From: Halorussus marinus
GTDB taxonomy: Archaea > Halobacteriota > Halobacteria > Halobacteriales > Haladaptataceae
Direction: 5' to 3'
Assembly (NCBI RefSeq): GCF_004765795.1
Contig: NZ_SBIV01000002.1
Location: 310,001-374,000, forward strand
Length of the DNA: 64,000 bases
Shown here: positions 1 through 64,000 of the stretch, piece after piece
Layout: each line of letters starts with the position of its first letter
Numbering within the stretch: the stretch's first letter is position 1
The notes under the pieces: model-generated
The model's database searches: none
Told to the model about the DNA's origin: nothing
What the model saw: the letters and a program-made list of their open reading frames with translations, nothing else
Made by a program: the position numbers and the translations under genes

Positions 1-16
1 ACCCCAGAGGCCGACG

Positions 17-907
17 ATGACTCCCGCTCCGGACGTGATCGCGCTCGCGCTGGTACCGGCGGTGTTGTGGGGGTTCAGTCCGATCGTCTCCAAGCGCGGC
101 ATGGCGGCCGGAGGCTCCTCGCTCCAGGCGTCGCTGGTGGTCGTCGCGGTCGATACCGCCATCTACTGGGTCGCGTTGCTCGCGCTTACCGGCGGCCGGC
201 CCGCGGCCGGCCTCTCGGCGGCGACGGTGGGCGTGTTCGCCGCGGCCGGGCTGGTCGGGACCGCGCTCGGACGGCTCGCGACGTTCACGGGCGTCGACAA
301 GGTCGGAGCGAGCGTCAACAGCGCGGGCATCAGCGCCCGGCCGCTGTTCGCGACCGTGCTCGCGTTCGCGTGGCTCGGCGAGCCCGTGACGCTCCCGACC
401 GCGCTCGGCATCCTCGTGCTGGTCGCGGGGCTGGTCTCGCTCGCGCTCGCGGAGGGCGGGGACATCGGCGGCTGGGAGCGCCGCGAACTCCTCTACCCGG
501 TGGCGGCCGCCGGGCTGTTCGCGTTCGGGAACGTCGTCCGGCGGTTCGGGCTGACGACGACGCCGGCGACCACCCTGCAGGCGGTCACGATCAACGAGAC
601 CGCGGCGCTGATCGGACTCGCGGCCTACGGTCTCGCGAAGGGCCGCCGGGACGTCTTCGGCGCGCCGCGCCGGACCTACGGCTACTTCGCGATCAGCGGG
701 ACCGTCACCGCGGTCGCGTTGCTCTCGCTGTTCGAGGCGTTCGACCGCGGGCCGGTCGCGATCGTCGACCCGCTGGCCGGGACCGCGCCCCTGTTCACCA
801 CCGTGTTCGCGGCGTTCCTGCTACGAGACCTAGAGCGGGTCACCCGCGGCGTGGTGGCGGGCGCGGTGCTGATCGTCGTGGGCGCTGGACTGATAACCGC
901 GCTGTAG
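17..907 (+). CDS. EamA/DMT-family permease
   Basis: A 296-residue, very hydrophobic protein made of two EamA (drug/metabolite transporter) repeats, about residues 5-145 and 157-295, which gives the ten membrane helices usual for this family. Both repeats end in the typical helix with an acidic turn (WLGEPVTLPTALG near residues 118-130 and LLRDLERVTRG near 268-278). It should act in the cytoplasmic membrane as an exporter or uptake carrier for small organic metabolites; the substrate cannot be read from sequence. ATG at 17 is the only sensible start and gives full family length. Gene context upstream is outside the window. The convergent neighbour is a small zinc-finger gene 7 bp beyond its stop. 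Confidence 0.9.
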   Translation: MTPAPDVIALALVPAVLWGFSPIVSKRGMAAGGSSLQASLVVVAVDTAIYWVALLALTGGRPAAGLSAATVGVFAAAGLVGTALGRLATFTGVDKVGASVNSAGISARPLFATVLAFAWLGEPVTLPTALGILVLVAGLVSLALAEGGDIGGWERRELLYPVAAAGLFAFGNVVRRFGLTTTPATTLQAVTINETAALIGLAAYGLAKGRRDVFGAPRRTYGYFAISGTVTAVALLSLFEAFDRGPVAIVDPLAGTAPLFTTVFAAFLLRDLERVTRGVVAGAVLIVVGAGLITAL

Positions 908-914
908 CGACCGC

Positions 915-1094
915 CTACTGCGGTCGCCACCCGCAGACCGAACACTCGCTGGCCGCCGACTCGTGGAGTCCGCCACACTCCGGACACTGCTTTTTGTTAT
1001 AGTCCTGGTCCCAGCCGACGCTCTCGGTTTCGTGTCCGCGCTCGGAGAGGAACTGATCGAAGAGGTCGTCGTCGCCGGTCGGTGCGGTCGCCAT
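915..1094 (-). CDS. Small zinc-finger protein, HVO_0416-like
   Basis: A 59-residue acidic protein with two zinc knuckles in its C-terminal half: C37-P-E-C40 and C51-S-V-C54, then GW. The block DYNKKQCPECGG followed by ECSVCGW is how I recognise the haloarchaeal HVO_0416-type zinc-finger family (from memory of the family, not a search). The four cysteines probably bind one zinc; the function is unknown. The frame is open further upstream, but the ATG at 1094 is preferred because a TATA-like box (1120-1128) lies about 26 bp before it, making the transcript nearly leaderless. A perfect palindrome sits between that box and the start. Confidence 0.85.
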   Translation of the reverse strand: MATAPTGDDDLFDQFLSERGHETESVGWDQDYNKKQCPECGGLHESAASECSVCGWRPQ

Positions 1095-1099
1095 ACAGG

Positions 1100-1115
1100 G
1101 TGTGCTAACGCACAC
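1100..1115. promoter_or_regulatory. Palindrome between TATA box and start codon
   Basis: GTGTGC-TAAC-GCACAC, a perfect 6-bp inverted repeat with a 4-bp spacer. It covers the predicted transcription start of the zinc-finger gene, so it could be an operator. Inferred from position only. Confidence 0.45.
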
Positions 1116-1119
1116 CACG

Positions 1120-1128
1120 CATATAACC
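1120..1128 (-). promoter_or_regulatory. TATA box of the zinc-finger gene
   Basis: On the minus strand this reads GGTTATATG, about 26 bp before the ATG at 1094, the spacing expected for a leaderless haloarchaeal promoter. A second AT run (ACTATATATA, 1149-1158) lies further out. Confidence 0.6.
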
Positions 1129-1347
1129 GTATCGGTGTGACAACGTTCCAACTATATATACGCAACAGCTGATTTCTCCACAGATCGCACCTGTCACCGA
1201 TCGTAGGGCCGGCTTAATCGGCGTTTTCCGGCGAGATCAGGGCGTCGCAGTACAGGCGGCGAGCGAGACGCCGGCGGACGCCGCCGCGAGAAACGTCCGT
1301 CTGGCATACCCGCGGGGCTTCGCGCCGAGCCAATAGTATTTTTGACA

Positions 1348-1356
1348 AAATATTAA
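1348..1356 (+). promoter_or_regulatory. TATA box of the SecD-like lipoprotein gene
   Basis: AAATATTAA stands out in a GC-rich region about 26-30 bp before the ATG at 1382 and predicts a very short or absent leader. Confidence 0.6.
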
Positions 1357-1381
1357 GCGGGGCCGCGGGAAAACGCCTTGT

Positions 1382-1957
1382 ATGCCCTCGCGAACGAACA
1401 CACCCGACTCGCCCGCTCGGAGACGAGTGCTCGCGACGGGGTCGCTCGCGCTGGTCGGCGGTGCTGGCTGTCTAGACTACGCGTCCGTCCGCGAGGCGGT
1501 CGACGCCGGGACCGAGCCGACCGACTCCGAAACCGAGACCGCCGACGGTGGAACCGAAACCGACTCCGCGAGCGAATCGACGGTCGACGGCCCGGGTGAT
1601 CGGTTTCGGATCGCTGTCTCGGAGAGCGACGGGGAACGCGAACTCCTCACGGGCGCGGACGTCGCGAGCGTCGGCGACGTCGAGCAATCGCGACAGGGCG
1701 GCTATCAGGTCCGGATGACGCTGACCGACGACGGGGCCGCGGCGTTCACCGACGGACTCGAACGTGCCGGCGCGTTCGACGACCCCGGCGCCCACGAGAT
1801 CCGCACCTACCTCGACGGCGAGCGCGTCCAGACCGCGACGTTGGGCCGCGACCTCGCCGCCGCCATGGCGGACGGCGAGTGGGACGGACGCCTGCTCGTT
1901 CGGGTGTCGGACCGCGAGGCCGCCGAGCGACTGAGAGACGCGGTCGAAAACGGGTGA
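1382..1957 (+). CDS. Tat lipoprotein with SecD-head-like domain
   Basis: A 191-residue secreted lipoprotein. Residues 13-30 form a twin-arginine lipoprotein signal (RRRVLATGS, then lipobox GGAGC with the lipidated Cys at 30). Residues about 40-73 are an acidic Glu/Thr/Ser linker. Residues about 75-190 resemble the first extracytoplasmic (P1 head) domain of the protein-export subunit SecD: ELLTGADVASVG, VRMTLTDDGAAAF and a C-terminal VSDREAAERL. None of SecD's membrane helices are present, so it is a free, membrane-tethered version of that domain. Its role is unknown; a link to export is inference. It is a single-gene unit with its own TATA box, convergent with the M32 peptidase gene. Confidence 0.8.
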   Translation: MPSRTNTPDSPARRRVLATGSLALVGGAGCLDYASVREAVDAGTEPTDSETETADGGTETDSASESTVDGPGDRFRIAVSESDGERELLTGADVASVGDVEQSRQGGYQVRMTLTDDGAAAFTDGLERAGAFDDPGAHEIRTYLDGERVQTATLGRDLAAAMADGEWDGRLLVRVSDREAAERLRDAVENG

Positions 1958-1981
1958 ACCCGCGAGGGCGCTTGCCGGCGG

Positions 1982-3514
1982 CTACTGGTAGTCGTCGAGT
2001 TCGTAGAGGGCGCCGTACTTCGATTTGACGTAGTCGAGGAAGTAGTCGGCGGTGTAGCCCTCGCCGGTCGCCTGTCGGACGAGGTCGTCGGTGGTGTACC
2101 GCGAGCCGTGTCGGTGGACGTTCTCGGTCAGCCAGTCGTGGAGCGGTTCGAACTCGCCGGCCGCGATCTTCTCGTCGAGGCCGTCGATGTCGTCGGCGGC
2201 GCTGTCGTAGAGTTGGGCCGCGAGCACGCTCCCGAGCGAGTAGGTCGGGAAGTAGCCGAAGTCGCCGTGGCTCCAGTGGATGTCCTGCAGACAGCCCTCG
2301 GCGTCGGAGTCGGGGCGAACGCCCAGATACTCCTCGTACTTGTCGTTCCAGACCTCGGGCACGTCCTCGACGTCGAGGTCGCCCCGGACCAGGTCGCGTT
2401 CGATCTCGAACCGGACCACGATGTGCATGTGGTAGGTGAGCTCGTCGGCCTCGACCCGGATGAGGTTGTCCTCGTACACCTCGTTTGCGGCCTCGTAGAC
2501 GTCCTCGACCGACGCGTCGCCGAGTCGGTCGGGGAACCGATCCTGAACTTTGGGGAGGAACCGCTCCCAGAACGCCGCCGAGCGCCCGACGTGGTTCTCC
2601 CAGAGCCGCGACTGGGACTCGTGGACGGTCATGTCCCGGGACTCGCCCAGCGGCGTCCCGTACGCCTCGCGGGGGAGCCCGAGCGTGTAGGTGGCGTGGC
2701 CGAACTCGTGGATCGTGCTCATCAGCGCGCCCAGCGGGTCTTCCTCGTTGAACCGCGTGGTGACCCGGGCGTCGAACTGATTGCCCGTCGAGAACGGGTG
2801 GGGCGCGGTGTCGAGCCGGCCGTGGTCCCAGTCGTACCCCAGCGTGTCGAGCACGTCTCGGGTCAGCTCCTCCTGGACGTCGGTGTCGAACTCGCCCTCG
2901 AAGGTGTCGGTGGCGAGGTCGGCGTCGCTCTCCCGGACCGCCTCGACGAGCGGGACGAGCTCGTCGCGAAGTCGCTGGAGGACCTCCTCGGCGGTCTCGA
3001 CGCCGAGGTACGGCTCGTACTCCTCGAACAGCACCTCGTAGGGGTCTCGGTCGGGGTCGATGTGCTCGGCGTACTCGCGCTTGAGCTCGACCAGCTTCTC
3101 GAGGGTGGGCGCGAACGCCTCGAAGTCGTCGTCCTCGCGGGCCTCCTGCCAGACCGGCATCGCTTCCGAGGAGACCTCCGAGATCTCCTCGACGAGCTCC
3201 TGGGGCACCTTCGCCGCCCGGTCGTGCTTGCGCCGGATCTCCCGGACGACGGCCTCGCGCTCGGGGGCGAGCGACTCGGCTTCGAGCTCGTCGAGCAGGT
3301 CGGCCATCTCCTCGGACGTGAGCAGTTCGTGGCTCAGCGACGAGAGGGTCGAACGCTGTTTGGACCGGGCGGGCGTGCCGCCCTCGGGCATCATGACCTC
3401 CTGATCCCACGCGAGCACGCCGGCGGCCTGCCCGACGTTGCTGAGTCGCTGTACCTTCTCGATGAACTCGGTGTACGTCTCGGACGCCTCGTCTGTGGCG
3501 GCTTCGCTTGCCAT
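1982..3514 (-). CDS. Carboxypeptidase M32 (thermostable carboxypeptidase family)
   Basis: A 510-residue metallocarboxypeptidase of family M32, at usual family length, cytosolic and removing C-terminal residues from peptides. The zinc motif HEFGH is at 269-273. Family blocks present are HPF (239-241), DARVTTRF (248 onward), HESQSRLWE (299 onward, carrying the third ligand Glu), the ADELTYHMH block and GYFPTYSLGS. No key residue is missing. The ATG at 3514 gives a full-length protein. It is a stand-alone gene, and the M20 peptidase behind it on the same strand starts a new unit. Confidence in the family is high; the physiological substrate is unknown. Confidence 0.95.
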   Translation of the reverse strand: MASEAATDEASETYTEFIEKVQRLSNVGQAAGVLAWDQEVMMPEGGTPARSKQRSTLSSLSHELLTSEEMADLLDELEAESLAPEREAVVREIRRKHDRAAKVPQELVEEISEVSSEAMPVWQEAREDDDFEAFAPTLEKLVELKREYAEHIDPDRDPYEVLFEEYEPYLGVETAEEVLQRLRDELVPLVEAVRESDADLATDTFEGEFDTDVQEELTRDVLDTLGYDWDHGRLDTAPHPFSTGNQFDARVTTRFNEEDPLGALMSTIHEFGHATYTLGLPREAYGTPLGESRDMTVHESQSRLWENHVGRSAAFWERFLPKVQDRFPDRLGDASVEDVYEAANEVYEDNLIRVEADELTYHMHIVVRFEIERDLVRGDLDVEDVPEVWNDKYEEYLGVRPDSDAEGCLQDIHWSHGDFGYFPTYSLGSVLAAQLYDSAADDIDGLDEKIAAGEFEPLHDWLTENVHRHGSRYTTDDLVRQATGEGYTADYFLDYVKSKYGALYELDDYQ

Positions 3515-3602
3515 CGACGCCGACTAGCGTGTCAGTAAATATCAAATCGGGGGTTCCGATCCGAAAGGCTCCGACCGACCGCGCCCCGGACCGCGCGTCC
3601 CG

Positions 3603-4682
3603 TTACGCCCCGAACCGCTCGGCCGCGTCCCGGTAGATCTCGTAGCACCGCTCCAGAACGGCGACGCTCGCGCTCTCGTCTTTCGTGTGGGCCTCGCCAG
3701 GCTCGGACGCGCCACAGACCACGCAGGTTGTGCCCGCCTCGTCGAGCCACCCCGCGTCGGTCGCGTGGGGTTTGGTCACCAGCTCGGGATCGTCGTCCTG
3801 CGCGCTCCGGGCGGCCGCGAGCACCGTCTCGGCGAACGCCTCGTCGTCGCACTCCATCGGCGGGAGGTCCTGCTCGACGGTCCACTCGACGCCCTCGATC
3901 GCCTCGACCCGTCCGAGGTCCGCGCGCTCGCCCGGGACGGTCCGCTCGTCGACGGTGACCTCGCAGGCTTCGGGGATCACGTTCCACCCGCTCCCGCCGT
4001 CGATCTCCGTGACCGCGAGGCTCCCGCTGACCCGCTCGCCGAACACCTCGGTCGCGGGGAACGACAGCTCTCGGATCTCGTCGACGGCGTCGGTGGCGCG
4101 GTAGATCGCGTTCTCGCCCGCCTCGGGCTCGCTGGCGTGGGCGGCCGCGCCCGCGGCGGTGACGACGCTCGCGCGCCGGCCCTTGTGGGCGACCGCCACG
4201 TCGGTGACTCCCGGCGCCGAGTAGCCGGTCGAGCCCTCGCCCACGATGGCGTAGTCGGGCGCGAAGCCGGCGTCGATGGCCCCGCGCGCGCCCTCGCCGC
4301 CGGTCTCCTCGCCGACGAAGCTGGCGAAGACGAGTTCGCCCGACGGAGTCCCATCCCTAAACGCGAGCATCGCGGCCGCGACCGCGCCCTTCATGTCGGC
4401 GGTCCCCCGGCCGTAGAGCCGACCGTCGCGCTCCTCGACGACGTACTCGCCGTCGGCGGTCGTCTGAGAGTCGGCCGGCGCCACCACGTCGTGGTGACCG
4501 ACCAGCGCGAGCGACGACTCGCCCGCGCCCTTGCGGGCGATCACGTTGCCGACGGCGTCGCGGGTCACGTCGGCGTCGGTCTCCTCGCGGAGCCACGCCT
4601 CGATGGCGTCGCCCGCCTCGGTCTCGTCGTCGTGGCTCGGGATTGTGACCAGTTCGCGGGTCAGGTCTGTGAGTTCGCTCAT
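3603..4682 (-). CDS. M20 family metallopeptidase (ArgE/DapE-like)
   Basis: A 359-residue di-zinc amidohydrolase of the ArgE/DapE/carboxypeptidase G2 group. Metal and catalytic residues are visible: HHD at 63-65, Asp96 in GRGTADMKG, the Glu pair at 125-126 in GEETGGEGA, and a C-terminal HTKDES supplying the last His. Members remove acyl groups from, or cleave, amino-acid derivatives such as N-succinyl-diaminopimelate or N-acetyl-ornithine. No lysine, diaminopimelate or arginine genes lie beside it, so DapE or ArgE identity is not supported by context and a general aminoacylase or peptidase role is equally possible. Confidence 0.9.
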   Translation of the reverse strand: MSELTDLTRELVTIPSHDDETEAGDAIEAWLREETDADVTRDAVGNVIARKGAGESSLALVGHHDVVAPADSQTTADGEYVVEERDGRLYGRGTADMKGAVAAAMLAFRDGTPSGELVFASFVGEETGGEGARGAIDAGFAPDYAIVGEGSTGYSAPGVTDVAVAHKGRRASVVTAAGAAAHASEPEAGENAIYRATDAVDEIRELSFPATEVFGERVSGSLAVTEIDGGSGWNVIPEACEVTVDERTVPGERADLGRVEAIEGVEWTVEQDLPPMECDDEAFAETVLAAARSAQDDDPELVTKPHATDAGWLDEAGTTCVVCGASEPGEAHTKDESASVAVLERCYEIYRDAAERFGA

Positions 4683-4755
4683 GGCCGGAGCGTGGGCGCC
4701 CGCCGACTTGACTTCGAGGGAAGTGGCAGTCCGGTGGCTCGCGGTCGGGTCGCGG

Positions 4756-5055
4756 TCACCGCTCGTCGCCCGCCTCGGAGTCGTCGGCGCGCTCTTCGCG
4801 CTCGACGTCCCGGACCTGCGCCCGGAGTCGCTCCAGTTCGGACGCGGTCTCGCCCTCCGCGTCGGCGGCGAGCCGGTCGATCTGGGCCCGTATCTCTTCG
4901 AGCCGATCGGGGGACGCGCCGGGCGCCTCCTCGTCGGATTCCATCCCCGAGAGCGACCGCTCGATGGACTGGAGGCTCTGGCGCACCTCGCGGCTGGCGT
5001 CGGTCTCCTCGCGGATCCGGTAGATCTCGTCGTGGATCGCCTGTCGGTCGATCAC
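4756..5055 (-). CDS. Small acidic coiled-coil protein
   Basis: A 99-residue, highly charged, helical protein with no cysteines and no membrane segment. Two heptad-rich stretches (about 3-30 and 45-95, for example RLEEIRAQIDRLAADAEGE) suggest a coiled-coil dimer. The GTG at 5055 (VIDRQAIHDEIY) is taken as start because sequence further upstream turns Arg/Pro-rich and unlike a real protein. I do not recognise the family. It lies 73 bp upstream of the M20 gene on the same strand, so co-transcription is possible. Confidence 0.65.
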   Translation of the reverse strand: MIDRQAIHDEIYRIREETDASREVRQSLQSIERSLSGMESDEEAPGASPDRLEEIRAQIDRLAADAEGETASELERLRAQVRDVEREERADDSEAGDER

Positions 5056-5266
5056 GCCCGACCTCGACGGCGCCCGGCCAAAAAGGCGTAGCGGCCCGAC
5101 CGGCTCGAACCAACAGACCGACCGTGACTTCGCCACGCTGGGGTACGGCGACGGCCGGCCGGTCGGGGCGGTCGCGCGCCATCGCCGGGCTGGAGGCGCT
5201 TGCCGGTCAGTTGCTCGTCGCGCTGGGGTGGTCGTGCTCACCGGACTGGACGCCTGGTCGGAGTAG

Positions 5267-5896
5267 CTACTCGTCGAGTTCCCGGGAGAGGTCCCGGCTC
5301 ACCCCCGACAGCCGGGAGTGGCCCCACGCCGCGACGATGATCGCGCCGACCTGATTGAACACGAGGTCGTAGATGATGTCGCTCATCCCGTACTGGGCCA
5401 GCACCGCCTCGCCGCCGACCATCCCCGAGACGAGCCCGGTGGTGAACTCCAGGATCTCCCAGAGAACGCCGAACGCCATCACGAACACGAACAGGAACAC
5501 GGAGACGAACTCCGGGGGGAACTCCACCGACTCCGAGTGGCGGTCGAACGCCGTGATGACGGCGTAGCCCACGCCCGCGACCACCGACGACGAGAGGGCG
5601 TGCGCGAACTGGTCGTACCACGGGAACCACTGGTAGACCCCGAGCGACCCGAGCGCGTGGACGAACACAGCGAGAGTGATCCAGAGCGCGAGCCCGGCGT
5701 CCATCGAGACGTGAGTGTCCCGGGCCAGCACCGCGGGCAGGAACGTGATCGCGAGCGGAACTCCGGCGTTGATCACGAGCCCGAACTTGGCCCGAAACAG
5801 GCTGTAGGCGACGATACCGGCGAGCCCGATCTGCAGGAGGTGGACGAGGTGCTGTTGGCGGCGCTCGCCGAGGCCGAACGCCTCGGTCAGGCTCAC
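5267..5896 (-). CDS. Multi-pass membrane protein, DUF2238/YjdF-like
   Basis: A 209-residue membrane protein with about six helices. The central block WYDQFAHALSSSVVAG, followed by a long hydrophobic helix and FGVLWEILEF, resembles DUF2238 (YjdF-type) inner-membrane proteins of unknown function. The start is GTG at 5896, inside a GTGA that also contains the stop of the upstream gene; this 4-nt overlap indicates translational coupling. The acidic and histidine residues kept inside membrane segments (D, H and E of the motifs above) are the likely functional positions, but the reaction or substrate is unknown. Confidence 0.8.
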   Translation of the reverse strand: MSLTEAFGLGERRQQHLVHLLQIGLAGIVAYSLFRAKFGLVINAGVPLAITFLPAVLARDTHVSMDAGLALWITLAVFVHALGSLGVYQWFPWYDQFAHALSSSVVAGVGYAVITAFDRHSESVEFPPEFVSVFLFVFVMAFGVLWEILEFTTGLVSGMVGGEAVLAQYGMSDIIYDLVFNQVGAIIVAAWGHSRLSGVSRDLSRELDE

Positions 5897-6462
5897 GCCG
5901 ACCCACCCCCGGGCGACCGCCGGTGAAAGTACACCTCGAAGATCACGCCGGCGACGACCCCGGTCGCCGAGGCGAACACGAGGTCCCACATCAGCGCGTC
6001 TGGGGCCCCCAGAAACGCCGTCCCTAACAGCCGGTCGGCGTACCACTGGGCCACCGCCCACGTCCCGGCGGCCGCCATCGTGGTCATCACCACGAAGCCG
6101 ACCGCGAAGCTCGGCGTCATCTCGACGCCGGAGAAGGCGTCTAACTCGACCGCGAGCAGGAGCGCCAGCGCCGCCACCGAGAGATACGTCGCCACCTGCA
6201 ACAGCCGGCCGGTCGCGAGCGACCTGACCGCGACCGGCAACGCCACCAGGGCGACGACCTCCCACGGCGCCATCACCGCCCAGTCCCGCGAGAGTGCGGC
6301 GGGGGCCGCGACCAGCGCGACCGCCGCGACCGCGAACCCCGCCCACAGGATATCGGCGTCAAGCAGGTTCTCGCCGGCGGTGAGCGCCAGCACGCCGACC
6401 AGCGCCCACGCGACAGCAGCGTTGGTGCGGCCATCCGACAGCAACGAACTGCGAGTGCTCAT
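5893..6462 (-). CDS. Multi-pass membrane protein, first gene of a pair
   Basis: A 189-residue membrane protein with about five or six helices (for example 16-36, 38-55, 62-82, 86-105 and 115-137) and the motif DLVFASATGVVAGVIFEVYFH near the C-terminus. The partner gene ends with the similar DLVFNQVGAIIVAAWGH, so the two may share a fold or interact. ATG at 6462 begins MSTRSSLLSDG. Its stop overlaps the GTG of the DUF2238-like gene by 4 nt. The upstream region is divergent with the PIN-ATPase gene. The family is not recognised. Confidence 0.75.
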   Translation of the reverse strand: MSTRSSLLSDGRTNAAVAWALVGVLALTAGENLLDADILWAGFAVAAVALVAAPAALSRDWAVMAPWEVVALVALPVAVRSLATGRLLQVATYLSVAALALLLAVELDAFSGVEMTPSFAVGFVVMTTMAAAGTWAVAQWYADRLLGTAFLGAPDALMWDLVFASATGVVAGVIFEVYFHRRSPGGGSA

Positions 6463-6607
6463 ACGACGCGTTCGGCCTCCACTCACGTAAGCGATGAGGC
6501 ACGACCGGGCCACACGAGCGCCCGAGCGCGACCCACCCGGTGGCCGGGGATCGCCAAATCCCCGCGCGTTGAACATCCTTATCAGCGCGCCCGTCCAACG
6601 AGGAGAC

Positions 6608-8461
6608 ATGAACGTACTACCGGACACGAGCGTCGTCATCGACGGGCGCGTCTCCGAGCGCGTCTCGGACGGCGAGTTCGACGGCGCGACGGTCCTCATC
6701 CCGGAGGCGGTCGTCGCCGAGCTCGAGGCGCAGGCCAACCGGGGCCAAGACAGCGGGTGGGACGGGCTCGGCGAGCTCCAGCGGCTCGCGGACCTCGCCG
6801 ACGAGGGCGAGATCGACCTGGAGTACGTCGGCGACCGCCCCGACCCGGGCGAGGCCGACGCCGCAAGCGAGGGCGAGATCGACGCGCTCATCCGCGAACT
6901 CGCGGCCGAACGCGAGGCCACCTTCGTCACGAGCGACAGCGTCCAGAGCGAGGTCGCGCGGGCGAAGGGGCTCGACGTCGAGTACATCGCGCCCAAGACC
7001 CGCGAGATCGGGGACCTCTCGATCGAGGAGTTCTTCGACGACTCGACGATGAGCGTCCACCTCAAGGTCGGCGTCGAGCCGATGGCCAAGCGCGGCGACG
7101 TCGGCGAGATGGAGTACACCGCGATCGGCGAGGACGTCCTCGACGAGTCGACGCTCAAGGACCACGCCCAGGAGATAATCGAGAGCGCAAAGCAGAGCCC
7201 CGAGGGGTTCATCGAACTCGACGAGCGCGGGATGACGATCGTCCAGTTTCGGGACTACCGGATCGCGATCTCGGAGCCGCCGTTCTCGGACGCGTGGGAG
7301 ATCACCGCGGTCCGGCCGATCGTCAAGACCGACATGGAGGACTACGAGTTCGCCGCCGAGCTCAAAGACCGACTGCTCGACCACCAGCGCGGCGTCCTCG
7401 TCTCTGGGGCGCCCGGGGCAGGCAAGTCGACGTTCGCCCAGGCGGTCGGGGAGTTCCTCGCGGACCACGGCTTCGCGGTCAAGACGATGGAGAAACCCCG
7501 CGACCTCCAGGTCGGTCCCGAGATCACCCAGTACACCGAGCTCGCCGGCGAGATGGAGAAGACCGCCGACTCGCTTCTGATGGTCCGGCCCGACTACACC
7601 ATCTACGACGAGGTCCGGAAGACCGACGACTTCGAGGTGTTCTCGGACATGCGGCTCGCGGGCGTCGGGATGGTCGGGGTGGTCCACGCCACCCGCGCCA
7701 TCGACGCGCTCCAGCGGCTCATCGGTCGGGTCGAACTCGGGATGATCCCCCAGATCGTCGACACCGTCGTCTACATCGAGGCCGGGGAGGTCGAGAAGGT
7801 GTACGACGTCTCGACGCAGGTGAAGGTGCCCGAGGGGCTGATGGAGGAGGATCTGGCCCGCCCGGTGATCGTGATCGAGGACTTCGAGACCGGCCGGCCC
7901 GAGTACGAGATCTACACGTTCAATCGGCAGGTCGTCACCGTCCCGCTCAACGAGGGCGAGCGCGAGGAGAGCGGCGTCTCGAAGCTCGCGCGCCAGGAGA
8001 TCGAGCGCGAGATCCAGTCGGTCGCCCGCGGCCGGGTCGACGTCGAGGTGCAGGGCCAGAACCGCGCGACGGTGTACGTCAGCGACGACGACATCTCCTA
8101 CGTCATCGGGAAGGGCGGCGGCCGGATCGAGGACATCGAGAACCGACTCGGCATCGACATCGACGTCCGGACCCACGACGAGAAGCCCCAGTCGGTGTCC
8201 TCGTCGGGGACCGCCGGGGCCGGCGGCGCGGGCGGACCGCAGGGCAACGTCGTCACGCCGGAGATCACCTCCCGCCACATCGTCATCCCGACCGAGGGCC
8301 ACGCCGGCGAGACCGTCGAGGTGCAGGCCGACGGCGAGTACCTGTTCACCGCGACGGTCGGCCGCGGCGGCGACATTCAGGTCTCGCGGGGGAGCGCCAT
8401 CGCCGAGGAGCTAGAGCGAGCCATCGATCGGGAGCGCGCCATCACGGTGTCGGGCGCGTAG
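6608..8461 (+). CDS. PINc/VapC-type nuclease domain fused to ATPase and KH domain
   Basis: A 617-residue protein with three domains. The N-terminal PIN domain has acidic residues D6 and D12 (LPDTSVVIDG), E38/E40 and D110 (FVTSDS). A type II secretion/PilT-like ATPase follows, with Walker A GAPGAGKST at 267-275. A KH RNA-binding motif, VIGKGGGRI, is at 499-507, followed by a TRAM-like C-terminal domain. This architecture is conserved in archaea and annotated as PINc/VapC-family ATPase. A role as an ATP-driven ribonuclease or RNP remodeller in the cytosol is inferred from the domains. The ATG at 6608 is chosen because GGAG lies at 6602-6605 and the PIN domain begins immediately; the longer frame adds Arg/Pro-rich sequence. 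Confidence 0.9.
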   Translation: MNVLPDTSVVIDGRVSERVSDGEFDGATVLIPEAVVAELEAQANRGQDSGWDGLGELQRLADLADEGEIDLEYVGDRPDPGEADAASEGEIDALIRELAAEREATFVTSDSVQSEVARAKGLDVEYIAPKTREIGDLSIEEFFDDSTMSVHLKVGVEPMAKRGDVGEMEYTAIGEDVLDESTLKDHAQEIIESAKQSPEGFIELDERGMTIVQFRDYRIAISEPPFSDAWEITAVRPIVKTDMEDYEFAAELKDRLLDHQRGVLVSGAPGAGKSTFAQAVGEFLADHGFAVKTMEKPRDLQVGPEITQYTELAGEMEKTADSLLMVRPDYTIYDEVRKTDDFEVFSDMRLAGVGMVGVVHATRAIDALQRLIGRVELGMIPQIVDTVVYIEAGEVEKVYDVSTQVKVPEGLMEEDLARPVIVIEDFETGRPEYEIYTFNRQVVTVPLNEGEREESGVSKLARQEIEREIQSVARGRVDVEVQGQNRATVYVSDDDISYVIGKGGGRIEDIENRLGIDIDVRTHDEKPQSVSSSGTAGAGGAGGPQGNVVTPEITSRHIVIPTEGHAGETVEVQADGEYLFTATVGRGGDIQVSRGSAIAEELERAIDRERAITVSGA

Positions 8462-8515
8462 AGACGGTCGCGACCACGTCGTCACGTCTTCTCGAATCGC
8501 CGATTCGGAGCGCCG

Positions 8516-11194
8516 TCAGTCGCCCGCGGCCGGCGTCTCCTCCCGGAGCGCCGTCGCGACGCCCGAGTACCGCGACCACAGCACCAGCAGGCTCGGGAGG
8601 ACGACCACGCTGGAGACGAACGCGAACGCGATCGAGGTGCCGGTCACCAGCCCGAACCGCTGGAGGGAGGGGACCAGCGCGAGCAACAGCACGCCGAACC
8701 CCGCGGCGGTCGTGACCGCGCTCGCGAGCAACGCGCCGCCGGTCCCCGCGACCGTGGTTTCGAGCGCGGCGACCGCCGAGGGCGCGCCCCCGAGTTCGTC
8801 GAGGAAGCGCTCGCTGATGTGGACCGCGTAGTCGACCCCGATGCCGATGGCGATGCCCGCGATGATCGCGGTCTCGCTGTTGAACGAGATGTCGAGGAGG
8901 TACATCACCCCGAGAATCCAGCTCAGCGCGAACACGACCGGCACCATCGTGATCGCGCCGAGCGCGAGGGTGCCGTACCGCCGGTAGAAGATCGTCGTGA
9001 GGAACGCGACGATGACCCCGAGCGTGATGAGGAACGTCTCGACCAGCGTCCGGAGCAGTCCCCGCTGGACCAGTTCGGTCACGATCGGCTGGCCGGTCGC
9101 GGTGACCCGGAGGTCGGTGTCGGCCTCGACGGCGGCGGCCGCCGCCCGCATCTCGTCGGTCACGACGCCGGTGTCCGAGCCGCCCCGGATCGAGACCGAG
9201 AGCCTGAGCGCGCGGTACTCGCAGTCGGCTCGCGACTCCGCCGCTCGACCGTCCCGTTGTGTCTCGGACCCAACGCACTCGCGCTGAATGACGGCGGCGG
9301 CCTCCTGAGGAGCCGCCGCGTACACCGCGTCGTACACCGCCGCGAGGTTCCGATCGGGGACCCCGTCGCCGTCGTCGTCGTTCTCGGCGACGACGGCCGC
9401 GACCGTCTCGTTGGCTGGCGCGGTGCGTTCGAGCAGCGCCAGCGGGCCGTCGACGCTCGGCCGACCGTTCCCGAGCGTGACGGCGGTCGAGCTGTCGGCG
9501 ACCGACGCCCGGCCCGCCGCGAGCCGGTCGAGGGTGTCGGGCGAGGTGACCGGCCCCTCGACGAGGATCTCGGCCTGCGAGGCGTCGCGGGTCTGGACGA
9601 ACGCGTCGTTGAGGAAGACGACGTTCTCCCGGAGTTCGTAGTCGCCCGGCCGGAACGGCTCGGGGAGCGAGTCCGTCCACTCGGGGGAGTCCCGAGGCAG
9701 GAAGTCGACCTGATTCAGCGAGGTGTCGATGTCGGTCGCGGCGTAGCCGCCCCCGGCGCTCACCACCAGCGCGATCGCGACGACCGCGATCGGGGCGCGG
9801 CGCGCGACGGTCGTCCCGAGCCCGAGCACGCGGTTGATCCGCGTCTCGCCGGTCCCGAACGCCGACCGGCGGCGGTCGAGGCCGACCCGCTCGAGAAGGC
9901 CGTCGAGTTCGAGCTTGAGCGCCGGGACGAGCGCCGCGAACACGACGAACGCCGAGACGATCCCGACCGCGCTCACCAGCCCGAACTCCCGGATCGAGCC
10001 GATCGGGCTCACGAGGTTCGAGAGGAACCCGACCGCGGTGGTGAACGTCGTCGCCGCGAGCGCGACCGCCACGCCCGCGAGCCCCGTCCGCATCGCCGCG
10101 GCGGGCGACCGGTCGGACGCGTCGGCGGCCGATCCCGGCCCGTCGGTCTCCTCGCGGGCCTCGCGATACCGCATCACGACGTGGAGCGCATAGTCGATCG
10201 AGAGCCCGATGAGGAGGAACGGCACCGCGATGAGGATCTGGGTGACGCCGATCCCGGCCCACCCCATGAACCCGCCCATCCAGACGAGGACGAGGAGGGT
10301 CCCGAACAGGCCAAGCGCCACGTCGAAGGGGTCGCGGTACGCGACGAACAGCACGACGAGCACGATGGCGAACGCGACGGGCGTGATGAGCGCGAAGCTC
10401 TCGCCGGTGGCCTGCCCGGACACCTCGTCGACGATGCCGGCGCCGAAGACGAACGAGTCGGTCGATTCGACGGTCTCCTCGGCGAGGTCGCGGGTGGCGA
10501 GCTGGCCGGCCACCACGTCGTCTGACAGCGAGTCCCCGCCGGACTCGGCGGTCTGGAACACGAACAGCACGCGGGCGGTGGCGGTCGTGCTCCCGGGCTC
10601 GTAGTCGGTCGCGACCAGCGAGAAGGGGTCGGTCGGTCCCGACGCGGGCCGGTCGGGGTCGAGGACCGCGAGCACCGCGCGCTCGACCTCGGCCTCGGAC
10701 ATCGACTCCAGTTGGGCGAGCTGTTCGTCGAGCGTCGGCGGGCCGGCGGCCGCCCGGGCGTCGGCGCCGGTCGCGTTCGACTCGGTGCGGTTCCCGGCGG
10801 AGTCGGCCCGCTCTCCTCGGAGCGCCTCGACGGCGACGAGGTTCGACAACCCGGCGGTCGGCGCCTCCGTCCGGAGGGTGGCGTTCACCGTCTCGTTCGC
10901 CCGGAGGCGCTGTTGGAGCCGGAGCGTCTCGATCAGCGACTGCTTCGAGAGCACGTCGTCGCCCCGGACCACCACCTGCATCGCGGTCGCGTTCGTCTCG
11001 CCGGTCGAGAAGTTCTCCCGGACGTACTCGAGCTTCTGGGCCTCGGTCGAGTCGCCGCCGAAGCTCGCGATCGTCAGACCGCCCTCGATGCCGCCGGCGC
11101 CGTAGCCGACGACGGCGGTGGCGACGAGCAACACCGCGATCACCAGTTTGCTGTGGCGCGCGATCGCGCCGGCGTACCGTTCGGCGAGGTCCAT
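8516..11194 (-). CDS. MMPL/RND-superfamily transporter
   Basis: An 892-residue RND exporter with two MMPL halves. Each half has a leading helix, a long extracytoplasmic loop (about 45-285 and 475-710) and a bundle of helices, the first of them sterol-sensing-domain-like (about 290-440 and 715-880). The paired motifs LIGLSIDYALHVVMRYRE and IAIGIGVDYAVHISERF are the hallmark of the superfamily, with the buried Asp-Tyr expected for proton coupling. It acts in the cytoplasmic membrane on lipids or hydrophobic compounds; the cargo is unknown. The ATG at 11194 (MDLAERYAG) follows a TATA box at 11219-11228. It is divergent from a TrmB-type regulator, which is the obvious candidate to control it. Confidence 0.92.
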   Translation of the reverse strand: MDLAERYAGAIARHSKLVIAVLLVATAVVGYGAGGIEGGLTIASFGGDSTEAQKLEYVRENFSTGETNATAMQVVVRGDDVLSKQSLIETLRLQQRLRANETVNATLRTEAPTAGLSNLVAVEALRGERADSAGNRTESNATGADARAAAGPPTLDEQLAQLESMSEAEVERAVLAVLDPDRPASGPTDPFSLVATDYEPGSTTATARVLFVFQTAESGGDSLSDDVVAGQLATRDLAEETVESTDSFVFGAGIVDEVSGQATGESFALITPVAFAIVLVVLFVAYRDPFDVALGLFGTLLVLVWMGGFMGWAGIGVTQILIAVPFLLIGLSIDYALHVVMRYREAREETDGPGSAADASDRSPAAAMRTGLAGVAVALAATTFTTAVGFLSNLVSPIGSIREFGLVSAVGIVSAFVVFAALVPALKLELDGLLERVGLDRRRSAFGTGETRINRVLGLGTTVARRAPIAVVAIALVVSAGGGYAATDIDTSLNQVDFLPRDSPEWTDSLPEPFRPGDYELRENVVFLNDAFVQTRDASQAEILVEGPVTSPDTLDRLAAGRASVADSSTAVTLGNGRPSVDGPLALLERTAPANETVAAVVAENDDDGDGVPDRNLAAVYDAVYAAAPQEAAAVIQRECVGSETQRDGRAAESRADCEYRALRLSVSIRGGSDTGVVTDEMRAAAAAVEADTDLRVTATGQPIVTELVQRGLLRTLVETFLITLGVIVAFLTTIFYRRYGTLALGAITMVPVVFALSWILGVMYLLDISFNSETAIIAGIAIGIGVDYAVHISERFLDELGGAPSAVAALETTVAGTGGALLASAVTTAAGFGVLLLALVPSLQRFGLVTGTSIAFAFVSSVVVLPSLLVLWSRYSGVATALREETPAAGD

Positions 11195-11218
11195 CTCTAC
11201 CCGTCCAATCGGCCCGCT

Positions 11219-11245
11219 ATTATAAAAGGTTGTAGAAATATACAA
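11219..11245 (-). promoter_or_regulatory. MMPL promoter: TATA box plus TTGTA-N6-TACAA palindrome
   Basis: On the minus strand CTTTTATAAT (11219-11228) lies about 27 bp before the MMPL start. Immediately upstream of the box is the perfect inverted repeat TTGTA-N6-TACAA (11230-11245), suited for a dimeric regulator. The divergent TrmB-type gene next door is the likely, unproven, binder. Confidence 0.55.
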
Positions 11246-11324
11246 TAGCCGTGACGCTCCGAGCGCCCGGCCGCGACGCCACTCGAAACCACTTACTGCC
11301 GGGAGCCTCTCTCTCCCGACTGGA

Positions 11325-12101
11325 ATGAGCGCACACGACGCGGTGGCGGCGCTGAAGCAACTCGGCCTGTCGAACTACGAGGCGAGGGTGTTCGTGGCGC
11401 TCCAGCGGCTCGGCACCGGGACCACCCAGGAGGTGAGCGAGACCTCCGAGGTCCCCCGATCGCAGGTGTACGGCGCGGCCGACGACCTCGCCGAGCGGGG
11501 GCTGGTGGAGGTGGTCGAGTCCTCGCCAAAGCGCTACCGCCCGGTGAGCCTCGACGCGGCGCGCGAACAGCTCCGGAGCCGGATCGAACGCGAGCACGAA
11601 CGGGCGTTCGAGAACCTCGAATCGGTGCGCAACGAGCGCGCCGACCGGACCGACGAGGGCGACGTCTCGACGCTCCACGGGCGCCACGCGGTCCACGAGC
11701 GCGTCGCGGCGCTGGTCGAGCGCGCGAGCGAGCAGGTCGTGTTGATCGCGGGCGACGCCGACCTGCTCTCGGAGGACGTCGAGGCCGCGCTCCGCGAGCG
11801 AGCCGCCGCCGGGGTCCCGGTCGTGGTGGTCACGCAGGAACGGGCGGTCGAACGGCGGTTCGCCGACGCCCCGGTCCGGGTCGTGGTGGCGCCCCCGGAT
11901 CGGACGCGGGGGTTCACCGGGCGGACGCTCCTCGTCGACGACGCCACCGTCCTGCTGTCGGTCCGGACCGACGACGGGGGCGAGCCGTTCGAGGAGACGG
12001 CGCTCTGGACCGCAGACACCAGAATCGGACGCATTCTCGCGGAGTTCATCCACGCCGGGATGCAGTCCGGGTTCGAGGGCGAGTACCCCGGCGCCGAGTA
12101 G
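11325..12101 (+). CDS. TrmB-family transcriptional regulator
   Basis: A 258-residue regulator. The N-terminal winged helix-turn-helix (about 1-75) carries the TrmB signature: AALKQLGLSNYEARVFVAL, then SEVPRSQVYGAADDLAERGLVE. A coiled dimerisation helix follows at about 80-115, then a phospholipase-D-like effector domain (about 125-220) of the kind that binds sugars in TrmB proteins; the effector here is unknown. It is divergent from the MMPL transporter, with 130 bp between the starts containing a TTGTA-N6-TACAA palindrome. A GGGAG-N7-CTCCC hairpin lies at 11302-11318 in its leader. Confidence 0.88.
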   Translation: MSAHDAVAALKQLGLSNYEARVFVALQRLGTGTTQEVSETSEVPRSQVYGAADDLAERGLVEVVESSPKRYRPVSLDAAREQLRSRIEREHERAFENLESVRNERADRTDEGDVSTLHGRHAVHERVAALVERASEQVVLIAGDADLLSEDVEAALRERAAAGVPVVVVTQERAVERRFADAPVRVVVAPPDRTRGFTGRTLLVDDATVLLSVRTDDGGEPFEETALWTADTRIGRILAEFIHAGMQSGFEGEYPGAE

Positions 12102-12169
12102 TTACCGCGGGTGAGACGAGACGCGCGGACGGGCCGGCGTCGCCTCGAAAACGAGTCAGCGACGATCGG

Positions 12170-12454
12170 TCACTCCGCGCACGTCTGGGCGTCGGCCGCC
12201 TCCGGCGCGGTCTCTTGGCTCACGTCGATCTCGTAGAGGTTCTGTCGTGCGTCGGCGAAGTAGACGTCCTCCTGTACGACCTCGAGCTCTTCGAGCCGTT
12301 CGAGGGCGTAGCGGACGGTTCGAGCCGACAGCATCGACTCCTCGACGATCTGTTTCTGGGTCAGCGCGCCCTTGTACTCGAGCACCTTGAAAACCAGCTT
12401 CGCACTCGGCGGAAGTTCGTCGATGTCCTCTCGCTCGGACTGGGATACCATCAT
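12170..12454 (-). CDS. Small winged-helix (MarR-like) regulator
   Basis: A 94-residue DNA-binding protein, essentially one winged-helix domain: ELPPSAKLVFKVLEYKG, then LTQKQIVEESML, then the recognition helix SARTVRYALERLEELEVV and a wing (DVYFADARQN). This is the compact haloarchaeal regulator type; the target is unknown. The frame runs on upstream through low-complexity repeats, but the double ATG at 12454/12451 is the real start, because a TATA box (12478-12485) lies about 26 bp before it. A perfect palindrome, GTTTCGAAAC (12458-12467), sits just before the start and suggests autoregulation. Confidence 0.85.
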   Translation of the reverse strand: MMVSQSEREDIDELPPSAKLVFKVLEYKGALTQKQIVEESMLSARTVRYALERLEELEVVQEDVYFADARQNLYEIDVSQETAPEAADAQTCAE

Positions 12455-12457
12455 TAC

Positions 12458-12485
12458 GTTTCGAAACACGCGAATGCCATAAAAG
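12458..12485 (-). promoter_or_regulatory. Promoter and palindrome of the winged-helix gene
   Basis: The minus-strand TATA box CTTTTATG (12478-12485) is about 26 bp before the ATG. The 10-bp palindrome GTTTCGAAAC (12458-12467) overlaps the predicted transcription start. Confidence 0.5.
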
Positions 12486-12638
12486 TATTGAGAACGACCC
12501 GCACGGATCGTCGCCTCGACACGGTAAAAAGGTTCGGGGCGTAGGGCGCCAGCGACCGGAAGAAGCCCCGCGATAGCAGTCCCGGTCCGCCGGTAGCATG
12601 GCGTAGCGGTCGGAGACTGTGGTGGGGCGGTGCCGAGG

Positions 12639-12764
12639 CGGATGCGGGGTAGTGCAGGGCGGATGCGGGGCAGTGCGGGACGGTTGCGGGGCAGTGCAGG
12701 GCGGATGCGGGGCAGTGCGGGACGGTTGCGGGGCAGTGCAGAGCGGATGCGGGGCAGTGCGGGA
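12639..12764. repeat. Six-copy 21-bp tandem repeat with 42-bp higher order
   Basis: Six contiguous 21-bp units (12639-12659, 12660-12680, 12681-12701, 12702-12722, 12723-12743, 12744-12764), all sharing the core TGCGGGG(C/T)AGTGC. From unit 2 on, units alternate between CGGATGC...GGGA and CGGTTGC...G(G/A)G forms, so the recent expansion unit is 42 bp. A degenerate continuation runs to about 12790. It is intergenic; each unit is 7 codons long, so every frame can stay open, but no gene is supported. Confidence 0.9.
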
Positions 12765-12829
12765 CGGTGCTGAGGCGGTTGCCGTGCAGTCGCGCACCGG
12801 CTATCGTCCCGCGAGCGAGGGCGAAGCCC

Positions 12830-12930
12830 GAGCGAGCGGCCCAAGGGCCGACCAACGGGAGGCCCGAAGGGTTTTGATCGAGCTTTTGCAAGGGCGCGGC
12901 GCTCGTGGCGCGCCCGAAGCAAAAGGTCGT
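12830..12930. repeat. Dispersed hairpin element, copy 1
   Basis: A GAGCGAGCGGCC-rich lead (12830-12870) is followed by GTTTTGATCGAGC and a long hairpin. The arms are CTTTTGC (12883-12889) and GGGCGCG (12892-12898), pairing with CGCGCCC (12909-12915) and GCAAAAG (12919-12925). The same layout occurs at 46561-46660. It lies 45 bp upstream of the EMC6-like gene. Similar GTTTT-ATCGA...TTTGC hairpins are, from memory, scattered through haloarchaeal genomes; function unknown. Confidence 0.7.
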
Positions 12931-12944
12931 GGGGAAAGGCTGGG

Positions 12945-12952
12945 TTTTTCAA
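12945..12952 (+). promoter_or_regulatory. Putative TATA-like box for the EMC6-like/RLI genes
   Basis: TTTTTCAA ends 22 bp before the ATG at 12975, so the transcript would be leaderless. It lies directly after the hairpin element. The 12455-12974 interval otherwise holds only the tandem repeats and that element. Confidence 0.45.
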
Positions 12953-12974
12953 GACGCGTCCCCCATTCACCCGT

Positions 12975-13277
12975 ATGGCTACCGCATCCGAACGGCGGGC
13001 CTCTCATCTCCGCGGGGTGACGGTGACGGCCGTCGCCACGCTCGCGGGCGTCGTCGCGGCGTTCGTCTCCGCGACGGTCCTCGGGATGGAGGCGACAGAC
13101 ACGCTAGGGCTGGGCATCGTGGGCGCGCTCGTCGTCGCCCAGTACCCGGTCCTGAAAGTGCTGGGCATCGACGTGGGGGACTTCTCCACCAAAGACCACC
13201 TCTACGTGGTGTTCATGACGTTCTCGCTCTGGTTCGTGAGCTGGACCATCCTGCTGACCAACAACGTCACCTTCTAG
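12975..13277 (+). CDS. EMC6-like membrane protein
   Basis: A 100-residue membrane protein with about three helices (16-38, 43-62 and 76-95), resembling the haloarchaeal EMC6-like family, named for similarity to a subunit of the eukaryotic ER membrane protein complex. In archaea a role in membrane-protein insertion is only suspected. It stops one base before the ATG of the RLI gene (13277/13279), so the two are co-transcribed, which ties this protein to translation-linked functions by context. The ATG at 12975 is clear. Confidence 0.8.
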   Translation: MATASERRASHLRGVTVTAVATLAGVVAAFVSATVLGMEATDTLGLGIVGALVVAQYPVLKVLGIDVGDFSTKDHLYVVFMTFSLWFVSWTILLTNNVTF

Positions 13278-13278
13278 C

Positions 13279-15093
13279 ATGGCCGACGACAGCATCGCCG
13301 TCGTAGACCTCGAACGGTGTCAACCCGATCGCTGTAGCTACGAGTGCAAGAACTACTGTCCGCCGAACCGGACGGGCAAGGAGTGCATCACGCTCCGGGG
13401 CGAGGACGCCGAGGAGGGCCAGCCCGATCAGGTCCACATCAGCGAGGAGATCTGTCTGGGCGAGACCTGCGGCATCTGCGTCGAGAAGTGCCCGTTCGAC
13501 GCCATCGAGATCATCAACCTCCCCCAAGAGCTTCAGGACGAGCCGGTCCACCGCTACGGCGAGAACGCCTTCTCGCTGTACGGCCTGCCGGTCCCTATCG
13601 AGGGACAGGTCACGGGCATCCTCGGGCCGAACGGCATCGGGAAGACGACCGCGGTCCGGATTCTGGCGGGCGAACTCGCGCCCAACCTCGGCGACCACGC
13701 CGACCCGCCGGGCTGGGAGGCGGTGCTCGATGCCTACCGCGGGACCGAGCTTCAGGACTACCTCACCGCGGTCCGGGACGGCGACGTGACCGTCGCGCGA
13801 AAGCCCCAGTACGTCGACAAGATCCCCGATCAGTTCGACGGCCCCACCGCGGAGCTACTGGAGAACACCGACGAGCGAGGCGTGCTCGACGACCTGCTCG
13901 AACGCCTCGAGATCGAGCACGTCATGGATCAGGACATCGACAGCCTCTCGGGCGGGGAGCTCCAGCGGGTCGCGCTGGTGGCGTGTCTGGCCCGCGAGGC
14001 CGACTTCTACTTCGTCGACGAGATCACGCCGTACCTCGACATCAGCCAGCGGGTGGCGGCCGCCCGACTGATTCAGGAGATGGCCAACGAGCACGGCAAG
14101 TCGATGCTGGTCGTCGAACACGACCTCGCCATCCTCGATCTGGTCGCCGACAACCTCCACGTCGCGTACGGTGAGCCCGGCGCGTACGGGGTCATCACCG
14201 ACCCCAAGTCGGTCCGGAACGGCATCAACGAGTACCTCAAGGGGTATCTCGACAACGAGAACATGCGCATCCGGCCCGACCCCATCGAGTTCGAGGAGCA
14301 CGCGCCCCGGCAGGTGAGTCGCGCCGACACCCTCGTGGAGTACCCCGACCTCCGCAAGTCCTACGGCGACGGCGAGTTCAGCCTCGACGTCGAGGGCGGG
14401 GCGATCCGAGAGAACGAAGTGCTGGGGATCGTCGGCCCGAACGGCATCGGCAAGTCGACGTTCGCGAAGCTGTTGGCGGGCCGGCTCGAACCGGACGGAG
14501 ACGCGCTCGATTTCAGCCTCGACATCGCCTACAAGCCCCAGTACATCGAGATCGACCAGCCGATGCGGGTCGACGCGTTCATGCGCTCGATCACCGACCG
14601 GGTCGGCTCCTCCTACTGGGAGACCGAGATCGCCAAGCCGCTCCAGCTCGATCGCATCATGGAGCAGAACCTCACCGACCTCTCGGGCGGCGAGCGCCAG
14701 CGGGTCGCGATCGCGGCCTGCCTGTCGAAGTCGGCCGACCTCTACCTGCTCGACGAGCCCTCGGCGTACCTCGACGTCGAACAGCGGGTGCGAGCGACCA
14801 CCGCCATCCGGCGGTTCGCCGAACAGCAGGACGCCACCGTGCTGGTGGTCGACCACGACATCTACATGATCGACCTGCTCGCCGACCGACTGATGGTCTT
14901 CGACGGCGAGCCGGCGGTCCGGGGTCGTGCGAGCGCGCCAACCGGGATGCGTGCGGGGATGAACGACTTCCTCTCGAACCTCGACGTCACGTTCCGCCGC
15001 GACGAGAACGTCGGTCGCCCGCGCATCAACAAGCCGGGGAGCCAGCTCGACCGCGAGCAGAAAAAGCAGGGCGAGTACTACTACGCGCCCTGA
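13279..15093 (+). CDS. Ribosome recycling/biogenesis ATPase RLI (ABCE1)
   Basis: A 604-residue soluble twin-ABC ATPase that splits post-termination ribosomes. The N-terminal iron-sulfur domain has its cysteines in two groups: C14/C19/C23/C28 with C36, and the ferredoxin-like C61-x4-C-x2-C-x3-C (CLGETCGICVEKCPF). NBD1 has Walker A GPNGIGKTT, signature LSGGELQR and Walker B YFVDEITPYLD. NBD2 has GPNGIGKST, LSGGERQR and YLLDEPSAYLD. All catalytic motifs are intact and the length is normal for archaea. It sits directly behind the EMC6-like gene in an apparent two-gene operon. Confidence 0.97.
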   Translation: MADDSIAVVDLERCQPDRCSYECKNYCPPNRTGKECITLRGEDAEEGQPDQVHISEEICLGETCGICVEKCPFDAIEIINLPQELQDEPVHRYGENAFSLYGLPVPIEGQVTGILGPNGIGKTTAVRILAGELAPNLGDHADPPGWEAVLDAYRGTELQDYLTAVRDGDVTVARKPQYVDKIPDQFDGPTAELLENTDERGVLDDLLERLEIEHVMDQDIDSLSGGELQRVALVACLAREADFYFVDEITPYLDISQRVAAARLIQEMANEHGKSMLVVEHDLAILDLVADNLHVAYGEPGAYGVITDPKSVRNGINEYLKGYLDNENMRIRPDPIEFEEHAPRQVSRADTLVEYPDLRKSYGDGEFSLDVEGGAIRENEVLGIVGPNGIGKSTFAKLLAGRLEPDGDALDFSLDIAYKPQYIEIDQPMRVDAFMRSITDRVGSSYWETEIAKPLQLDRIMEQNLTDLSGGERQRVAIAACLSKSADLYLLDEPSAYLDVEQRVRATTAIRRFAEQQDATVLVVDHDIYMIDLLADRLMVFDGEPAVRGRASAPTGMRAGMNDFLSNLDVTFRRDENVGRPRINKPGSQLDREQKKQGEYYYAP

Positions 15094-15166
15094 ACGGCGG
15101 CCGACCGATTCCGACCCCGACCGGAGAACCGAATGATTTTCGTCGGCGCACGCTTAGGCCCACGCA

Positions 15167-16489
15167 GTGACACCGCTCCTCCCCGCGTGGTTCGGGACCG
15201 GCCACGAACGCCGCGCGAAGCTGTTCGCGTGTCTCGCGGTCGTCTGCCTCGCGATCGCGACCGTCGGCGTGCTGGCCGCTCCGTCCCATCCGCGTCTCGC
15301 CACCGACCACGAACGCCCCGAGAACAACACGCTCATCGCTCTCCAGGGGTACCAGGACGACGGGCGGGCGATCGAAGTCGCGCCCGACGGCGAGATCGTC
15401 TGGGAGTACGACGGGACCGACGACGTGTTCGACCTCGAAGAGCTCGGCCCCGGCCGGGTCCAGATCTCGACCGCCGACGAGATTCCCGACGCTCGGTGTC
15501 CCGAGCGGTACCGAAACGACGGGCACGCCAACTGCGTGCGCAACAGCCTCAAGATCGTCGAGCAATCGACCAACGAGACTCGCTGGGAGTACGCGTGGTA
15601 CGACGTCGAACTCCACGAGCACGAGCTCCACGACGCCGACCACTACACGACCGAGGACGGCGAGGACCGCTGGGTGATGGTCGACATGGGCAACGACCGC
15701 GTGTTCGCGGTCGATCGGGACAAGGAGATCGTCTGGGAGTGGAACGCCACCGACGACTACGAGATGCCCGACGGGATGGGCCCGGAGGCCGACTGGACCC
15801 ACGTCAACGACGTCGATCGGATCGAGCCCGGCGTGTTCCAGATCAGCCTCCGGAACTTCGACACCGTGGCCGAGCTCCGCGTCGCCGACGACGGCTCGGT
15901 GAGCCTCCGGCCGGTCGTCGGGCCGAACAGCTTCGAGGGCGGCGAGGGGCCGCTGTACGAGCAACACAACCCCGACAGGCTGGCAGACGACCACCTGCTG
16001 ATCGCCGACAGCGAGCAGGACCGCATCGTCGAGTTGAACGCCGACGGCGAGATCGTCTGGACGTTCGGCGGGAGCGGCACCCTCCAGTGGCCCCGGGACG
16101 CCGACCGGCTGTCGAACGGCCACACGCTGATCACCGACTCGTACAACGAGCGCGTCCTCGAGATCGACGAGAACGGCGACGTGGTCTGGGAGGTGACGAC
16201 CGGCACGCTCCCCTACGAGGCCGACCGACTGCCGGGCGAGGGGAGCGCCGACCGCCCGACCGCCGACGAGGCCGGACTCGCCGACGCGGGCGACCCCGGG
16301 AACGTCGTCGAGAAGTATCTGGGGTACGCGACCGCTATCTCGAAGTACGTGTTGCCAAACGGCGTGGGCGAGCAGTTCGTCCCGTTACTCGGGGGCGCGC
16401 TCGCACTGCTCGGCGCGGCGATAGAAGGCGTCAGGTGGCGGTCGAACGGGCGGCTCCGGGCGTGGCTCGCTCAGAGAACCGATCGCTGA
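15167..16489 (+). CDS. Arylsulfotransferase-like (ASST) membrane-anchored beta-propeller protein
   Basis: A 440-residue protein. An N-terminal helix (about 18-40) anchors an extracytoplasmic propeller made of repeated D-G-E-I-V-W blades (APDGEIVWEYDG, DRDKEIVWEWNA, NADGEIVWTFGG, ENGDVVWEV). A second helix lies near the C-terminus (about 406-425). The fold is that of arylsulfate sulfotransferase family proteins, including blade histidines in HEHELHDADHY and WTHVNDVDRI. Enzymatic sulfotransfer is not proven by sequence, since many archaeal members are uncharacterised. The start is GTG at 15167. The 3' end overlaps the convergent archaemetzincin gene by 19 bp. Confidence 0.8.
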   Translation: MTPLLPAWFGTGHERRAKLFACLAVVCLAIATVGVLAAPSHPRLATDHERPENNTLIALQGYQDDGRAIEVAPDGEIVWEYDGTDDVFDLEELGPGRVQISTADEIPDARCPERYRNDGHANCVRNSLKIVEQSTNETRWEYAWYDVELHEHELHDADHYTTEDGEDRWVMVDMGNDRVFAVDRDKEIVWEWNATDDYEMPDGMGPEADWTHVNDVDRIEPGVFQISLRNFDTVAELRVADDGSVSLRPVVGPNSFEGGEGPLYEQHNPDRLADDHLLIADSEQDRIVELNADGEIVWTFGGSGTLQWPRDADRLSNGHTLITDSYNERVLEIDENGDVVWEVTTGTLPYEADRLPGEGSADRPTADEAGLADAGDPGNVVEKYLGYATAISKYVLPNGVGEQFVPLLGGALALLGAAIEGVRWRSNGRLRAWLAQRTDR

Positions 16490-16992
16490 CAGGAGCCACA
16501 GAGGTTCTCCTCTTTCACGTCGACCTCCCGGACGGTCGGCGAGAAGTTCATCACGCACCGCTTGTTGTCGCAGTGTTCGAGCCCCATGGTGTGGCCGATC
16601 TCGTGGACGACCTCCTTGCGGACCCTGTCCGAGAAGATCTCGCTTGCGCTCCGGTTCGAGAACCCGCCGTCGCTCGACGTCTGGAGCCGGTAGGTCGAGA
16701 TGACGCTCCCCTTGCCGTCGAGGTACGCCAGCCCGAACACGTAGTTTCGCCGGCGGTAGAAGAGGTCCTTGGGCGTGATGGCGATGTTCTTGTCGGCCGA
16801 TCCGATCCGGCCCGCGAGCTCGATGAACTCCTCGGCGCGGTACTGGTCGCGTTTCTCGTCGTGTGCCCCGGTGGGCACAGACTGGGAGTCGTGAATCGTG
16901 ACCTCACAGTCGTAGACCGACCGGAGGCCTGCCGAGGCCTGTCGTTTGACCTGCGCGGAAACGTCCCCGACCGGGACGACGTCGACGAGCAT
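16471..16992 (-). CDS. amzA: Archaemetzincin zinc metallopeptidase
   Basis: A 173-residue cytosolic metallopeptidase, at exact family length. The extended zinc motif HEIGHTMGLEH (130-140) is followed at once by C141 and C146, then C165 and C168, the archaemetzincin arrangement in which four cysteines bind a second structural zinc. M148 supplies the metzincin Met-turn. The ATG at 16992 is preceded by a TATA box (17015-17023) at leaderless distance. It is divergent from the UPF0146 gene with only 39 bp between the two start codons. The substrate of archaeal members is unknown. Confidence 0.95.
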   Translation of the reverse strand: MLVDVVPVGDVSAQVKRQASAGLRSVYDCEVTIHDSQSVPTGAHDEKRDQYRAEEFIELAGRIGSADKNIAITPKDLFYRRRNYVFGLAYLDGKGSVISTYRLQTSSDGGFSNRSASEIFSDRVRKEVVHEIGHTMGLEHCDNKRCVMNFSPTVREVDVKEENLCGSCQRSVL

Positions 16993-17014
16993 GGGAAACA
17001 CTATGCGCGAGCAA

Positions 17015-17023
17015 CTCATAAAC
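17015..17023 (-). promoter_or_regulatory. TATA box of amzA in a 39-bp divergent promoter
   Basis: On the minus strand this is GTTTATGAG, about 26 bp before the amzA ATG. The 39-bp gap (16993-17031) must also hold the promoter of the UPF0146 gene, for which CTATGCGC (17001-17008) is the best candidate, so the two promoters interleave. Confidence 0.5.
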
Positions 17024-17031
17024 TTCCCGCC

Positions 17032-17421
17032 GTGGAACCGCACACCCGCGACGCCATCGCCGCCCGCCTCTCGGAGTTCGAGGCGGTCGTCGAGGTGGGG
17101 ATCGGCCGTCGGACCGACGTCGCCCGGGCGCTGGCGACCGCGGGCGTCTCGGTCACCGCGACCGACGTGCGCGCTCGCGAGGTTCCCGACGGCGTCCGGT
17201 TCGTCGAGGACGACGTCTGGAACCCCGAGCCGGCGGTCTACCGGGACGCCGAGGCGGTGTACGCGCTGAACCTCCCGCCGGAGCTCCACCGGCCGACCCT
17301 CGACGCCGCCGAGCGCGCCGACGCCGCGTTCCTCTTCACCACGCTCGGCGGCGACCAGCCCGCGGTGCGGGTCGCCCGCGAGACGCTACCGGGCGAGACG
17401 CTGTACGTCGCCCGAGAGTAG
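17032..17421 (+). CDS. UPF0146 family protein
   Basis: A 129-residue protein with a Rossmann-like start (VVEVGIGRRTDVARALA, residues about 15-31), an acidic strand end (TATDVRAREVP) and YALNLPPELHRP, matching the archaeal UPF0146 family. The fold resembles a small SAM-binding methyltransferase, but no activity is known. The start is GTG at 17032: it gives normal family length and lies 39 bp from the divergent amzA start. Upstream in-frame sequence belongs to the other strand's gene. Confidence 0.85.
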   Translation: MEPHTRDAIAARLSEFEAVVEVGIGRRTDVARALATAGVSVTATDVRAREVPDGVRFVEDDVWNPEPAVYRDAEAVYALNLPPELHRPTLDAAERADAAFLFTTLGGDQPAVRVARETLPGETLYVARE

Positions 17422-17508
17422 CGACTCGTGGGCGAGGTTCGTTCGACGCGATCCCGTCGACGCTCGCGGGCGCGGACGTCTCGGTCGCGAGGCGCCCCGT
17501 CGGCGGAC

Positions 17509-18600
17509 TCACGACCGCGAGAGAAGCTTCGAGAGGTGCTCGGTCGAGAAGAAGGAGGTCGGCTTGTCCATGTGGACCCCGATCTCGCCGGAGAACGCCG
17601 ACAGCCCGACTCGCTGGACGGGCTCGGGAAGCGAGTACGCCCTGCGTATCCAGTGGCCGAGCCGGATCTCGGTGGCGAGGTCCTCGCGCCACGCCGACTC
17701 GTAGTCCGCGAGCGTCGACGGCCGCTCGGGGTCGATCTCGCGGGCGGCGTGGTCGGCGGCGGTCATCCCGTAGAGGATGCCGCCGCCGGTGAACGGCTTG
17801 GTCTGGGCCGCGGCGTCGCCGATCAGCAACCCCCGGCGACTCGTCACCGTCTCGGCCGGCCCGACCGGGATCATCCCGGCGCAAAAGTCCCCGGTCTCGG
17901 TCCCGTACTCGTCGGTGAACGACTCGAACAGCTCTCTGGCGGGCGGCTCGGAGCCGGGCGGGGCCGCGAGGCCGTACTCGACGCCCGCCTCGCCCCGCGG
18001 GATGCGCCACGCGAAAAAGCGCGGCGCGGTGAGGTGGACGTCGACGAAGTCGCCGGGGTCCTCGTCGGTCGAGAACCCGAGCACCCCCTGAAGCTTCTCG
18101 CCGGGTTCGGGCAGTCCGAGTTCGCGCCGAACCCGCGAGACCGGGCCGTCACAGCCCGCGACCATCCGGGCCTCGAACGTCTCGGTGCCGTCGGGGCCGG
18201 TCGCGGTCACCGCGACGCGGTCCGGGCGCTCCTCGACCGTCGAGACGCTGTGGTGTTCCCGGAGGTCGACGCCCGCCTCGCGGGCGGCGTCGGCGAGGCG
18301 CCGGTCGAGGCCGACCCGGTCGATGACGTTCGAGATCACCTCGCGCTTGTAGAAGGGGTAGTCGTCGCTGGCCGGCCCGCCGACGTGGAACCGCGCGCCG
18401 AACACCTCGTTCTGGAGGAGTTCCTCGCGGGCACCCTCGGGCGTGAACTCCCAGATGTCGGTGCTGACGTGGCCCGAGCACGCGAGGGGCTCGCCGACCG
18501 AGCCGCGTTCGAGCGCCAGCACGTCGTACCCGCGTTCGGCCGCGCGCCGCGAGAACCGCGAGCCGGCGGGACCGGCGCCGACGACGACGAAATCGTACAT
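17509..18600 (-). CDS. Geranylgeranyl reductase family flavoprotein
   Basis: A 363-residue FAD-dependent oxidoreductase. The dinucleotide-binding motif VVVGAGPAGS is at 5-14, an acidic strand end (ALERG) near 29-33, and the second FAD motif RRGLLIGDAAAQTKPFTGGGI in the C-terminal third. Family members saturate the geranylgeranyl chains of archaeal ether lipids or related isoprenoids. Which isoprenoid this paralogue reduces cannot be told, as haloarchaea usually carry several. The Cys in ACSGHVST (about 40-47) is at the position conserved in the archaeal enzymes. A single gene with the DUF7344 regulator just upstream on the same strand. Confidence 0.9.
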   Translation of the reverse strand: MYDFVVVGAGPAGSRFSRRAAERGYDVLALERGSVGEPLACSGHVSTDIWEFTPEGAREELLQNEVFGARFHVGGPASDDYPFYKREVISNVIDRVGLDRRLADAAREAGVDLREHHSVSTVEERPDRVAVTATGPDGTETFEARMVAGCDGPVSRVRRELGLPEPGEKLQGVLGFSTDEDPGDFVDVHLTAPRFFAWRIPRGEAGVEYGLAAPPGSEPPARELFESFTDEYGTETGDFCAGMIPVGPAETVTSRRGLLIGDAAAQTKPFTGGGILYGMTAADHAAREIDPERPSTLADYESAWREDLATEIRLGHWIRRAYSLPEPVQRVGLSAFSGEIGVHMDKPTSFFSTEHLSKLLSRS

Positions 18601-18633
18601 CGGCTTCGGATACGGCGTTGGCGCTCAAGTATC

Positions 18634-19188
18634 CTACCCTTCGGCGTTCGGGGGCTTTTCCTTGCGGGAGAGCTGTCTGCGTCGCACGTAGTGGGCCAGC
18701 GCCGAGACGGCGAACGCCGCCACGATGAGGACGCCCCAGATCTCGTCGGGGATCGCCTCGAACGGCGCCACCCCAAGCAGATCGCCGATCACCAGCACGG
18801 CGCTGACCGCGGCCAGTCCGAGGTAGTATCTGATCCACGGGAACTCGTCCTGCGGTCGGAGATACCCCTCGAGCTGGGCCGCGTTGCCCGACAGCTCGAC
18901 CACGCCGCGGTTCTGGTTGTACTCGACGATACCGGCGTCCGCCAGCTTCGGGAGATGAGTCTGATAGAGGGAGGTGTACACCGACTTGCGCTCGTTGGCC
19001 GACAGCCCCTCGACGGTGGTGTCGTTCTCCCAGGCCGCGACCTGCTCGGCGAGCTCCGACAGCTCCACCGGACGCTCCTGTTGCTTGAGGTAATGGAGCG
19101 TGTATCGCCGCCGTCGGTTCTTGAGCACGTCGAAGATCAGGTCTTCCGACAGCGCCTCTCGTTCCGGTGAGTTGTCAGCCGAGCTCAT
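18634..19188 (-). CDS. DUF7344-type helix-turn-helix protein with two membrane helices
   Basis: A 184-residue protein. The N-terminal winged helix (about 15-105) starts with the typical ALSEDLIFDVLKNRRRRYTLHYL and includes ERKSVYTSLYQTHLPKLADAGIVEYNQ. Two membrane helices follow (about 122-140 and 146-166), then a basic tail. This membrane-tethered regulator type is abundant in haloarchaea; targets are unknown. The ATG at 19188 is preferred; the frame extends only to a TTG at 19206. The gene ends 33 bp before the geranylgeranyl reductase start. Confidence 0.82.
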   Translation of the reverse strand: MSSADNSPEREALSEDLIFDVLKNRRRRYTLHYLKQQERPVELSELAEQVAAWENDTTVEGLSANERKSVYTSLYQTHLPKLADAGIVEYNQNRGVVELSGNAAQLEGYLRPQDEFPWIRYYLGLAAVSAVLVIGDLLGVAPFEAIPDEIWGVLIVAAFAVSALAHYVRRRQLSRKEKPPNAEG

Positions 19189-19341
19189 GCTCCCGAAGTC
19201 GCTCAATCGCTTGTTGCCCCGGTGCCACCGCCACCCATCGTAACACGGTAGACGAGATTCGCCCGGACCGCACTTTGTTATCCAGTACTTAGCCCCGAGT
19301 AACTGTCAGGTAGTACCCAGACGTTCGAAGTAACGGAGAAA

Positions 19342-19370
19342 TTCCCGTATTTAATCCGGCAATACGGGAA
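19342..19370. repeat. Perfect 10-bp inverted repeat downstream of uvrA
   Basis: TTCCCGTATT (19342-19351) and AATACGGGAA (19361-19370), with a 9-bp spacer. It lies 26 bp beyond the uvrA stop and 154 bp upstream of the DUF7344 start, in an AT-richer stretch. It could be a uvrA 3' hairpin or an operator. Confidence 0.75.
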
Positions 19371-19395
19371 AATATCGGACAAAACGCGTCGATCG

Positions 19396-22386
<2,991 letters not shown>

Positions 22387-22493
22387 CTGGCTCCGGATAG
22401 GGACTTGGGGCGTGAAACGCTGTCGGTTCCGGACGGTATCACGGTGAAAGTGGTCGGCGTTTCGAGGGCGCGTTCGGCGCTCCGATAGCCGTG

Positions 22494-22504
22494 ACATTTA
22501 TTAG
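22494..22504 (-). promoter_or_regulatory. Possible uvrA TATA box
   Basis: On the minus strand CTAATAAATGT is the only AT-rich hexamer between uvrA and the AI-2E gene. Transcription would start near 22472, giving an unusually long leader of about 86 nt. The same box could instead serve the plus strand. Confidence 0.35.
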
Positions 22505-22526
22505 CACACGGCACGAACTCGGCTCC

Positions 22527-22587
22527 GAGGAGGCGACGCGGACGGAACGATTTGCTACCCAGAGGCGTATCACGGCGTCGCCTCCTC
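22527..22587. repeat. 13-bp perfect inverted repeat in the uvrA/AI-2E intergenic region
   Basis: GAGGAGGCGACGC (22527-22539) is the exact reverse complement of GCGTCGCCTCCTC (22575-22587), with a 35-bp spacer. It lies inside the 391-bp interval 22387-22777, where I find no convincing gene, only this repeat, a shorter GCGGGA-N8-TCCCGC hairpin further on, and the TATA-like box at 22494. Confidence 0.7.
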
Positions 22588-22777
22588 CGGCCCGAACCAC
22601 GGCCGACATCCCGAAAGACGGGGTTGAGCCAGCCAACCACAGACGCCAGCGGGACGGGCCCATCCCGCCTTTTCACGCTTTCGACGAGTGCCGAACGGCC
22701 TCGCCACCGGGGTCCGCGCTGGGCCGCCGCCGCGGGCGACCATCGGGCTTTTCTCGGCAGTTCGCGTACAGGTCCGC

Positions 22778-23776
22778 ATGGATGCAGAACGGGCGTTCGT
22801 CGCCGCCCTCGTCGCTATTTCGATCTACCTCTCGTGGCTGGTGGTCCGACCGTTCTTCACGTTCGTCGCGCTCGCGGTGTTTCTGGCCTATACCCTCTGG
22901 CCGCTCCAGCGACGGCTCGCGCCCCGATTCGAGGAGCGGTTGGGACCGCGTCTGGCACCCCGGGCGGCGGCGCTCGCGCTCATGCTCGGGGCCACCGTGC
23001 TGTTCGTGCTCCCCTTTCTGTTGCTGGTTCGGGTCGTCGTCCGGCAGGCGGTCGCGGTCGTCGAGGGCGTCCAGTCGGGCGCGATCGACGTCGCGTTCGT
23101 CCGGGAGTTCATCGACAGCGACCTCGGACAGGAGCTCGTCTCGATGGCGCAGTCCGGGCTCGGACGGGTGTTACAGGAGACGCCGGGCGTCGTCGGCGGG
23201 GCGTCGAACGCGCTAGTCGGCGTCACGGTGCTCGGGTTCGTCCTCTACTACCTGCTCGTCGACGGCGCCGACGCGGTCGCGTGGGTCCGAGAGGTCGTGC
23301 CGCTCGGCCCGGACGTTCGCGAGGAACTGTTCGCGGAACTCGACCGGCTCACGTACGCGGTGCTCATCACTCAGGGGGTCATCGCGGTCGTGCAGGCGGT
23401 GTTAACCGGGATCGCGCTCGCGGTGCTTGGGTTCTCGAACGTCCTGTTCTGGACGGTGTTGGCGGTGGTGCTCGGGCTGTTGCCGTTCGTCGGCTCGATG
23501 TTCATCTGGATCCCGGCCGGGGCGTTCCTGCTCGCGACCGGCGACCTCGTGGGCGGGGCGGCGCTGTTGGTCTACGGGTTCGGCGTCGTGAACCTCACCG
23601 ACAACTACCTCCGGCCGGTCGTCGGCGGCCGGAGCGCGAACCTCAATCCCAGCATCCTCGTGGTCGGGATCTTCGGGGGCCTCGCGGTGTTTGGCTTCGC
23701 GGGCATCTTCGTCGGTCCCATCGTGCTCGGGTTCGCGAAGTCGCTGGTCGCGGTGGCGGCCCGCGAGTACGCCTAG
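22778..23776 (+). CDS. AI-2E family transporter
   Basis: A 332-residue membrane protein with about eight helices. It matches the AI-2E/PerM family layout: two N-terminal helices (8-45), one at 68-88, a soluble region (about 95-145), then five or six C-terminal helices with conserved features (SNVLFWTVLAVVLGLLPFVGSMFIWIP split across two helices, and NLTDNYLRPVVGG). Family members include autoinducer-2 exporters, PerM-type permeases and Na+/H+ antiporters, so substrate is open. The ATG at 22778 is chosen, as the upstream frame is Arg/Pro-rich. Its stop shares CTAG with the stop of the convergent gene. Confidence 0.88.
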   Translation: MDAERAFVAALVAISIYLSWLVVRPFFTFVALAVFLAYTLWPLQRRLAPRFEERLGPRLAPRAAALALMLGATVLFVLPFLLLVRVVVRQAVAVVEGVQSGAIDVAFVREFIDSDLGQELVSMAQSGLGRVLQETPGVVGGASNALVGVTVLGFVLYYLLVDGADAVAWVREVVPLGPDVREELFAELDRLTYAVLITQGVIAVVQAVLTGIALAVLGFSNVLFWTVLAVVLGLLPFVGSMFIWIPAGAFLLATGDLVGGAALLVYGFGVVNLTDNYLRPVVGGRSANLNPSILVVGIFGGLAVFGFAGIFVGPIVLGFAKSLVAVAAREYA

Positions 23777-24897
23777 TACTCCGGGACCCGGGCCGACCGA
23801 TCGCTCCCGTCGACGAACGGCAGGCGCTCGACCGACGCCAGCGACTCCTCGCCGTCGACCCGGACGGTCAGGACCGGCGCGTCGTCGCCGCCGACCGCGA
23901 ACTCGACCACCGCGAACGCCAGCGGTTCGCCCCGGGAGGGGCTCTCGATCGCGCGGGTGACCTCGCCGACCGCCTCGTCGCCGTCGAACACCGCCGCGCC
24001 CGGCTCGGGCCGGTCGTTCGTCCGGAGGCCGACCAGCCGCCGGCTCGGCTGGCCGCGGTTCTCGACCCGGGAGACGACCTCCTGACCGACGAAACAGCCC
24101 TTCTCGAAGTCGACCGCGTTCCGGAGCCCGAGGACGTTCGGAATCCGGCCCGCGAGTTCGGACTCGAACAGCGGCGTGCCGGCCTCGAGGGTGAGCGACT
24201 CCCACGTCCGGCGGCCGAACGGGGTCGCGTTCAGCCCGCGGGTGAGCAGGGTCTCGTAGACGACCTCGGCGTTCGGGCGCTCGACGCCGGTCTCGGTCTC
24301 GACGGTGCCGGTCGTACAGACCACCTCGTAGCCCTCCTCGCCGGTCGGGGCGTCGGTCCGGATCACCGTCACGCCCACGTCCGCCATCCGCCCGCGGACG
24401 AACGAGAGGTGGCCCTCGGGCGTCCCGGAGCCGTTGAGCACGCTCGCGATCTTCTCGGTGGCCTGCGGGCCGTGGACGCCGAACACGCCGAAGCCGTCGG
24501 TCGCGGTCTCGATCTCGACATCCTGTATGAACACCTTCTCGCGCCACTCCTCGGCCAGCCCCCCGGCCTCGCCCGGCGGCACGAACAGCAACAGCCGGTC
24601 GCCGGCGTTGTAGACGTACATGTCAAACTCGACGCCGCCCTGCGGGTCGAGCAACAGCGCGTAGGCGCCCTCGCCGTCGGCGGTCGGCACGCGGTTCGAG
24701 ACCACGTTGTCGACGTACTCGACCCGATCCTCGCCGGTGACGACCACCACGCCGTAGGGCATCTCGGTGACCCCGACCACGTTTCGGACCGCTCGGTGGG
24801 CCCGATCGGCCCGGCCGTAGTGGGCCGGGATCGATCGCCCCCCGACCTCGGTGAACTCGGCGCCGAGGTCCGACTGCTGGTCCTCGATGACTGTCAT
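23773..24897 (-). CDS. YgfZ/GcvT-domain folate-binding protein
   Basis: A 374-residue aminomethyltransferase-fold protein. The signature KGCFVGQE with the invariant Cys at about residue 267 is characteristic of YgfZ/IBA57, tetrahydrofolate-dependent factors for iron-sulfur enzyme maturation, rather than of the glycine-cleavage T protein. The N-terminal block YVDNVVSNRVPTADGEGAY is also family-like. ATG at 24897 (MTVIEDQQ) is preferred over an in-frame ATG 6 nt upstream. No glycine-cleavage genes are nearby, which favours the Fe-S role. The convergent stop overlaps the AI-2E stop by 4 nt. Confidence 0.85.
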   Translation of the reverse strand: MTVIEDQQSDLGAEFTEVGGRSIPAHYGRADRAHRAVRNVVGVTEMPYGVVVVTGEDRVEYVDNVVSNRVPTADGEGAYALLLDPQGGVEFDMYVYNAGDRLLLFVPPGEAGGLAEEWREKVFIQDVEIETATDGFGVFGVHGPQATEKIASVLNGSGTPEGHLSFVRGRMADVGVTVIRTDAPTGEEGYEVVCTTGTVETETGVERPNAEVVYETLLTRGLNATPFGRRTWESLTLEAGTPLFESELAGRIPNVLGLRNAVDFEKGCFVGQEVVSRVENRGQPSRRLVGLRTNDRPEPGAAVFDGDEAVGEVTRAIESPSRGEPLAFAVVEFAVGGDDAPVLTVRVDGEESLASVERLPFVDGSDRSARVPEY

Positions 24898-25008
24898 GGG
24901 CATCGATTGGGCGGGCACCGGGATTAAACGGTCGGGTTCGGAAGCGCACCGGAGAGCCGACTCCCACCGGCGGGCCGGCGGGGCGGCGGCCCGCCCGGCG
25001 GCCGCGGT

Positions 25009-25875
25009 TCAGCGCTCGGCGGTCGCGCGGATCAGGTCGGCCAGTCGGTCGTAGAAGCCGGGGTCGTACTTGGTCTCGGCGTCGACGGTCGGGCGGGCGT
25101 TGGTCTCGTTGACGACCGCGCGGTCGCCCGAGACGAGGATGTCGACCCCGAGGAAGTCGACGTCAAGCGCGTCGGCGGCCGCCTCGGCGAGCGACCGGAG
25201 CTCCGCCGAGAGGTCGACGCCGGTCGCCGCCGCGCCGCGGTGGACGTTGTGCTTCCAGCGGTCTGCGCCCGCCGCGTCGGGCAGGCGGCGCTCGACCCCG
25301 CCGACGCACTCGCCGTCGACCACCATCGCCCTGACGTCGGTGGCGTCGGGGAGGTACTCCTGGACCAGAAACGACTTGTCGCCGGTCGCCCGGTAGTCGT
25401 GGACCAGATCGAGGTAGTCGGTCACGCCCAGAAAGGAGTCGGCGTCGCCGATCTTCGCCACGCCGACGCCCCTAGTCGTGGAGTTGGGCTTGATCACGAC
25501 CGGCGGGTCGAAGCGGTCGAACGCCGCCAGCAGGTCCGACTCGTCGGCAGGGTTCGAGACGACCACGCTCTCTGGGACCGCCACGCCCGCCCGTTCGAGC
25601 GCCGCGATCGCGCCGGCCTTGTTCCGGGAGGTGAGCACCGCCTCGCGGTCGTTGACCCACGGGACCGCGAGCATGGCGTCGAGGACGCCGCCCTCCATCG
25701 TCCGCGAGGGGTAGACGAACCCCGCGTCGAACGACTCGGGATCCCACGGCGGGTCCCCGAGCGGGATCGTCCGGCCCTCGCTGGGGACGTGGTGGATCCG
25801 GATCCCGCGCTCTGCGAGGGGTTCGCGGATCCGCTCGAACGTCTCCTCTCGGTACGCGACCGCCAGATCCAGCAT
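25009..25875 (-). CDS. ATP-grasp ligase, RimK-like
   Basis: A 288-residue ATP-grasp enzyme. Visible are an N-terminal pre-ATP-grasp domain (1-90), the lid KNKAG-type element SRNKAGAIAALERAGV, the ATP-binding VVIKPNSTTRGVGVAKI (about 128-144), a metal/ATP region FLVQEYL and the C-terminal VDILVSGDRAVVNETNARP with the Mg-binding Glu and Asn. This matches RimK/LysX-type amino-acid ligases that add a carboxylate substrate to an amine. The exact substrate is unknown and no partner genes (for example LysW) lie beside it. Confidence 0.85.
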   Translation of the reverse strand: MLDLAVAYREETFERIREPLAERGIRIHHVPSEGRTIPLGDPPWDPESFDAGFVYPSRTMEGGVLDAMLAVPWVNDREAVLTSRNKAGAIAALERAGVAVPESVVVSNPADESDLLAAFDRFDPPVVIKPNSTTRGVGVAKIGDADSFLGVTDYLDLVHDYRATGDKSFLVQEYLPDATDVRAMVVDGECVGGVERRLPDAAGADRWKHNVHRGAAATGVDLSAELRSLAEAAADALDVDFLGVDILVSGDRAVVNETNARPTVDAETKYDPGFYDRLADLIRATAER

Positions 25876-25969
25876 ACGAGAGTGGTGGGAGCCTCGGGTG
25901 AAAAGGTTTGATCGACCGGTCGCGGCGGCCCGGCGTTCGGGCCGCGTCGCGCGAGCGGTCGGGATCGGG

Positions 25970-26500
25970 TTACGCGACGAGCAGTTCCTCGCCCTTCTCG
26001 ACCTTCACGCGGCAGGGCGGGGAGATCTTGTTGTACGCGCGCCGCATCGCGTCCTTGACGACGTCGGCGTCCTCGGGCTGACACCACGCGGTGAAGATGC
26101 GCTCGCCGGCGCCCATCCGGGCGGCCGTACCAACGATCTTCCCGAACGACTGGCGCATCCCGTCGGAGACGCGGTCCGCGCCCGCGCCGGTCGCCTGCTT
26201 GTTCTCTCGGATGACCTGGTGGGGGAACTTCCGGAGGATCATCTTGTAGTTCTCTTGGCCCAGCTCTTTCAGCAGGTGGCGGTTGGCCGACAGCCGGGAG
26301 GCCTCCATCGAGCCGTGGCGGAGCTGGACCTCCTCCTCGGTGATGAGGCTGATCTGGACGGGGTAGTCCTCGGGGTCGGTGTCGACGTTGCCCATCTTGT
26401 GCTGTGCGATCTTCGACCCGGGGATGCCGGTGATGTACTCGCGGCGAGTGTACGACGGCTTGTCGATCTTCCGGTACATCGAGGCGGGTTTGTCCGACAT
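25970..26500 (-). CDS. rpl10e: Large ribosomal subunit protein L10e (uL16)
   Basis: A 176-residue ribosomal protein, the archaeal/eukaryotic homologue of bacterial L16, at the base of the central protuberance near the tRNA-binding cleft. Family blocks: [21 protein letters not shown] at the start, [18 protein letters not shown] in the middle, the tRNA-facing loop [19 protein letters not shown], and [11 protein letters not shown] at the C-terminus. ATG at 26500; a TATA box (26532-26540) is about 36 bp upstream, so a leader of 10-15 nt is likely. It stands alone rather than in a ribosomal operon, as is usual for this gene in haloarchaea. Confidence 0.97.
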
Positions 26501-26531
26501 GGTTATTACTGGATTCTGAAGGTCACTGCGG

Positions 26532-26540
26532 GGATAAACC
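26532..26540 (-). promoter_or_regulatory. TATA box of rpl10e
   Basis: GGTTTATCC on the minus strand, about 36 bp before the start codon, giving a short leader. Confidence 0.55.
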
Positions 26541-26601
26541 CTTCGAAGGCACGTCGGACGCTCGGGCCACCAGCCGGGCGAACGCCGCCCGCCGGCGCCG
26601 T

Positions 26602-27447
26602 TCAGCGCCGGACCGCCACGAGCGCCAGCGCCGCGAGCAGTCCGCCCTCCACCAGCCCCGCGGCGTGGGCGAACACGTTGGTGAACGAGCCGTCGGCGGT
26701 CGGTCGCGCCGGAAAGAGGCCGTAGACGAGCCACACCAACAGCGCGACCACCAGCCCGACGTAGACGAGGTCGAGCCCGACCTGCCGGAAGTGGTCGTCG
26801 CCGAACCGCCGGCCGTGCCCGCGCGAGAGGATGCCCGACACCGCCGACGCGAGCCCGACCGCCACCGCGCCGCCCTCGAAGGGACTCACGCGGTCGGCGT
26901 AGATCCACAGCAGTTCGGCCACCAGCAACACGACCGTGAACTGGCCGACGAAGAAGGCGGTCGCCCGCGAGTAGTTGGCCCGGAGCTGGACCCCGAGCGC
27001 GACCAGCAAGAACCCCCCGAACCCCGCGACCACGCCCGAGAACCCCCGGGAGATCGGCGTCGAGCCCGGATAGCGGGCCTCGAGGGCGACGTAGCTCGTG
27101 AGGTTGACCGCCACCGGGAGCGCGACCAGCAAGACCGGGAACGTCCGGCGGAACCACGCCCGACGACCTGCGGTGAGACACGCCAGATACGTCACGACCG
27201 AAAGCGAGACGAACCCCCCGAGGTTGTTGAGCAGGTGGGCGTCGCCGGCGTGGACGTACGCCGACGTGAGCAGGGTCTCGGGCGCGAACGCGCCGTGGTC
27301 GAACGCGAGTCGGTCGTGGACCGCCTCGGGAGCGAGGACGTGGACGCCGACGAGCGCGAGCGCGACCGCCGCCACTCCCGCGAGGTCGAGGGCGATCGCC
27401 GACCGCGGGTACGCGAAGGCGCCGCCCGGATCCGAGCCGTCGACCAT
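26602..27447 (-). CDS. Rhomboid-like intramembrane serine protease
   Basis: A 281-residue polytopic protein with about seven helices. The rhomboid catalytic elements are present: H71-L-L-N74 with the oxyanion Asn, GFSG with the nucleophile Ser137 in the fourth core helix, and His261 in the last helix ([13 protein letters not shown]). It should cleave single-pass membrane proteins within the bilayer. An N-terminal helix precedes the six-helix core. ATG at 27447 ([10 protein letters not shown]). The substrate is unknown; the neighbours (L10e and an aldo-keto reductase) give no hint. Confidence 0.85.
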
Positions 27448-27546
27448 CGGCGTTGCTTCGACGCGACGGGCAAAAAGCGCTCGCCCGGTAGCGGCAGGTC
27501 CCGCTCCGCCCCGAACGACTAATGAGCCGGCGACCGCAGGACGCGT

Positions 27547-28377
27547 ATGGTCGAAGACACGTTCGACATCGGCGGCGATCTCACCGTGAACCGGCTCGGC
27601 TTCGGCGCGATGCGGCTGACCGGCGACGACATCATCGGTCGGCCCGACGACGAAGCCGAGGCCCGGGCGGTGCTGGAGCGGGCGGTCGAGTTCGGCGTCG
27701 ACTTCGTCGACACCGCCGACTCGTACGGCCCCGGGGTCAGCGAGCGCATCATCGGCGAGACGCTCTCGCCCGACGACGCGGTGGTGGCGACCAAGGCCGG
27801 ACTGCTCCGGAACCGGGACGGCGAGTGGCTCCCTCACGGCGGGCCGGACTTCGTCCGGAATCAGGTGCTGTGTAGCCTCGATCGGCTCGGCGTCGACACC
27901 ATCGACCTCTACCAGCTCCACACGCCCGACGTCGACGGGCCGTTCGAGGACGTGGTCCAGACGTTCGCCGAGCTCAAAGACGACGGGCTGGTCGAGCACG
28001 TCGGGCTGAGCAACGTCGACGTCGAGCAACTGGACCGCGCCCGCGACGTGGTGGACGTCGCGACCGTCCAAAACGAGTACAACGTCGGCAACCGCGAACA
28101 CGAGGACGTGCTCGAAGCCTGCGAGGAGGCCGACATCGGCTTCATCCCGTACTTCCCTATCGGCGGGGGCGACCTCGGCGAGAAGGCCGACGTGCTGGAG
28201 GACGTGGCCGGCGACCGCGAGGCGACCGCTCGGCAGGTCGCGCTGTCGTGGCTCCTCCACCATTCGGACGTGACGATCCCGATCCCGGGGACGTCGAGCG
28301 TCGAGCACCTCGAAGAGAACGTCGGGGCCGCCGACGTCGAACTCTCCGAGGACGAACTCGCACGGCTCAGCGAGTAG
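27547..28377 (+). CDS. Aldo/keto reductase
   Basis: A 276-residue NADPH-dependent TIM-barrel oxidoreductase. The catalytic tetrad is complete: D55 and Y60 in [10 protein letters not shown]83 in VATKAG and H125 in YQLHTPD. The C-terminal coenzyme block [18 protein letters not shown] is also family-typical. It reduces carbonyls to alcohols; the natural substrate is unknown. Single gene, divergent from the rhomboid gene with 99 bp between their starts. Confidence 0.93.
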
Positions 28378-28496
28378 AGAGCGACTTTTCCGACCTATCA
28401 CGACACGCCCTCCCTCGAACCGACGGCGCCGGGGCTGTCGGGGTAGCGTCGAAAGAAAAACCGTCTGATCGTCTCGCGCAGTCAGTAAAAACCGAC

Positions 28497-28691
28497 TTAG
28501 AGGCGCTCGACGTTGGTCGCGCGCGGACCCTTGTCCGCCTGTTCGATGTCGAACTCGATCTCAGTTCCCTCTTCGAGGTCCGGGCCGCCAACGTCTTCCA
28601 TGTGGAAGAAAACGTCCTCGTCCGCATCCTCAGTGTCGATGAAACCGTAGCCGCCAGTGTCGTTAAAGAAGTCGACCGTACCTGTTGCCAT
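28497..28691 (-). CDS. cspA: Cold-shock domain protein CspA
   Basis: A 64-residue single cold-shock domain with the RNA-binding motifs GYGFID (RNP1) and DVFFHMED (RNP2), acidic as expected for a halophile. It binds single-stranded RNA or DNA and probably acts as an RNA chaperone. The start MATGTVDFFNDTGGYG is the normal family N-terminus, with a TATA box (TTATCA on the minus strand, 28718-28723) about 30 bp upstream. Monocistronic. The region further upstream holds an inverted-repeat element. Confidence 0.96.
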   Translation of the reverse strand: MATGTVDFFNDTGGYGFIDTEDADEDVFFHMEDVGGPDLEEGTEIEFDIEQADKGPRATNVERL

Positions 28692-28717
28692 TGCTTCTAA
28701 AGAGAGACGCGGGGGAC

Positions 28718-28724
28718 TGATAAG
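28718..28724 (-). promoter_or_regulatory. TATA box of cspA
   Basis: CTTATCA on the minus strand, about 30 bp before the ATG; predicts a leader of only a few nucleotides. Confidence 0.55.
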
Positions 28725-28793
28725 GGTTCCGAGAGACGCGCTACCACGAGCCGCGACGACGATGGGCGAGGAGCGACCGCGGGTCCCGGCTCG

Positions 28794-28898
28794 TACTGGC
28801 GGCTGTAGCTACTTTACTCTCCAGTCGCCGGAGAGTCGTTATGGATTGACACACTGGCGTCTCCGAACGAGCTTTTCGCGTAAGTACAGCCGCCAGTA
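28794..28898. repeat. 105-bp element with perfect 14-bp terminal inverted repeats
   Basis: TACTGGCGGCTGTA (28794-28807) is the exact reverse complement of TACAGCCGCCAGTA (28885-28898). A second perfect hairpin, ACTCTCC-N7-GGAGAGT, lies inside (28816-28836). The right arm abuts the MATE stop codon (28899). It could be a large MATE 3' hairpin/terminator or a miniature inverted-repeat element; no clear target-site duplication is visible. Confidence 0.75.
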
Positions 28899-30344
28899 TC
28901 AGTCGTCCGCGACGGGCGCGTCGGGCCGGAAGTCCCGGCTGATCGCCTTCCACTTGCCGGTCGAGAAGCGGTAGTAGTTGATCGCGGCCGGCACGATCGT
29001 CTCCCCGAGAAACGAGAGGTAGAGCCCCGCGATCCCCAGCGACGTGGTCGCGCCCAAATACGCGATCGGGATGGCACAGCCGAACATCCCGACGAGTTGG
29101 CTGTAGAAGGGCCAGCGGGTGTCGCCGCTGGCGTCGAGCGGGCCGGCGGCCGCGCCCTTGACCCCTTGGGCCAGCACCGCGAGGCAGGCGGCGTAGACGA
29201 GCCCGACCGCGACCGGGATCGAGGGGTCGGTCGCGTCGCCCACGAACAGCCCGACGATCGGTTCGGCGAACGCCGCGACCAGCACCGCGGCGACCGCGTA
29301 GGTCGCGACCGCGAACGCGATCACGTCCCGGGCGTACGACTCGGCCCCGAGCTCGTCGCCCTCCCCGAGCGCCTGTCCGACGAGACTGCTCGACGCCAGC
29401 CCGAAGCCCCAGCCGGGCGTGTTCATCAGCCCCCAGATGCGCCGGGCGATGACGTAGGCCGCGACCACGCTCGGGCCGAACAGCCCGACGATGGCGAGCA
29501 TCGGGAACTTCGCGACCGTCCAGACGAGGTTGCGACCCACGACCGGCAGGCCGATGGTGACCAGATCGCGCATCGTCTCGACGTGGACGTACGAGCCGAA
29601 CGGGTCGACCCGCACCGGGAGCTCGCCCGCGCCGGGGAGTCGACCCGCGATCAGGCCGGCGGCGAACGCGGCGGTCACGACCACGTTCGCGAGCACGGTC
29701 CCGAGCGCCGCGCCAGTGACGCCCATCTCCAGCCCGAAGATGAACGCGGCGTTCAGCGCGATGTTGGCGACGGCGCCGCCGGCCCGGACCAGCATCGGGG
29801 TCCAGGCGTCGTCGGCGCCGATGTAGATCCGACTCCCGATGAGGTTGAGCCCCGCGAACGGGACGCCGACCGCGAGCGTCCGGAGGTAGGCGGCGCCGAG
29901 TTCGATGGCTCGCGCATCGTCGGTCATCACCGAGATGAGTTCGGCCGGGAACAGCCAGAACGCCGCGGTCACCGGCACCGTGACCGCGACCACCAGCGCC
30001 GCGCTCGCCCGGACCGCGACCCCGAGCTCGTCGAACGCCTCGGCGCCGTAGCGCTGGGAGACCAGCGCGATGGTGCCGCCCGCGAGCCCGCCGCCCAGCG
30101 AGAACGCGATACCCCAGTACGGCGACGCGAACCCGACGCCCGCGATGGCGACCGGGCCGACCGCGACCCCGACCATCGCCACGTCGACGGCGTTTTTCGA
30201 CATCCGCGCGAGGCCGGTCACGATCCGGGGCCACGCGAGGTCGGTCGTGTGCCGGACGTGCTCGGGGTCTACCACGCCCGCGCGAGCGAGCGCGAGCCCG
30301 ATGTAGAGGATGAGCAGCCGGACGGGGTTCGGAAAGCGGACCAC
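28899..30344 (-). CDS. MATE-family multidrug/metabolite efflux transporter
   Basis: A 481-residue MATE antiporter with about twelve helices in two homologous halves, exporting cationic or other small compounds with Na+ or H+. Family features: ARMSKNAVDVAMVGVAVGPVAIAG at the first helix, GGGLAGGTIALVSQRYGAE, and in the second half GLPVVGRNLVWTVAKF and ASSSLVGQALGEGDE. The start is uncertain: the frame opens at a TTG (30350), while the GTG at 30344 (MVRFPNPVRLL) is preferred because TTG starts are rare in haloarchaea. It ends against the inverted-repeat element. Confidence 0.9.
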   Translation of the reverse strand: MVRFPNPVRLLILYIGLALARAGVVDPEHVRHTTDLAWPRIVTGLARMSKNAVDVAMVGVAVGPVAIAGVGFASPYWGIAFSLGGGLAGGTIALVSQRYGAEAFDELGVAVRASAALVVAVTVPVTAAFWLFPAELISVMTDDARAIELGAAYLRTLAVGVPFAGLNLIGSRIYIGADDAWTPMLVRAGGAVANIALNAAFIFGLEMGVTGAALGTVLANVVVTAAFAAGLIAGRLPGAGELPVRVDPFGSYVHVETMRDLVTIGLPVVGRNLVWTVAKFPMLAIVGLFGPSVVAAYVIARRIWGLMNTPGWGFGLASSSLVGQALGEGDELGAESYARDVIAFAVATYAVAAVLVAAFAEPIVGLFVGDATDPSIPVAVGLVYAACLAVLAQGVKGAAAGPLDASGDTRWPFYSQLVGMFGCAIPIAYLGATTSLGIAGLYLSFLGETIVPAAINYYRFSTGKWKAISRDFRPDAPVADD

Positions 30345-30459
30345 GACCAAACAGTGTTTCGAATCGAAGGTAAACGTTTTCTTTCCGTGAGGAGTCTTCG
30401 GCGTCTCGCCGCGATTCCAAAGTAGGGACGCGAGCCCGAGCGAGTCGCGTCCGGCCCGG

Positions 30460-31164
30460 TCAGTCGTTCGGATATGCCTTCTCGAACGGGTCGGGGGGCA
30501 ACAGGAGGTCGCCGAGTTCGGGCATGTGTTTCACGTTGAACAGCACTTTCAGCTCGTCGGTGATGGGCATCCCGTTGCACGACAGCCGGATGCCCCGCTC
30601 CATCAAATCGGACGGGAGGACGTGACTGGAGGGCATCGAGAGTTCGCCGTCGACGAGCTTGATCGCGCAGTTGGCGCACGCCCCGCCCCGGCAGGCGAAC
30701 GGCCAGGCGTAGCCGTCCGCCTCGGCGGCTTCGAGGAGCGACTCCCCGGGTTCGACCGCAAAGCGCCCGTAATCGTCGTCGTCGAGCCCCGCGTCGCCCG
30801 CCTTCTCGAAGAGGTCCTCGTCGTCGGTCTCCCACCCGAAGTCCGCGAGGACGTCGTAGTTGAGGTAGGTGACCTCCGAGTAGGCACGCTCGGGCTCTCC
30901 GCGGGGGGCGTCGCCCGGGGGTTCGGACTCGGCGCCGGGGTCAGGATCGGCGCCGGGGTCGGGTGCGGGCGAGGAATCGGGCGGCCGACCGTCCTCGACG
31001 TAGCCGGCCTTGATCCGCTCGTAGGCGGTCCGGACCGCCTGAAACTCCTCGACCGACCCGCCCTGATCCGGATGAGCTTCCTTCACGCGTTCGCGGTACG
31101 CCCGCTCTATCTCCGCCTCCTCGGCGTCTGTGTCGACGCGTAACACGTCGAACGGGGACTGCAT
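30460..31164 (-). CDS. J-domain fused to halobacterial-type [2Fe-2S] ferredoxin
   Basis: A 234-residue fusion. Residues 3-55 are a J-domain with the HPD motif at 31-33. A Pro/Asp/Ala-rich linker spans 56-95. Residues 96-220 match the large halobacterial [2Fe-2S] ferredoxin, including its acidic insertion (VTYLNYDVLADFGW, then DLFEKAGDAGLDDDDYG). Cluster ligands are C158, C163 and C166 (CRGGACANC) and C196. The J-domain would recruit DnaK, so a role in redox-linked protein folding or Fe-S delivery is plausible but inferred. ATG at 31164 overlaps the upstream gene's stop (TGATG), yet it also has its own TATA box (31189-31196). Confidence 0.9.
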   Translation of the reverse strand: MQSPFDVLRVDTDAEEAEIERAYRERVKEAHPDQGGSVEEFQAVRTAYERIKAGYVEDGRPPDSSPAPDPGADPDPGAESEPPGDAPRGEPERAYSEVTYLNYDVLADFGWETDDEDLFEKAGDAGLDDDDYGRFAVEPGESLLEAAEADGYAWPFACRGGACANCAIKLVDGELSMPSSHVLPSDLMERGIRLSCNGMPITDELKVLFNVKHMPELGDLLLPPDPFEKAYPND

Positions 31165-31673
31165 CACCTGACGCTAGCGAAATCCCAGACATAAGTCTTG
31201 GCTTCGGTGTGGAGTCGACCGGTAGTTCGGGGCAGATTCGCGACCGGCGGCTCGCTCGCGACGTTCGCGGAGACGGGGTCAGTTCGTCGGACCCGCGTGG
31301 ACGCTTCGGTGAGCCCCGCGACCAAGAGCCACCGCGAACCCGATTCGGCGCGCCTGTCGGCGACCTCACGCCGAGGACCCGGACGGTTCTCGTGCTTTCC
31401 ACGAAGCGTAGAGGCCGCGAAAGAGCATCCGAGAAACCCGACCAACAGCAACACGGCACCGATCGAGCCGAGCGGTCGAGGCAGTGCGACGAGGGTGCCC
31501 GCTTCGAGTCCGAGCAGAACCTCGTATCCCAGCCAACAGCAGAACGCCGGGAAAACGTAACGCTCGCTCCCGTTCGTCTCGGCTACCCTCGAACTGATTC
31601 CGACCAGCAGAATGCCGAACAGCGGGATGGCAATATCGACGACGTATCCCTCTCCACCGAGCCACTCGATCAT
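31164..31673 (-). CDS. Small membrane protein upstream of the J-ferredoxin gene
   Basis: A 169-residue protein with three hydrophobic segments (about 10-30, 40-55 and 65-85) and a basic, less ordered C-terminal half. I do not recognise the family. Support for it being real: a TATA box (31699-31707) about 30 bp before the ATG at 31673, good codon bias in the first half, and a stop codon overlapping the next start by one base (TGATG). Against it: the last 40 codons overlie the promoter of the J-ferredoxin gene and look less protein-like. Base composition is somewhat more AT-rich than its neighbours. Confidence 0.5.
   Translation of the reverse strand: MIEWLGGEGYVVDIAIPLFGILLVGISSRVAETNGSERYVFPAFCCWLGYEVLLGLEAGTLVALPRPLGSIGAVLLLVGFLGCSFAASTLRGKHENRPGPRREVADRRAESGSRWLLVAGLTEASTRVRRTDPVSANVASEPPVANLPRTTGRLHTEAKTYVWDFASVR
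31189..31196 (-). promoter_or_regulatory. TATA box of the J-domain-ferredoxin gene
   Basis: ACTTATGT on the minus strand, centred about 28 bp before the ATG at 31164; a leaderless internal promoter inside the preceding reading frame. Confidence 0.5.
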
Positions 31674-31698
31674 TGCGATAGATGAACTGTCACGGATG

Positions 31699-31707
31699 CT
31701 TATCTTT
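31699..31707 (-). promoter_or_regulatory. TATA box of the 169-residue membrane protein gene
   Basis: AAAGATAAG on the minus strand, about 30 bp before the ATG at 31673. Confidence 0.45.
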
Positions 31708-31844
31708 TCGCATCCATCCCCAGAGAGGGGGACTGCACGACCGATACTGTTCGGCAGATCGAACGGGTGGGATCGTGGACGAGACGCGCAGAGCTGACGG
31801 ATCGGGTCGAATCTATTCGCGGAGCAGTTTCGTTCGCAGGAAAA

Positions 31845-31918
31845 TGCCGCCTCCCGGATTTGAACCGGGGACAGCTCGATCTTCAGTCGAGTGCTCTCCC
31901 AGTCTGAGCTAAGGCGGC
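31845..31918 (-). tRNA. tRNA-Phe(GAA)
   Basis: A complete cloverleaf on the minus strand: acceptor GCCGCCT pairing with AGGCGGC, D-arm TAGCTCAGACTGGGAGAGC, anticodon loop CTGAAGA with anticodon GAA, and T-arm CCGGTTCAAATCCGG. Discriminator base is A. CCA is not encoded; the CCA-adding enzyme at 37.9 kb would supply it. No intron. Confidence 0.95.
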
Positions 31919-32027
31919 GCACTCGATACGAGGCCCAACGAAAAGAAAAGGGTTTCGAAACACGCCGAAAGCGCGGCGTCGGCGACGCCGGCCAAACGCC
32001 TATGACGAGTGAGACCGTGTGTCACGC

Positions 32028-32129
32028 ATGGGCGATCGAGCCTGCTACCTGGAGTTCTGTCCGGACTGCGACGCGCGGGTCACCGTCGTCGACGAGGCGT
32101 GTCCGGACTGCGGAACCGTCCTCGCGTAG
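32028..32129 (+). CDS. 33-residue zinc-knuckle microprotein
   Basis: Starting at ATG 32028, a 33-codon frame encodes a protein with two CPDC knuckles at 11-14 and 25-28, plus C6, ending GTVLA. The paired CPxC arrangement, 14 residues apart, is that of a one-zinc ribbon, as in the many haloarchaeal small zinc proteins. It is short but unlikely to arise by chance with this spacing and good codon use. It is flanked by tRNA-Phe and the convergent hyuB end. Function unknown; it may act in regulation through protein or RNA contact. Confidence 0.7.
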   Translation: MGDRACYLEFCPDCDARVTVVDEACPDCGTVLA

Positions 32130-32168
32130 CCCTCCGACGGTCGATCCGCCGGCGCGAGCGAGGAGGGG

Positions 32169-33785
32169 TCACTCGGCGTCGTCGGTGACCTTGCCGTCGG
32201 CGCGGTCGCGGTCGCGCGCCGCGGGGTCCCTGTCGTCGGGGTCGCCGTACCCGCCGCCGCCCGGCGTCCGGACCGTGACGGTGGTCCCCGCCGGGGCGTC
32301 GCGAGTGGTCTTGGCCGGGACCGACTCGCCGTCGATTCGGTTCTGGCCGGTCGCGCCGTCGTCGCCGCCGGCCCGGCCCTCGGGGGCGTGGCGCCGGCGT
32401 TCGGTCAACAGCGACACCACCGAGTCGGTCTCGACGCGCACCGACCGCTCGATTCCGAGTCCGCCGCGGTGTTCGCCGTCGCCGCCGCTGTCGGGTCGGA
32501 GCGCGTACCGCTCGACGGTGAGGGGGTACTCAGTCTCGATGGACTCGACCGGGGTGTTGAGCGTGTTGGTCATCCCGACCTGCACGCCGTCCATCCCGTC
32601 GGCGCCGGCCCGGCCGCCGAACCCGCCGCCGATGGTCTCGTAGTAGGTGTAGCCGTCGCTCGCCCGGCTTCCGATGATGAGGTTGTTCATCGTGCCCTGA
32701 CTCCCCGCGGGCACCGCGCCCGGGATCGCCTGCCCGAAGGCCGCGAGCACCACGTCGGTCACGCGCTGGCTGGTCTCGACGTTCCCGCCCACGACCGCCG
32801 CCGGCGGTTCGGGGTTCAACAGACACCCCTCGGGCGCGCGGACGTCGACCGGATCGTAGCACCCGTGGTTCGGCGGGATCTCGGGATCGGTCACCGCCCG
32901 GACCACGAAGTAGACCGCGCTCTTGGCGACCGCCAGCGGCGCGTTCAGGTTCCCGTCGACCTGCGGGGCGGTGCCCGCGAAGTCCACGTCGACGCCCGTC
33001 CCGTCGATCGTGACGGCGACCTCGACCGGCACGTCCTCGTCGGTGACGCCGTCGCCCTCCAGCGCGTCGGCCGCGCGATATGTGCCGTCGGGGATCGCTT
33101 CGAGTTCGGCCTCGACGCGCTCCCGGGAGTAGTCGACGACGGCGTCGAAGGCCGCCCGCAGACGCGCCGGACCGTGGTCGTCGAGCAGTTCCCCGACCCT
33201 GTCCTCGGCGCGCTCGTTGGCCGCGAGCTGGGCCCGGAGGTCGGCCCGGCGCTCGTCGGGGTTGCGGACGTTGGCGAGCAGGAGTTCAAGCACGTCGTCG
33301 TTCCGACCGTCGGCGGTCGCGAGCCGAACCCCCGGGATCCGGACGCCCTCCTGGTAGATCTCGGTCGCGCCGGCGGGCATGCTCCCCGGCGAGATGCCGC
33401 CGACGTCGGCGTGGTGGGCGCGGGTCACCGCGTAGCCGACGATCTCGCCGTCGGGCGCGACCGGCGAGACGATGGTCACGTCGGGCAGGTGGGTCCCGCC
33501 CGCGAACGGGTCGTTGAGCAGGAAGGCGTCGCCCGGCTCTGGGTCCTCGTCCCGGATCGCCGCGACCGCCTCGGGCATCGCGCCGAGGTGGACGGGGATG
33601 TGCTCGGCCTGCGCGACCATCCGGCCGTCGGCGTCGAACAGCGCGGCCGAGCAGTCTTGGCGCTCTTTGATGTTCGGGGAGTATGCCCCGCGGATCAGGA
33701 CCTGTCCCATCTCCTCGGCGATCCCCTCCAGTTGGTTGCGCAGGATTTCGAGCGTGACCGGGTCGATCTCGGAGTCGGCGCTCAT
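32169..33785 (-). CDS. hyuB: Hydantoinase/oxoprolinase subunit B (HyuB family)
   Basis: A 538-residue protein with the HyuB layout: DPVTLEILRNQLEGIAEEMGQVLIRGAYSPNIKERQDCS at the N-terminus (read in two parts), HHADVGGISPGS in the middle, and YYETIGGGFGGRAGADG with GGGGYGDP near the end. With HyuA it forms an ATP-dependent hydrolase or carboxylase acting on cyclic amides such as N-methylhydantoin or 5-oxoproline, or on acetone-type substrates. The substrate is not determined by sequence. Its ATG overlaps the hyuA stop (4 nt), showing tight coupling. The C-terminal 30 residues are Asp/Arg-rich and probably disordered. Confidence 0.92.
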   Translation of the reverse strand: MSADSEIDPVTLEILRNQLEGIAEEMGQVLIRGAYSPNIKERQDCSAALFDADGRMVAQAEHIPVHLGAMPEAVAAIRDEDPEPGDAFLLNDPFAGGTHLPDVTIVSPVAPDGEIVGYAVTRAHHADVGGISPGSMPAGATEIYQEGVRIPGVRLATADGRNDDVLELLLANVRNPDERRADLRAQLAANERAEDRVGELLDDHGPARLRAAFDAVVDYSRERVEAELEAIPDGTYRAADALEGDGVTDEDVPVEVAVTIDGTGVDVDFAGTAPQVDGNLNAPLAVAKSAVYFVVRAVTDPEIPPNHGCYDPVDVRAPEGCLLNPEPPAAVVGGNVETSQRVTDVVLAAFGQAIPGAVPAGSQGTMNNLIIGSRASDGYTYYETIGGGFGGRAGADGMDGVQVGMTNTLNTPVESIETEYPLTVERYALRPDSGGDGEHRGGLGIERSVRVETDSVVSLLTERRRHAPEGRAGGDDGATGQNRIDGESVPAKTTRDAPAGTTVTVRTPGGGGYGDPDDRDPAARDRDRADGKVTDDAE

Positions 33786-35797
33786 CGGTCCGCCCCCCGC
33801 GTGAGCACCGCGGTGCCGTCGGCCTGCACGGTGGCTCGCCACTCGGGCGCCACCACGGTCGTGCTCTCGGCCTGTTCGAGGACCGCCGGGCCGTCGACCG
33901 CGTCCCCGGGGGCGAGCGCGAGCCGGTCGTGGATCTCGGTCTCGTACACCGCATCGCCGAATGCGGCCTCCCGCGTTCCGAGGAGACTGTCGCCGCCGGC
34001 CTCGTAGGCGGTGTCGTCGACGCCGCGTTCGACGCGGGCGGTGGCCCGGAGAGTCACCAGCTCGACCGCCTCGTCGACTCGGTAGCCGTACGCCCGCTCG
34101 TGGGCGTCGTGGAAGCGCTCGCGCACCGCGTCGGGGTCGAACGACTCGGGGATCGACACCTCGAGTTCGAAGCTCTGGCCGGCGTACCGGCAGTCCGCCG
34201 AGAGCCGGACCGCGGCGTCGGCCCCGTCGGCCACGTCCGCGAGCGCCGCCGCGCGGAGCGCCGCGAGGTCGGCGTCGACCTCGTCGGGGTCGGCCTCCGC
34301 GAGCGGCGTCAGCCGGGTCCGGACCGCGTCGTGTTTCTCGTCGGCGTCGAGCAGGCCGTACGCCGAGAGGACGCCGCCCGCGACCGGAACGACGACCGTG
34401 TCGACCCCGAGGGCGTCGGCGAGCGGCGCGGCGTGCATCGGCCCCGCGCCGCCGAACGCCACCAGCCCGAACGCCCGGGGGTCGTAGCCCCGCTCGACCG
34501 TGACCGACCGGATGGCCCGGATCATCTTCGCGTTCGCCACCTCGTAGACGCCCCGGGCCGCCGCCAGCGGCGAGTCGAGCCCCGCCTCGTCGGCGAGGGC
34601 CGCGAGCGCGTCGCGGGCCGCGGCCTCGTCGAGTTCGAGTTCGCCGCCGAGCGCAGTGCTCGCGCCGACGTATCCGAGGACCACGTTCGCGTCGGTGATG
34701 GTCGCGCGCTCGCCGCCCTTGCCGTAACACGCCGGCCCCGGCTCCGCGCCGGCCGACTCGGGGCCGACCCGGAGCGCGCCGCCCGAGTCGACCCACGCGA
34801 GGCTCCCGCCGCCCGAGCCGATGGTGTGGACGTCGACCATCGGCACCCGGACCGGGACGCCGCCGACGCTGGCGTCGGTGGTCCGCTCGGCTCGGCCGTC
34901 CCGGACGAGGCTCACGTCGCTCGACGTCCCGCCCATGTCGAAGGTGACCAGCCCGGCGAGGTCGCGGTCGGCCCGGACGCGTTCGGCCGCCCGGTTCGCG
35001 CCGACGACGCCCGCCGCGGGGCCCGAGAGCACGGTCGTGACCGCCTTGTCCCGGACCGTCCGGGCGTCGGCGATGCCCCCGTTCGACTGCATGATCCGGG
35101 GCGCGGGGACGCCGAGTTCGGCGGCGCGGGCTTCGAGCCGGCCCACGTAGGCGTCGATGGCCGGGGTGACGTAGGCGTCGACCGCGGTCGTCGCGGTGCG
35201 CTCGTACTCCCGGAACTCCGCGAGCACCTCGTGGGAGGCCGAGACCGGCACGTCGAGTTCCTCGCGGAGCAGTTCGGCCGCCCGGCGCTCGTTCTCGGGG
35301 TGGGCGTAGGCGTGGAGGAAGGCGACCGCGACGCTCTCGACGCCCGACTCGCGGAGGTCGGCCGCGATCGCCCGCACGTCGTCGGGGTCGACGGGCGTCT
35401 CGATCCCGTCGAGGGTCGCACGCTCCGCGACTTCGTAGCGCCGGCGTCGGGGCACCAGCGGAGCGGGCTTCTCGGCGTCGAGATCGTAGAGGTCGGGGCG
35501 GGTCTGGCGACCGATTTCGAGCACGTCGCCGAACCCCTCGGTGGTCACCAGCGCCGTCCGAGCGCCGCCGCGTTCGAGCAGTGCATTGACCGAGACGGTC
35601 ATCGCGTGGGTGAACTCCGAGACCGCGCTCGGATCGACGCCGGCGTCGTCGCAGGCCTTCCGGATCCCGGCGATCACGCCCTCGCTCTGGTCGGCGGTGG
35701 TCGGTACCTTGGCGGTCACGAGCTCGCCGTCGCCGGTCACGAGCGTCACGTCGGTGAACGTGCCACCGACGTCGACGCCGATGCGCGGTCCCGTCAC
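33782..35797 (-). CDS. hyuA: Hydantoinase/oxoprolinase subunit A (HyuA family)
   Basis: A 671-residue ASKHA-fold ATPase. Phosphate-1 motif IGVDVGGTFTDV (6-17), HAMTVSVNALLERGG, the second phosphate motif VTFDMGGTSSDVSL, IGSGGGSLAWVD and GAGPMHAAPLA are all in place. It is the ATP-using partner of hyuB directly downstream. The reaction is likely ring opening of hydantoins or oxoproline, or carboxylation of a ketone. The start is GTG at 35797. The two-gene unit has no visible transporter or regulator neighbour. The 315-bp region upstream (35798-36112) holds the duplicated tRNA-Met tail and no gene. Confidence 0.93.
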   Translation of the reverse strand: MTGPRIGVDVGGTFTDVTLVTGDGELVTAKVPTTADQSEGVIAGIRKACDDAGVDPSAVSEFTHAMTVSVNALLERGGARTALVTTEGFGDVLEIGRQTRPDLYDLDAEKPAPLVPRRRRYEVAERATLDGIETPVDPDDVRAIAADLRESGVESVAVAFLHAYAHPENERRAAELLREELDVPVSASHEVLAEFREYERTATTAVDAYVTPAIDAYVGRLEARAAELGVPAPRIMQSNGGIADARTVRDKAVTTVLSGPAAGVVGANRAAERVRADRDLAGLVTFDMGGTSSDVSLVRDGRAERTTDASVGGVPVRVPMVDVHTIGSGGGSLAWVDSGGALRVGPESAGAEPGPACYGKGGERATITDANVVLGYVGASTALGGELELDEAAARDALAALADEAGLDSPLAAARGVYEVANAKMIRAIRSVTVERGYDPRAFGLVAFGGAGPMHAAPLADALGVDTVVVPVAGGVLSAYGLLDADEKHDAVRTRLTPLAEADPDEVDADLAALRAAALADVADGADAAVRLSADCRYAGQSFELEVSIPESFDPDAVRERFHDAHERAYGYRVDEAVELVTLRATARVERGVDDTAYEAGGDSLLGTREAAFGDAVYETEIHDRLALAPGDAVDGPAVLEQAESTTVVAPEWRATVQADGTAVLTRGADR

Positions 35798-35929
35798 GGG
35801 CGCCCTCCCGTCGGAGCCGCGGGTCGACGCGGGGTCGGTGTGAGTACAGACATTCGAGCGGTCCTACCGACCACAGGCTAATCATCGTAGCGGTCGGAGC
35901 AAGCGACGAGCCCCGGCGGGCGACGGGAC

Positions 35930-35979
35930 GGACGCGACGCTATCGAGGAGAGGAACGTGGGCCCGCTCGGATTCGAACC
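35930..35979. repeat. Duplicate of the tRNA-Met 3' end and flank
   Basis: Fifty bases that match 36085-36134 at 48 positions. They include 22 bp of the tRNA-Met 3' end (T-arm and acceptor, 35958-35979) plus 28 bp of downstream flank. No anticodon or D-arm is present, so this is not a tRNA. Between the copies is an inverted 12-bp piece of the same T-arm (36037-36048). Confidence 0.85.
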
Positions 35980-36112
35980 GGTGCGAGACGGTTCCGCTCG
36001 GTCGCGTTCGCTCCCTCGCGCGCCTGCGACTCGCGGGGTTCGAATCCGACCTTCGGTCGCTGACCCGATCGGACGTCCCACGCCGGACGCGACACTACCG
36101 AGGAGAGGAACG

Positions 36113-36216
36113 TGGGCCCGCTCGGATTCGAACCAAGGAGTCACCCGGTGTCCCATGGCACTGGATTTCCAGTCCCAATATGAGCCGGGGGCTTTACCAG
36201 ACTTAGCTACGGGCCC
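36113..36216 (-). tRNA. Elongator tRNA-Met(CAT) with intron
   Basis: A minus-strand cloverleaf: acceptor GGGCCCG with CGGGCCC, discriminator A, T-arm CTTGGTTCGAATCCGAG. The anticodon stem CCCGG...CCGGG frames CTCATA, then an intron of about 29 nt, then A at position 38. The intron, at the canonical archaeal site 37/38, contains hairpin ACTGG-AAAT-CCAGT extended by TGG/CCA, consistent with a bulge-helix-bulge substrate for the splicing endonuclease. Mature length is about 75 nt. The elongator tRNA-Met of haloarchaea is known to carry an intron here, and this one is short. Confidence 0.88.
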
Positions 36217-36314
36217 GCAGATCCACGTAAAGCGCCGATTCTTTAAATGACTTCGGTTCGGCGCGACCGCGACCCCGGTCGCGGCGAGGCGGCGGCGCGG
36301 GCGTCGAATCTCGG

Positions 36315-36323
36315 GCCTTTAGG
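36315..36323 (+). promoter_or_regulatory. TATA-like box of the CNNM/CBS gene
   Basis: GCCTTTAGG, centred about 27 bp before the ATG at 36346; predicts a leaderless transcript. Confidence 0.45.
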
Positions 36324-36345
36324 TGTCGAGACCGTAGCGGGCCGT

Positions 36346-37695
36346 ATGCACGCACTCGATCCGTCGCGGGGCCTCGCCGACCCGGCCGTCGCGTTCGTCG
36401 CCGCCGAGGCGTCGCGCGGGACCATCACCGCGGTAGGCGTCGCCGCGATCGGGGTTTTGATACTGCTGTCGGCGTTTTTCGCGTCCTCGGAGATCGCGAT
36501 CTTCTCGCTCGGAGACCACCGAATCGGCGCGCTGGTCGAGAGCGGCGCGCCGGGAGCCGGGACCCTCGCCGACCTGAAATCGAATCCGCGGCGGTTGCTG
36601 GTGACGATCCTCGTCGGGAACAACGTCGCCAACATCGCGATGTCGAGCATCGCGACCGGCGTGCTCGGACTCCACTTCGGCGCGACCGAGTCGGTGCTGA
36701 TCGCGACGTTCGGTATCACCTCGGTCGTGTTGCTGTTCGGCGAGAGCGCGCCCAAGTCGTTCGCGGTCGAGCACAGCGAGTCGTGGGCCCTCCGCATCGC
36801 TCGACCCCTCCGGGCCGCACAGTACGCGCTGTACCCCCTCGTCGAGGTCTTCGACTTCCTGACCAGAGTCATCAACAGAGCCACCGGAAGCGAGGGGAAC
36901 GTCGAGGCCGCCTACGTCACGCGCTCGGAGATCCGGGAGATGATCGAGGCCGGGCAACGCGACGGCGTGTTCAGCGAGGACGAACACCGCATGCTCCAGC
37001 GACTCCTCCGGTTCCGGAACCGCATCGTCAAAGAGACGATGGTCCCGCGGCTCGACGTGGTCGGCGTGCCCGCCGACACCGACCTCTCGGCGGCGATCGA
37101 CGTCTGCGTCGAGACCGGGTTCACCCAACTGCCGGTGTACGAGGACACCCTCGACGAAGTGGTCGGGATCGTCGACGTACAGGACTTGCTTGCGGCCCGC
37201 GAGCGCGGGGGCTCGCGGTCGGTCCGGGAGGTCGCGAGCGCGCCGTTCGTCGTTCCGGAGACCAAAGACGTCGACGAACTGCTGACCGAACTGCGAACCG
37301 AACGGCGCCGGCTCGCGGTCGTCGTCGACGAGTTCGGCACCACCGCGGGCGTCGTCACCATCGAGGACATCGTCGAGGAGATCATCGGCGAGATACTCAC
37401 CGAGTCCGAGACGGTGCCCGTCCGGTGGCTCGACGACGACACCGCCGTCGTCCGGGGGGAGCTCAACGTCCACGAAGTCAACGAGGCGCTCGGCACCGCG
37501 CTCCCCGAGGACGGCGGGTTCGAGACCGTCGCCGGTCTGATGTTCGACCGGACGGGTCGGCTCGCCGAGGAGGGCGAGTCGGTGACCGAGGACGGGGTGG
37601 GCCTCGTCGTCGAGACCGCCGAGAACAACCGGGTGCTGGAGGTCCGAATCGAACTGCCGGGCCCCGAGACGCTCGTGGCGGACGACGGGACGTAG
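36346..37695 (+). CDS. CNNM/CorC-type membrane protein with CBS domains
   Basis: A 449-residue protein: DUF21/CNNM membrane domain with about four helices (18-185, including FFASSEIAIFSL and LLVTILVGNNVANIAMSS), a CBS pair (about 240-355, with MVPRLDVVGVP and VVDEFGTTAGVVTIEDIVEEIIGEI) and a C-terminal CorC-HlyC domain (about 365-440). Members export Mg2+ (Na+-coupled) or affect divalent-cation homeostasis, despite the old name hemolysin. The ATG at 36346 (MHALDPS) is preferred over one 99 nt upstream because of the TATA-like box. tRNA-Asn follows on the other strand. Confidence 0.9.
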   Translation: MHALDPSRGLADPAVAFVAAEASRGTITAVGVAAIGVLILLSAFFASSEIAIFSLGDHRIGALVESGAPGAGTLADLKSNPRRLLVTILVGNNVANIAMSSIATGVLGLHFGATESVLIATFGITSVVLLFGESAPKSFAVEHSESWALRIARPLRAAQYALYPLVEVFDFLTRVINRATGSEGNVEAAYVTRSEIREMIEAGQRDGVFSEDEHRMLQRLLRFRNRIVKETMVPRLDVVGVPADTDLSAAIDVCVETGFTQLPVYEDTLDEVVGIVDVQDLLAARERGGSRSVREVASAPFVVPETKDVDELLTELRTERRRLAVVVDEFGTTAGVVTIEDIVEEIIGEILTESETVPVRWLDDDTAVVRGELNVHEVNEALGTALPEDGGFETVAGLMFDRTGRLAEEGESVTEDGVGLVVETAENNRVLEVRIELPGPETLVADDGT

Positions 37696-37727
37696 CCGGG
37701 ACTCGTCGTGATAGTCGCCGAGAGAAG

Positions 37728-37800
<73 letters not shown>

Positions 37801-37908
37801 TTCCGAACGCATTCTATCGTATGCGGGAGTCCTTTGATAGGGCTTTCGTTTTCGCCCGCGGGCGGCGAGGCGATACGCTTTCGGCGCCGGCGCGGTAACC
37901 GTGGCGTA

Positions 37909-39306
37909 ATGACGGGCGACGAGTCGGCATTCGAGGCGGTGGTCGAGGCCGTCGGCGAGCGGATCGCTCCCGACGAGCGCGAGCGCGAGCGGTTGGCCGA
38001 GGCGGTCGCGGTCCTCCGCGAGCGGGCGACCGACGCCGTCGCCGACCTCCCCGTCGAGGCCGACCTCCGGCAGGTCGGGAGCACCGCCCGCGGGACGTGG
38101 ATCAGCGGCGATCGGGACATCGACCTGTTCGTCCGGTTTCCCCCGGATCTGCCCCGCGAGGACTTAGAGGAGTACGGCCTCGAAGTCGGCCACGCCGTGC
38201 TCCCGGAGGGCCGCGAGGAGTACGCCGAGCATCCCTACGTCGTCGGCGAGTTCGACGGCTTCGACGTCGACCTCGTGCCGTGTTACCGGCTCGATTCGGC
38301 GACCGAGATCCAGTCGGCGGTCGACCGCACACCGTTTCACAACGACTACGTCGCCAAGCGCCTCGACCCCGAGCTCGCCGGCGAGGTCCGGCTGTTCAAG
38401 CAGTTCCTCAAGGGGATCGGTGCGTACGGGAGCGACCTCCGGACCCGGGGGTTCTCGGGGTATCTCACCGAACTGCTCGTCCTCGAACACGGGAGCTTCC
38501 GGGCGACGATCGAAGCCGCCGCCGAGTGGCACCCGCCGGTCCGGTTCGACCCCGAGGACCACGGCCGAGCCGACGGGGCGGACTCGACGCCGGGCGACGC
38601 CGGCGAGCAGTTCGACGACCCCCTCGTCGTGATCGACCCGACCGATCCCGAGCGCAACGTCGCGGCGGTCTGTGCGCCCGAGAACGTCGCGCGCCTCCAG
38701 CACTACGCTCGCGAACTGCTCGACTCGCCCCGGGAGTCGCTGTTCGTCGCCGAGCGGGTCGAGCCCCTCACCGCGGATGCGGTCCGCGAGCACGTCCGGC
38801 GGCGGGCGACCGCGCCGGTCGCGGTGCGGTTCGACGCGCCCGACGTGGTCGACGACCAGCTCTACCCCCAGCTCCGGAAGTCCCTCGACGGCCTCCGCGA
38901 GGAGCTCGACCGTCGCGGGTTCGACGTGCTCCGGACGGCGGCGTTCGCCGACGAGTCGGCGGCGCTGTTCGCGGAGCTCGAAGTCGCCGAGCGCCCCGCG
39001 ATCGAGCGCCACGAGGGCCCGCCGGTCCACGTCCGAGACCACGCCGAGGGGTTCTACACCAAGTATGCCGACGGCGACGACTACGGCCCGTTCGTCGACG
39101 GCGACCGGTACGTCGTCGAGCGCGACCGGGAGTTCTCCACCGCCGCGACGTTCCTCGAGAGCGACGCCATCCTCGACGTTGCGCTCGGCGTGCGCGTCGA
39201 GCGCGAACTCCGGACCGACTACGACGTGCTGGTCGGCGAGGCGGTCGCCGACCTCGCCGAGGAGTTCGGCCGGGAGCTGGCTCGGTACTTCGATCCCGGG
39301 CCGTAA
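37909..39306 (+). CDS. cca: CCA-adding tRNA nucleotidyltransferase, archaeal class I
   Basis: A 465-residue enzyme that builds or repairs the 3' CCA of tRNAs. The nucleotidyltransferase signature GSTARGTW (57-64) is followed by the catalytic D70-x-D72 (DRDIDLF), with the third acidic residue in DGFDVDLVPCY. The archaeal PAP/OAS1-like central block (KRLDPELAGEVRLFKQFLKG) and the tail domains complete usual length. ATG at 37909 begins MTGDESAF. The three tRNA genes in this window lack encoded CCA, in keeping with need for this enzyme. An acidic 20-residue insertion near 220 is a typical halophilic loop. Confidence 0.96.
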   Translation: MTGDESAFEAVVEAVGERIAPDERERERLAEAVAVLRERATDAVADLPVEADLRQVGSTARGTWISGDRDIDLFVRFPPDLPREDLEEYGLEVGHAVLPEGREEYAEHPYVVGEFDGFDVDLVPCYRLDSATEIQSAVDRTPFHNDYVAKRLDPELAGEVRLFKQFLKGIGAYGSDLRTRGFSGYLTELLVLEHGSFRATIEAAAEWHPPVRFDPEDHGRADGADSTPGDAGEQFDDPLVVIDPTDPERNVAAVCAPENVARLQHYARELLDSPRESLFVAERVEPLTADAVREHVRRRATAPVAVRFDAPDVVDDQLYPQLRKSLDGLREELDRRGFDVLRTAAFADESAALFAELEVAERPAIERHEGPPVHVRDHAEGFYTKYADGDDYGPFVDGDRYVVERDREFSTAATFLESDAILDVALGVRVERELRTDYDVLVGEAVADLAEEFGRELARYFDPGP

Positions 39307-39422
39307 CCGGTCCGCGGTGGGCCTCGTCGGGCCTCCCTCGTGCGGATTCGGCGCCGAGCGCCGAGACGGACGCGCTCGCCCCGTTTGTCGGCGATACTAT
39401 GGTTTTCGGCACGAATACGAAC

Positions 39423-39429
39423 GTTAATC
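39423..39429 (+). promoter_or_regulatory. TATA-like box of the STAS-like gene
   Basis: GTTAATC, about 28 bp before the ATG at 39455. Confidence 0.45.
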
Positions 39430-39454
39430 CGATACCGCCGCCGTCTACCGTTCG

Positions 39455-39820
39455 ATGACAGAGTCCGAATGGGAGCTGTACGTCGAAGGCAACACGCTCG
39501 TCGCGCACTTCACCGCGGGGATGCCCGCCGACGAGGCCGAGTTCGCGAAGGTAAACGAGCGGTTCGAAGAGCTCGCCACCGACGAGGAAGTGACGGCCCA
39601 CATCTCGTTCGTCGAGATGGAGGAGGCGCTCCACGAGGGCGTCTACGAGAAGGCGGCCGAGGCCGCCCGCGTCGGCAAGTCCTACGGCATCACGAAGTGG
39701 GCGATGGTCTCGGACGGCATCAAGAGCATGGCGGTCGCGAGTTCGGTCGGGGACATCCCGGACATCGAGACCGAGACGTTCTCGGACTACGAGGCGGCGC
39801 TGGAGTGGACGACCGAGTAG
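39455..39820 (+). CDS. Small SpoIIAA/STAS-like protein
   Basis: A 121-residue soluble acidic protein. The order of strands and helices, and the C-terminal half (KWAMVSDGIKSMAVASSV, then ETETFSDYEAALEW), resemble SpoIIAA-like (STAS fold) proteins, in which the last segment is a WAxVGD-type strand followed by an AL-W helix. This assignment is by pattern only. No partner kinase or sigma-factor system would be expected in archaea, so the role is unknown. ATG at 39455 follows a TATA-like box. Monocistronic. Confidence 0.65.
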   Translation: MTESEWELYVEGNTLVAHFTAGMPADEAEFAKVNERFEELATDEEVTAHISFVEMEEALHEGVYEKAAEAARVGKSYGITKWAMVSDGIKSMAVASSVGDIPDIETETFSDYEAALEWTTE

Positions 39821-39957
39821 CCGACCCGGTGGGTCCGAACGGCCCGGATAAGCCGGGCCAACTCGCGCGAGGACCCCGTTGCTTACCTCGCCACAGGCGG
39901 TCCCTTTTTCAAATAAGCACTAAACATTGATGAGCGATAGCGTTGTCGTGGGACTCG

Positions 39958-40959
39958 ATGTGGCGCACACTGCTCGTCGCGGTCTTCCTCGTGCTCGCCG
40001 GATGCGTGACCGCCACGCCCGGAATCGACGACGCGGCCACGACTGCCCCGGAGCGCGCGCTAACCGACGCGGCCCCCGACCGGACGAACCCGTGGGGCCG
40101 GACCACGCTGACCGTCGCGGTCAACGACACGACGAACGCCTCTCGGGAGTTCGAACCGCTGGTCCGGTCGTCGCTCGCGTTCTGGTCGAACAACTCCAGC
40201 CGATACGTCGGCTACCCCGTCGAGTTCGAACTCGACCGCGACGCCGACGACCCCGACGTCGTGGTCCGGTTCGTCGACCGCATCGACTCGTGTGCGAACG
40301 TCACCGGGGCCGCGGGGTGTGCGCCGTTCGTCACCGGGTCGAGTCAGGTCTCCCCGCCGGTCACCGTCGACGTCGTCGGCTCGTACGCCAACGCCTCGAC
40401 GCGGCTCATCCTGAAACACGAACTCGGGCACGTCCTCGGGCTGAACCACTCCGCGCGACCGCAGGCGGTGATGTCGCCGACCTCCGAGCTCGCGACCCTC
40501 CCGCGGGCGAACGCGACCGAGCGCCGGCTCCCGTGGACCGACTCGAACTTCAGCGTGTACGTCGACGACGGGGGCGAGCCCGCGGTTCGCGAGCAGGTCC
40601 GGCGCGCACTCGACTACTACGCCGACGGCGCGAACGGCACCGTCCCCGCGAACGTGACCTACGAGTTCGTCGAGAACCGCACCGACGCCGACGTGGTCGT
40701 GAACGTCAGCGACGACCTGCCGTGTCGGGACGGCACCGGCTCGTGTGGCCGGGTTCACGGGGTCGATCCGGACGGCGACGGCGCGCTCGAACGCTACGAC
40801 GAACTCCGGGTGACTCTCTCGCGGGTCGAGACCGACGCCGTGGGGTGGCACGTCGGCTACTGGGTCGGCTACGGCTTCGGGTTCGAGGCCGAGTCCGAGT
40901 GGCCCGACCCCTTCCGGAACGCGACCTACGAGGACCGGCGCACCGAGTGGTGGACGTAG
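39958..40959 (+). CDS. Matrixin-like metzincin lipoprotein with a degenerate second domain
   Basis: A 333-residue secreted lipoprotein. Signal LLVAVFLVLAGC puts the lipid on Cys16. Domain 1 (about 50-180) is a zinc metalloprotease with HELGHVLGLNH at 154-164 and Met172 (VMSP) as the Met-turn; C112/C121 probably pair. Domain 2 (about 198-310) repeats its layout: VYVDDGG...RRALDYYA, DADVVVNV, C256/C263 and then WHVGYWVGYGFGF at 297-309 in place of the zinc motif, so it cannot bind zinc. ATG at 39958 is chosen because the upstream in-frame start is TTG. It acts outside the cell; the substrate is unknown. Confidence 0.88.
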   Translation: MWRTLLVAVFLVLAGCVTATPGIDDAATTAPERALTDAAPDRTNPWGRTTLTVAVNDTTNASREFEPLVRSSLAFWSNNSSRYVGYPVEFELDRDADDPDVVVRFVDRIDSCANVTGAAGCAPFVTGSSQVSPPVTVDVVGSYANASTRLILKHELGHVLGLNHSARPQAVMSPTSELATLPRANATERRLPWTDSNFSVYVDDGGEPAVREQVRRALDYYADGANGTVPANVTYEFVENRTDADVVVNVSDDLPCRDGTGSCGRVHGVDPDGDGALERYDELRVTLSRVETDAVGWHVGYWVGYGFGFEAESEWPDPFRNATYEDRRTEWWT

Positions 40960-40960
40960 C

Positions 40961-41506
40961 TCATTCGCCGTCGTCGCGCCCGACCCGCTCGTCGATCGCT
41001 TCGAGCCCCTCGGGATTCACCACCGTGGCGGCGCCGAGAACGGCGATCAGCGCGCCGAGGACGATTCCGCGGCCGCCGTCGAAGACGGTGAGTTCGGCCG
41101 CGACGATCGCGAACCCGACCGCGACCAGCAGGCCGCCGAACGCCCGCGTCGAGAGGTCGACGTGGGGCTCGACGAGGAGCGCGAGACCGAGCAGTCCGAG
41201 CGCCGCGAGCCCGACCACCAGTTCCGCGTCGAAGGCCTCGGGGGCGAAGACCCCGAGCACGCCCGCGACGAAAGCGACCGCGAGCAGGGCCAGCGCCCCG
41301 TCGCGACCCGACGAGAGGTGGCGGCTCGCGAGCCGGTAGCCGAACACGCCCCCGAGGGCGGCGACGATCGCGACCGCCCGGATCGCCTGCTCGACCGAGT
41401 CGGCCTCGATCACGTTCCGCGCCGCGAGTCCGACCAACAGGAGCGAGACGAGGCCGAGAGCGACGAGTTCGCGGGCGGGCAGATCGGCCAAGCGCCGTCG
41501 GACCAT
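40961..41506 (-). CDS. Six-helix membrane protein of unknown function
   Basis: A 181-residue hydrophobic protein with about six helices (12-30, 41-56, 70-90, 96-112, 122-140, 144-162) and an acidic cytoplasmic tail (ERVGRDDGE). No recognised domain. ATG at 41506. Its stop is two bases from the convergent metzincin stop. Its upstream region contains an 18-bp sequence (41539-41556) repeated upstream of the M29 peptidase gene, hinting at a common control signal. Confidence 0.75.
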   Translation of the reverse strand: MVRRRLADLPARELVALGLVSLLLVGLAARNVIEADSVEQAIRAVAIVAALGGVFGYRLASRHLSSGRDGALALLAVAFVAGVLGVFAPEAFDAELVVGLAALGLLGLALLVEPHVDLSTRAFGGLLVAVGFAIVAAELTVFDGGRGIVLGALIAVLGAATVVNPEGLEAIDERVGRDDGE

Positions 41507-41538
41507 AGAAGAGGCGTCGTCGCCGCGACCTGAAATAT

Positions 41539-41556
41539 CACACGCCCGACGCTCGG
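41539..41556. repeat. 18-bp promoter-region repeat, copy 1
   Basis: CACACGCCCGACGCTCGG, identical to 42706-42723. It lies 33 bp before the start of the membrane-protein gene, next to a TATA-like GATATTTC on the minus strand. Confidence 0.7.
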
Positions 41557-41569
41557 AGCCGGATTCGGG

Positions 41570-42661
41570 TCAAAAGCCGTCTTCCCAGCGGAACCGCCCG
41601 TCGCGCTGGACCACCTCGCCGTCGATCTCCAGCCGCGAGTCCTCGCTCACGTCGGTGATCATGTCGACGTGGACCGCCGACTCGTTGCCCGACTCGCCCT
41701 CGGGGAGACAGGCGTCGTACGCCCGACCCACCGCGAGGTGGACGGTGTCGCCCATCTTCTCGTCGAAGAGGATGCTGTCGGTGAACCGGTCGATGCCGCG
41801 GTTCATCCCGACGCCGAGTTCGCCGAGCCGGCGGGCGCCCTCGTCGGTCGTCAGGATGGACTCGAGCGCCTGCTCGCCGACCTCGGCCGACCAGTCGACG
41901 ACCGCCCCGTCCTCGAAGGTCAGGTGGACGTCGCGGATGCGCGCGCCGTCGTGGGTCATCGGGACGTCGAAGGAGACTTCGCCCTCGGGGTCGGCGGGCG
42001 CGGTGAACACCTCCCCGCTCGGGAGGTTGTGCGAGTCGTAGGCGACCGAGGCCGCGCTGTTGACCGCGGTCCGACCCTCGATAGACATCGTGAGATCGGT
42101 GTCGTCCGCGACGAGGCGGACCTCGCTCCCCGAATCGAGCAGGTCCTTGAGTCGGGCCATCTCCTCGGCCAGACTCTCCCAGTCGCGCAGGACGGCGTCG
42201 TAGACGAACTCGCGGTACTCGGCGATTCCCATCCCGGCCTGCTGGGCGTGAGCTCGGGTCGGATGCTGGGTCGACACCCAATCGGTGTCCATCCGAAGCT
42301 CCCGGATCGCCGCCCGTGATTTCCGGTAGGCCGCGCGGGTCTCGCCCGCGACGGCCGCGCGCTCGGCGGTGTTCGACGCGCCACGCAGTGACAGCACCGC
42401 GTCGGCGCGTTCGAGCATCGCGGCCTCGAAGCCCGGGTTCTCCTCGAAGTCGCCGTCGTGGCCCCGGAGGTACGCGGCCTCGATCTCGTCGGACGCGTAG
42501 GTCGCCAGCAGGTTCGCGCCCCGCTCGCCGAGGACCTCGGCGACCGCGACCGCCAGCTCGTGGGCGCCGTCGTCGACCCGCAGGACGACGTCGTCGCCGG
42601 CCTCGATCCGCGCGCTCCAGTCGACCAGAACCTCGGCGTGGTCGTGTACTCGCTGATCCAT
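41570..42661 (-). CDS. Aminopeptidase, M29 (AmpS) family
   Basis: A 363-residue metallo-aminopeptidase of family M29, releasing N-terminal residues from peptides in the cytosol. Family features: N-terminal domain (1-150) with the ADAVLSLRGASNTAE type core, then catalytic-domain blocks EGRTAVNSAA, NLPSGEVFTAP (contains the metal-binding Glu), DVPMTHDGARIRDVHLTFEDG, ELGVGMN and the C-terminal MGDTVHLAVGRAYD with HVDMITD. Length is near the family norm of about 370-410. ATG at 42661. It is on the same strand as valS but 118 bp beyond it; the gap holds an 18-bp sequence also found at 41539. Confidence 0.9.
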   Translation of the reverse strand: MDQRVHDHAEVLVDWSARIEAGDDVVLRVDDGAHELAVAVAEVLGERGANLLATYASDEIEAAYLRGHDGDFEENPGFEAAMLERADAVLSLRGASNTAERAAVAGETRAAYRKSRAAIRELRMDTDWVSTQHPTRAHAQQAGMGIAEYREFVYDAVLRDWESLAEEMARLKDLLDSGSEVRLVADDTDLTMSIEGRTAVNSAASVAYDSHNLPSGEVFTAPADPEGEVSFDVPMTHDGARIRDVHLTFEDGAVVDWSAEVGEQALESILTTDEGARRLGELGVGMNRGIDRFTDSILFDEKMGDTVHLAVGRAYDACLPEGESGNESAVHVDMITDVSEDSRLEIDGEVVQRDGRFRWEDGF

Positions 42662-42705
42662 ACCTCGGAGTCGGAGCGGTCGGTGAAAACGGCGACGGTT
42701 CGGGG

Positions 42706-42723
42706 CACACGCCCGACGCTCGG
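42706..42723. repeat. 18-bp promoter-region repeat, copy 2
   Basis: Identical to 41539-41556, in the same orientation, 45 bp before the M29 gene start. The core CCGA-CGC-TCGG is a small inverted repeat. Confidence 0.7.
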
Positions 42724-42779
42724 TCAGAAGCGCCGGCGTGGCGCGGCGCGACGGCGCGATCGGTGGGTCGGACCCCGAG

Positions 42780-45407
42780 TCAGGGGAACACCAGCACGGT
42801 CGCGCGCTCGGTCTCCAGAACCTCGACCTCCTCGCCGCTCTCGGCGCGGTACTCCTCCTCGATCTCGACCGCGTCGCCGTCGATGGAGACGCTCTCGCCG
42901 TCGACCTCCAGGGAGATCTCGCCCTCGATCTCCTTCTCGTTTTTGAGCTGGGTGAGGTCGGCCGACTCCAGTGCCCCGACCACCTGTCCCGCCTCGTCGC
43001 GGAACTGCGGGCCGATGACGCTGTGGTCGGGGTCGACGCCGACCGGGACGAGTTCGACGTTCGGCGAGCCGGTTTCGAGGTAGACGGGCGCGTTGACCGC
43101 CTCGCTCAGGTCGTAGGTGTCGTAGCCCCGGCCCTGATCGGAGTACACCTCGATCCGGTCGAGGTCGGCGTTGAGCGCCATCCCCTCGTCGGACTTCCAC
43201 GCCCGGACCGTACTGGCGACCTCGGCGATGAGGTCGCCTTTCGCCTCGGCGTCCTCGTCGCCCTCGAAGGCCGCGTCGGGCCACGAGGCGGCGTGGACGC
43301 TCCCCTCGGTGCCGGGCAGGTGGTCGTACACCTCCTCGGCGAAGTGGGGCGCGAACGGCGCGAGCATCCGGACCGACGCCGACACCGCGGTGTACAGCGC
43401 GTGGCGGGCGGCGTCGCGCTCGCCGGGCCGGCCCTCGTAGAGGCGGCCCTTCACGAGTTCGAGGTAGTCGTCGGCCAGATCCTCCCAGACGAACTCCCGG
43501 AGTTCGCGGAGCGCGCTGTCGAAGCGGTACTCGCGCATGTCGGCCTCGACCGTCTCGGCGGTGTCGGCGAGCTTCGTGAGGATCCACTGGTCGGCGTCGC
43601 GGTAGGCCGGCGCGCCGATCTCGGGAGTCTCCTCGTCGAGGTGCTCGCTTGCGAACTGGAAGATGTTCCAGCACTTGGTGAGAAATCGCGAGGCGGAGGT
43701 GACCTCCTTCCACTGGAACTGGATGTCGCTACCGGGCTGGCCGCCGAGCGCGAGCGCCTGCCGGACCGCGTCGGCGCTGTGCTCCTCGACGGCCTCCTCG
43801 GGGCCGACCGCGTTGCCCCGGGACTTGCTCATCTTGTGGCCGTCGTCGCCAAACACCATCCCGTTGATCAGCGCCTCCTCCCAAGGCACCTCGTCTTCGA
43901 GCGCCGTCACGCGGAGCAGGGTGTAGAACGCCCACGTCCGGATGATGTCGTGGCCCTGCTGGCGGAGCGTCGTCGGCTCGAAGTCGGCGTCGGGCCACCC
44001 CTGAACGTGCATCGGGGAGATCGACGAGTCCATCCAGGTGTCCATCACGTCGGTCTCGCCCTCCCAGTCGTCGGCCCCGCACTCGGGGCACGCCTCGATC
44101 GCCGGGTCGGACTCGGTGGGCTCGACCGGGAGCGCTTCGACGTCGGCGACGTGGACGTGGCCACAGTCGTTGCAGAACCACGCCGGGATCGGGGTGGCGA
44201 ACACGCGCTGGCGCGAGATCACCCAGTCCCACTCCATCCCCTCGGTCCAGTCTTCGAGGCGGTCGTACATGTGGTCGGGAATCCACTCGACCTCGGCGGC
44301 CTTCTCGAGGATCTCGTCCTGTCGGACCTCCACGAACCACTGCTCTTTCGAGAGGATCTCGATCGGAGTGTCACACCGCCAGCACGCCCCGACCGACTGG
44401 TCGGTGGGCTCGGTGTCGTTGAGGTAGCCCGCCTCCTCGAGGTCCTCGGCGATGGTGGTCTTGGCCGCTTCGACGGTCAGGCCCTCGTACTCGCCGGCGA
44501 GTTCGCCGAGCCGACCGTCCTCGGTGAACACCGGCCGCAGGTCGAGGTCGTGTTCGGCCCACCAGTCGACGTCCTGCTTGTCGCCGAACGTACAGATCAT
44601 CACCGCGCCGGTGCCGAAGTCGCCGTCGACGTCGTCGTCGGCCAGCAGTTCGACCTCCTGGCCGAACAGCGGCACCTCGAAGGTGTCGCCGACCCGGTCG
44701 GCGTAGCGCTCGTCGTCGGGGTCGACCGCCATCCCGACGCAGGCCGCCAGCAGTTCCGGGCGAGTGGTCGCGATCTCGATGTCGTCGTTGTCGACCCCGT
44801 CGAAGGTGACGTAGTGGAGTCGCCCTTCGCGGTCGACGTTCTCGACCTCGGCGTCGGCGATCGCGGTCTCACAGCGCGGACACCAGTTGACGGGGTGTTC
44901 GTCGCGGTAGACGTAGCTCTCCTCCTCGTCGCCCTCCGCCATCTCGACGAACGACCGCTGGGTCTTCTCCCAGTACTCGGGGTCCATGGTGCGGTACTCT
45001 GCCGACCAGTCCTGCGAGAACCCCATCGCGTGCATCGTCTCTTTCATCCCGTCGATCCGGCGTTCGGAGAGTTCGACACAGAGCTCTCGGAACTCCTCGC
45101 GCGGGACGTCGGTGCGGTGGATGTCCTGTTCTTCCTCGACTTTCACCTCGGTTGGGAGGCCGTGACAGTCCCACCCCTGCGGGAACAACACGTTCTCGCC
45201 GAGCATCCGGTGGAATCGGGCGGCAAAGTCCATGTAGCTCCAGCCCAGCGCGTGGCCGATGTGGAGCTGGCCGGTGGGGTACGGCGGCGGGGTGTCGACC
45301 ACGTAGTCGGGCTCGCCGTCGGGGTTGTACACCTCCGAGCCGCGCCATGCTTCCTGCCACTTCGGTTCGACTGTCTCGGGGTCGTAGCTGTCGGGAACGT
45401 CTGTCAT
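42780..45407 (-). CDS. valS: Valine--tRNA ligase
   Basis: An 875-residue class Ia synthetase that charges tRNA-Val. HIGH is at 49-52 ([12 protein letters not shown]) and KMSKS near 525 ([10 protein letters not shown]). The editing (CP1) insert lies between them, and the tRNA-binding WKS...LN block ([12 protein letters not shown]) is near residue 740. Zinc-type cysteine pairs occur at CPRCETAI and CPECGADDW. The archaeal-type C-terminal domain is short. ATG at 45407. The best TATA box (45527-45535) is about 120 bp upstream, so this gene probably has a leader near 100 nt, unlike most genes here. Confidence 0.97.
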
Positions 45408-45526
45408 AGTGGAATAGCTGACTCTGTCGGAGAGGTCATCCGGCGAGAAAGACGCGCCGTTGCGCTGGACGGTTCAACGTACTACCGACGCGGTCAGCCT
45501 CATACGAAACCGAAACAGTCGGGTAC

Positions 45527-45535
45527 TGATAAAGG
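45527..45535 (-). promoter_or_regulatory. Likely valS TATA box with long leader
   Basis: CCTTTATCA on the minus strand. Predicted start of transcription near 45505, leaving about 97 nt of leader before the valS ATG. Confidence 0.4.
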
Positions 45536-45634
45536 TTCTCGTTGCGTGGGACGCCTCGCGTCCCCATCGTGATCGAACGCGCACGCCCGAGTCGAACCGC
45601 AACCACTACCTTCGCTCCCGAACCACGACCGCCC

Positions 45635-46540
45635 ATGCAACTGGGCGTCATCGGACTGGGCCGGATGGGCCGGATCGTCGTGGACAGGGTACTCGACGCG
45701 GGCCACGACGTGGTCGCGTTCGACCTCGACGAGCAGGCGGTCGCGGACGCCGCCGACGCGGGCGCGACCCCCGCCGACTCGGTGGTCGACCTCGCCGAAC
45801 GCCTCGGCGACGAGAAGCGCATCTGGCTCATGGTGCCGGCGGGCGAGCCGGTCGACGCCGCTCTCGACGACCTCGAACCGCACCTCGGCGCCGACGACGT
45901 CGTGGTCGACGGCGGCAACTCCCACTTCGAGGACTCGACGCGCCGAGCCGACTCGACCGACGCCGCGTACCTCGACTGTGGCACCTCGGGCGGTCCCGCC
46001 GGGGCCGAACTCGGCTTCTCGCTGATGATCGGCGGCCCGGAGTGGGCCTACGGGGAGCTGACCCCGGTCTTCGACGCGGTCGCGACCGGGCCGGCGGGCC
46101 ACGACCGGATGGGGCCGGCCGGGTCGGGCCACTACGTCAAGATGGTCCACAACGGCGTCGAGTACGCGCTGATGCAGGCGTACGGCGAGGGCTTCGAACT
46201 GCTGGCGGAGGGCCGGTACGACCTCGACCTCGAAGCGGTCGCCCGGACGTGGAACAACGGCGCTGTCATCCGGTCGTGGCTCCTCGAACTCTGCGAGGAG
46301 GCGTTCCGCGAGGAGGGCACCCACCTCGGCACGGTCGACGACTACGTGGCCGGCGGCTCGACCGGGACGTGGACCGTCCAGGAGGCGCTCGAACAGGAGG
46401 TCCCGCTCCCGCTGATCTATCAGGCGCTCGCCGAGCGGTTCGGCTCGCGAGCGCCCGACGAGGGTCGGTTCTCGCGCAGACTGGCGAACCGGCTCCGGTA
46501 CGGATTCGGTCGCCACGAGGTCGCGCGACGCGACGAATAG
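45635..46540 (+). CDS. gnd: 6-phosphogluconate dehydrogenase (decarboxylating), short form
   Basis: A 301-residue NAD(P)-dependent enzyme that oxidises 6-phosphogluconate to ribulose 5-phosphate and CO2. The nucleotide motif GLGRMG is at 7-12, substrate motif CGTSGGPAGAELG near 110-122, and the catalytic KMVHNGVEY near 168-176. The roughly 300-residue, YqeC-like form is the usual one in haloarchaea, where it feeds the pentose pathway. ATG at 45635 begins MQLGVIGLG. The last 12 codons, stop and downstream flank are part of a 62-bp sequence repeated 160 bp further on. Confidence 0.93.
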   Translation: MQLGVIGLGRMGRIVVDRVLDAGHDVVAFDLDEQAVADAADAGATPADSVVDLAERLGDEKRIWLMVPAGEPVDAALDDLEPHLGADDVVVDGGNSHFEDSTRRADSTDAAYLDCGTSGGPAGAELGFSLMIGGPEWAYGELTPVFDAVATGPAGHDRMGPAGSGHYVKMVHNGVEYALMQAYGEGFELLAEGRYDLDLEAVARTWNNGAVIRSWLLELCEEAFREEGTHLGTVDDYVAGGSTGTWTVQEALEQEVPLPLIYQALAERFGSRAPDEGRFSRRLANRLRYGFGRHEVARRDE

Positions 46541-46566
46541 ATCCGCGAGCCGAGCGCGGCGAGCGA
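46505..46566. repeat. 62-bp direct repeat, copy 1 (gnd 3' end)
   Basis: Identical to 46665-46726. It covers the last 11 sense codons and stop of gnd plus 26 nt of flank, and runs into the hairpin element at 46561. Confidence 0.92.
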
Positions 46567-46660
46567 GCGGCCCGACGAGCGACCGACGGGAGCGAGGACG
46601 GTTTTCATCGACGGTTTGCAAGCGAGTGGCTCGCGGGCCACGAGCGCAGTAAACGGTCGT
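46561..46660. repeat. Dispersed hairpin element, copy 2
   Basis: Same layout as 12830-12930: GAGCGAGCGGCC lead, GACCGACGGGAG, GTTTTCATCGA, then TTTGCAA and an imperfect GC-rich hairpin (GTGGC/GCCAC inner stem, GTTT/AAAC outer). It lies between convergent gnd and methyltransferase genes, bracketed by the 62-bp direct repeats. Confidence 0.7.
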
Positions 46661-46664
46661 CGGC

Positions 46665-46726
46665 TTCGGTCGCCACGAGGTCGCGCGACGCGACGAATAG
46701 ATCCGCGAGCCGAGCGCGGCGAGCGA
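46665..46726. repeat. 62-bp direct repeat, copy 2
   Basis: Exact copy of 46505-46566. It ends precisely at the stop codon (46727) of the convergent methyltransferase gene. Confidence 0.92.
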
Positions 46727-47497
46727 TCACCGCGCGACCGCCCAGAACCGAACGCTCTGGGGCACCTGCCACAGCAGATCGGGCAGGTCGCTGTCGGCCG
46801 GGTCGTTTTCGACGACCTCGTGGCGCCTGTGCTCGATCAGCCGTCGGACCTCGAAGCCGGCCTCGACCAGCGCGTCGTGGAGGTCCCCGACCGTTCGGTC
46901 GAACACGATCAGCGAGGAGTCGTACGCCTCGTCGATCGCGATCTCCCGGCGACCGGTGTCGAAGTATCCGCGTTCGAACGTCTCGGTCTCCGGGTCGAGG
47001 GCCTCCGAGAGCGGGTGTGGCACGCTGAGCACGAAGACGCCGCCGGGTCGCAGAACGCGGTGGGCCTCGCCGAGCGCCCTGTCGATCCGCTCGACCATCT
47101 GGAACGCCGCCTCCGAGGACGCCGCGTCGAAGCTGTCGTCGGCGAACGGAAGCGCGGTCACGTCGCCGGCGACGAACCGAGCGTCGACCCCGTACAGGTC
47201 CCGCAGTCGCTTCGCGTGTTCGAGTTGCTCACCCGAGAGATCGACGCCGACGACGGGCTCGGCGCCGAGTCGGGCGGTGCCGACGCTTCCCTGCCCGCCG
47301 CCACACCCCAGTTCGACGTACGCTTTCCCCTCGATCGAATCGAGGAGGTCGGGCTGGGGACCGCCCGGGGCGTCGGGCCCGAACGGCGACGGGGCCGGCG
47401 GGAGCCCTCCCTCGGCGGTCTCGGCGTTCCACAGGGCCTGAAAGTCGTCGCTCCATTCGTTCCAGAGCCGTCGGTTCTCCCGTCGGTGGTCGGCCAT
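46727..47497 (-). CDS. Class I SAM-dependent methyltransferase
   Basis: A 256-residue methyltransferase of the UbiE/COQ5-like type. Motif I VELGCGGGQGSVG near residue 59, acidic strand VVGVDLSGEQLEHAK, motif post-II GDVTALPFADDSFDAASSE and motif VLRPGGVFVLSVPHPLSE are complete. The substrate is unknown. ATG at 47497 (MADHRREN) gives a normal methyltransferase. The frame stays open to 47767 and would add one membrane helix, but that stretch is Arg/Ser/Thr-rich and is not included. Ends against the second 62-bp repeat. Confidence 0.88.
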   Translation of the reverse strand: MADHRRENRRLWNEWSDDFQALWNAETAEGGLPPAPSPFGPDAPGGPQPDLLDSIEGKAYVELGCGGGQGSVGTARLGAEPVVGVDLSGEQLEHAKRLRDLYGVDARFVAGDVTALPFADDSFDAASSEAAFQMVERIDRALGEAHRVLRPGGVFVLSVPHPLSEALDPETETFERGYFDTGRREIAIDEAYDSSLIVFDRTVGDLHDALVEAGFEVRRLIEHRRHEVVENDPADSDLPDLLWQVPQSVRFWAVAR

Positions 47498-47795
47498 CGG
47501 CGACTGTTCAGTCCAGCGCCGTATCAAGCTCCCGCCGGTTTGGTATCGTGTCCCACAAAACTGGGTCGCGGCCGATCGGCGGGTCGCGACGCCGGACCGC
47601 CGGTGGGAGGCCACGCGACGGTCAACAGGTGACGACAGAGACCGAGTAGTGGGCGCCGCGATCCCGAAAGCGATCGCCAGAACGAGCGAAGCGAGCCCGC
47701 CCGCCACCCAGAGTCGTTTCACGCGTCGGACCCGAGGGCCCGCTCGCCAAAGCGTTTCCGAGTTCACGCCCGGACGTGAACCCGGTCGCGATTCC

Positions 47796-48371
47796 TCACC
47801 CGAGGACGTAGGCTAACACGGGGTGGCGCTCGACGAGCGGCTCGCCGTCGACCGCGTAGCGCTCGATGAACGCGTCGGCGCCGAGGATGCGGCCGGCGCC
47901 GAACGCCGCGACCGCGAGGAACACGAGCATGTACGCGAAGTCGCCGTTGATGAACCCGTGGGCCATCTCCCAGTTGCCGAAGTAAAACATCAGCATCATG
48001 AAGGCCCCGAAGAACGCCGCGAGCCGGACGAACGCGCCGACGAGGAGCCCGAGCCCGATGAGGAGCTCGCCCCACGGCACCGCGACGTTCGCGAACTCCA
48101 CGAACCACGGCGTCGAGCCCATCCACGCGAACAGTCCCGCGAGGGGGTTGGCGTTTGCCGCCGCGACGTTCGTGAGGTAGCCGCCGGCGCTGAACGGCTC
48201 GGCGGCGGCGAGCTTCGTGAACCCCGAGTACGCGAAGGCCCAGCCCATCATGAGTCGGAGCGAGAGGACGAACCACGCGCTCAGGCTGTGAGCCCGCCCG
48301 CTGACGGTGTATCCGCCGATAGTGCTGGTGAACGTGTTGCTGGAGTCGGGGTTGAGTGTACTGGTAGTCAT
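47796..48371 (-). CDS. DoxX-family membrane protein
   Basis: A 191-residue four-helix membrane protein. The DoxX signature is present: a first helix with LRLMMGWAFAYSGFTKL, PWGELLIGLGLLVGAFVRLAAFFGAFMML in the middle and GAGRILGADAFIERY at the end. Family members include quinol-oxidase subunits and proteins of oxidative-stress or thiosulfate metabolism; no oxidase genes are near, so function is open. ATG at 48371. A TATA-like GATATAGG (48403-48410, minus strand) and a TCTCC-N8-GGAGA inverted repeat (48381-48398) lie between it and the start. Confidence 0.85.
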   Translation of the reverse strand: MTTSTLNPDSSNTFTSTIGGYTVSGRAHSLSAWFVLSLRLMMGWAFAYSGFTKLAAAEPFSAGGYLTNVAAANANPLAGLFAWMGSTPWFVEFANVAVPWGELLIGLGLLVGAFVRLAAFFGAFMMLMFYFGNWEMAHGFINGDFAYMLVFLAVAAFGAGRILGADAFIERYAVDGEPLVERHPVLAYVLG

Positions 48372-48380
48372 GAGAGAGAA

Positions 48381-48410
48381 TCTCCGTACGCTTGGAGACG
48401 CGCGACACCT
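48381..48410 (-). promoter_or_regulatory. doxX-type gene promoter with inverted repeat
   Basis: TATA-like box on the minus strand at 48403-48410. TCTCC-N8-GGAGA (48381-48398) covers the predicted transcription start. A further GATA-N5-TATC lies at 48426-48438. Confidence 0.4.
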
Positions 48411-48489
48411 ATATCAAATTACTGAGATACCTGCTATCACGCGTACGCATTCCGTAGACGCTGGTTTCGAGGCCGCGGATCGGCGCCGA

Positions 48490-49101
48490 TCACCGAGCCG
48501 TCCGTCGCACCCCGCCACGGCGCTCGTACTCGATCCGGGTCGCCATCTCCTCGGCCGTCTCCGGCCCGCAGAGCCGTTCGACGAGGTGGAGCGCCAGATC
48601 GAGCCCGGAGGTGACCCCGCCCGCGGTCAGCACGTCGCCGTCGTCGACCACGCGGGCGTCCGCGACCTCGGCGTCTGTCTCCCGGAGGTCGTCGATCGCG
48701 CTGGCGTGGGTGACCGCCGGCCGGCCGTCGAGGATCCCCGCCTCGGCCAACAGCATGCCGCCGGTGCAGACCGCCGCGAGTTCGACGCCCGAGGCGTGGA
48801 GGTCCGCGAGCGCGTCGGGGAGGTCGCCCTTTTCGGCCTCGGCCCGCGCGCTCGCGTCCGAGCGGTCGTTCCACCCGCCGCCCGGCACCACGACGACGTC
48901 GGGGTCGGCGTCGGCGAGCGTCCCGTCGACCCCGATCCGGAGGCCGTGGGCCGCAGTCACGTCGTCGGTCGGGTCGAGCGCGACCAGCGACACCGCGAGG
49001 TCACACCCGGCGTCGGCGGCGGCCGACAGCACCTCGTAGGGACCCACGGCGTCGAGTTCGTCGAAGCCGTCGTAAACGACGACCGCGATTTCGGTTGGCA
49101 T
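48490..49101 (-). CDS. DJ-1/PfpI family protein
   Basis: A 203-residue class I glutamine-amidotransferase-like protein of the DJ-1/PfpI superfamily. The nucleophile elbow AAVCTGGMLLAEAG places Cys112 correctly, with the conserved acidic residue in GFDELDAVGPYEV (near 15-16). Relatives include isocyanide hydratases and AraC-type regulators' ligand domains as well as glyoxalase III/deglycase proteins. The sequence looks most like the InhA/ThiJ branch, but the reaction is uncertain. ATG at 49101 (MPTEIAVVVYDG). Divergent from the membrane ferredoxin gene. Confidence 0.87.
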   Translation of the reverse strand: MPTEIAVVVYDGFDELDAVGPYEVLSAAADAGCDLAVSLVALDPTDDVTAAHGLRIGVDGTLADADPDVVVVPGGGWNDRSDASARAEAEKGDLPDALADLHASGVELAAVCTGGMLLAEAGILDGRPAVTHASAIDDLRETDAEVADARVVDDGDVLTAGGVTSGLDLALHLVERLCGPETAEEMATRIEYERRGGVRRTAR

Positions 49102-49221
49102 GGCGGATCGCTGGGCCGCTGCGGGCAAAAGCGTGTGGTTTACGGAAACTCGATGCCGGCACCGACGCCCCGCCCCGAGCTGTCGAGGGGCAGGTCGCCG
49201 GCCGGCGAGCAATCACAATGC

Positions 49222-49229
49222 TGTTAAAC
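49222..49229 (+). promoter_or_regulatory. TATA box of the membrane ferredoxin gene
   Basis: TGTTAAAC, centred about 25 bp before the ATG at 49251; leaderless promoter. Confidence 0.55.
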
Positions 49230-49250
49230 CAGTGTTCCGTAGCCCCGCGC

Positions 49251-49829
49251 ATGGTAGACGCACTGGGTCTGGGTCTCGGAGTCACGATGCTCCTCATCGT
49301 GGTGGCCCTTCACTTCTCGAGGGGAACCGAGTGGACGCCCGGCGAAGACATCTCCAAAGAGGTGCTCGAACGCCGCGCTTCGACCGTGCCGGAGACCGAC
49401 TTCCCCGAGCCGATGAACCGCTCGATCGGCGGCGGTGGCGGCGCAGTCGCGGTCGGCGGCGGCGCCGAGGGCGAACTCGCGGGCGACGAGGAGGACGAAG
49501 ACGAAGGATTCGACCCCGACGCCATCGCCGACGACGAGGTCGAGTACTACGAGATCGAGTTCGTCAACGAGGGCGAGACCATCGAGGTCGCCAACAACGA
49601 GAGCCTCCTCGACGCGGGCGAAGACGAGGGCTGGGACCTGCCCTACGCGTGTCGGCAGGGCCAGTGTCTCTCCTGTGGCGGGAAGGTCGCGGACGGCGAC
49701 GCCCACGAGTACGTCCGTCACACCAACAACGAGACGCTCGCCGCCGACGAGGTCGAAAAGGGGTACGTCCTCACCTGTACCGCCCACCCGACCGACGACT
49801 TCAGCCTCGAAACCAACGAGACGCCCTGA
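49251..49829 (+). CDS. Membrane-anchored [2Fe-2S] ferredoxin
   Basis: A 192-residue protein: one N-terminal helix (4-21), a polar stretch, a Gly/Ala/Val-rich spacer (59-76) running into an acidic run (79-96), then a plant-type ferredoxin domain (about 97-185). Cluster ligands are C134, C139 and C142 (CRQGQCLSC) and C176 (LTCTAHP). It probably passes single electrons at the inner face of the membrane; the partner enzyme is unknown. ATG at 49251 is supported by a leaderless TATA box. It differs from the soluble halobacterial ferredoxin in lacking the large acidic insertion. Confidence 0.9.
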   Translation: MVDALGLGLGVTMLLIVVALHFSRGTEWTPGEDISKEVLERRASTVPETDFPEPMNRSIGGGGGAVAVGGGAEGELAGDEEDEDEGFDPDAIADDEVEYYEIEFVNEGETIEVANNESLLDAGEDEGWDLPYACRQGQCLSCGGKVADGDAHEYVRHTNNETLAADEVEKGYVLTCTAHPTDDFSLETNETP

Positions 49830-49880
49830 GTCGACCGCGCCGTCGCAGAGTCGCTCTTTTCCCGACCGAGCGCCCGTTTC

Positions 49881-50975
49881 TCAGACCGGCTGGAGCCGGA
49901 GGACTCGATCGTCCTGGGGGGCCGGCGTCCCCCGTCCGTCCTGATTGCTGGTAGTGACGTAGAGGTGGTCGTCCGGACCGGTGAACGCCGTCCGGAGCCG
50001 GCCGTACTCCTCGTCGAGCAGTCGCTCCTCGTCGACCACCGAGCCGTCTTCGATGCGAACCCGCCTGAGGTGGCGGCCGGCGAGCGTCCCGACGAAGAGG
50101 TCCCCGCGCCAGTCGTCGATCGGGCCGTCGTACACCGCCGCGCTCCCGGGCGCGATCGTCGGCGTGTACGAGGTCACGGGGTCTACGTACGACTCGTCGT
50201 CGCTGGGGCCCATCGCGTCGGGCCACCCGTAGTTTCGGCCCGCCCGGAGGACGTTGATCTCGTCGTCGCGGTCCGGGCCGTGTTCGGTCCCAAAGAGCGT
50301 CCCGTCGGCCCACGCCAGCCCCTGCGGGTTGCGATGGCCGTAGGTGAACACCCGCGGGTCGCCCTCCGCGGGGTTGTCCGGGTGGGCGTCGCCGTCGGGA
50401 GCCACCCGGAGTACCTTGCCCGCGAGCGACTCGCGGTCCCGAGCGCGCTCGCGGTCGCCGGCGTCGCCCGTGGTGACGTAGAGGTACCCCTCGGGGCCGA
50501 AGGCGATCCGACCGCCGTCGTGGACCGTCCCCGCGGGAATGGCGTCGACGACGACGCCGTCGGGGGCAAAGCCCTCGGCGACCCGGTGGCGGACCACGCG
50601 GTTGAGGAGGTCCCCGTCGACCCGGTAGGTGCCGTAGGTGTACGCGAGGTCGGGGTTCTCGGGGTGGAACGCCAGCCCGAGCAGGCCGCCCTCGCCCCGG
50701 TGGGCGATGCGGTCGGTGAAGTCCGCGATCAGTTCGCGCTCGTCGCCGTCGGGGGTGACCCGCTGGATCCGGCCGGGACGCTCGGTGACGTAGAGGTACC
50801 CCTCGGGGTCGAAGCCGGCGCCCCACGGCACCGTCAGCTCCATCGTCACGGTCTCGGTGCGAAAGCGGACGCGCTCGGTGGTGGTCTCGTCGGGCTCGGT
50901 CCCGCCGGTCCGGAGACACCCGCCGAGGCCGACCAGCCCCGCGGTCAGCGACCCCAGGTACGCGCGTCGGTCCAT
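49881..50975 (-). CDS. PQQ-dependent aldose sugar dehydrogenase-like lipoprotein
   Basis: A 364-residue six-bladed beta-propeller of the soluble glucose/aldose dehydrogenase (GdhB/YliI, L-sorbosone) family. A Tat-type lipoprotein signal (MDRRAYLGS, lipobox GLGGC20) sends it outside and anchors it. Family blocks: LTVPWGAGFDPEG, HRGEGGLLGLAFHP (active-site His), HDGGRIAFGPEGYLYV, FTYGHRNPQGLA and TEHGPDRDDEINVL. It oxidises sugars using pyrroloquinoline quinone, if that cofactor is available. Some archaeal relatives are structurally similar but of untested activity. ATG at 50975. Confidence 0.9.
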   Translation of the reverse strand: MDRRAYLGSLTAGLVGLGGCLRTGGTEPDETTTERVRFRTETVTMELTVPWGAGFDPEGYLYVTERPGRIQRVTPDGDERELIADFTDRIAHRGEGGLLGLAFHPENPDLAYTYGTYRVDGDLLNRVVRHRVAEGFAPDGVVVDAIPAGTVHDGGRIAFGPEGYLYVTTGDAGDRERARDRESLAGKVLRVAPDGDAHPDNPAEGDPRVFTYGHRNPQGLAWADGTLFGTEHGPDRDDEINVLRAGRNYGWPDAMGPSDDESYVDPVTSYTPTIAPGSAAVYDGPIDDWRGDLFVGTLAGRHLRRVRIEDGSVVDEERLLDEEYGRLRTAFTGPDDHLYVTTSNQDGRGTPAPQDDRVLRLQPV

Positions 50976-51051
50976 GGCTCGAAGCCACGGGGCCGCCGAA
51001 GAAAAGACCGGTGGTTGGCGCCGAACAGCGCCGGCGACCGGCGGCGCCGGC

Positions 51052-51948
51052 TCACTCGGGCGGGCTGAGATCGCGCTGGAACTCGTCGAACACTTCGAGG
51101 TCCTCGGGCAGGTCGTACTCGATGCGCCGGGCCTCGGTGTCGCCGCCCTCGGCGTCGAGGGGGTCGGCGACGTCCTCCCAGCCGGGCTTGATCTTGACGC
51201 TCTGTGCGGGCTGGCCGACCGCGATGTGGTGGGCGGGGACGTCGCGCTGGACCACCGACTTGGCGCCGACGATCGCGTTCTCGCCGACCCGCACGCCCGC
51301 CCGGACCATCGAGTCGTAGGTGATCCGGGCGTCGTCCTCGACGACGGTGCGGTAGTTGCTGATCTCGGTCTGGTCGACCACGTCGTGGTCGTGGGAGTAG
51401 ACGTGGGCGCCGTCGGAGATCGACACCTGGTCGCCGATCTCGAGTTCGCCCCGATCGTCGAGGTGGACGTCGTCGTGGACGACGACGTTGTCGCCGACGG
51501 TGATGTTGTGGCCGTAGGTGAACGTGATGCCCTTGAAGAACCGACAGTCGTCGCCACACTCGTCGAACAGGTGGTCGGCGAGCATCCGGCGGAATCGGAG
51601 CGCGAACGCGACGTTGTCGGCCATCGGGGTGGCGTCGAACTGGCGCCAGAGCCACTGGAGGTGTTTCGACTCCCGGAAGCGCTCTTCGTCTTTCTCGGCG
51701 TAGTACTCGCTCTCTAAGGTGGCGTTACAGGGGTCGTAGCTCTGGAGGCGGACCCGCTCGGCGGGCGAGACCGCCTCGCCGTCCTGCCAGCGGTCGTAGG
51801 CCGGTCGGTCGCCGTGGAGATCCACCAGCACCTCCTCGACAACCTCGCAGGTGTCTTCCTCGCCCGCGAGCCGCTCGTCGACCGTCGCGATGAACTCCGC
51901 TAACGAGGCCTCCATCTCGTCGGGGAGCTCGACGTGTCGTTTTGTCAT
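51052..51948 (-). CDS. Left-handed beta-helix acyltransferase
   Basis: A 298-residue O-acetyltransferase-like protein. The N-terminal helical part (1-110, acidic) is followed by hexapeptide-repeat coils (about 140-245), such as NITVGDNVVVHDDVHL, GELEIGDQVSISDG, ARITYDSMVRAGVRVGENAIVGAKSVV and the closing HHIAVGQPAQSVKIKPGW. Maltose/galactoside acetyltransferase-like trimeric enzymes use this fold with CoA thioesters; the catalytic His is probably in AHVYSHDHDV. The substrate is not known. ATG at 51948. The 180-bp gap to the PitA gene contains only promoter-like AT-richer sequence. Confidence 0.85.
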   Translation of the reverse strand: MTKRHVELPDEMEASLAEFIATVDERLAGEEDTCEVVEEVLVDLHGDRPAYDRWQDGEAVSPAERVRLQSYDPCNATLESEYYAEKDEERFRESKHLQWLWRQFDATPMADNVAFALRFRRMLADHLFDECGDDCRFFKGITFTYGHNITVGDNVVVHDDVHLDDRGELEIGDQVSISDGAHVYSHDHDVVDQTEISNYRTVVEDDARITYDSMVRAGVRVGENAIVGAKSVVQRDVPAHHIAVGQPAQSVKIKPGWEDVADPLDAEGGDTEARRIEYDLPEDLEVFDEFQRDLSPPE

Positions 51949-52127
51949 GTAGGGACTCGTCTCTGTTAGCGGGGAGTTTGGCGCCTGCGTTGATGGGGGT
52001 TTTGGTTCCGGCGGTACGGGTCAGTTTCGACCGATCGCGGACCCCTCCGTTTCGTTCGGAAACCACGGTCAGGCGTGGCGTTCGTCTCCCGAAATTTCAC
52101 TTCCGCCGCGGGGTCGATTCGCGCGCT

Positions 52128-53651
52128 TCAGGCGAGAAAGACGTGACGCGGTCGGTCGGCGAGCACGTCCCGGCCCCAGTCGACCGTGCTCGAGAACTCC
52201 TCGCTCCGGAAGAACGCCATCGCGTCCTCCTTTGACTCCCACTGGCTGGCGATGAACATGTCGTTTTCGTCCTCGCGGTTGGCCAGCAGGTCGGTGTCGA
52301 GGTGGCCCGCCATCTCCTCGAGCAGGCCGCCGACCGTCTCGAACTTCTCGACGAAGTCCTCGCGGTGCTCGGGTTTGACCGTGTAGAACATCCCCATCGT
52401 GCCGAACCCGCTCTCCTCGCCGGCCCGGCCCACGATGTCGGGGAGGTCCGCGAGGAACCCGCCCGCGGTGTCGGCCGCGCTCTGGGTGTCCCAGATGCTC
52501 ACGACCGCCGAGCGCCCGCCGTGGGGGTTCTCGTAGACGGCGGTCTTGACGTGGGTGTCGTAGTGGTCGAAGTTGCTCCGGAGCCCGTCGACCTCCTCGA
52601 ACAGTTCGTCGGGGTCGGCCTCCGAGTACAGCACCATCGCGTACACGTCCTCGCCGTGGGGCTGGCCCGCGTAGATGTCGAGGTCTTCGAGTTCGCCCCG
52701 GATGGACTCCTCGTCGGCGTCGTCGCCGTCGCCGTCGTGGTGGCCGCTATCGCCGTCGCCACCGCCGTGGGGATGGTCGTCGCCACCGCTGTGGGGATGA
52801 CTGTCGCCGCCCTCCGCGTGGTGGCCCTCGCCGGAGCCGTGGTGGGCCTCGCTCTCGTCGGCGCCCTCGGTCGGGATGGCCTCGCCAGCCATGAACGCAG
52901 GGAGGTCCTCGGGCGGGAACTGCCGGCCGAAGTAGAACGGGCCGAACTCGGCGTACTTCGAACTGCTCTCGTCGAACCGAAGCTCGTACAGCAGGTCCTT
53001 GATCGCGGTCGGGTCGTTGCCGAACAGGTCGACGCCCCACTCGAAGTCGTCGAAGCCGATCGAGCCCGTGATGATCTGTTTGACCTGTCCGGCGTAGGTC
53101 TTGCCGATCTCGCCGTGGGTGTCCATCATCTCGGCGCGCTCGTCGAACGGCAGGTCGTACCAGTTCTGGCCGGGCTGGCGGCGCTTGTCCATCGGGTAGA
53201 AACAGACGAACTCGCTGTCCGGGATCTCGGGGTAGAGCTTGCTCTCGGCGTAGCGTGCGAGCCCGGTGTCCTCGATCTCGGACGGGTCGTTTGTCATCTC
53301 CTCGTTGGTGTAGCCCCCGACCTCCGTCACCGAGACGTAGGAGGTCGACCGCTCGGTGTACGCCGCGAAGCCGGTCTCCTCGAACGACCGCTCGGCGGTG
53401 TCGAGGTCGGCCATCGTCGGCCGGAAGTGCAACACCAGCAGGTCGGCCTTGTGGCCGAGCATCGAGAAGACCGCCGAGGAGCCGTCCTCGGCGTCGGCGA
53501 CCGCGGCGTGGTCGCCGAGGAAGTCGACGCCGTCTTCGAGGGCGGCCTCGCGGTCGCGCTCGGGCGCGGCCCGCCACGCGTCCCAGTCGACCGTCCGGAA
53601 GTCGTGCAGCGCGTACCAGCCTTCGTTCGTCGCCGGGGGTTCTCGGGTCAT
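52128..53651 (-). CDS. pitA: PitA: chlorite-dismutase-like domain fused to monooxygenase-like domain
   Basis: A 507-residue haloarchaeal fusion. Residues about 10-260 are a chlorite-dismutase/HemQ-like heme-binding domain (YALHDFRTVDW, FRPTMADLDTAE, YVSVTEVGGYTN, KRRQPGQNWYDLP, DDFEWGVDLFG). A His/Gly/Asp-rich linker follows (about 276-325). The C-terminal part is a ferredoxin-fold antibiotic-biosynthesis-monooxygenase (ABM) domain, ending QWESKEDAMAFFRSEEF. Such fusions are known from halophilic archaea; a heme-related function (possibly coproheme decarboxylation) is suggested by the HemQ relationship. ATG at 53651 with a TATA-like TCAAAAGCT (53681-53689). Divergent from a PadR regulator. 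Confidence 0.92.
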   Translation of the reverse strand: MTREPPATNEGWYALHDFRTVDWDAWRAAPERDREAALEDGVDFLGDHAAVADAEDGSSAVFSMLGHKADLLVLHFRPTMADLDTAERSFEETGFAAYTERSTSYVSVTEVGGYTNEEMTNDPSEIEDTGLARYAESKLYPEIPDSEFVCFYPMDKRRQPGQNWYDLPFDERAEMMDTHGEIGKTYAGQVKQIITGSIGFDDFEWGVDLFGNDPTAIKDLLYELRFDESSSKYAEFGPFYFGRQFPPEDLPAFMAGEAIPTEGADESEAHHGSGEGHHAEGGDSHPHSGGDDHPHGGGDGDSGHHDGDGDDADEESIRGELEDLDIYAGQPHGEDVYAMVLYSEADPDELFEEVDGLRSNFDHYDTHVKTAVYENPHGGRSAVVSIWDTQSAADTAGGFLADLPDIVGRAGEESGFGTMGMFYTVKPEHREDFVEKFETVGGLLEEMAGHLDTDLLANREDENDMFIASQWESKEDAMAFFRSEEFSSTVDWGRDVLADRPRHVFLA

Positions 53652-53723
53652 ACGTCGGACTCGGGGTCGCGGAGGTAAGGAGCTTTTGAGTCCGTCCGAG
53701 CGCTTCAGGGACGGACGCCGGCG

Positions 53724-53750
53724 TTTCGGTGACCGAAAGCCTTTCAAAAA
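53724..53750 (+). promoter_or_regulatory. PadR promoter: 15-bp palindrome and TATA-like box
   Basis: TTTCGGT-G-ACCGAAA (53724-53738) is a perfect palindrome two bases before CTTTCAAAAA (53741-53750), which lies about 26 bp before the PadR ATG at 53772. The 120-bp interval also contains the divergent pitA promoter, so one site could control both genes. Confidence 0.6.
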
Positions 53751-53771
53751 CGTGGTCGGTACGGTTGGTCA

Positions 53772-54290
53772 ATGCGGAAAAGCGGCCCGCCGAAGGGGCT
53801 CATCTCGCATCTCGTGCTCGAGCTTCTCGACGAGAAACCCCGATACGGCTACGAGATTCTCAAGGAGATCGAGTCGATCAGCGGCGGCCACTGGGAGCCG
53901 TCCTACGGATCGGTCTACCCCATCCTCTACAAGTTCGAGGAGAAAGGGTGGGCCGAACGCATCGAGCGCGCCGACGAGCCCGACCGCAAGTACTTCGAAC
54001 TCACCGACGCCGGCCGCGAGGAACTCGAACGCAAGCGCGCCGAGAGCGCGAGCAAAGCCCGGGAGTTCGCCGACATCATCCTGGGGTTCTACCACGTCTT
54101 CGTGGCGTTCGCCACCGACGACCGCTTCGCGGTCGAGCGCACGCCGGGCGGGTGGCAGTTCGACGAGCAGTTCAGCGAGTGGATGATCGAACAGATAATT
54201 CGCCACCACGAGCGCGACTTCGAGGAGTTCGAGCGGATCCCCGACACCCCCGAGGAGTTCGCCGAGCGGATGGGCCTCGACGAGGAGTGA
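53772..54290 (+). CDS. PadR-family transcriptional regulator
   Basis: A 172-residue PadR repressor. The N-terminal winged helix (about 8-90) has family blocks LISHLVLELLDEKPRYGYEILKEI, SYGSVYPILYKFEEKGWAE and RKYFELTDAGREEL. The C-terminal helical domain (about 95-170) mediates dimerisation and may sense a ligand. ATG at 53772 with a leaderless TATA-like box. A 15-bp palindrome next to that box (53724-53738) is a likely autoregulatory operator. Divergent from pitA, which is the neighbour it most plausibly controls. Confidence 0.92.
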   Translation: MRKSGPPKGLISHLVLELLDEKPRYGYEILKEIESISGGHWEPSYGSVYPILYKFEEKGWAERIERADEPDRKYFELTDAGREELERKRAESASKAREFADIILGFYHVFVAFATDDRFAVERTPGGWQFDEQFSEWMIEQIIRHHERDFEEFERIPDTPEEFAERMGLDEE

Positions 54291-54314
54291 CCCGGGGTCG
54301 CGACCGCCGGGACG

Positions 54315-56123
54315 CTACACCAGCAACTGGGGGCCAAACACCATCACCAGCAGGCTCACCAACATCACCAGTCCGACGGTCGTCGTGACCATCGTCGTCA
54401 GCTGGCGGCCCTGGTCGGTCGGAAGCCGGGAGACGACCGCCTCGGCGCTCATCCGCAAAATGTGGCCCCCGTCGAGCGGGAACGCCGGGATGCAGTTGAA
54501 GAAGCCGAGGTTGAGGTTTATCCAGCCGGTCCAAAAGAGGACGTTCGCAAGCAAGAACAGGCCGGTGCTCCCGAGCGCCGAGAGCGCGCCGCCCTCGGCC
54601 ACGAAGAAGCCGCTGTTCCACGCGACGAAGCCCGCGAAGTTGTTCGTGACGCCGATCGCCCCGAGCGAGACGCTGGCGAACGGGAGCAACAGCACGCCGA
54701 ACACCCCCGAGAGGAACGACACGATCGGATCCGAGATGCCGCCGCCGAGACTACCGAACTCGCCGCCGAGCAGGCTCAGATACTGCTCGGCGTCGTAGAG
54801 CTGGACGCCGAAGCTGTTGGTCGTCACGCCGCTGGTGCCGCGCGCGAGACCGATGCCGACGATCGCGCCGCCGTCGCCGCCCTCGCCGAGGGTCACCTCG
54901 TAGCGCTCGGCCGAGCCGTTGACGTACGCCTCGACCGGGACCCTCTGGCCGGGCTCGTACCGATCGAGGGTCGTACTCAGGTCCGAGGCGTTCACGATCC
55001 GCGCGCCGTCGATCTCGGTGATGACGACGGTCTCGTCGGCCGGCATCCCGGCGTCGTCGCTCGGGCCGTCGGCCTGCACGATCGAGAGCGCGCCGACCGC
55101 ACCGGTGGCGGACTCGCCCGCGGCGGTCGTCAGCCTCGCCACCGTCCGGTCGGCGAGCGCGCGCCGGAGGTCGTCTTCGGTCCGAACCTCGGTGCCGTTG
55201 ATCGACGCGATCGTGGTCGGGTCCTCGGACTCGACCGAGAGCACCGACGCGAACGGCGAATCGGGGTGGAAGTCAGTCACCAGCAACGATCGCTCCAGCG
55301 TCCGGGTGTCCCCGCCCGCGAGCGTCACCTCGACCGTCCGGTCGTCGATCCGGGCGAGCGCGGCGTCGAGGTCGTCGTTGGTCTCGATCGGCGCGTCGCC
55401 GACCGCCACGATCCGGTCGCCGGGCGCGATGTCGGCGCTCTCGGCGGCCGAACCGGGCATGACGCCGCCGACCGCCGCGCCAGAGGCGACTCCGATCGAG
55501 CCGACGACCGGCCCGAACAGCAGGAGGAAGGCGACGAGAGTGACCGCGAAGTTGTTGGTGACCCCCGCCGCGAACATCCGACTCTGACTGCCCCGGTCGG
55601 CGTCCCGGCGGTTGTCCTCGTCGGGTTCGACGAACGCCCCGACCGGCAGGAACGCGAGCGCCGCCAGCCCCATCGACTTGATCTCGATGTCCTCGACCCG
55701 ACACATCAGGCCGTGGCCGCCCTCGTGGACGACGAGCCCCACGAGCAGGCCGAACAGGATCTCGGGTGCGACCGACAGCGGGAGGAACTGATTGACACCG
55801 GGGATCACGAGGACGTTGCGCGGCTGGGTCGCCGCGGTCGCCGGCGGCGGGTTCCGGACGACCGCGATCGCCTGCAACACCAACAACAGGAAGGTCCCGA
55901 CCATCACGACCAGCGCGATGCCGAGCCCGAAGTTCCCCCACGCGCGCCAGAGCCGCTTGGGCGCCGCGAGCCGGTCGAGCAGTTGCTTGCCGCGCTGGGT
56001 GTGGATAGTCAGGATCGGTCCCTGGGTGCCGACGTAGGAGGGCAACAGTCCCTTCGAGTCGAGCGCGAGAACCGCCAACCAGTAGAGCGCGAGTCCGACG
56101 AGCACCCACGCGAGCGTATTCAT
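54315..56123 (-). CDS. Site-2 protease family (M50) intramembrane metalloprotease
   Basis: A 602-residue polytopic protease. The zinc motif HEGGH is at 133-137 in a membrane helix, and the third ligand Asp551 is in PLDGGH. Two PDZ-like regions lie between (about 215-290, GSAAESADIAPGDRIVAVGD, and 355-440, MPADETVVITEIDGARIVNASDL). N-terminal helices at 4-22 and 66-90. It cleaves transmembrane segments, as in release of membrane-tethered regulators or signal-peptide remnants. ATG at 56123. The length is typical of haloarchaeal versions, which carry more sequence between zinc motifs than bacterial RseP. Confidence 0.93.
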   Translation of the reverse strand: MNTLAWVLVGLALYWLAVLALDSKGLLPSYVGTQGPILTIHTQRGKQLLDRLAAPKRLWRAWGNFGLGIALVVMVGTFLLLVLQAIAVVRNPPPATAATQPRNVLVIPGVNQFLPLSVAPEILFGLLVGLVVHEGGHGLMCRVEDIEIKSMGLAALAFLPVGAFVEPDEDNRRDADRGSQSRMFAAGVTNNFAVTLVAFLLLFGPVVGSIGVASGAAVGGVMPGSAAESADIAPGDRIVAVGDAPIETNDDLDAALARIDDRTVEVTLAGGDTRTLERSLLVTDFHPDSPFASVLSVESEDPTTIASINGTEVRTEDDLRRALADRTVARLTTAAGESATGAVGALSIVQADGPSDDAGMPADETVVITEIDGARIVNASDLSTTLDRYEPGQRVPVEAYVNGSAERYEVTLGEGGDGGAIVGIGLARGTSGVTTNSFGVQLYDAEQYLSLLGGEFGSLGGGISDPIVSFLSGVFGVLLLPFASVSLGAIGVTNNFAGFVAWNSGFFVAEGGALSALGSTGLFLLANVLFWTGWINLNLGFFNCIPAFPLDGGHILRMSAEAVVSRLPTDQGRQLTTMVTTTVGLVMLVSLLVMVFGPQLLV

Positions 56124-56173
56124 CGGGTGAAAGAAAGGACGCCGCGGTCAAAGGCGTTTGGAAAGGCCGACGG

Positions 56174-56473
56174 TTACTCGGCGGTCTGCCAGTCCTCTTC
56201 GAGCTCCTGTTGCTCCGAGCCCTTGCGGCGCTGGCGGAGCTTCCGGGCGGCCGCGATCCCCGCGGCGGTGCCGCCGAGGATCGCGAGCCTGCGGCCGTAC
56301 CGGCGGACGCGACCGCCGCCCGACGAATCTTCGTCGACCGACTCTGAGGCGGCCGTCTCGTCGGCTTCGATCTCCGCCTGTAGTTCGACGTTCTCGCCGT
56401 CGTCGGCTCGCTGTTCTCCTGCTTCGACCCGCTTGAGCGCGGGTTTCTCGAGGTTGAGTTCGATTAGGGCCAT
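56174..56473 (-). CDS. Small acidic protein with one membrane-like helix
   Basis: A 99-residue protein. The N-terminal half is acidic and polar, then GGGRVRRYGRRLAILGGTAAGIAAARKLRQRRKG (residues about 52-85) forms a short glycine/alanine helix flanked by arginines, ending in an acidic tail. No family is recognised. The helix is short for a membrane span but plausible with its basic flanks. ATG at 56473; a TATA-like GCTTATCG on the minus strand (56503-56510) lies about 33 bp upstream. Between the lysS 3' end and the M50 gene; probably monocistronic. Confidence 0.65.
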   Translation of the reverse strand: MALIELNLEKPALKRVEAGEQRADDGENVELQAEIEADETAASESVDEDSSGGGRVRRYGRRLAILGGTAAGIAAARKLRQRRKGSEQQELEEDWQTAE

Positions 56474-56584
56474 AGTAATTCCATTGGGTCGCGCCGACGA
56501 TAAGCTCGTCGGCCGACGTGGCAGTTCGAAAAACGACCACGCCGCACTTTGTTATGCTGTCGTTGCGCGAGGAGTAGGCGGCGT

Positions 56585-58363
56585 TTACCCCTCGCGGCGA
56601 AGTCGAGCGAGCACGAACTCCCGGTCGAGCTTCGCGAGGAACGGCCCGAGCTTGGGCCCCTGCTCTTCGTCGAAGAACAGCCGGTACCCGACCGCGAAGA
56701 ACTCCCCGACGTCGATGTCGTGGCGCTTTGCGGTCTCGTAGATCTCGCCCTGGATCGCCTCGGGGTCGTCGTGGGACGCCACGAACTCCGCGAGTTCGTC
56801 GAGCGCCGCTTCGGTCTCGGGATCGAGGTCGACGTCTGGCAGTTCGGTGCGCTTGAGATCGTAGTCGAACTCGTTGCCCGTCCGGCGGGCCCACTCGCGG
56901 GCGCGGGCGACCCGCGAGAGCGCGAACTCGACGACCCACTCGGGCGCGTCGTCGGGGACGTGGCCCTCCCGGCGCGCGATCTCCTCGCGGAGCGCGGGGT
57001 CGTCGGTCATCCCGAGCACCGCCGCGAACGTGTAGGGCAATCGGACGCGGTCGGCGAACGACCCGTCGGCGAGTTCGTCGGTCCGAGCCCGACGGGCGTC
57101 GTCGGCGACCGGGAGGCTGGGGCGCTCGGGCTCGGAGACCGGATCGCCGTCGGCGTCGAACCGGGCGGCCAGCGTCGGTCGGATCACCGGCGGGTAGGCG
57201 GCCGCCGCGATTTCGGGGTCGGCCTCGCCCCCGTCGTCCTCGCCGTAGAAGGTGCGCTCGAAGGCGTCGAACTCGTCGACGAGCTGGTCGAGGTGCTCGA
57301 CGCTGAAGTCCCGGCCCTTGCTCGGGTCCTTGGTGAAAAAGTACCGGAGCACCTCGGGTTCGAGGAGTTCGAGCACGTCCTGAACCATGACGACGTGGCC
57401 GGCCGACGACGAGAACGGTTCGCCGTCGAGGGTGAACCACTCGTAGGCCATCGGGACCGGCGGCGTGTCCCCGAGGACGTTGCGAGCCACGTCGGAGCCG
57501 CTCGGCCACGAGCCCTCGGCGTGGTCCTTGCCGAACGGCTCGTGGTCGACGCCGAGGGCGCGCCACTGGGCGGGCCACTCGAAGCGCCACGGGAGCTTGC
57601 CCTCCCGGAGGGTCGCGGTCCCCTCGTGGCCACAGCCCTCGATCGTCCGATCGCCGGCCTCCATGTCGGTGCAGACGTACTCGACGGTGCCGGCCTCGAG
57701 GTCGACGGCGGTCACGGTCTCGGTCACCGTCCCACACTCCCCGCAGATCGGGTTGAACGGGACGTACTCCTCGTCGGCCTTGTCCTGATACTTCGAGAGC
57801 ACCGCTCGGGCCTGCTCGCGGTGTTCGAGCAGGTAGCGAGTGATGTCCTCGAACTCGCCGGACTCGTAGAGCTCCGTGTTCGAGACCGTCTCGACCGGGA
57901 TGCCCAGCTGGTCGGCGCTTCGCTCGATGAGGTTCGAGAAGTGCTCGCCGTACGAGTCACAGCAACCGAACGGGTCGGGAATCGCGGTGTAGGGCTTGCC
58001 GAGGTTCCGGCCCAGCGCGCCGGCGTCGACCTCGCCGAGGTCGACCACGTTGCCGTCGAGGTCCGCGAGCTTCCGGGGGAGCTTCCGGAGGGGGTCCCGG
58101 TCGTCGGCGGTGAACACCTGCCGGACCTCCCGGCCGCGCTCGCGTAGGGCCTCGGCGACGAAGTAGCCCCGCACGATCTCGTTCATGTTGCCGAGGTGTG
58201 GCACCCCGGACGGCGAGATGCCGCCCTTGATCACGATCGGGTCCTCGGGCTCGCGGTCGAGGATCAGTTCGGCGACCGACTCGGCCCAGAACGGGTGGGG
58301 CTGGGCGCCCTGTAGCACGTAGGGGTCGTCGTCGGGGTGGAGCTCGGGTGGGTCGTCGCTCAT
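56585..58363 (-). CDS. lysS: Lysine--tRNA ligase, class I
   Basis: A 592-residue class I LysRS, the archaeal-type enzyme unrelated to the class II LysRS of most bacteria. HIGH-type motif HLGN is at 56-59 (SPSGVPHLGNMNE). The KMSKS-equivalent appears as EPFSSSAGHVV, without the first Lys. A zinc module is visible at CGECGTVTETV...C and GCGHEG. The C-terminal alpha-helix cage completes usual length. ATG at 58363 overlaps the pyrH stop by 4 nt (ATGA), so the two genes are coupled, a pairing that links UMP phosphorylation with translation only by position. Confidence 0.95.
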   Translation of the reverse strand: MSDDPPELHPDDDPYVLQGAQPHPFWAESVAELILDREPEDPIVIKGGISPSGVPHLGNMNEIVRGYFVAEALRERGREVRQVFTADDRDPLRKLPRKLADLDGNVVDLGEVDAGALGRNLGKPYTAIPDPFGCCDSYGEHFSNLIERSADQLGIPVETVSNTELYESGEFEDITRYLLEHREQARAVLSKYQDKADEEYVPFNPICGECGTVTETVTAVDLEAGTVEYVCTDMEAGDRTIEGCGHEGTATLREGKLPWRFEWPAQWRALGVDHEPFGKDHAEGSWPSGSDVARNVLGDTPPVPMAYEWFTLDGEPFSSSAGHVVMVQDVLELLEPEVLRYFFTKDPSKGRDFSVEHLDQLVDEFDAFERTFYGEDDGGEADPEIAAAAYPPVIRPTLAARFDADGDPVSEPERPSLPVADDARRARTDELADGSFADRVRLPYTFAAVLGMTDDPALREEIARREGHVPDDAPEWVVEFALSRVARAREWARRTGNEFDYDLKRTELPDVDLDPETEAALDELAEFVASHDDPEAIQGEIYETAKRHDIDVGEFFAVGYRLFFDEEQGPKLGPFLAKLDREFVLARLRREG

Positions 58364-59085
58364 CGCTCGTCGCTCGCCCAGTAGGTCATCTGATCGTCGG
58401 CGCCCTCGGGGATGATGTCGGTCCCGTCGTGGTCGCCGTACCGGACCGCGTCGGCGATGCGCTCGGGCTCGGTGCCGTCGAGCACGATGGTGCGGACCCC
58501 CGACCGCTCGATGAGCTTGGCGGCGAGGAGGTCGACCGGCGCGGAACTGCCGGCGTTCATCTCCAGGCCCGCGATGACGTCGACGAGTTCGCCCGCGGTG
58601 AGCTCGTCGTACCGCCGGGCGTCGGCGACCTCGTTCGGATCGTCGCTGAACACGCCCGGGACGCTGGTGGCGTACACCAGCAGGTCGGCGTTGACGTACT
58701 CGGCCAGCGCCGCGCTCACGGCGTCGGTGGTCTGGCCGGGCGTGACCCCGCCCATCACCGCGATGTCCCCGCGGTGCATCGCGGCCCCCGCGGCCTCGTA
58801 GTCCTCGGGCGGGCTCGGGGCGGCCTGCTCGCCGAGCGCGGCGATGAGCAGCCGGGCGTTGAGTCGGGTCACGTCGATCCCGATGTCGTCGAGCTCGATC
58901 TCGTTGGCGCCGAGTTCGCGGGCCGCGCCGATGTACTCGCGGGCGACGCCGCCGCCGCCGACGACCGTCCCGACCGTACAGCCCTCCGCGGCGAGGTCTT
59001 CGATGACGTCGGCGTGGGCGCGCACTCGTTCGGAGCCGAGGTCCGGGGCGAGCACGCTCCCGCCGATGGAGACGACTACTTTCAT
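58360..59085 (-). CDS. pyrH: UMP kinase
   Basis: A 241-residue amino-acid-kinase-fold enzyme phosphorylating UMP to UDP, cytosolic, pyrimidine pathway. Family blocks: MKVVVSIGGSVLAP (the N-terminal Lys/Gly loop), GTVVGGGGVAREYI, GVTPGQTTDAVSAALAE and YATSVPGVFSDDPN, then a tail around SAPVDLLAAKLIERS. Archaeal members are hexamers. ATG at 59085; TATA-like CCTTAAGG (59111-59118) about 26-30 bp upstream indicates a very short leader. Downstream lysS is translationally coupled (4-nt overlap). Confidence 0.94.
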   Translation of the reverse strand: MKVVVSIGGSVLAPDLGSERVRAHADVIEDLAAEGCTVGTVVGGGGVAREYIGAARELGANEIELDDIGIDVTRLNARLLIAALGEQAAPSPPEDYEAAGAAMHRGDIAVMGGVTPGQTTDAVSAALAEYVNADLLVYATSVPGVFSDDPNEVADARRYDELTAGELVDVIAGLEMNAGSSAPVDLLAAKLIERSGVRTIVLDGTEPERIADAVRYGDHDGTDIIPEGADDQMTYWASDER

Positions 59086-59110
59086 TCTGTCGCGGAATAG
59101 CCCGGACGCG

Positions 59111-59118
59111 GCCTTAAG
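59111..59118 (-). promoter_or_regulatory. TATA-like box of pyrH-lysS
   Basis: CCTTAAGG, a palindromic box centred about 29 bp before the pyrH ATG. Confidence 0.45.
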
Positions 59119-59228
59119 GATTGCCAACTCCGGGGACCGGCGGTCGACGCTGTTTTCGCCGGGTAGCGGGTCGCTTCGCCGGCGTCGTCGGTAGAGCTCG
59201 CCCGCGGACGCCGGCGCCAGCCAAAGCA

Positions 59229-59236
59229 CTTTATTC
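59229..59236 (+). promoter_or_regulatory. TATA box of the DUF5808 gene
   Basis: CTTTATTC, centred about 27 bp before the ATG at 59259; leaderless. Confidence 0.55.
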
Positions 59237-59258
59237 CCGTCGACCGTACGGTCCGCAC

Positions 59259-59528
59259 ATGGCAGACAAACCCAGTAGCGGAACCCTCTTCGGTATGCCC
59301 TACAACTTCGAGCGGCCGAGCATCGGCCGGATGCTCTCGTCGTACTGGAAGCCCGACGAGGGGATGCTCGTCGAGAAGCCGTTCGGCATCGGCTACACGC
59401 TCAACCTCGCCAACTGGCGGTCGTGGATCGTGCTGGCGGTCGCGGGCGCGCTCCTCTGGCACGAGCAGTCGGGCGAGGCCGAACCCCGCCAGGACGAGCC
59501 GGTCGAGGTAATCGTCGACGACGACTGA
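59259..59528 (+). CDS. DUF5808 domain protein with one membrane helix
   Basis: An 89-residue protein. Residues 6-50 match DUF5808: LFGMPYNFERPSIGRMLSSYW, PDEGMLVEKPFGIGYTLNLA (short Pro/Gly-rich blocks often fused to membrane proteins). A single helix (about 55-68, WIVLAVAGALLW) and an acidic tail follow. Function unknown. ATG at 59259 is preferred over an upstream in-frame ATG because of the leaderless TATA box. Divergent from pyrH. Confidence 0.8.
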   Translation: MADKPSSGTLFGMPYNFERPSIGRMLSSYWKPDEGMLVEKPFGIGYTLNLANWRSWIVLAVAGALLWHEQSGEAEPRQDEPVEVIVDDD

Positions 59529-59659
59529 GCGATTCCGCTCGACTTCTGCGCCGATCGCGACCCCCCAAAAGCGACGCGTAACGCCGTCAGCGACGGGGCG
59601 ACGCGTCGGAAGTCGCGTCGCGCCCGAGCGCCGATCCGCTAAAACAGCCGCCGACCCGC

Positions 59660-60895
59660 TCAGTAGGCGTAGCTCGGGAGCGAGCCCTCGGTGACGATGC
59701 CAGTTTCGTCGTCGGTGTCGAGCTTCTCGATCGCCTCCGCGAAGTCCTCGTAGACGACCTCCGTCCGGCCGTCGCGGATGGCGAACATCCCCGCCTCGGT
59801 CGTGAGACTCTCGATGTGAGCCCCGCTGTACCCGTCGGTGTCGTCGGCCAGCGCCTCGAAGTCGACGTCGGCGGCGACGTTCATGCCGCGGGTGTGGACG
59901 TCGAGTATCTTCCGGCGGGCCTCGGCGTCGGGCAGTCCCACCTCGATGAGCCGATCGAACCGACCGGGCCGGAGGATGGCCCGATCGAGCATGTCGTAGC
60001 GGTTCGTGGCGGCGATGATCCGGATCTCCCCGCGGTCCTCGAAGCCGTCCATCTCCGAGAGAAGTTGCATCATCGTCCGCTGGACCTCCGCGTCGCCCGA
60101 GGTCTTCGAGTCGGTCCGCTTCGAGGCCACCGCGTCGATCTCGTCGATGAAGACGATAGCGGGCTCGCGCTCGCTCGCGAGTTCGAAGAGGTCCCGGACG
60201 AGCTTTGCGCCCTCGCCGATGAACTTCTGGACCAGTTCGGAGCCGGCCATCTTGATGAACGTGGCGTCGGTCTGGTTCGCGACCGCCTTCGCCAGCATCG
60301 TCTTGCCCGTGCCGGGCGGGCCGTGGAGCAACACCCCGCTCGGCGGCTCGACCCCGACCGACTCGAACTGCTGGGGGTTCTCGAGGGGCTGTTCGACCGC
60401 CTCCCGGACCTCCTGCAGTTGGTCTTCGAGCCCGCCGATGTCCTCGTAGTGGACGTCGGGCGACTCGTCGATCTCCATCGCCTGCGCGCGGGCGTCCTTC
60501 TCGGATTCGAGGATGGTCTGGACCGTGAACGAGTCGTTGACCGCGACGCGGTCGCCCGACTCGATCCGCTCGCGGAGCCGCGGGGAGACCTCGGTCAGCA
60601 CCTCCTGGTTGTTGCCGTGCTGTTTGATGATGATGCCGTCGTCGGTGAGCTCCTCGGCGGTCGCGACGTACAGCGAGGTGGTTTTCAGGGTCTCGTTCTC
60701 GCGTTCGAGGTGGTCGACGTCTTCGCGGAGGCTCTCGCGGCGCTCGCGGGCGGCCGCCAGACGCTCCTCAAGCGTGTCGTTGACGTCCACGATCTCGGCG
60801 AAGTGGTCGCGGAGCGCCGCGAGCCGTTCCCTGTCGCTCATTTCGGGGTCGAGTTCGAGTGTCGGTTGGTCCGGGACGGGTGGGCTTCGCGACAT
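59660..60895 (-). CDS. pan: Proteasome-activating nucleotidase (PAN)
   Basis: A 411-residue AAA+ ATPase that unfolds proteins for the 20S proteasome. Residues about 25-75 form the N-terminal coiled coil, then an OB domain (80-135), then the AAA module: Walker A GPPGTGKT at 192-199, pore loop ELVQKFIGEGAKLV, Walker B AIVFIDEIDAV, and the sensor/SRH region with RPGRFDR. The C-terminus reads LPSYAY. ATG at 60895 has a Shine-Dalgarno GGAGGGG at 60905-60911 and TATA-like box at 60924-60930, so this gene has a true leader. Haloarchaea usually carry two PAN paralogues; which one this is cannot be told. Confidence 0.96.
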   Translation of the reverse strand: MSRSPPVPDQPTLELDPEMSDRERLAALRDHFAEIVDVNDTLEERLAAARERRESLREDVDHLERENETLKTTSLYVATAEELTDDGIIIKQHGNNQEVLTEVSPRLRERIESGDRVAVNDSFTVQTILESEKDARAQAMEIDESPDVHYEDIGGLEDQLQEVREAVEQPLENPQQFESVGVEPPSGVLLHGPPGTGKTMLAKAVANQTDATFIKMAGSELVQKFIGEGAKLVRDLFELASEREPAIVFIDEIDAVASKRTDSKTSGDAEVQRTMMQLLSEMDGFEDRGEIRIIAATNRYDMLDRAILRPGRFDRLIEVGLPDAEARRKILDVHTRGMNVAADVDFEALADDTDGYSGAHIESLTTEAGMFAIRDGRTEVVYEDFAEAIEKLDTDDETGIVTEGSLPSYAY

Positions 60896-60904
60896 GATTG
60901 CTAT

Positions 60905-60930
60905 CCCCTCCTAGGCCACCCGCTTAAAAG
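60905..60930 (-). promoter_or_regulatory. pan ribosome-binding site and TATA box
   Basis: GGAGGGG (60905-60911) lies 9 nt before the ATG, and CTTTTAAG (60924-60931) is the TATA box. A leadered gene with SD, in contrast to the leaderless majority. Confidence 0.6.
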
Positions 60931-60978
60931 TGCCTTTGGGTCTCGGTCGTTTGACCGCAAAAAAGCGTTTCGCTCGGG

Positions 60979-62673
60979 TCAGTCCGCGCCGGTCGGCGTC
61001 CGGGCGCTGGCGGTCGGGCCCTCCCGGGCGTCGTCGGGGAGCGTGAACGTCCCGAGCAAGGCGTCGAGCTCGTCTGCCTTCGTCGACAGCGAGCCCAGTT
61101 GCCCGGAGACGTCAGACAGCGACTTGGCCTGCTGGTCGCTCGCGGCCGCGGCGGTCTCGGACTCGGCGGCGGTCTGCTCGCTGATCGAGGCGACCTCCTC
61201 GACCATCGCCACCACGTCGGTGGTCGACTCGGCCTGCTGGTCGGTCGCCTCGCTGATCTCCCGGACGCTCGCGTCCACGTCGCCGACGACGTCGGCGATG
61301 TCCTCGAAGTCCCGGAGCGCGTCCTCGACGGTCTCGACGCTCCGAGAGACCTGCTCGCTGGTCTCGCGGACGTCCGCGAGCGTGCGCTCGGAGCGCTCCT
61401 GTATCGCCTCGATCCGGCCGGTGATCTCGTCGGCGGCCTCGCCGGTGTCCTCCGCGAGGTTCTTGACCTCGTCGGCGACCACGCCGAACCCCTCGCCGGC
61501 CTCGCCCGCGCGGGCGGCCTCGACCGACGCGTTGAGCGCGAGGAGGTTGGTCTCGCTCGCCACCTCGTCGATGAACGACGCCACCTCGTCGATCTCGTGG
61601 ATGTCGGCCGCGAGCTCCTCGACCGCCTCGGCGGCGCGCTCGATGCCGTCTTCGACCCGATCGAGCTCGGCGACCGCCTCGCGGGCGGCCTCCCGGCCCG
61701 AGTCGGTCCGATCGGTCGCGGTGCCGGCGGTCTCGGCGACCTCGTCGGCCGAGGCCGCGATCTCCTCGACGGTGGCCGAGAGGGTGCTCATCTCCGCGAC
61801 CACCTCGTCGAGGCGCTCGGTCTGCTCGGCCGCGCCGTCCGAGATCTCGCCGACGGCGTCCGCGACGTCGTCGCTCGCCTGACTGACCTCCCGGACGTCG
61901 CCCTCGGCGCGCTCGCTCGCGGACGCGACCTCGTCGGCGAACGCCGCGAGTTCGCTCACGGTCTCGCCGAGCGTCCCGAGCAGGGCGTTGTAGTTGTCCA
62001 CGACCTCCTCGTGGAGATCGGTCTCGGCGACCGACCCGTCGATGGCCGCGCTCAGATCGCCCTCCTTGGCGCGGTCGGCCGAGTCGGCGAACGTGGTCAC
62101 GAGCCGCCGGAGGTTCTCCGACCGGCGTTCGAGGTCGGCGGTCGTGGCCTCGAGCTCGTCGGTGTACTCCCGGAGGCTCCGGGCCATCCGATCGAGCGAG
62201 TCGCCGAACTCGCCGGGGACCTCGCGATCGAGCGCGGGGTCGTCGAACTCCTGGCGCGAGAGGGCGTCGGCCTGATCGGCGACCACGCCGAGGTACGCCC
62301 GCATGTCCCCGAACGACGCGACGAGGTTGCCCAGTTCGTCGGTCTGGTCGGTCTCGGGCGGCGACGCGTCGAGGTCGCCCGCGGCGATGGCGTCGGCGCT
62401 CCGTTCGAGCGCCAGAATGGGTTCGACGAGGTCCCGGCGCGCGATGAGCACGGTGTTCACGAACGCGACGACCGACAGCCCGAGCAACACGAGCGTGACC
62501 GCGATCCGACCGATTCCGGCCGCGAAAAACGGGAGCACCGCGAGCGCCGCCGAGACGGCGAACTGGAGGGCGATCGCCGCGACGACCTTGCGCTCGACCG
62601 ACTCGCTCACCCCGAGCCTGTCCATCGACCACCACAGCGCGTCCTCGTATCGCGACCGAACTGACCGTTCCAT
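60979..62673 (-). CDS. Methyl-accepting transducer (halobacterial Htr type)
   Basis: A 564-residue chemotaxis transducer. Two close membrane helices (about 31-52 and 55-75) with almost no extracytoplasmic loop, then HAMP domains (from about 78; [24 protein letters not shown]) and a long signalling coiled coil. The highly conserved tip [40 protein letters not shown] is present, so it can couple to CheW/CheA. Lack of a ligand-binding outer domain suggests it senses through its membrane helices, a partner protein or a cytosolic signal. TATA box 62697-62706. No che genes lie nearby. Confidence 0.94.
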
Positions 62674-62696
62674 GGCCCGAACAAGTCAGCGACGGT

Positions 62697-62706
62697 ACTT
62701 AAAATA
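62697..62706 (-). promoter_or_regulatory. TATA box of the transducer gene
   Basis: TATTTTAAGT on the minus strand, about 28 bp before the ATG at 62673; leaderless. Confidence 0.6.
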
Positions 62707-62757
62707 CACTCCGGCTTCTTACGGGCTGAAAACCGCGCCGGGCCCGCCGTGAACCGC

Positions 62758-64000
62758 TCACTCCCGAACGAGCGTCTCCATCTCGTCGAGGTACTCGTCG
62801 TACACGTCGAGCGCGCGCTGGATCGGTTCGGGCGAGGACATGTCGACGCCAGCGATGTCGAGGAGATCGAGGGGGTACTCCCGCGAGCCGCTCTCGAGGA
62901 ATCGGCGGTAGTCCTCGACCGCGGGCTCGCCCTCTTCGAGGATCCGGTCGGCGAGCGCGACCGCCGCGCTGATCCCCGTGCTGTACTGGTAGACGTAGTA
63001 CGCCCGGTAGAAGTGCGGGATCCGGGACCACTCGCGGGCGATCCGGTCGTCGACGACCGCCGGCTCGTAGAACTCGGCCTTGAGGTCGCCGTAGATCTCG
63101 TCGGCCTTCTGGGGCGTGAGGGCGCCGCCCTCCTCGACGACCTGGTGGGCCTGGTGCTCGAAGTCCGCGAACATGGTCTGGCGGTACAGCGTCGACCGGA
63201 AGCGTTCGAGATACTCGTTGAGGACGTGGCGCCGGAACGTCGGGTCCTCGACGGTTTCGAGCAGGTGGTGGGTCAGCAGGGTCTCGTTGACCGTGCTCGC
63301 GACCTCGGCCACGAAGATCTCGTAGTCGCCGTAGACGTACGGCTGGGCCTCGCTGGTGAGCTGGGAGTGTAGCGAGTGGCCGAGTTCGTGGGCCAGCGTG
63401 AACATCGAGGAGATGTCGTCCTGCCAGTTCATCAGGATGAACGGCTGGGTGTCGTACGTGCCCGCGCTGTACGCCCCCGAGCGCTTGTTCTGGGTCTCGT
63501 AGACGTCGACCCACCGAGAGTCGAGGCCGTCGGCGACCCGGCTCTGGTAGTCGTCGCCGAGCGCGTCGAGCGCGGTGACGACGTGGTCGGTCGCCTCCTC
63601 GTAGGAGACCTCGGGAGTCTCGGTCTCGGTCATCGGCATGTAGACGTCCCACATCCGGAGCTCGTCGACGCCGAGGCTCGCGCGCTTGAGTTCGGCGTGG
63701 CGGTGGAGCTTGTCGAGGTTGTCCCGGACCGTGTCGACGAGGTTGTCGTACACCGCCGCGGGGACGTTGGGACCGTCCATGGCGGCCTCGCGGGCGGTGT
63801 CGTACCCGCGGATGCGCGCGAGCTTCACGTCGGCTTTCACGCTGTTCTCGTAGGCGGTGCCGATGGTGTTGTGCATCTCGCCCAGCCGGTCGAAAAAGCC
63901 CTCGTAGACGGTCTCGCGGAACTCCCGGTCGGGGTTTTTCAACAGGGTCGTGAGGTTGTCCTGCGTGATCTCGACCGCCTCGCCGTCGGGCTTCTCGACG
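62758..64000 (-). CDS. pepF: PepF-type M3 oligoendopeptidase (5' end outside window)
   Basis: The C-terminal 413 codons of an oligoendopeptidase F. The frame is open to the last base of the window, so the start lies beyond 64000. The zinc motif HELGH is in FTLAHELGHSLHSQL, with the third ligand Glu in VAEVASTVNETLLTHHLL (standard M3 spacing). The C-terminal block HFYRAYYVYQYSTGISAA is typical of PepF. It hydrolyses medium-size peptides in the cytosol. About 190-200 N-terminal residues are missing compared with the usual 600-residue protein. Confidence 0.95.
   Translation of the reverse strand, partial: VEKPDGEAVEITQDNLTTLLKNPDREFRETVYEGFFDRLGEMHNTIGTAYENSVKADVKLARIRGYDTAREAAMDGPNVPAAVYDNLVDTVRDNLDKLHRHAELKRASLGVDELRMWDVYMPMTETETPEVSYEEATDHVVTALDALGDDYQSRVADGLDSRWVDVYETQNKRSGAYSAGTYDTQPFILMNWQDDISSMFTLAHELGHSLHSQLTSEAQPYVYGDYEIFVAEVASTVNETLLTHHLLETVEDPTFRRHVLNEYLERFRSTLYRQTMFADFEHQAHQVVEEGGALTPQKADEIYGDLKAEFYEPAVVDDRIAREWSRIPHFYRAYYVYQYSTGISAAVALADRILEEGEPAVEDYRRFLESGSREYPLDLLDIAGVDMSSPEPIQRALDVYDEYLDEMETLVRE

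Follow-up and report, generated by a model that had tools for sequence, protein, structure and literature searches.

A J-domain fused to a haloarchaeal-type [2Fe-2S] ferredoxin in Halobacteria, and its possible role beside DnaK

Known J-domain/ferredoxin proteins and the haloarchaeal fusion

The closest described relatives of the protein treated here are the DnaJ-Fer fusions. The accessible part of a 2012 survey reports them from Viridiplantae and Thaumarchaeota, gives their ferredoxin a CXXCXXC motif, and mentions Halobacteria only for DnaK, DnaJ and GrpE (PMC3564930). For the Chlamydomonas members CDJ3 and CDJ4, the accessible parts of three papers give an interaction with HSP70B and an ability to bind a [Fe4S4] cluster (PMC3564930, PMC6006212, PMC9407819), and the chloroplast J-proteins DJA5/6 are described, in equally partial text, as supplying iron to SUF. 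In the haloarchaeal literature, HVO_2995 is the [2Fe-2S] ferredoxin Fdx (PMC8305020), and hvo_1040, a DnaJ-domain gene, adjoins an insertion linked to hypochlorite tolerance in Haloferax volcanii (PMC6267482). A description of a haloarchaeal J-ferredoxin fusion was not found in the open-access literature that we searched.

HscB/Jac1 and Pam18 are class C (type III) J-proteins, whose specificity comes from an unrelated domain joined to the J-domain; in HscB the C-terminal domain is the part that binds IscU. The fusion follows the same plan with a ferredoxin as its partner, and the HscB domain has no match in it (Pfam up to E 1). The window, the whole 64,000-nucleotide stretch of Halorussus marinus DNA analyzed here, carries the following features of interest.

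30460..31164, minus strand: J-domain/[2Fe-2S] ferredoxin fusion gene (open reading frame, translation, Pfam and NCBIfam matches)
30997..31164, minus strand: J-domain, residues 1-56, with helices at 4-8, 16-30 and 38-52 (Pfam DnaJ E 1.2e-9; model)
31066..31074, minus strand: HPD motif, residues 31-33 (present in 45/45 fusions)
30880..30996, minus strand: variable linker rich in Pro, Asp and Glu, about residues 57-95 (pLDDT, dN, length spread)
30499..30879, minus strand: haloarchaeal [2Fe-2S] ferredoxin domain, residues 96-222 (NF041393 165.4 bits; 1doi Z 19.0)
30667..30693, minus strand: cluster loop C158-R-G-G-A-C163-A-N-C166 (cysteines in 45/45)
30577..30579, minus strand: fourth cluster cysteine, C196 (45/45)
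30463..30513, minus strand: C-terminal LxLPPxPF tail and end, residues 218-234 (conservation in 45 fusions)
31174..31196, minus strand: promoter-like region, with TATA-like ACTTATG (31196-31190) and CTAG (31177-31174)

The DnaJ-Fer proteins of plants, green algae (CDJ3-5) and Thaumarchaeota resemble the haloarchaeal fusion in having a J-domain followed by a ferredoxin in one polypeptide, and the accessible text on the thaumarchaeal ones also puts 54-92 residues of variable sequence between the domains (PMC3564930). They differ in the ferredoxin. Theirs is of the CXXCXXC kind, whereas the haloarchaeal fusion has a plant-type [2Fe-2S] domain (PF00111, NF041393) with the pattern C-x4-C-x2-C...C. 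Since the type of ferredoxin is different, we infer that the haloarchaeal fusion apparently originated independently of the plant and thaumarchaeal DnaJ-Fer.

The frame runs from 31164 to 30460 with the stop included, which agrees with the coordinates 30460-31164 given by an earlier sequence-only reading, and encodes 234 amino acids from its ATG; a GTG start 3 bases upstream would make 235. Pfam places DnaJ on residues 4-49 (38.6 bits, cut-off 27.8) and Fer2 on residues 134-197 (E 1.2e-12, 48 bits, cut-off 21). Nothing beyond these two appears up to E 1, including the zinc-finger and C-terminal domains of DnaJ. The predicted full-length model, made from an 8-sequence alignment (mean pLDDT 75.0), has three J helices, a low-confidence stretch and a ferredoxin domain. 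Conservation was judged on 46 loci, which give 45 distinct fusion proteins; most of these come from the top of the score range, which leaves distant relatives under-sampled. The HPD motif and the C-x4-C-x2-C...C pattern are kept in all 45, which argues that the fusion is not an accident. Chance, or two overlapping reading frames, is excluded by the single stop-free frame, the same layout in 45/45 relatives, and purifying selection. The sequence-only reading had claimed an intact J-domain joined to a haloarchaeal-type [2Fe-2S] ferredoxin with all four cluster cysteines. Both parts of that claim held: Pfam, NCBIfam, alignment to solved sequences, the models and the 45/45 conservation back the first, and C158, C163, C166 and C196 are all there.

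The J-domain was modeled separately because comparison of the full model with the PDB covered residues 94-219 alone. Residues 1-58 by themselves reach a pLDDT of 91.3. The 50 PDB matches listed for them mostly carry J-domain or DnaJ titles (TMq 0.66-0.84, prob 0.99-1.00) and include 5nro_B, a DnaK-bound J-domain (prob 1.00), with all 50 at E >0.01 and 0 at E <= 0.001, weak values that go with the short query. Helix II has the form A-Y-R-x-R, with A22 in 45/45 fusions, Y23 in 43/45, R24 in 45/45 and R26 in 44/45. On sequence and model together, the protein is a class C J-domain (Hsp40) protein: it passes the Pfam cut-off, has the HPD and the J fold, and is without the zinc-finger and C-terminal domain. 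The host genome has one DnaK match, adjoining a DnaJ. Given this single DnaK, and that A-Y-R-x-R and HPD are kept, it is reasonable to think that the fusion would bring a redox centre to DnaK. There are six J-domain places in this genome in total, one of them below the cut-off. Three host proteins (L105, L107, L108) carry short C-terminal J-domains of HPDxGG type; among the three own-genome J-domains compared, that of DnaJ included, the nearest to that of the fusion is the C-terminus of the L105 protein, with 26/47 residues identical.

The region between the domains behaves very differently. Residues 59-92 fall below pLDDT 50 in the full-length model, and the length of the linker ranges from 16 to 78 residues across the fusions, with borders set by script. 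Its dN is above that of both flanking domains in 7/7 close pairs. In the same pairs dN/dS is about 0.04-0.22 for either domain, compared with about 0.3-0.8 for the linker. By these rates both domains are under purifying selection and the linker is far less constrained.

The ferredoxin domain and its other partners

The NCBIfam equivalog NF041393 (ferredoxin Fer) matches residues 97-219 above its cut-off of 150 bits. Among solved sequences the nearest are the Halobacterium ferredoxin 1e0z (E 1.9e-41) and the Haloarcula ferredoxin 1doi (E 3.1e-37); the alignment covers residues 3-123 of those chains, halophilic insert included. The nearest structure to the modeled domain is again 1doi, with an rmsd of 2.0 over 126 residues. 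The domain thus shares with haloarchaeal Fdx (1doi, 1e0z) the fold, the halophilic insert and the four cysteines.

The sequence-only reading described this part as the ferredoxin that otherwise serves halophiles as a major soluble electron carrier. The haloarchaeal type stands; the part is not simply that carrier. The domain lies in a separate clade, is less acidic (mean charge -16 in J fusions vs -25 in standalone ferredoxins), and has an altered loop, an extra C-terminal tail and a J-domain ahead of it. Mean identity is 0.65 within the J fusions and 0.86 within the standalone ferredoxins, and it is 0.50 between them. The host genome also retains a separate standalone ferredoxin, which is further evidence against a simple equation of the two. 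In the loop, position 160 is Gly in 45/45 J fusions and Ala in 31/31 standalone ferredoxins compared, a count made without L096 and L101, which are divergent standalone rows. In the tail, L220 and L222 are kept in 45/45 J fusions and P223 and F227 in 44/45; the 31/31 standalone proteins have a gap at both P223 and F227. A Foldseek match, 7akt, is a Chlamydomonas ferredoxin variant titled A39G_A41V, whose position 39 we take to correspond to G160. A literature search on the redox meaning of the G160 substitution found nothing.

We built a tree of 102 ferredoxin domains (45 from J fusions, 20 from fusions with a region resembling a helix-turn-helix (HTH), 33 standalone, 3 fused to universal stress protein (USP) domains and 1 to a kinase) on 133 columns, which are few for that number of rows. 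All 45 J-fusion domains form one clade (support 98/91), outside the clade of the free-standing carrier. The 20 HTH-like-fusion domains form their own clade (100/98), sister to the J-fusion clade, and the two together split from the standalone, USP-fused and kinase-fused domains (100/99).

The HTH-like fusions (L095 2485-3285 (-) and L112-L131) occur near full length in 20/382 genomes. In common with the J fusion they have the sister ferredoxin clade, the CRGGAC loop (19/20, so that Gly stands at position 160 in 19/20) and the LxLP tail (20/20). They differ in having an N-terminal region that is weakly HTH-like, its Pfam HTH matches lying below their cut-offs, where the J fusion has its J-domain. 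That both a chaperone helper and an HTH-like region carry such a ferredoxin speaks for a sensor or an adaptor more than for a carrier.

The ferredoxin has further partners. Tandem universal stress protein domains precede a haloarchaeal ferredoxin in the protein of Natrialba magadii pNMAG01 (L094, 1572-2819 (+), WP_004214312.1), as read by Pfam, and in L093 and L100, as read from the sequence. These proteins belong to the family of genomes that we call f4, and of the three genomes read, one (L093, genome G045) also has the J fusion. An ORF of 713 amino acids at L099 657-2798 (+) matches a Ser/Thr kinase, a winged helix and the haloarchaeal ferredoxin; the annotation at that place (NZ_CP044130.1 81893-82297) is a sole 135-codon 'ferredoxin Fer'. 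The window itself holds a second Fer2 protein at 49095-49829 (+), which looks hydrophobic near its N-terminus and has a linker rich in Gly; it may be a ferredoxin anchored in the membrane. We consider it possible, though doubtful, that the haloarchaeal [2Fe-2S] ferredoxin is a general C-terminal sensing module, carried by a DnaK co-chaperone, HTH-like proteins, tandem USP proteins and a winged-helix Ser/Thr kinase, of which the J version would be a redox-gated co-chaperone. If this were true, the J version would couple the ferredoxin pool, or the integrity of the cluster, to DnaK.

Distribution, neighbors and upstream region

A protein search of 391 genomes of the class Halobacteria gave a match in 391/391; two genomes stand lowest, with best matches of E 2.1e-9 and 1.3e-5. 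The best E-values separate into one group at 1.4e-46 and stronger and another at 5.5e-44 and weaker, and we set the border for presence of the fusion in the narrow gap between them, at E 1e-45. By this score threshold the fusion is counted in 279/391 genomes and lacking from 112. A few genomes may be misclassed, because the gap is narrow and because at L097 the best stretch spans residues 90-234 only, with the J part as a separate match. Among the matches listed in this search, all begin within query residues 1-3 and finish within 225-234. Named carriers include Halorussus, Halomicrococcus, Haloprofundus, Halobaculum, Halocatena and Haloferax larsenii; in family f4 the fusion is present in 20/101 genomes. 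Outside the class, 23 of 163 genomes of the same phylum have matches, none stronger than E 4e-6, so there is no comparable match among them. In the viral contigs scanned, 0/9 candidate stretches encode a relative of the fusion. The sequence-only reading had said that the family appears in annotations. This holds only loosely: each of the 11 plasmid records with at least 80% coverage of the fusion query is called plain 'ferredoxin Fer'.

The neighborhood gives no function. In 27 loci, the window included, no gene cluster besides the fusion occurs in more than 7, and that one lies at scattered distances. The MatE gene of the window recurs in 3/27.

The upstream region is more regular. ACTTATG lies about 30 bases and CTAG about 13 bases before the ATG. 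Across 45 loci the AT content upstream of the fusions peaks at 0.87 about 30 bases before the start. CTA[GC] begins between -25 and -5 in 34/45 fusion upstreams vs 5.5% of random 24-base windows, and CTAG in 24/45 vs 0.7%, counts that are inflated by the kinship of the 45 loci. CTAG is strongly depleted in the loci examined, with 247 found vs about 2348 expected from base composition. It may be that the CTAG element is only the AT-rich -10 promoter element known from haloarchaea, in a strong form. These signals suggest that the fusion has its own promoter, with a transcript start very near the ATG. A look for a regulon defined by CGCTAG-N5-9-RTG led to none: the pattern has 34 genome matches, some of them double readings, vs 408 and 405 for the reversed-pattern control. 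In 30 loci with the pattern, only two sites besides the fusion (L141/L142 and L144) have, by eye, a TATA-like stretch before an ORF of more than 200 amino acids, and there is no common theme among them.

What the fusion may do

We tentatively favor, at somewhat under even odds, an accessory class C co-chaperone of DnaK in which the ferredoxin is a redox-responsive or partner-selecting module. The J-domain would recruit the DnaK of the cell and stimulate its ATPase. The flexible linker would hold the C-terminal [2Fe-2S] domain, which is related to the carrier ferredoxins yet split from them, and which would no longer be mainly a bulk electron carrier but would set the time or place of DnaK action. 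Most probably, the surface or fold of the ferredoxin would change with the oxidation state of the cluster, or when the cluster is lost in oxidant or iron stress, and this change would in turn switch the choice of client or partner. The absence of the fusion from 112/391 genomes fits an accessory role. Several points count against this explanation. The J-domain of the host DnaJ is identical to that of the fusion at only 18/45 positions, and among the 27 loci there is no conserved neighbor that points to stress or redox. The below-cut-off HTH matches of the sister family and the few columns of the tree also weaken it.

The strongest alternative, which we regard as less probable than the redox-responsive co-chaperone and on balance unlikely, is a targeting adaptor that does no sensing. 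Here the ferredoxin would dock on ferredoxin-dependent enzymes or on the Suf machinery, and the J-domain would bring DnaK for the maturation or repair of Fe-S proteins. HscB works with HscA in just such maturation, and the fusion would be its counterpart with an unrelated docking domain. The chloroplast precedents, DJA5/6 and CDJ3/4, tie J-proteins to Fe-S work in what is accessible of those reports. Residues around the cluster loop and at the C-terminal end have diverged with the core kept, and SufB/D is present in 20/20 genomes checked. In the host a SufB/SufD-type pair lies at G000:C1:340189-342110 and a further SufB-like gene at G000:C5:101958-102662. However, 13 of the 112 genomes that lack the fusion were checked, and all retain SufB/D and DnaK; the protein is therefore not a core factor, and Fe-S loading is unlikely to depend on it. 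That no gene cluster recurs beside the fusion in more than 7 of 27 loci also weighs against the adaptor. It is just as plausible that G160 and the tail adjust the transfer of electrons to some new partner, and they do not distinguish sensor from adaptor. Between sensing and docking, the evidence leans slightly to sensing, on the basis of the 13 checked genomes and of the sister ferredoxin clade carried by an HTH-like region.

An improbable alternative is a dedicated, tethered electron carrier, in which the ferredoxin would feed a particular enzyme and the J-domain would mainly localize it or keep that enzyme folded. In its favor, the four cysteines and the fold are kept, and in Haloprofundus sp. 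MHR1 (L168 3001-5438) the fusion is followed by genes for a Rieske protein and an FAD-dependent oxidoreductase. The same pair is found in L031. Among the loci examined, however, L168 and L031 are the only two with both genes, a Rieske-like match alone occurring in L092, which is an HTH-like fusion locus. The lower constraint, in mean identity, on the fused domain than on the carrier also argues against a tethered carrier, and the kept HPD would be left unexplained. The weakest idea, that the ferredoxin is a structural relic for client binding or solubility whose cluster is not functionally needed, would suit the wide drift outside the core, but it is very improbable given cysteines in 45/45 proteins and a ferredoxin dN/dS of about 0.07-0.22 in 7/7 pairs.

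If the accessory co-chaperone is the right reading, the redox state of the cell may steer protein repair through this fusion. The layout of J-domain and ferredoxin was already known; what is new is the haloarchaeal version with a [2Fe-2S] ferredoxin, which is widespread in Halobacteria and, in the records examined, hidden under the name 'ferredoxin Fer'. Two different ferredoxins, a CXXCXXC one (plants, Thaumarchaeota) and a [2Fe-2S] one (haloarchaea), have apparently been joined to J-domains separately, which argues that placing an Fe-S cluster at Hsp70 brings a benefit of its own. The fusions with HTH-like, USP and kinase parts point to a possible further use of the ferredoxin as a sensor domain. 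The class Halobacteria includes genetically tractable members, so the role of the J-ferredoxin fusions is directly testable there.
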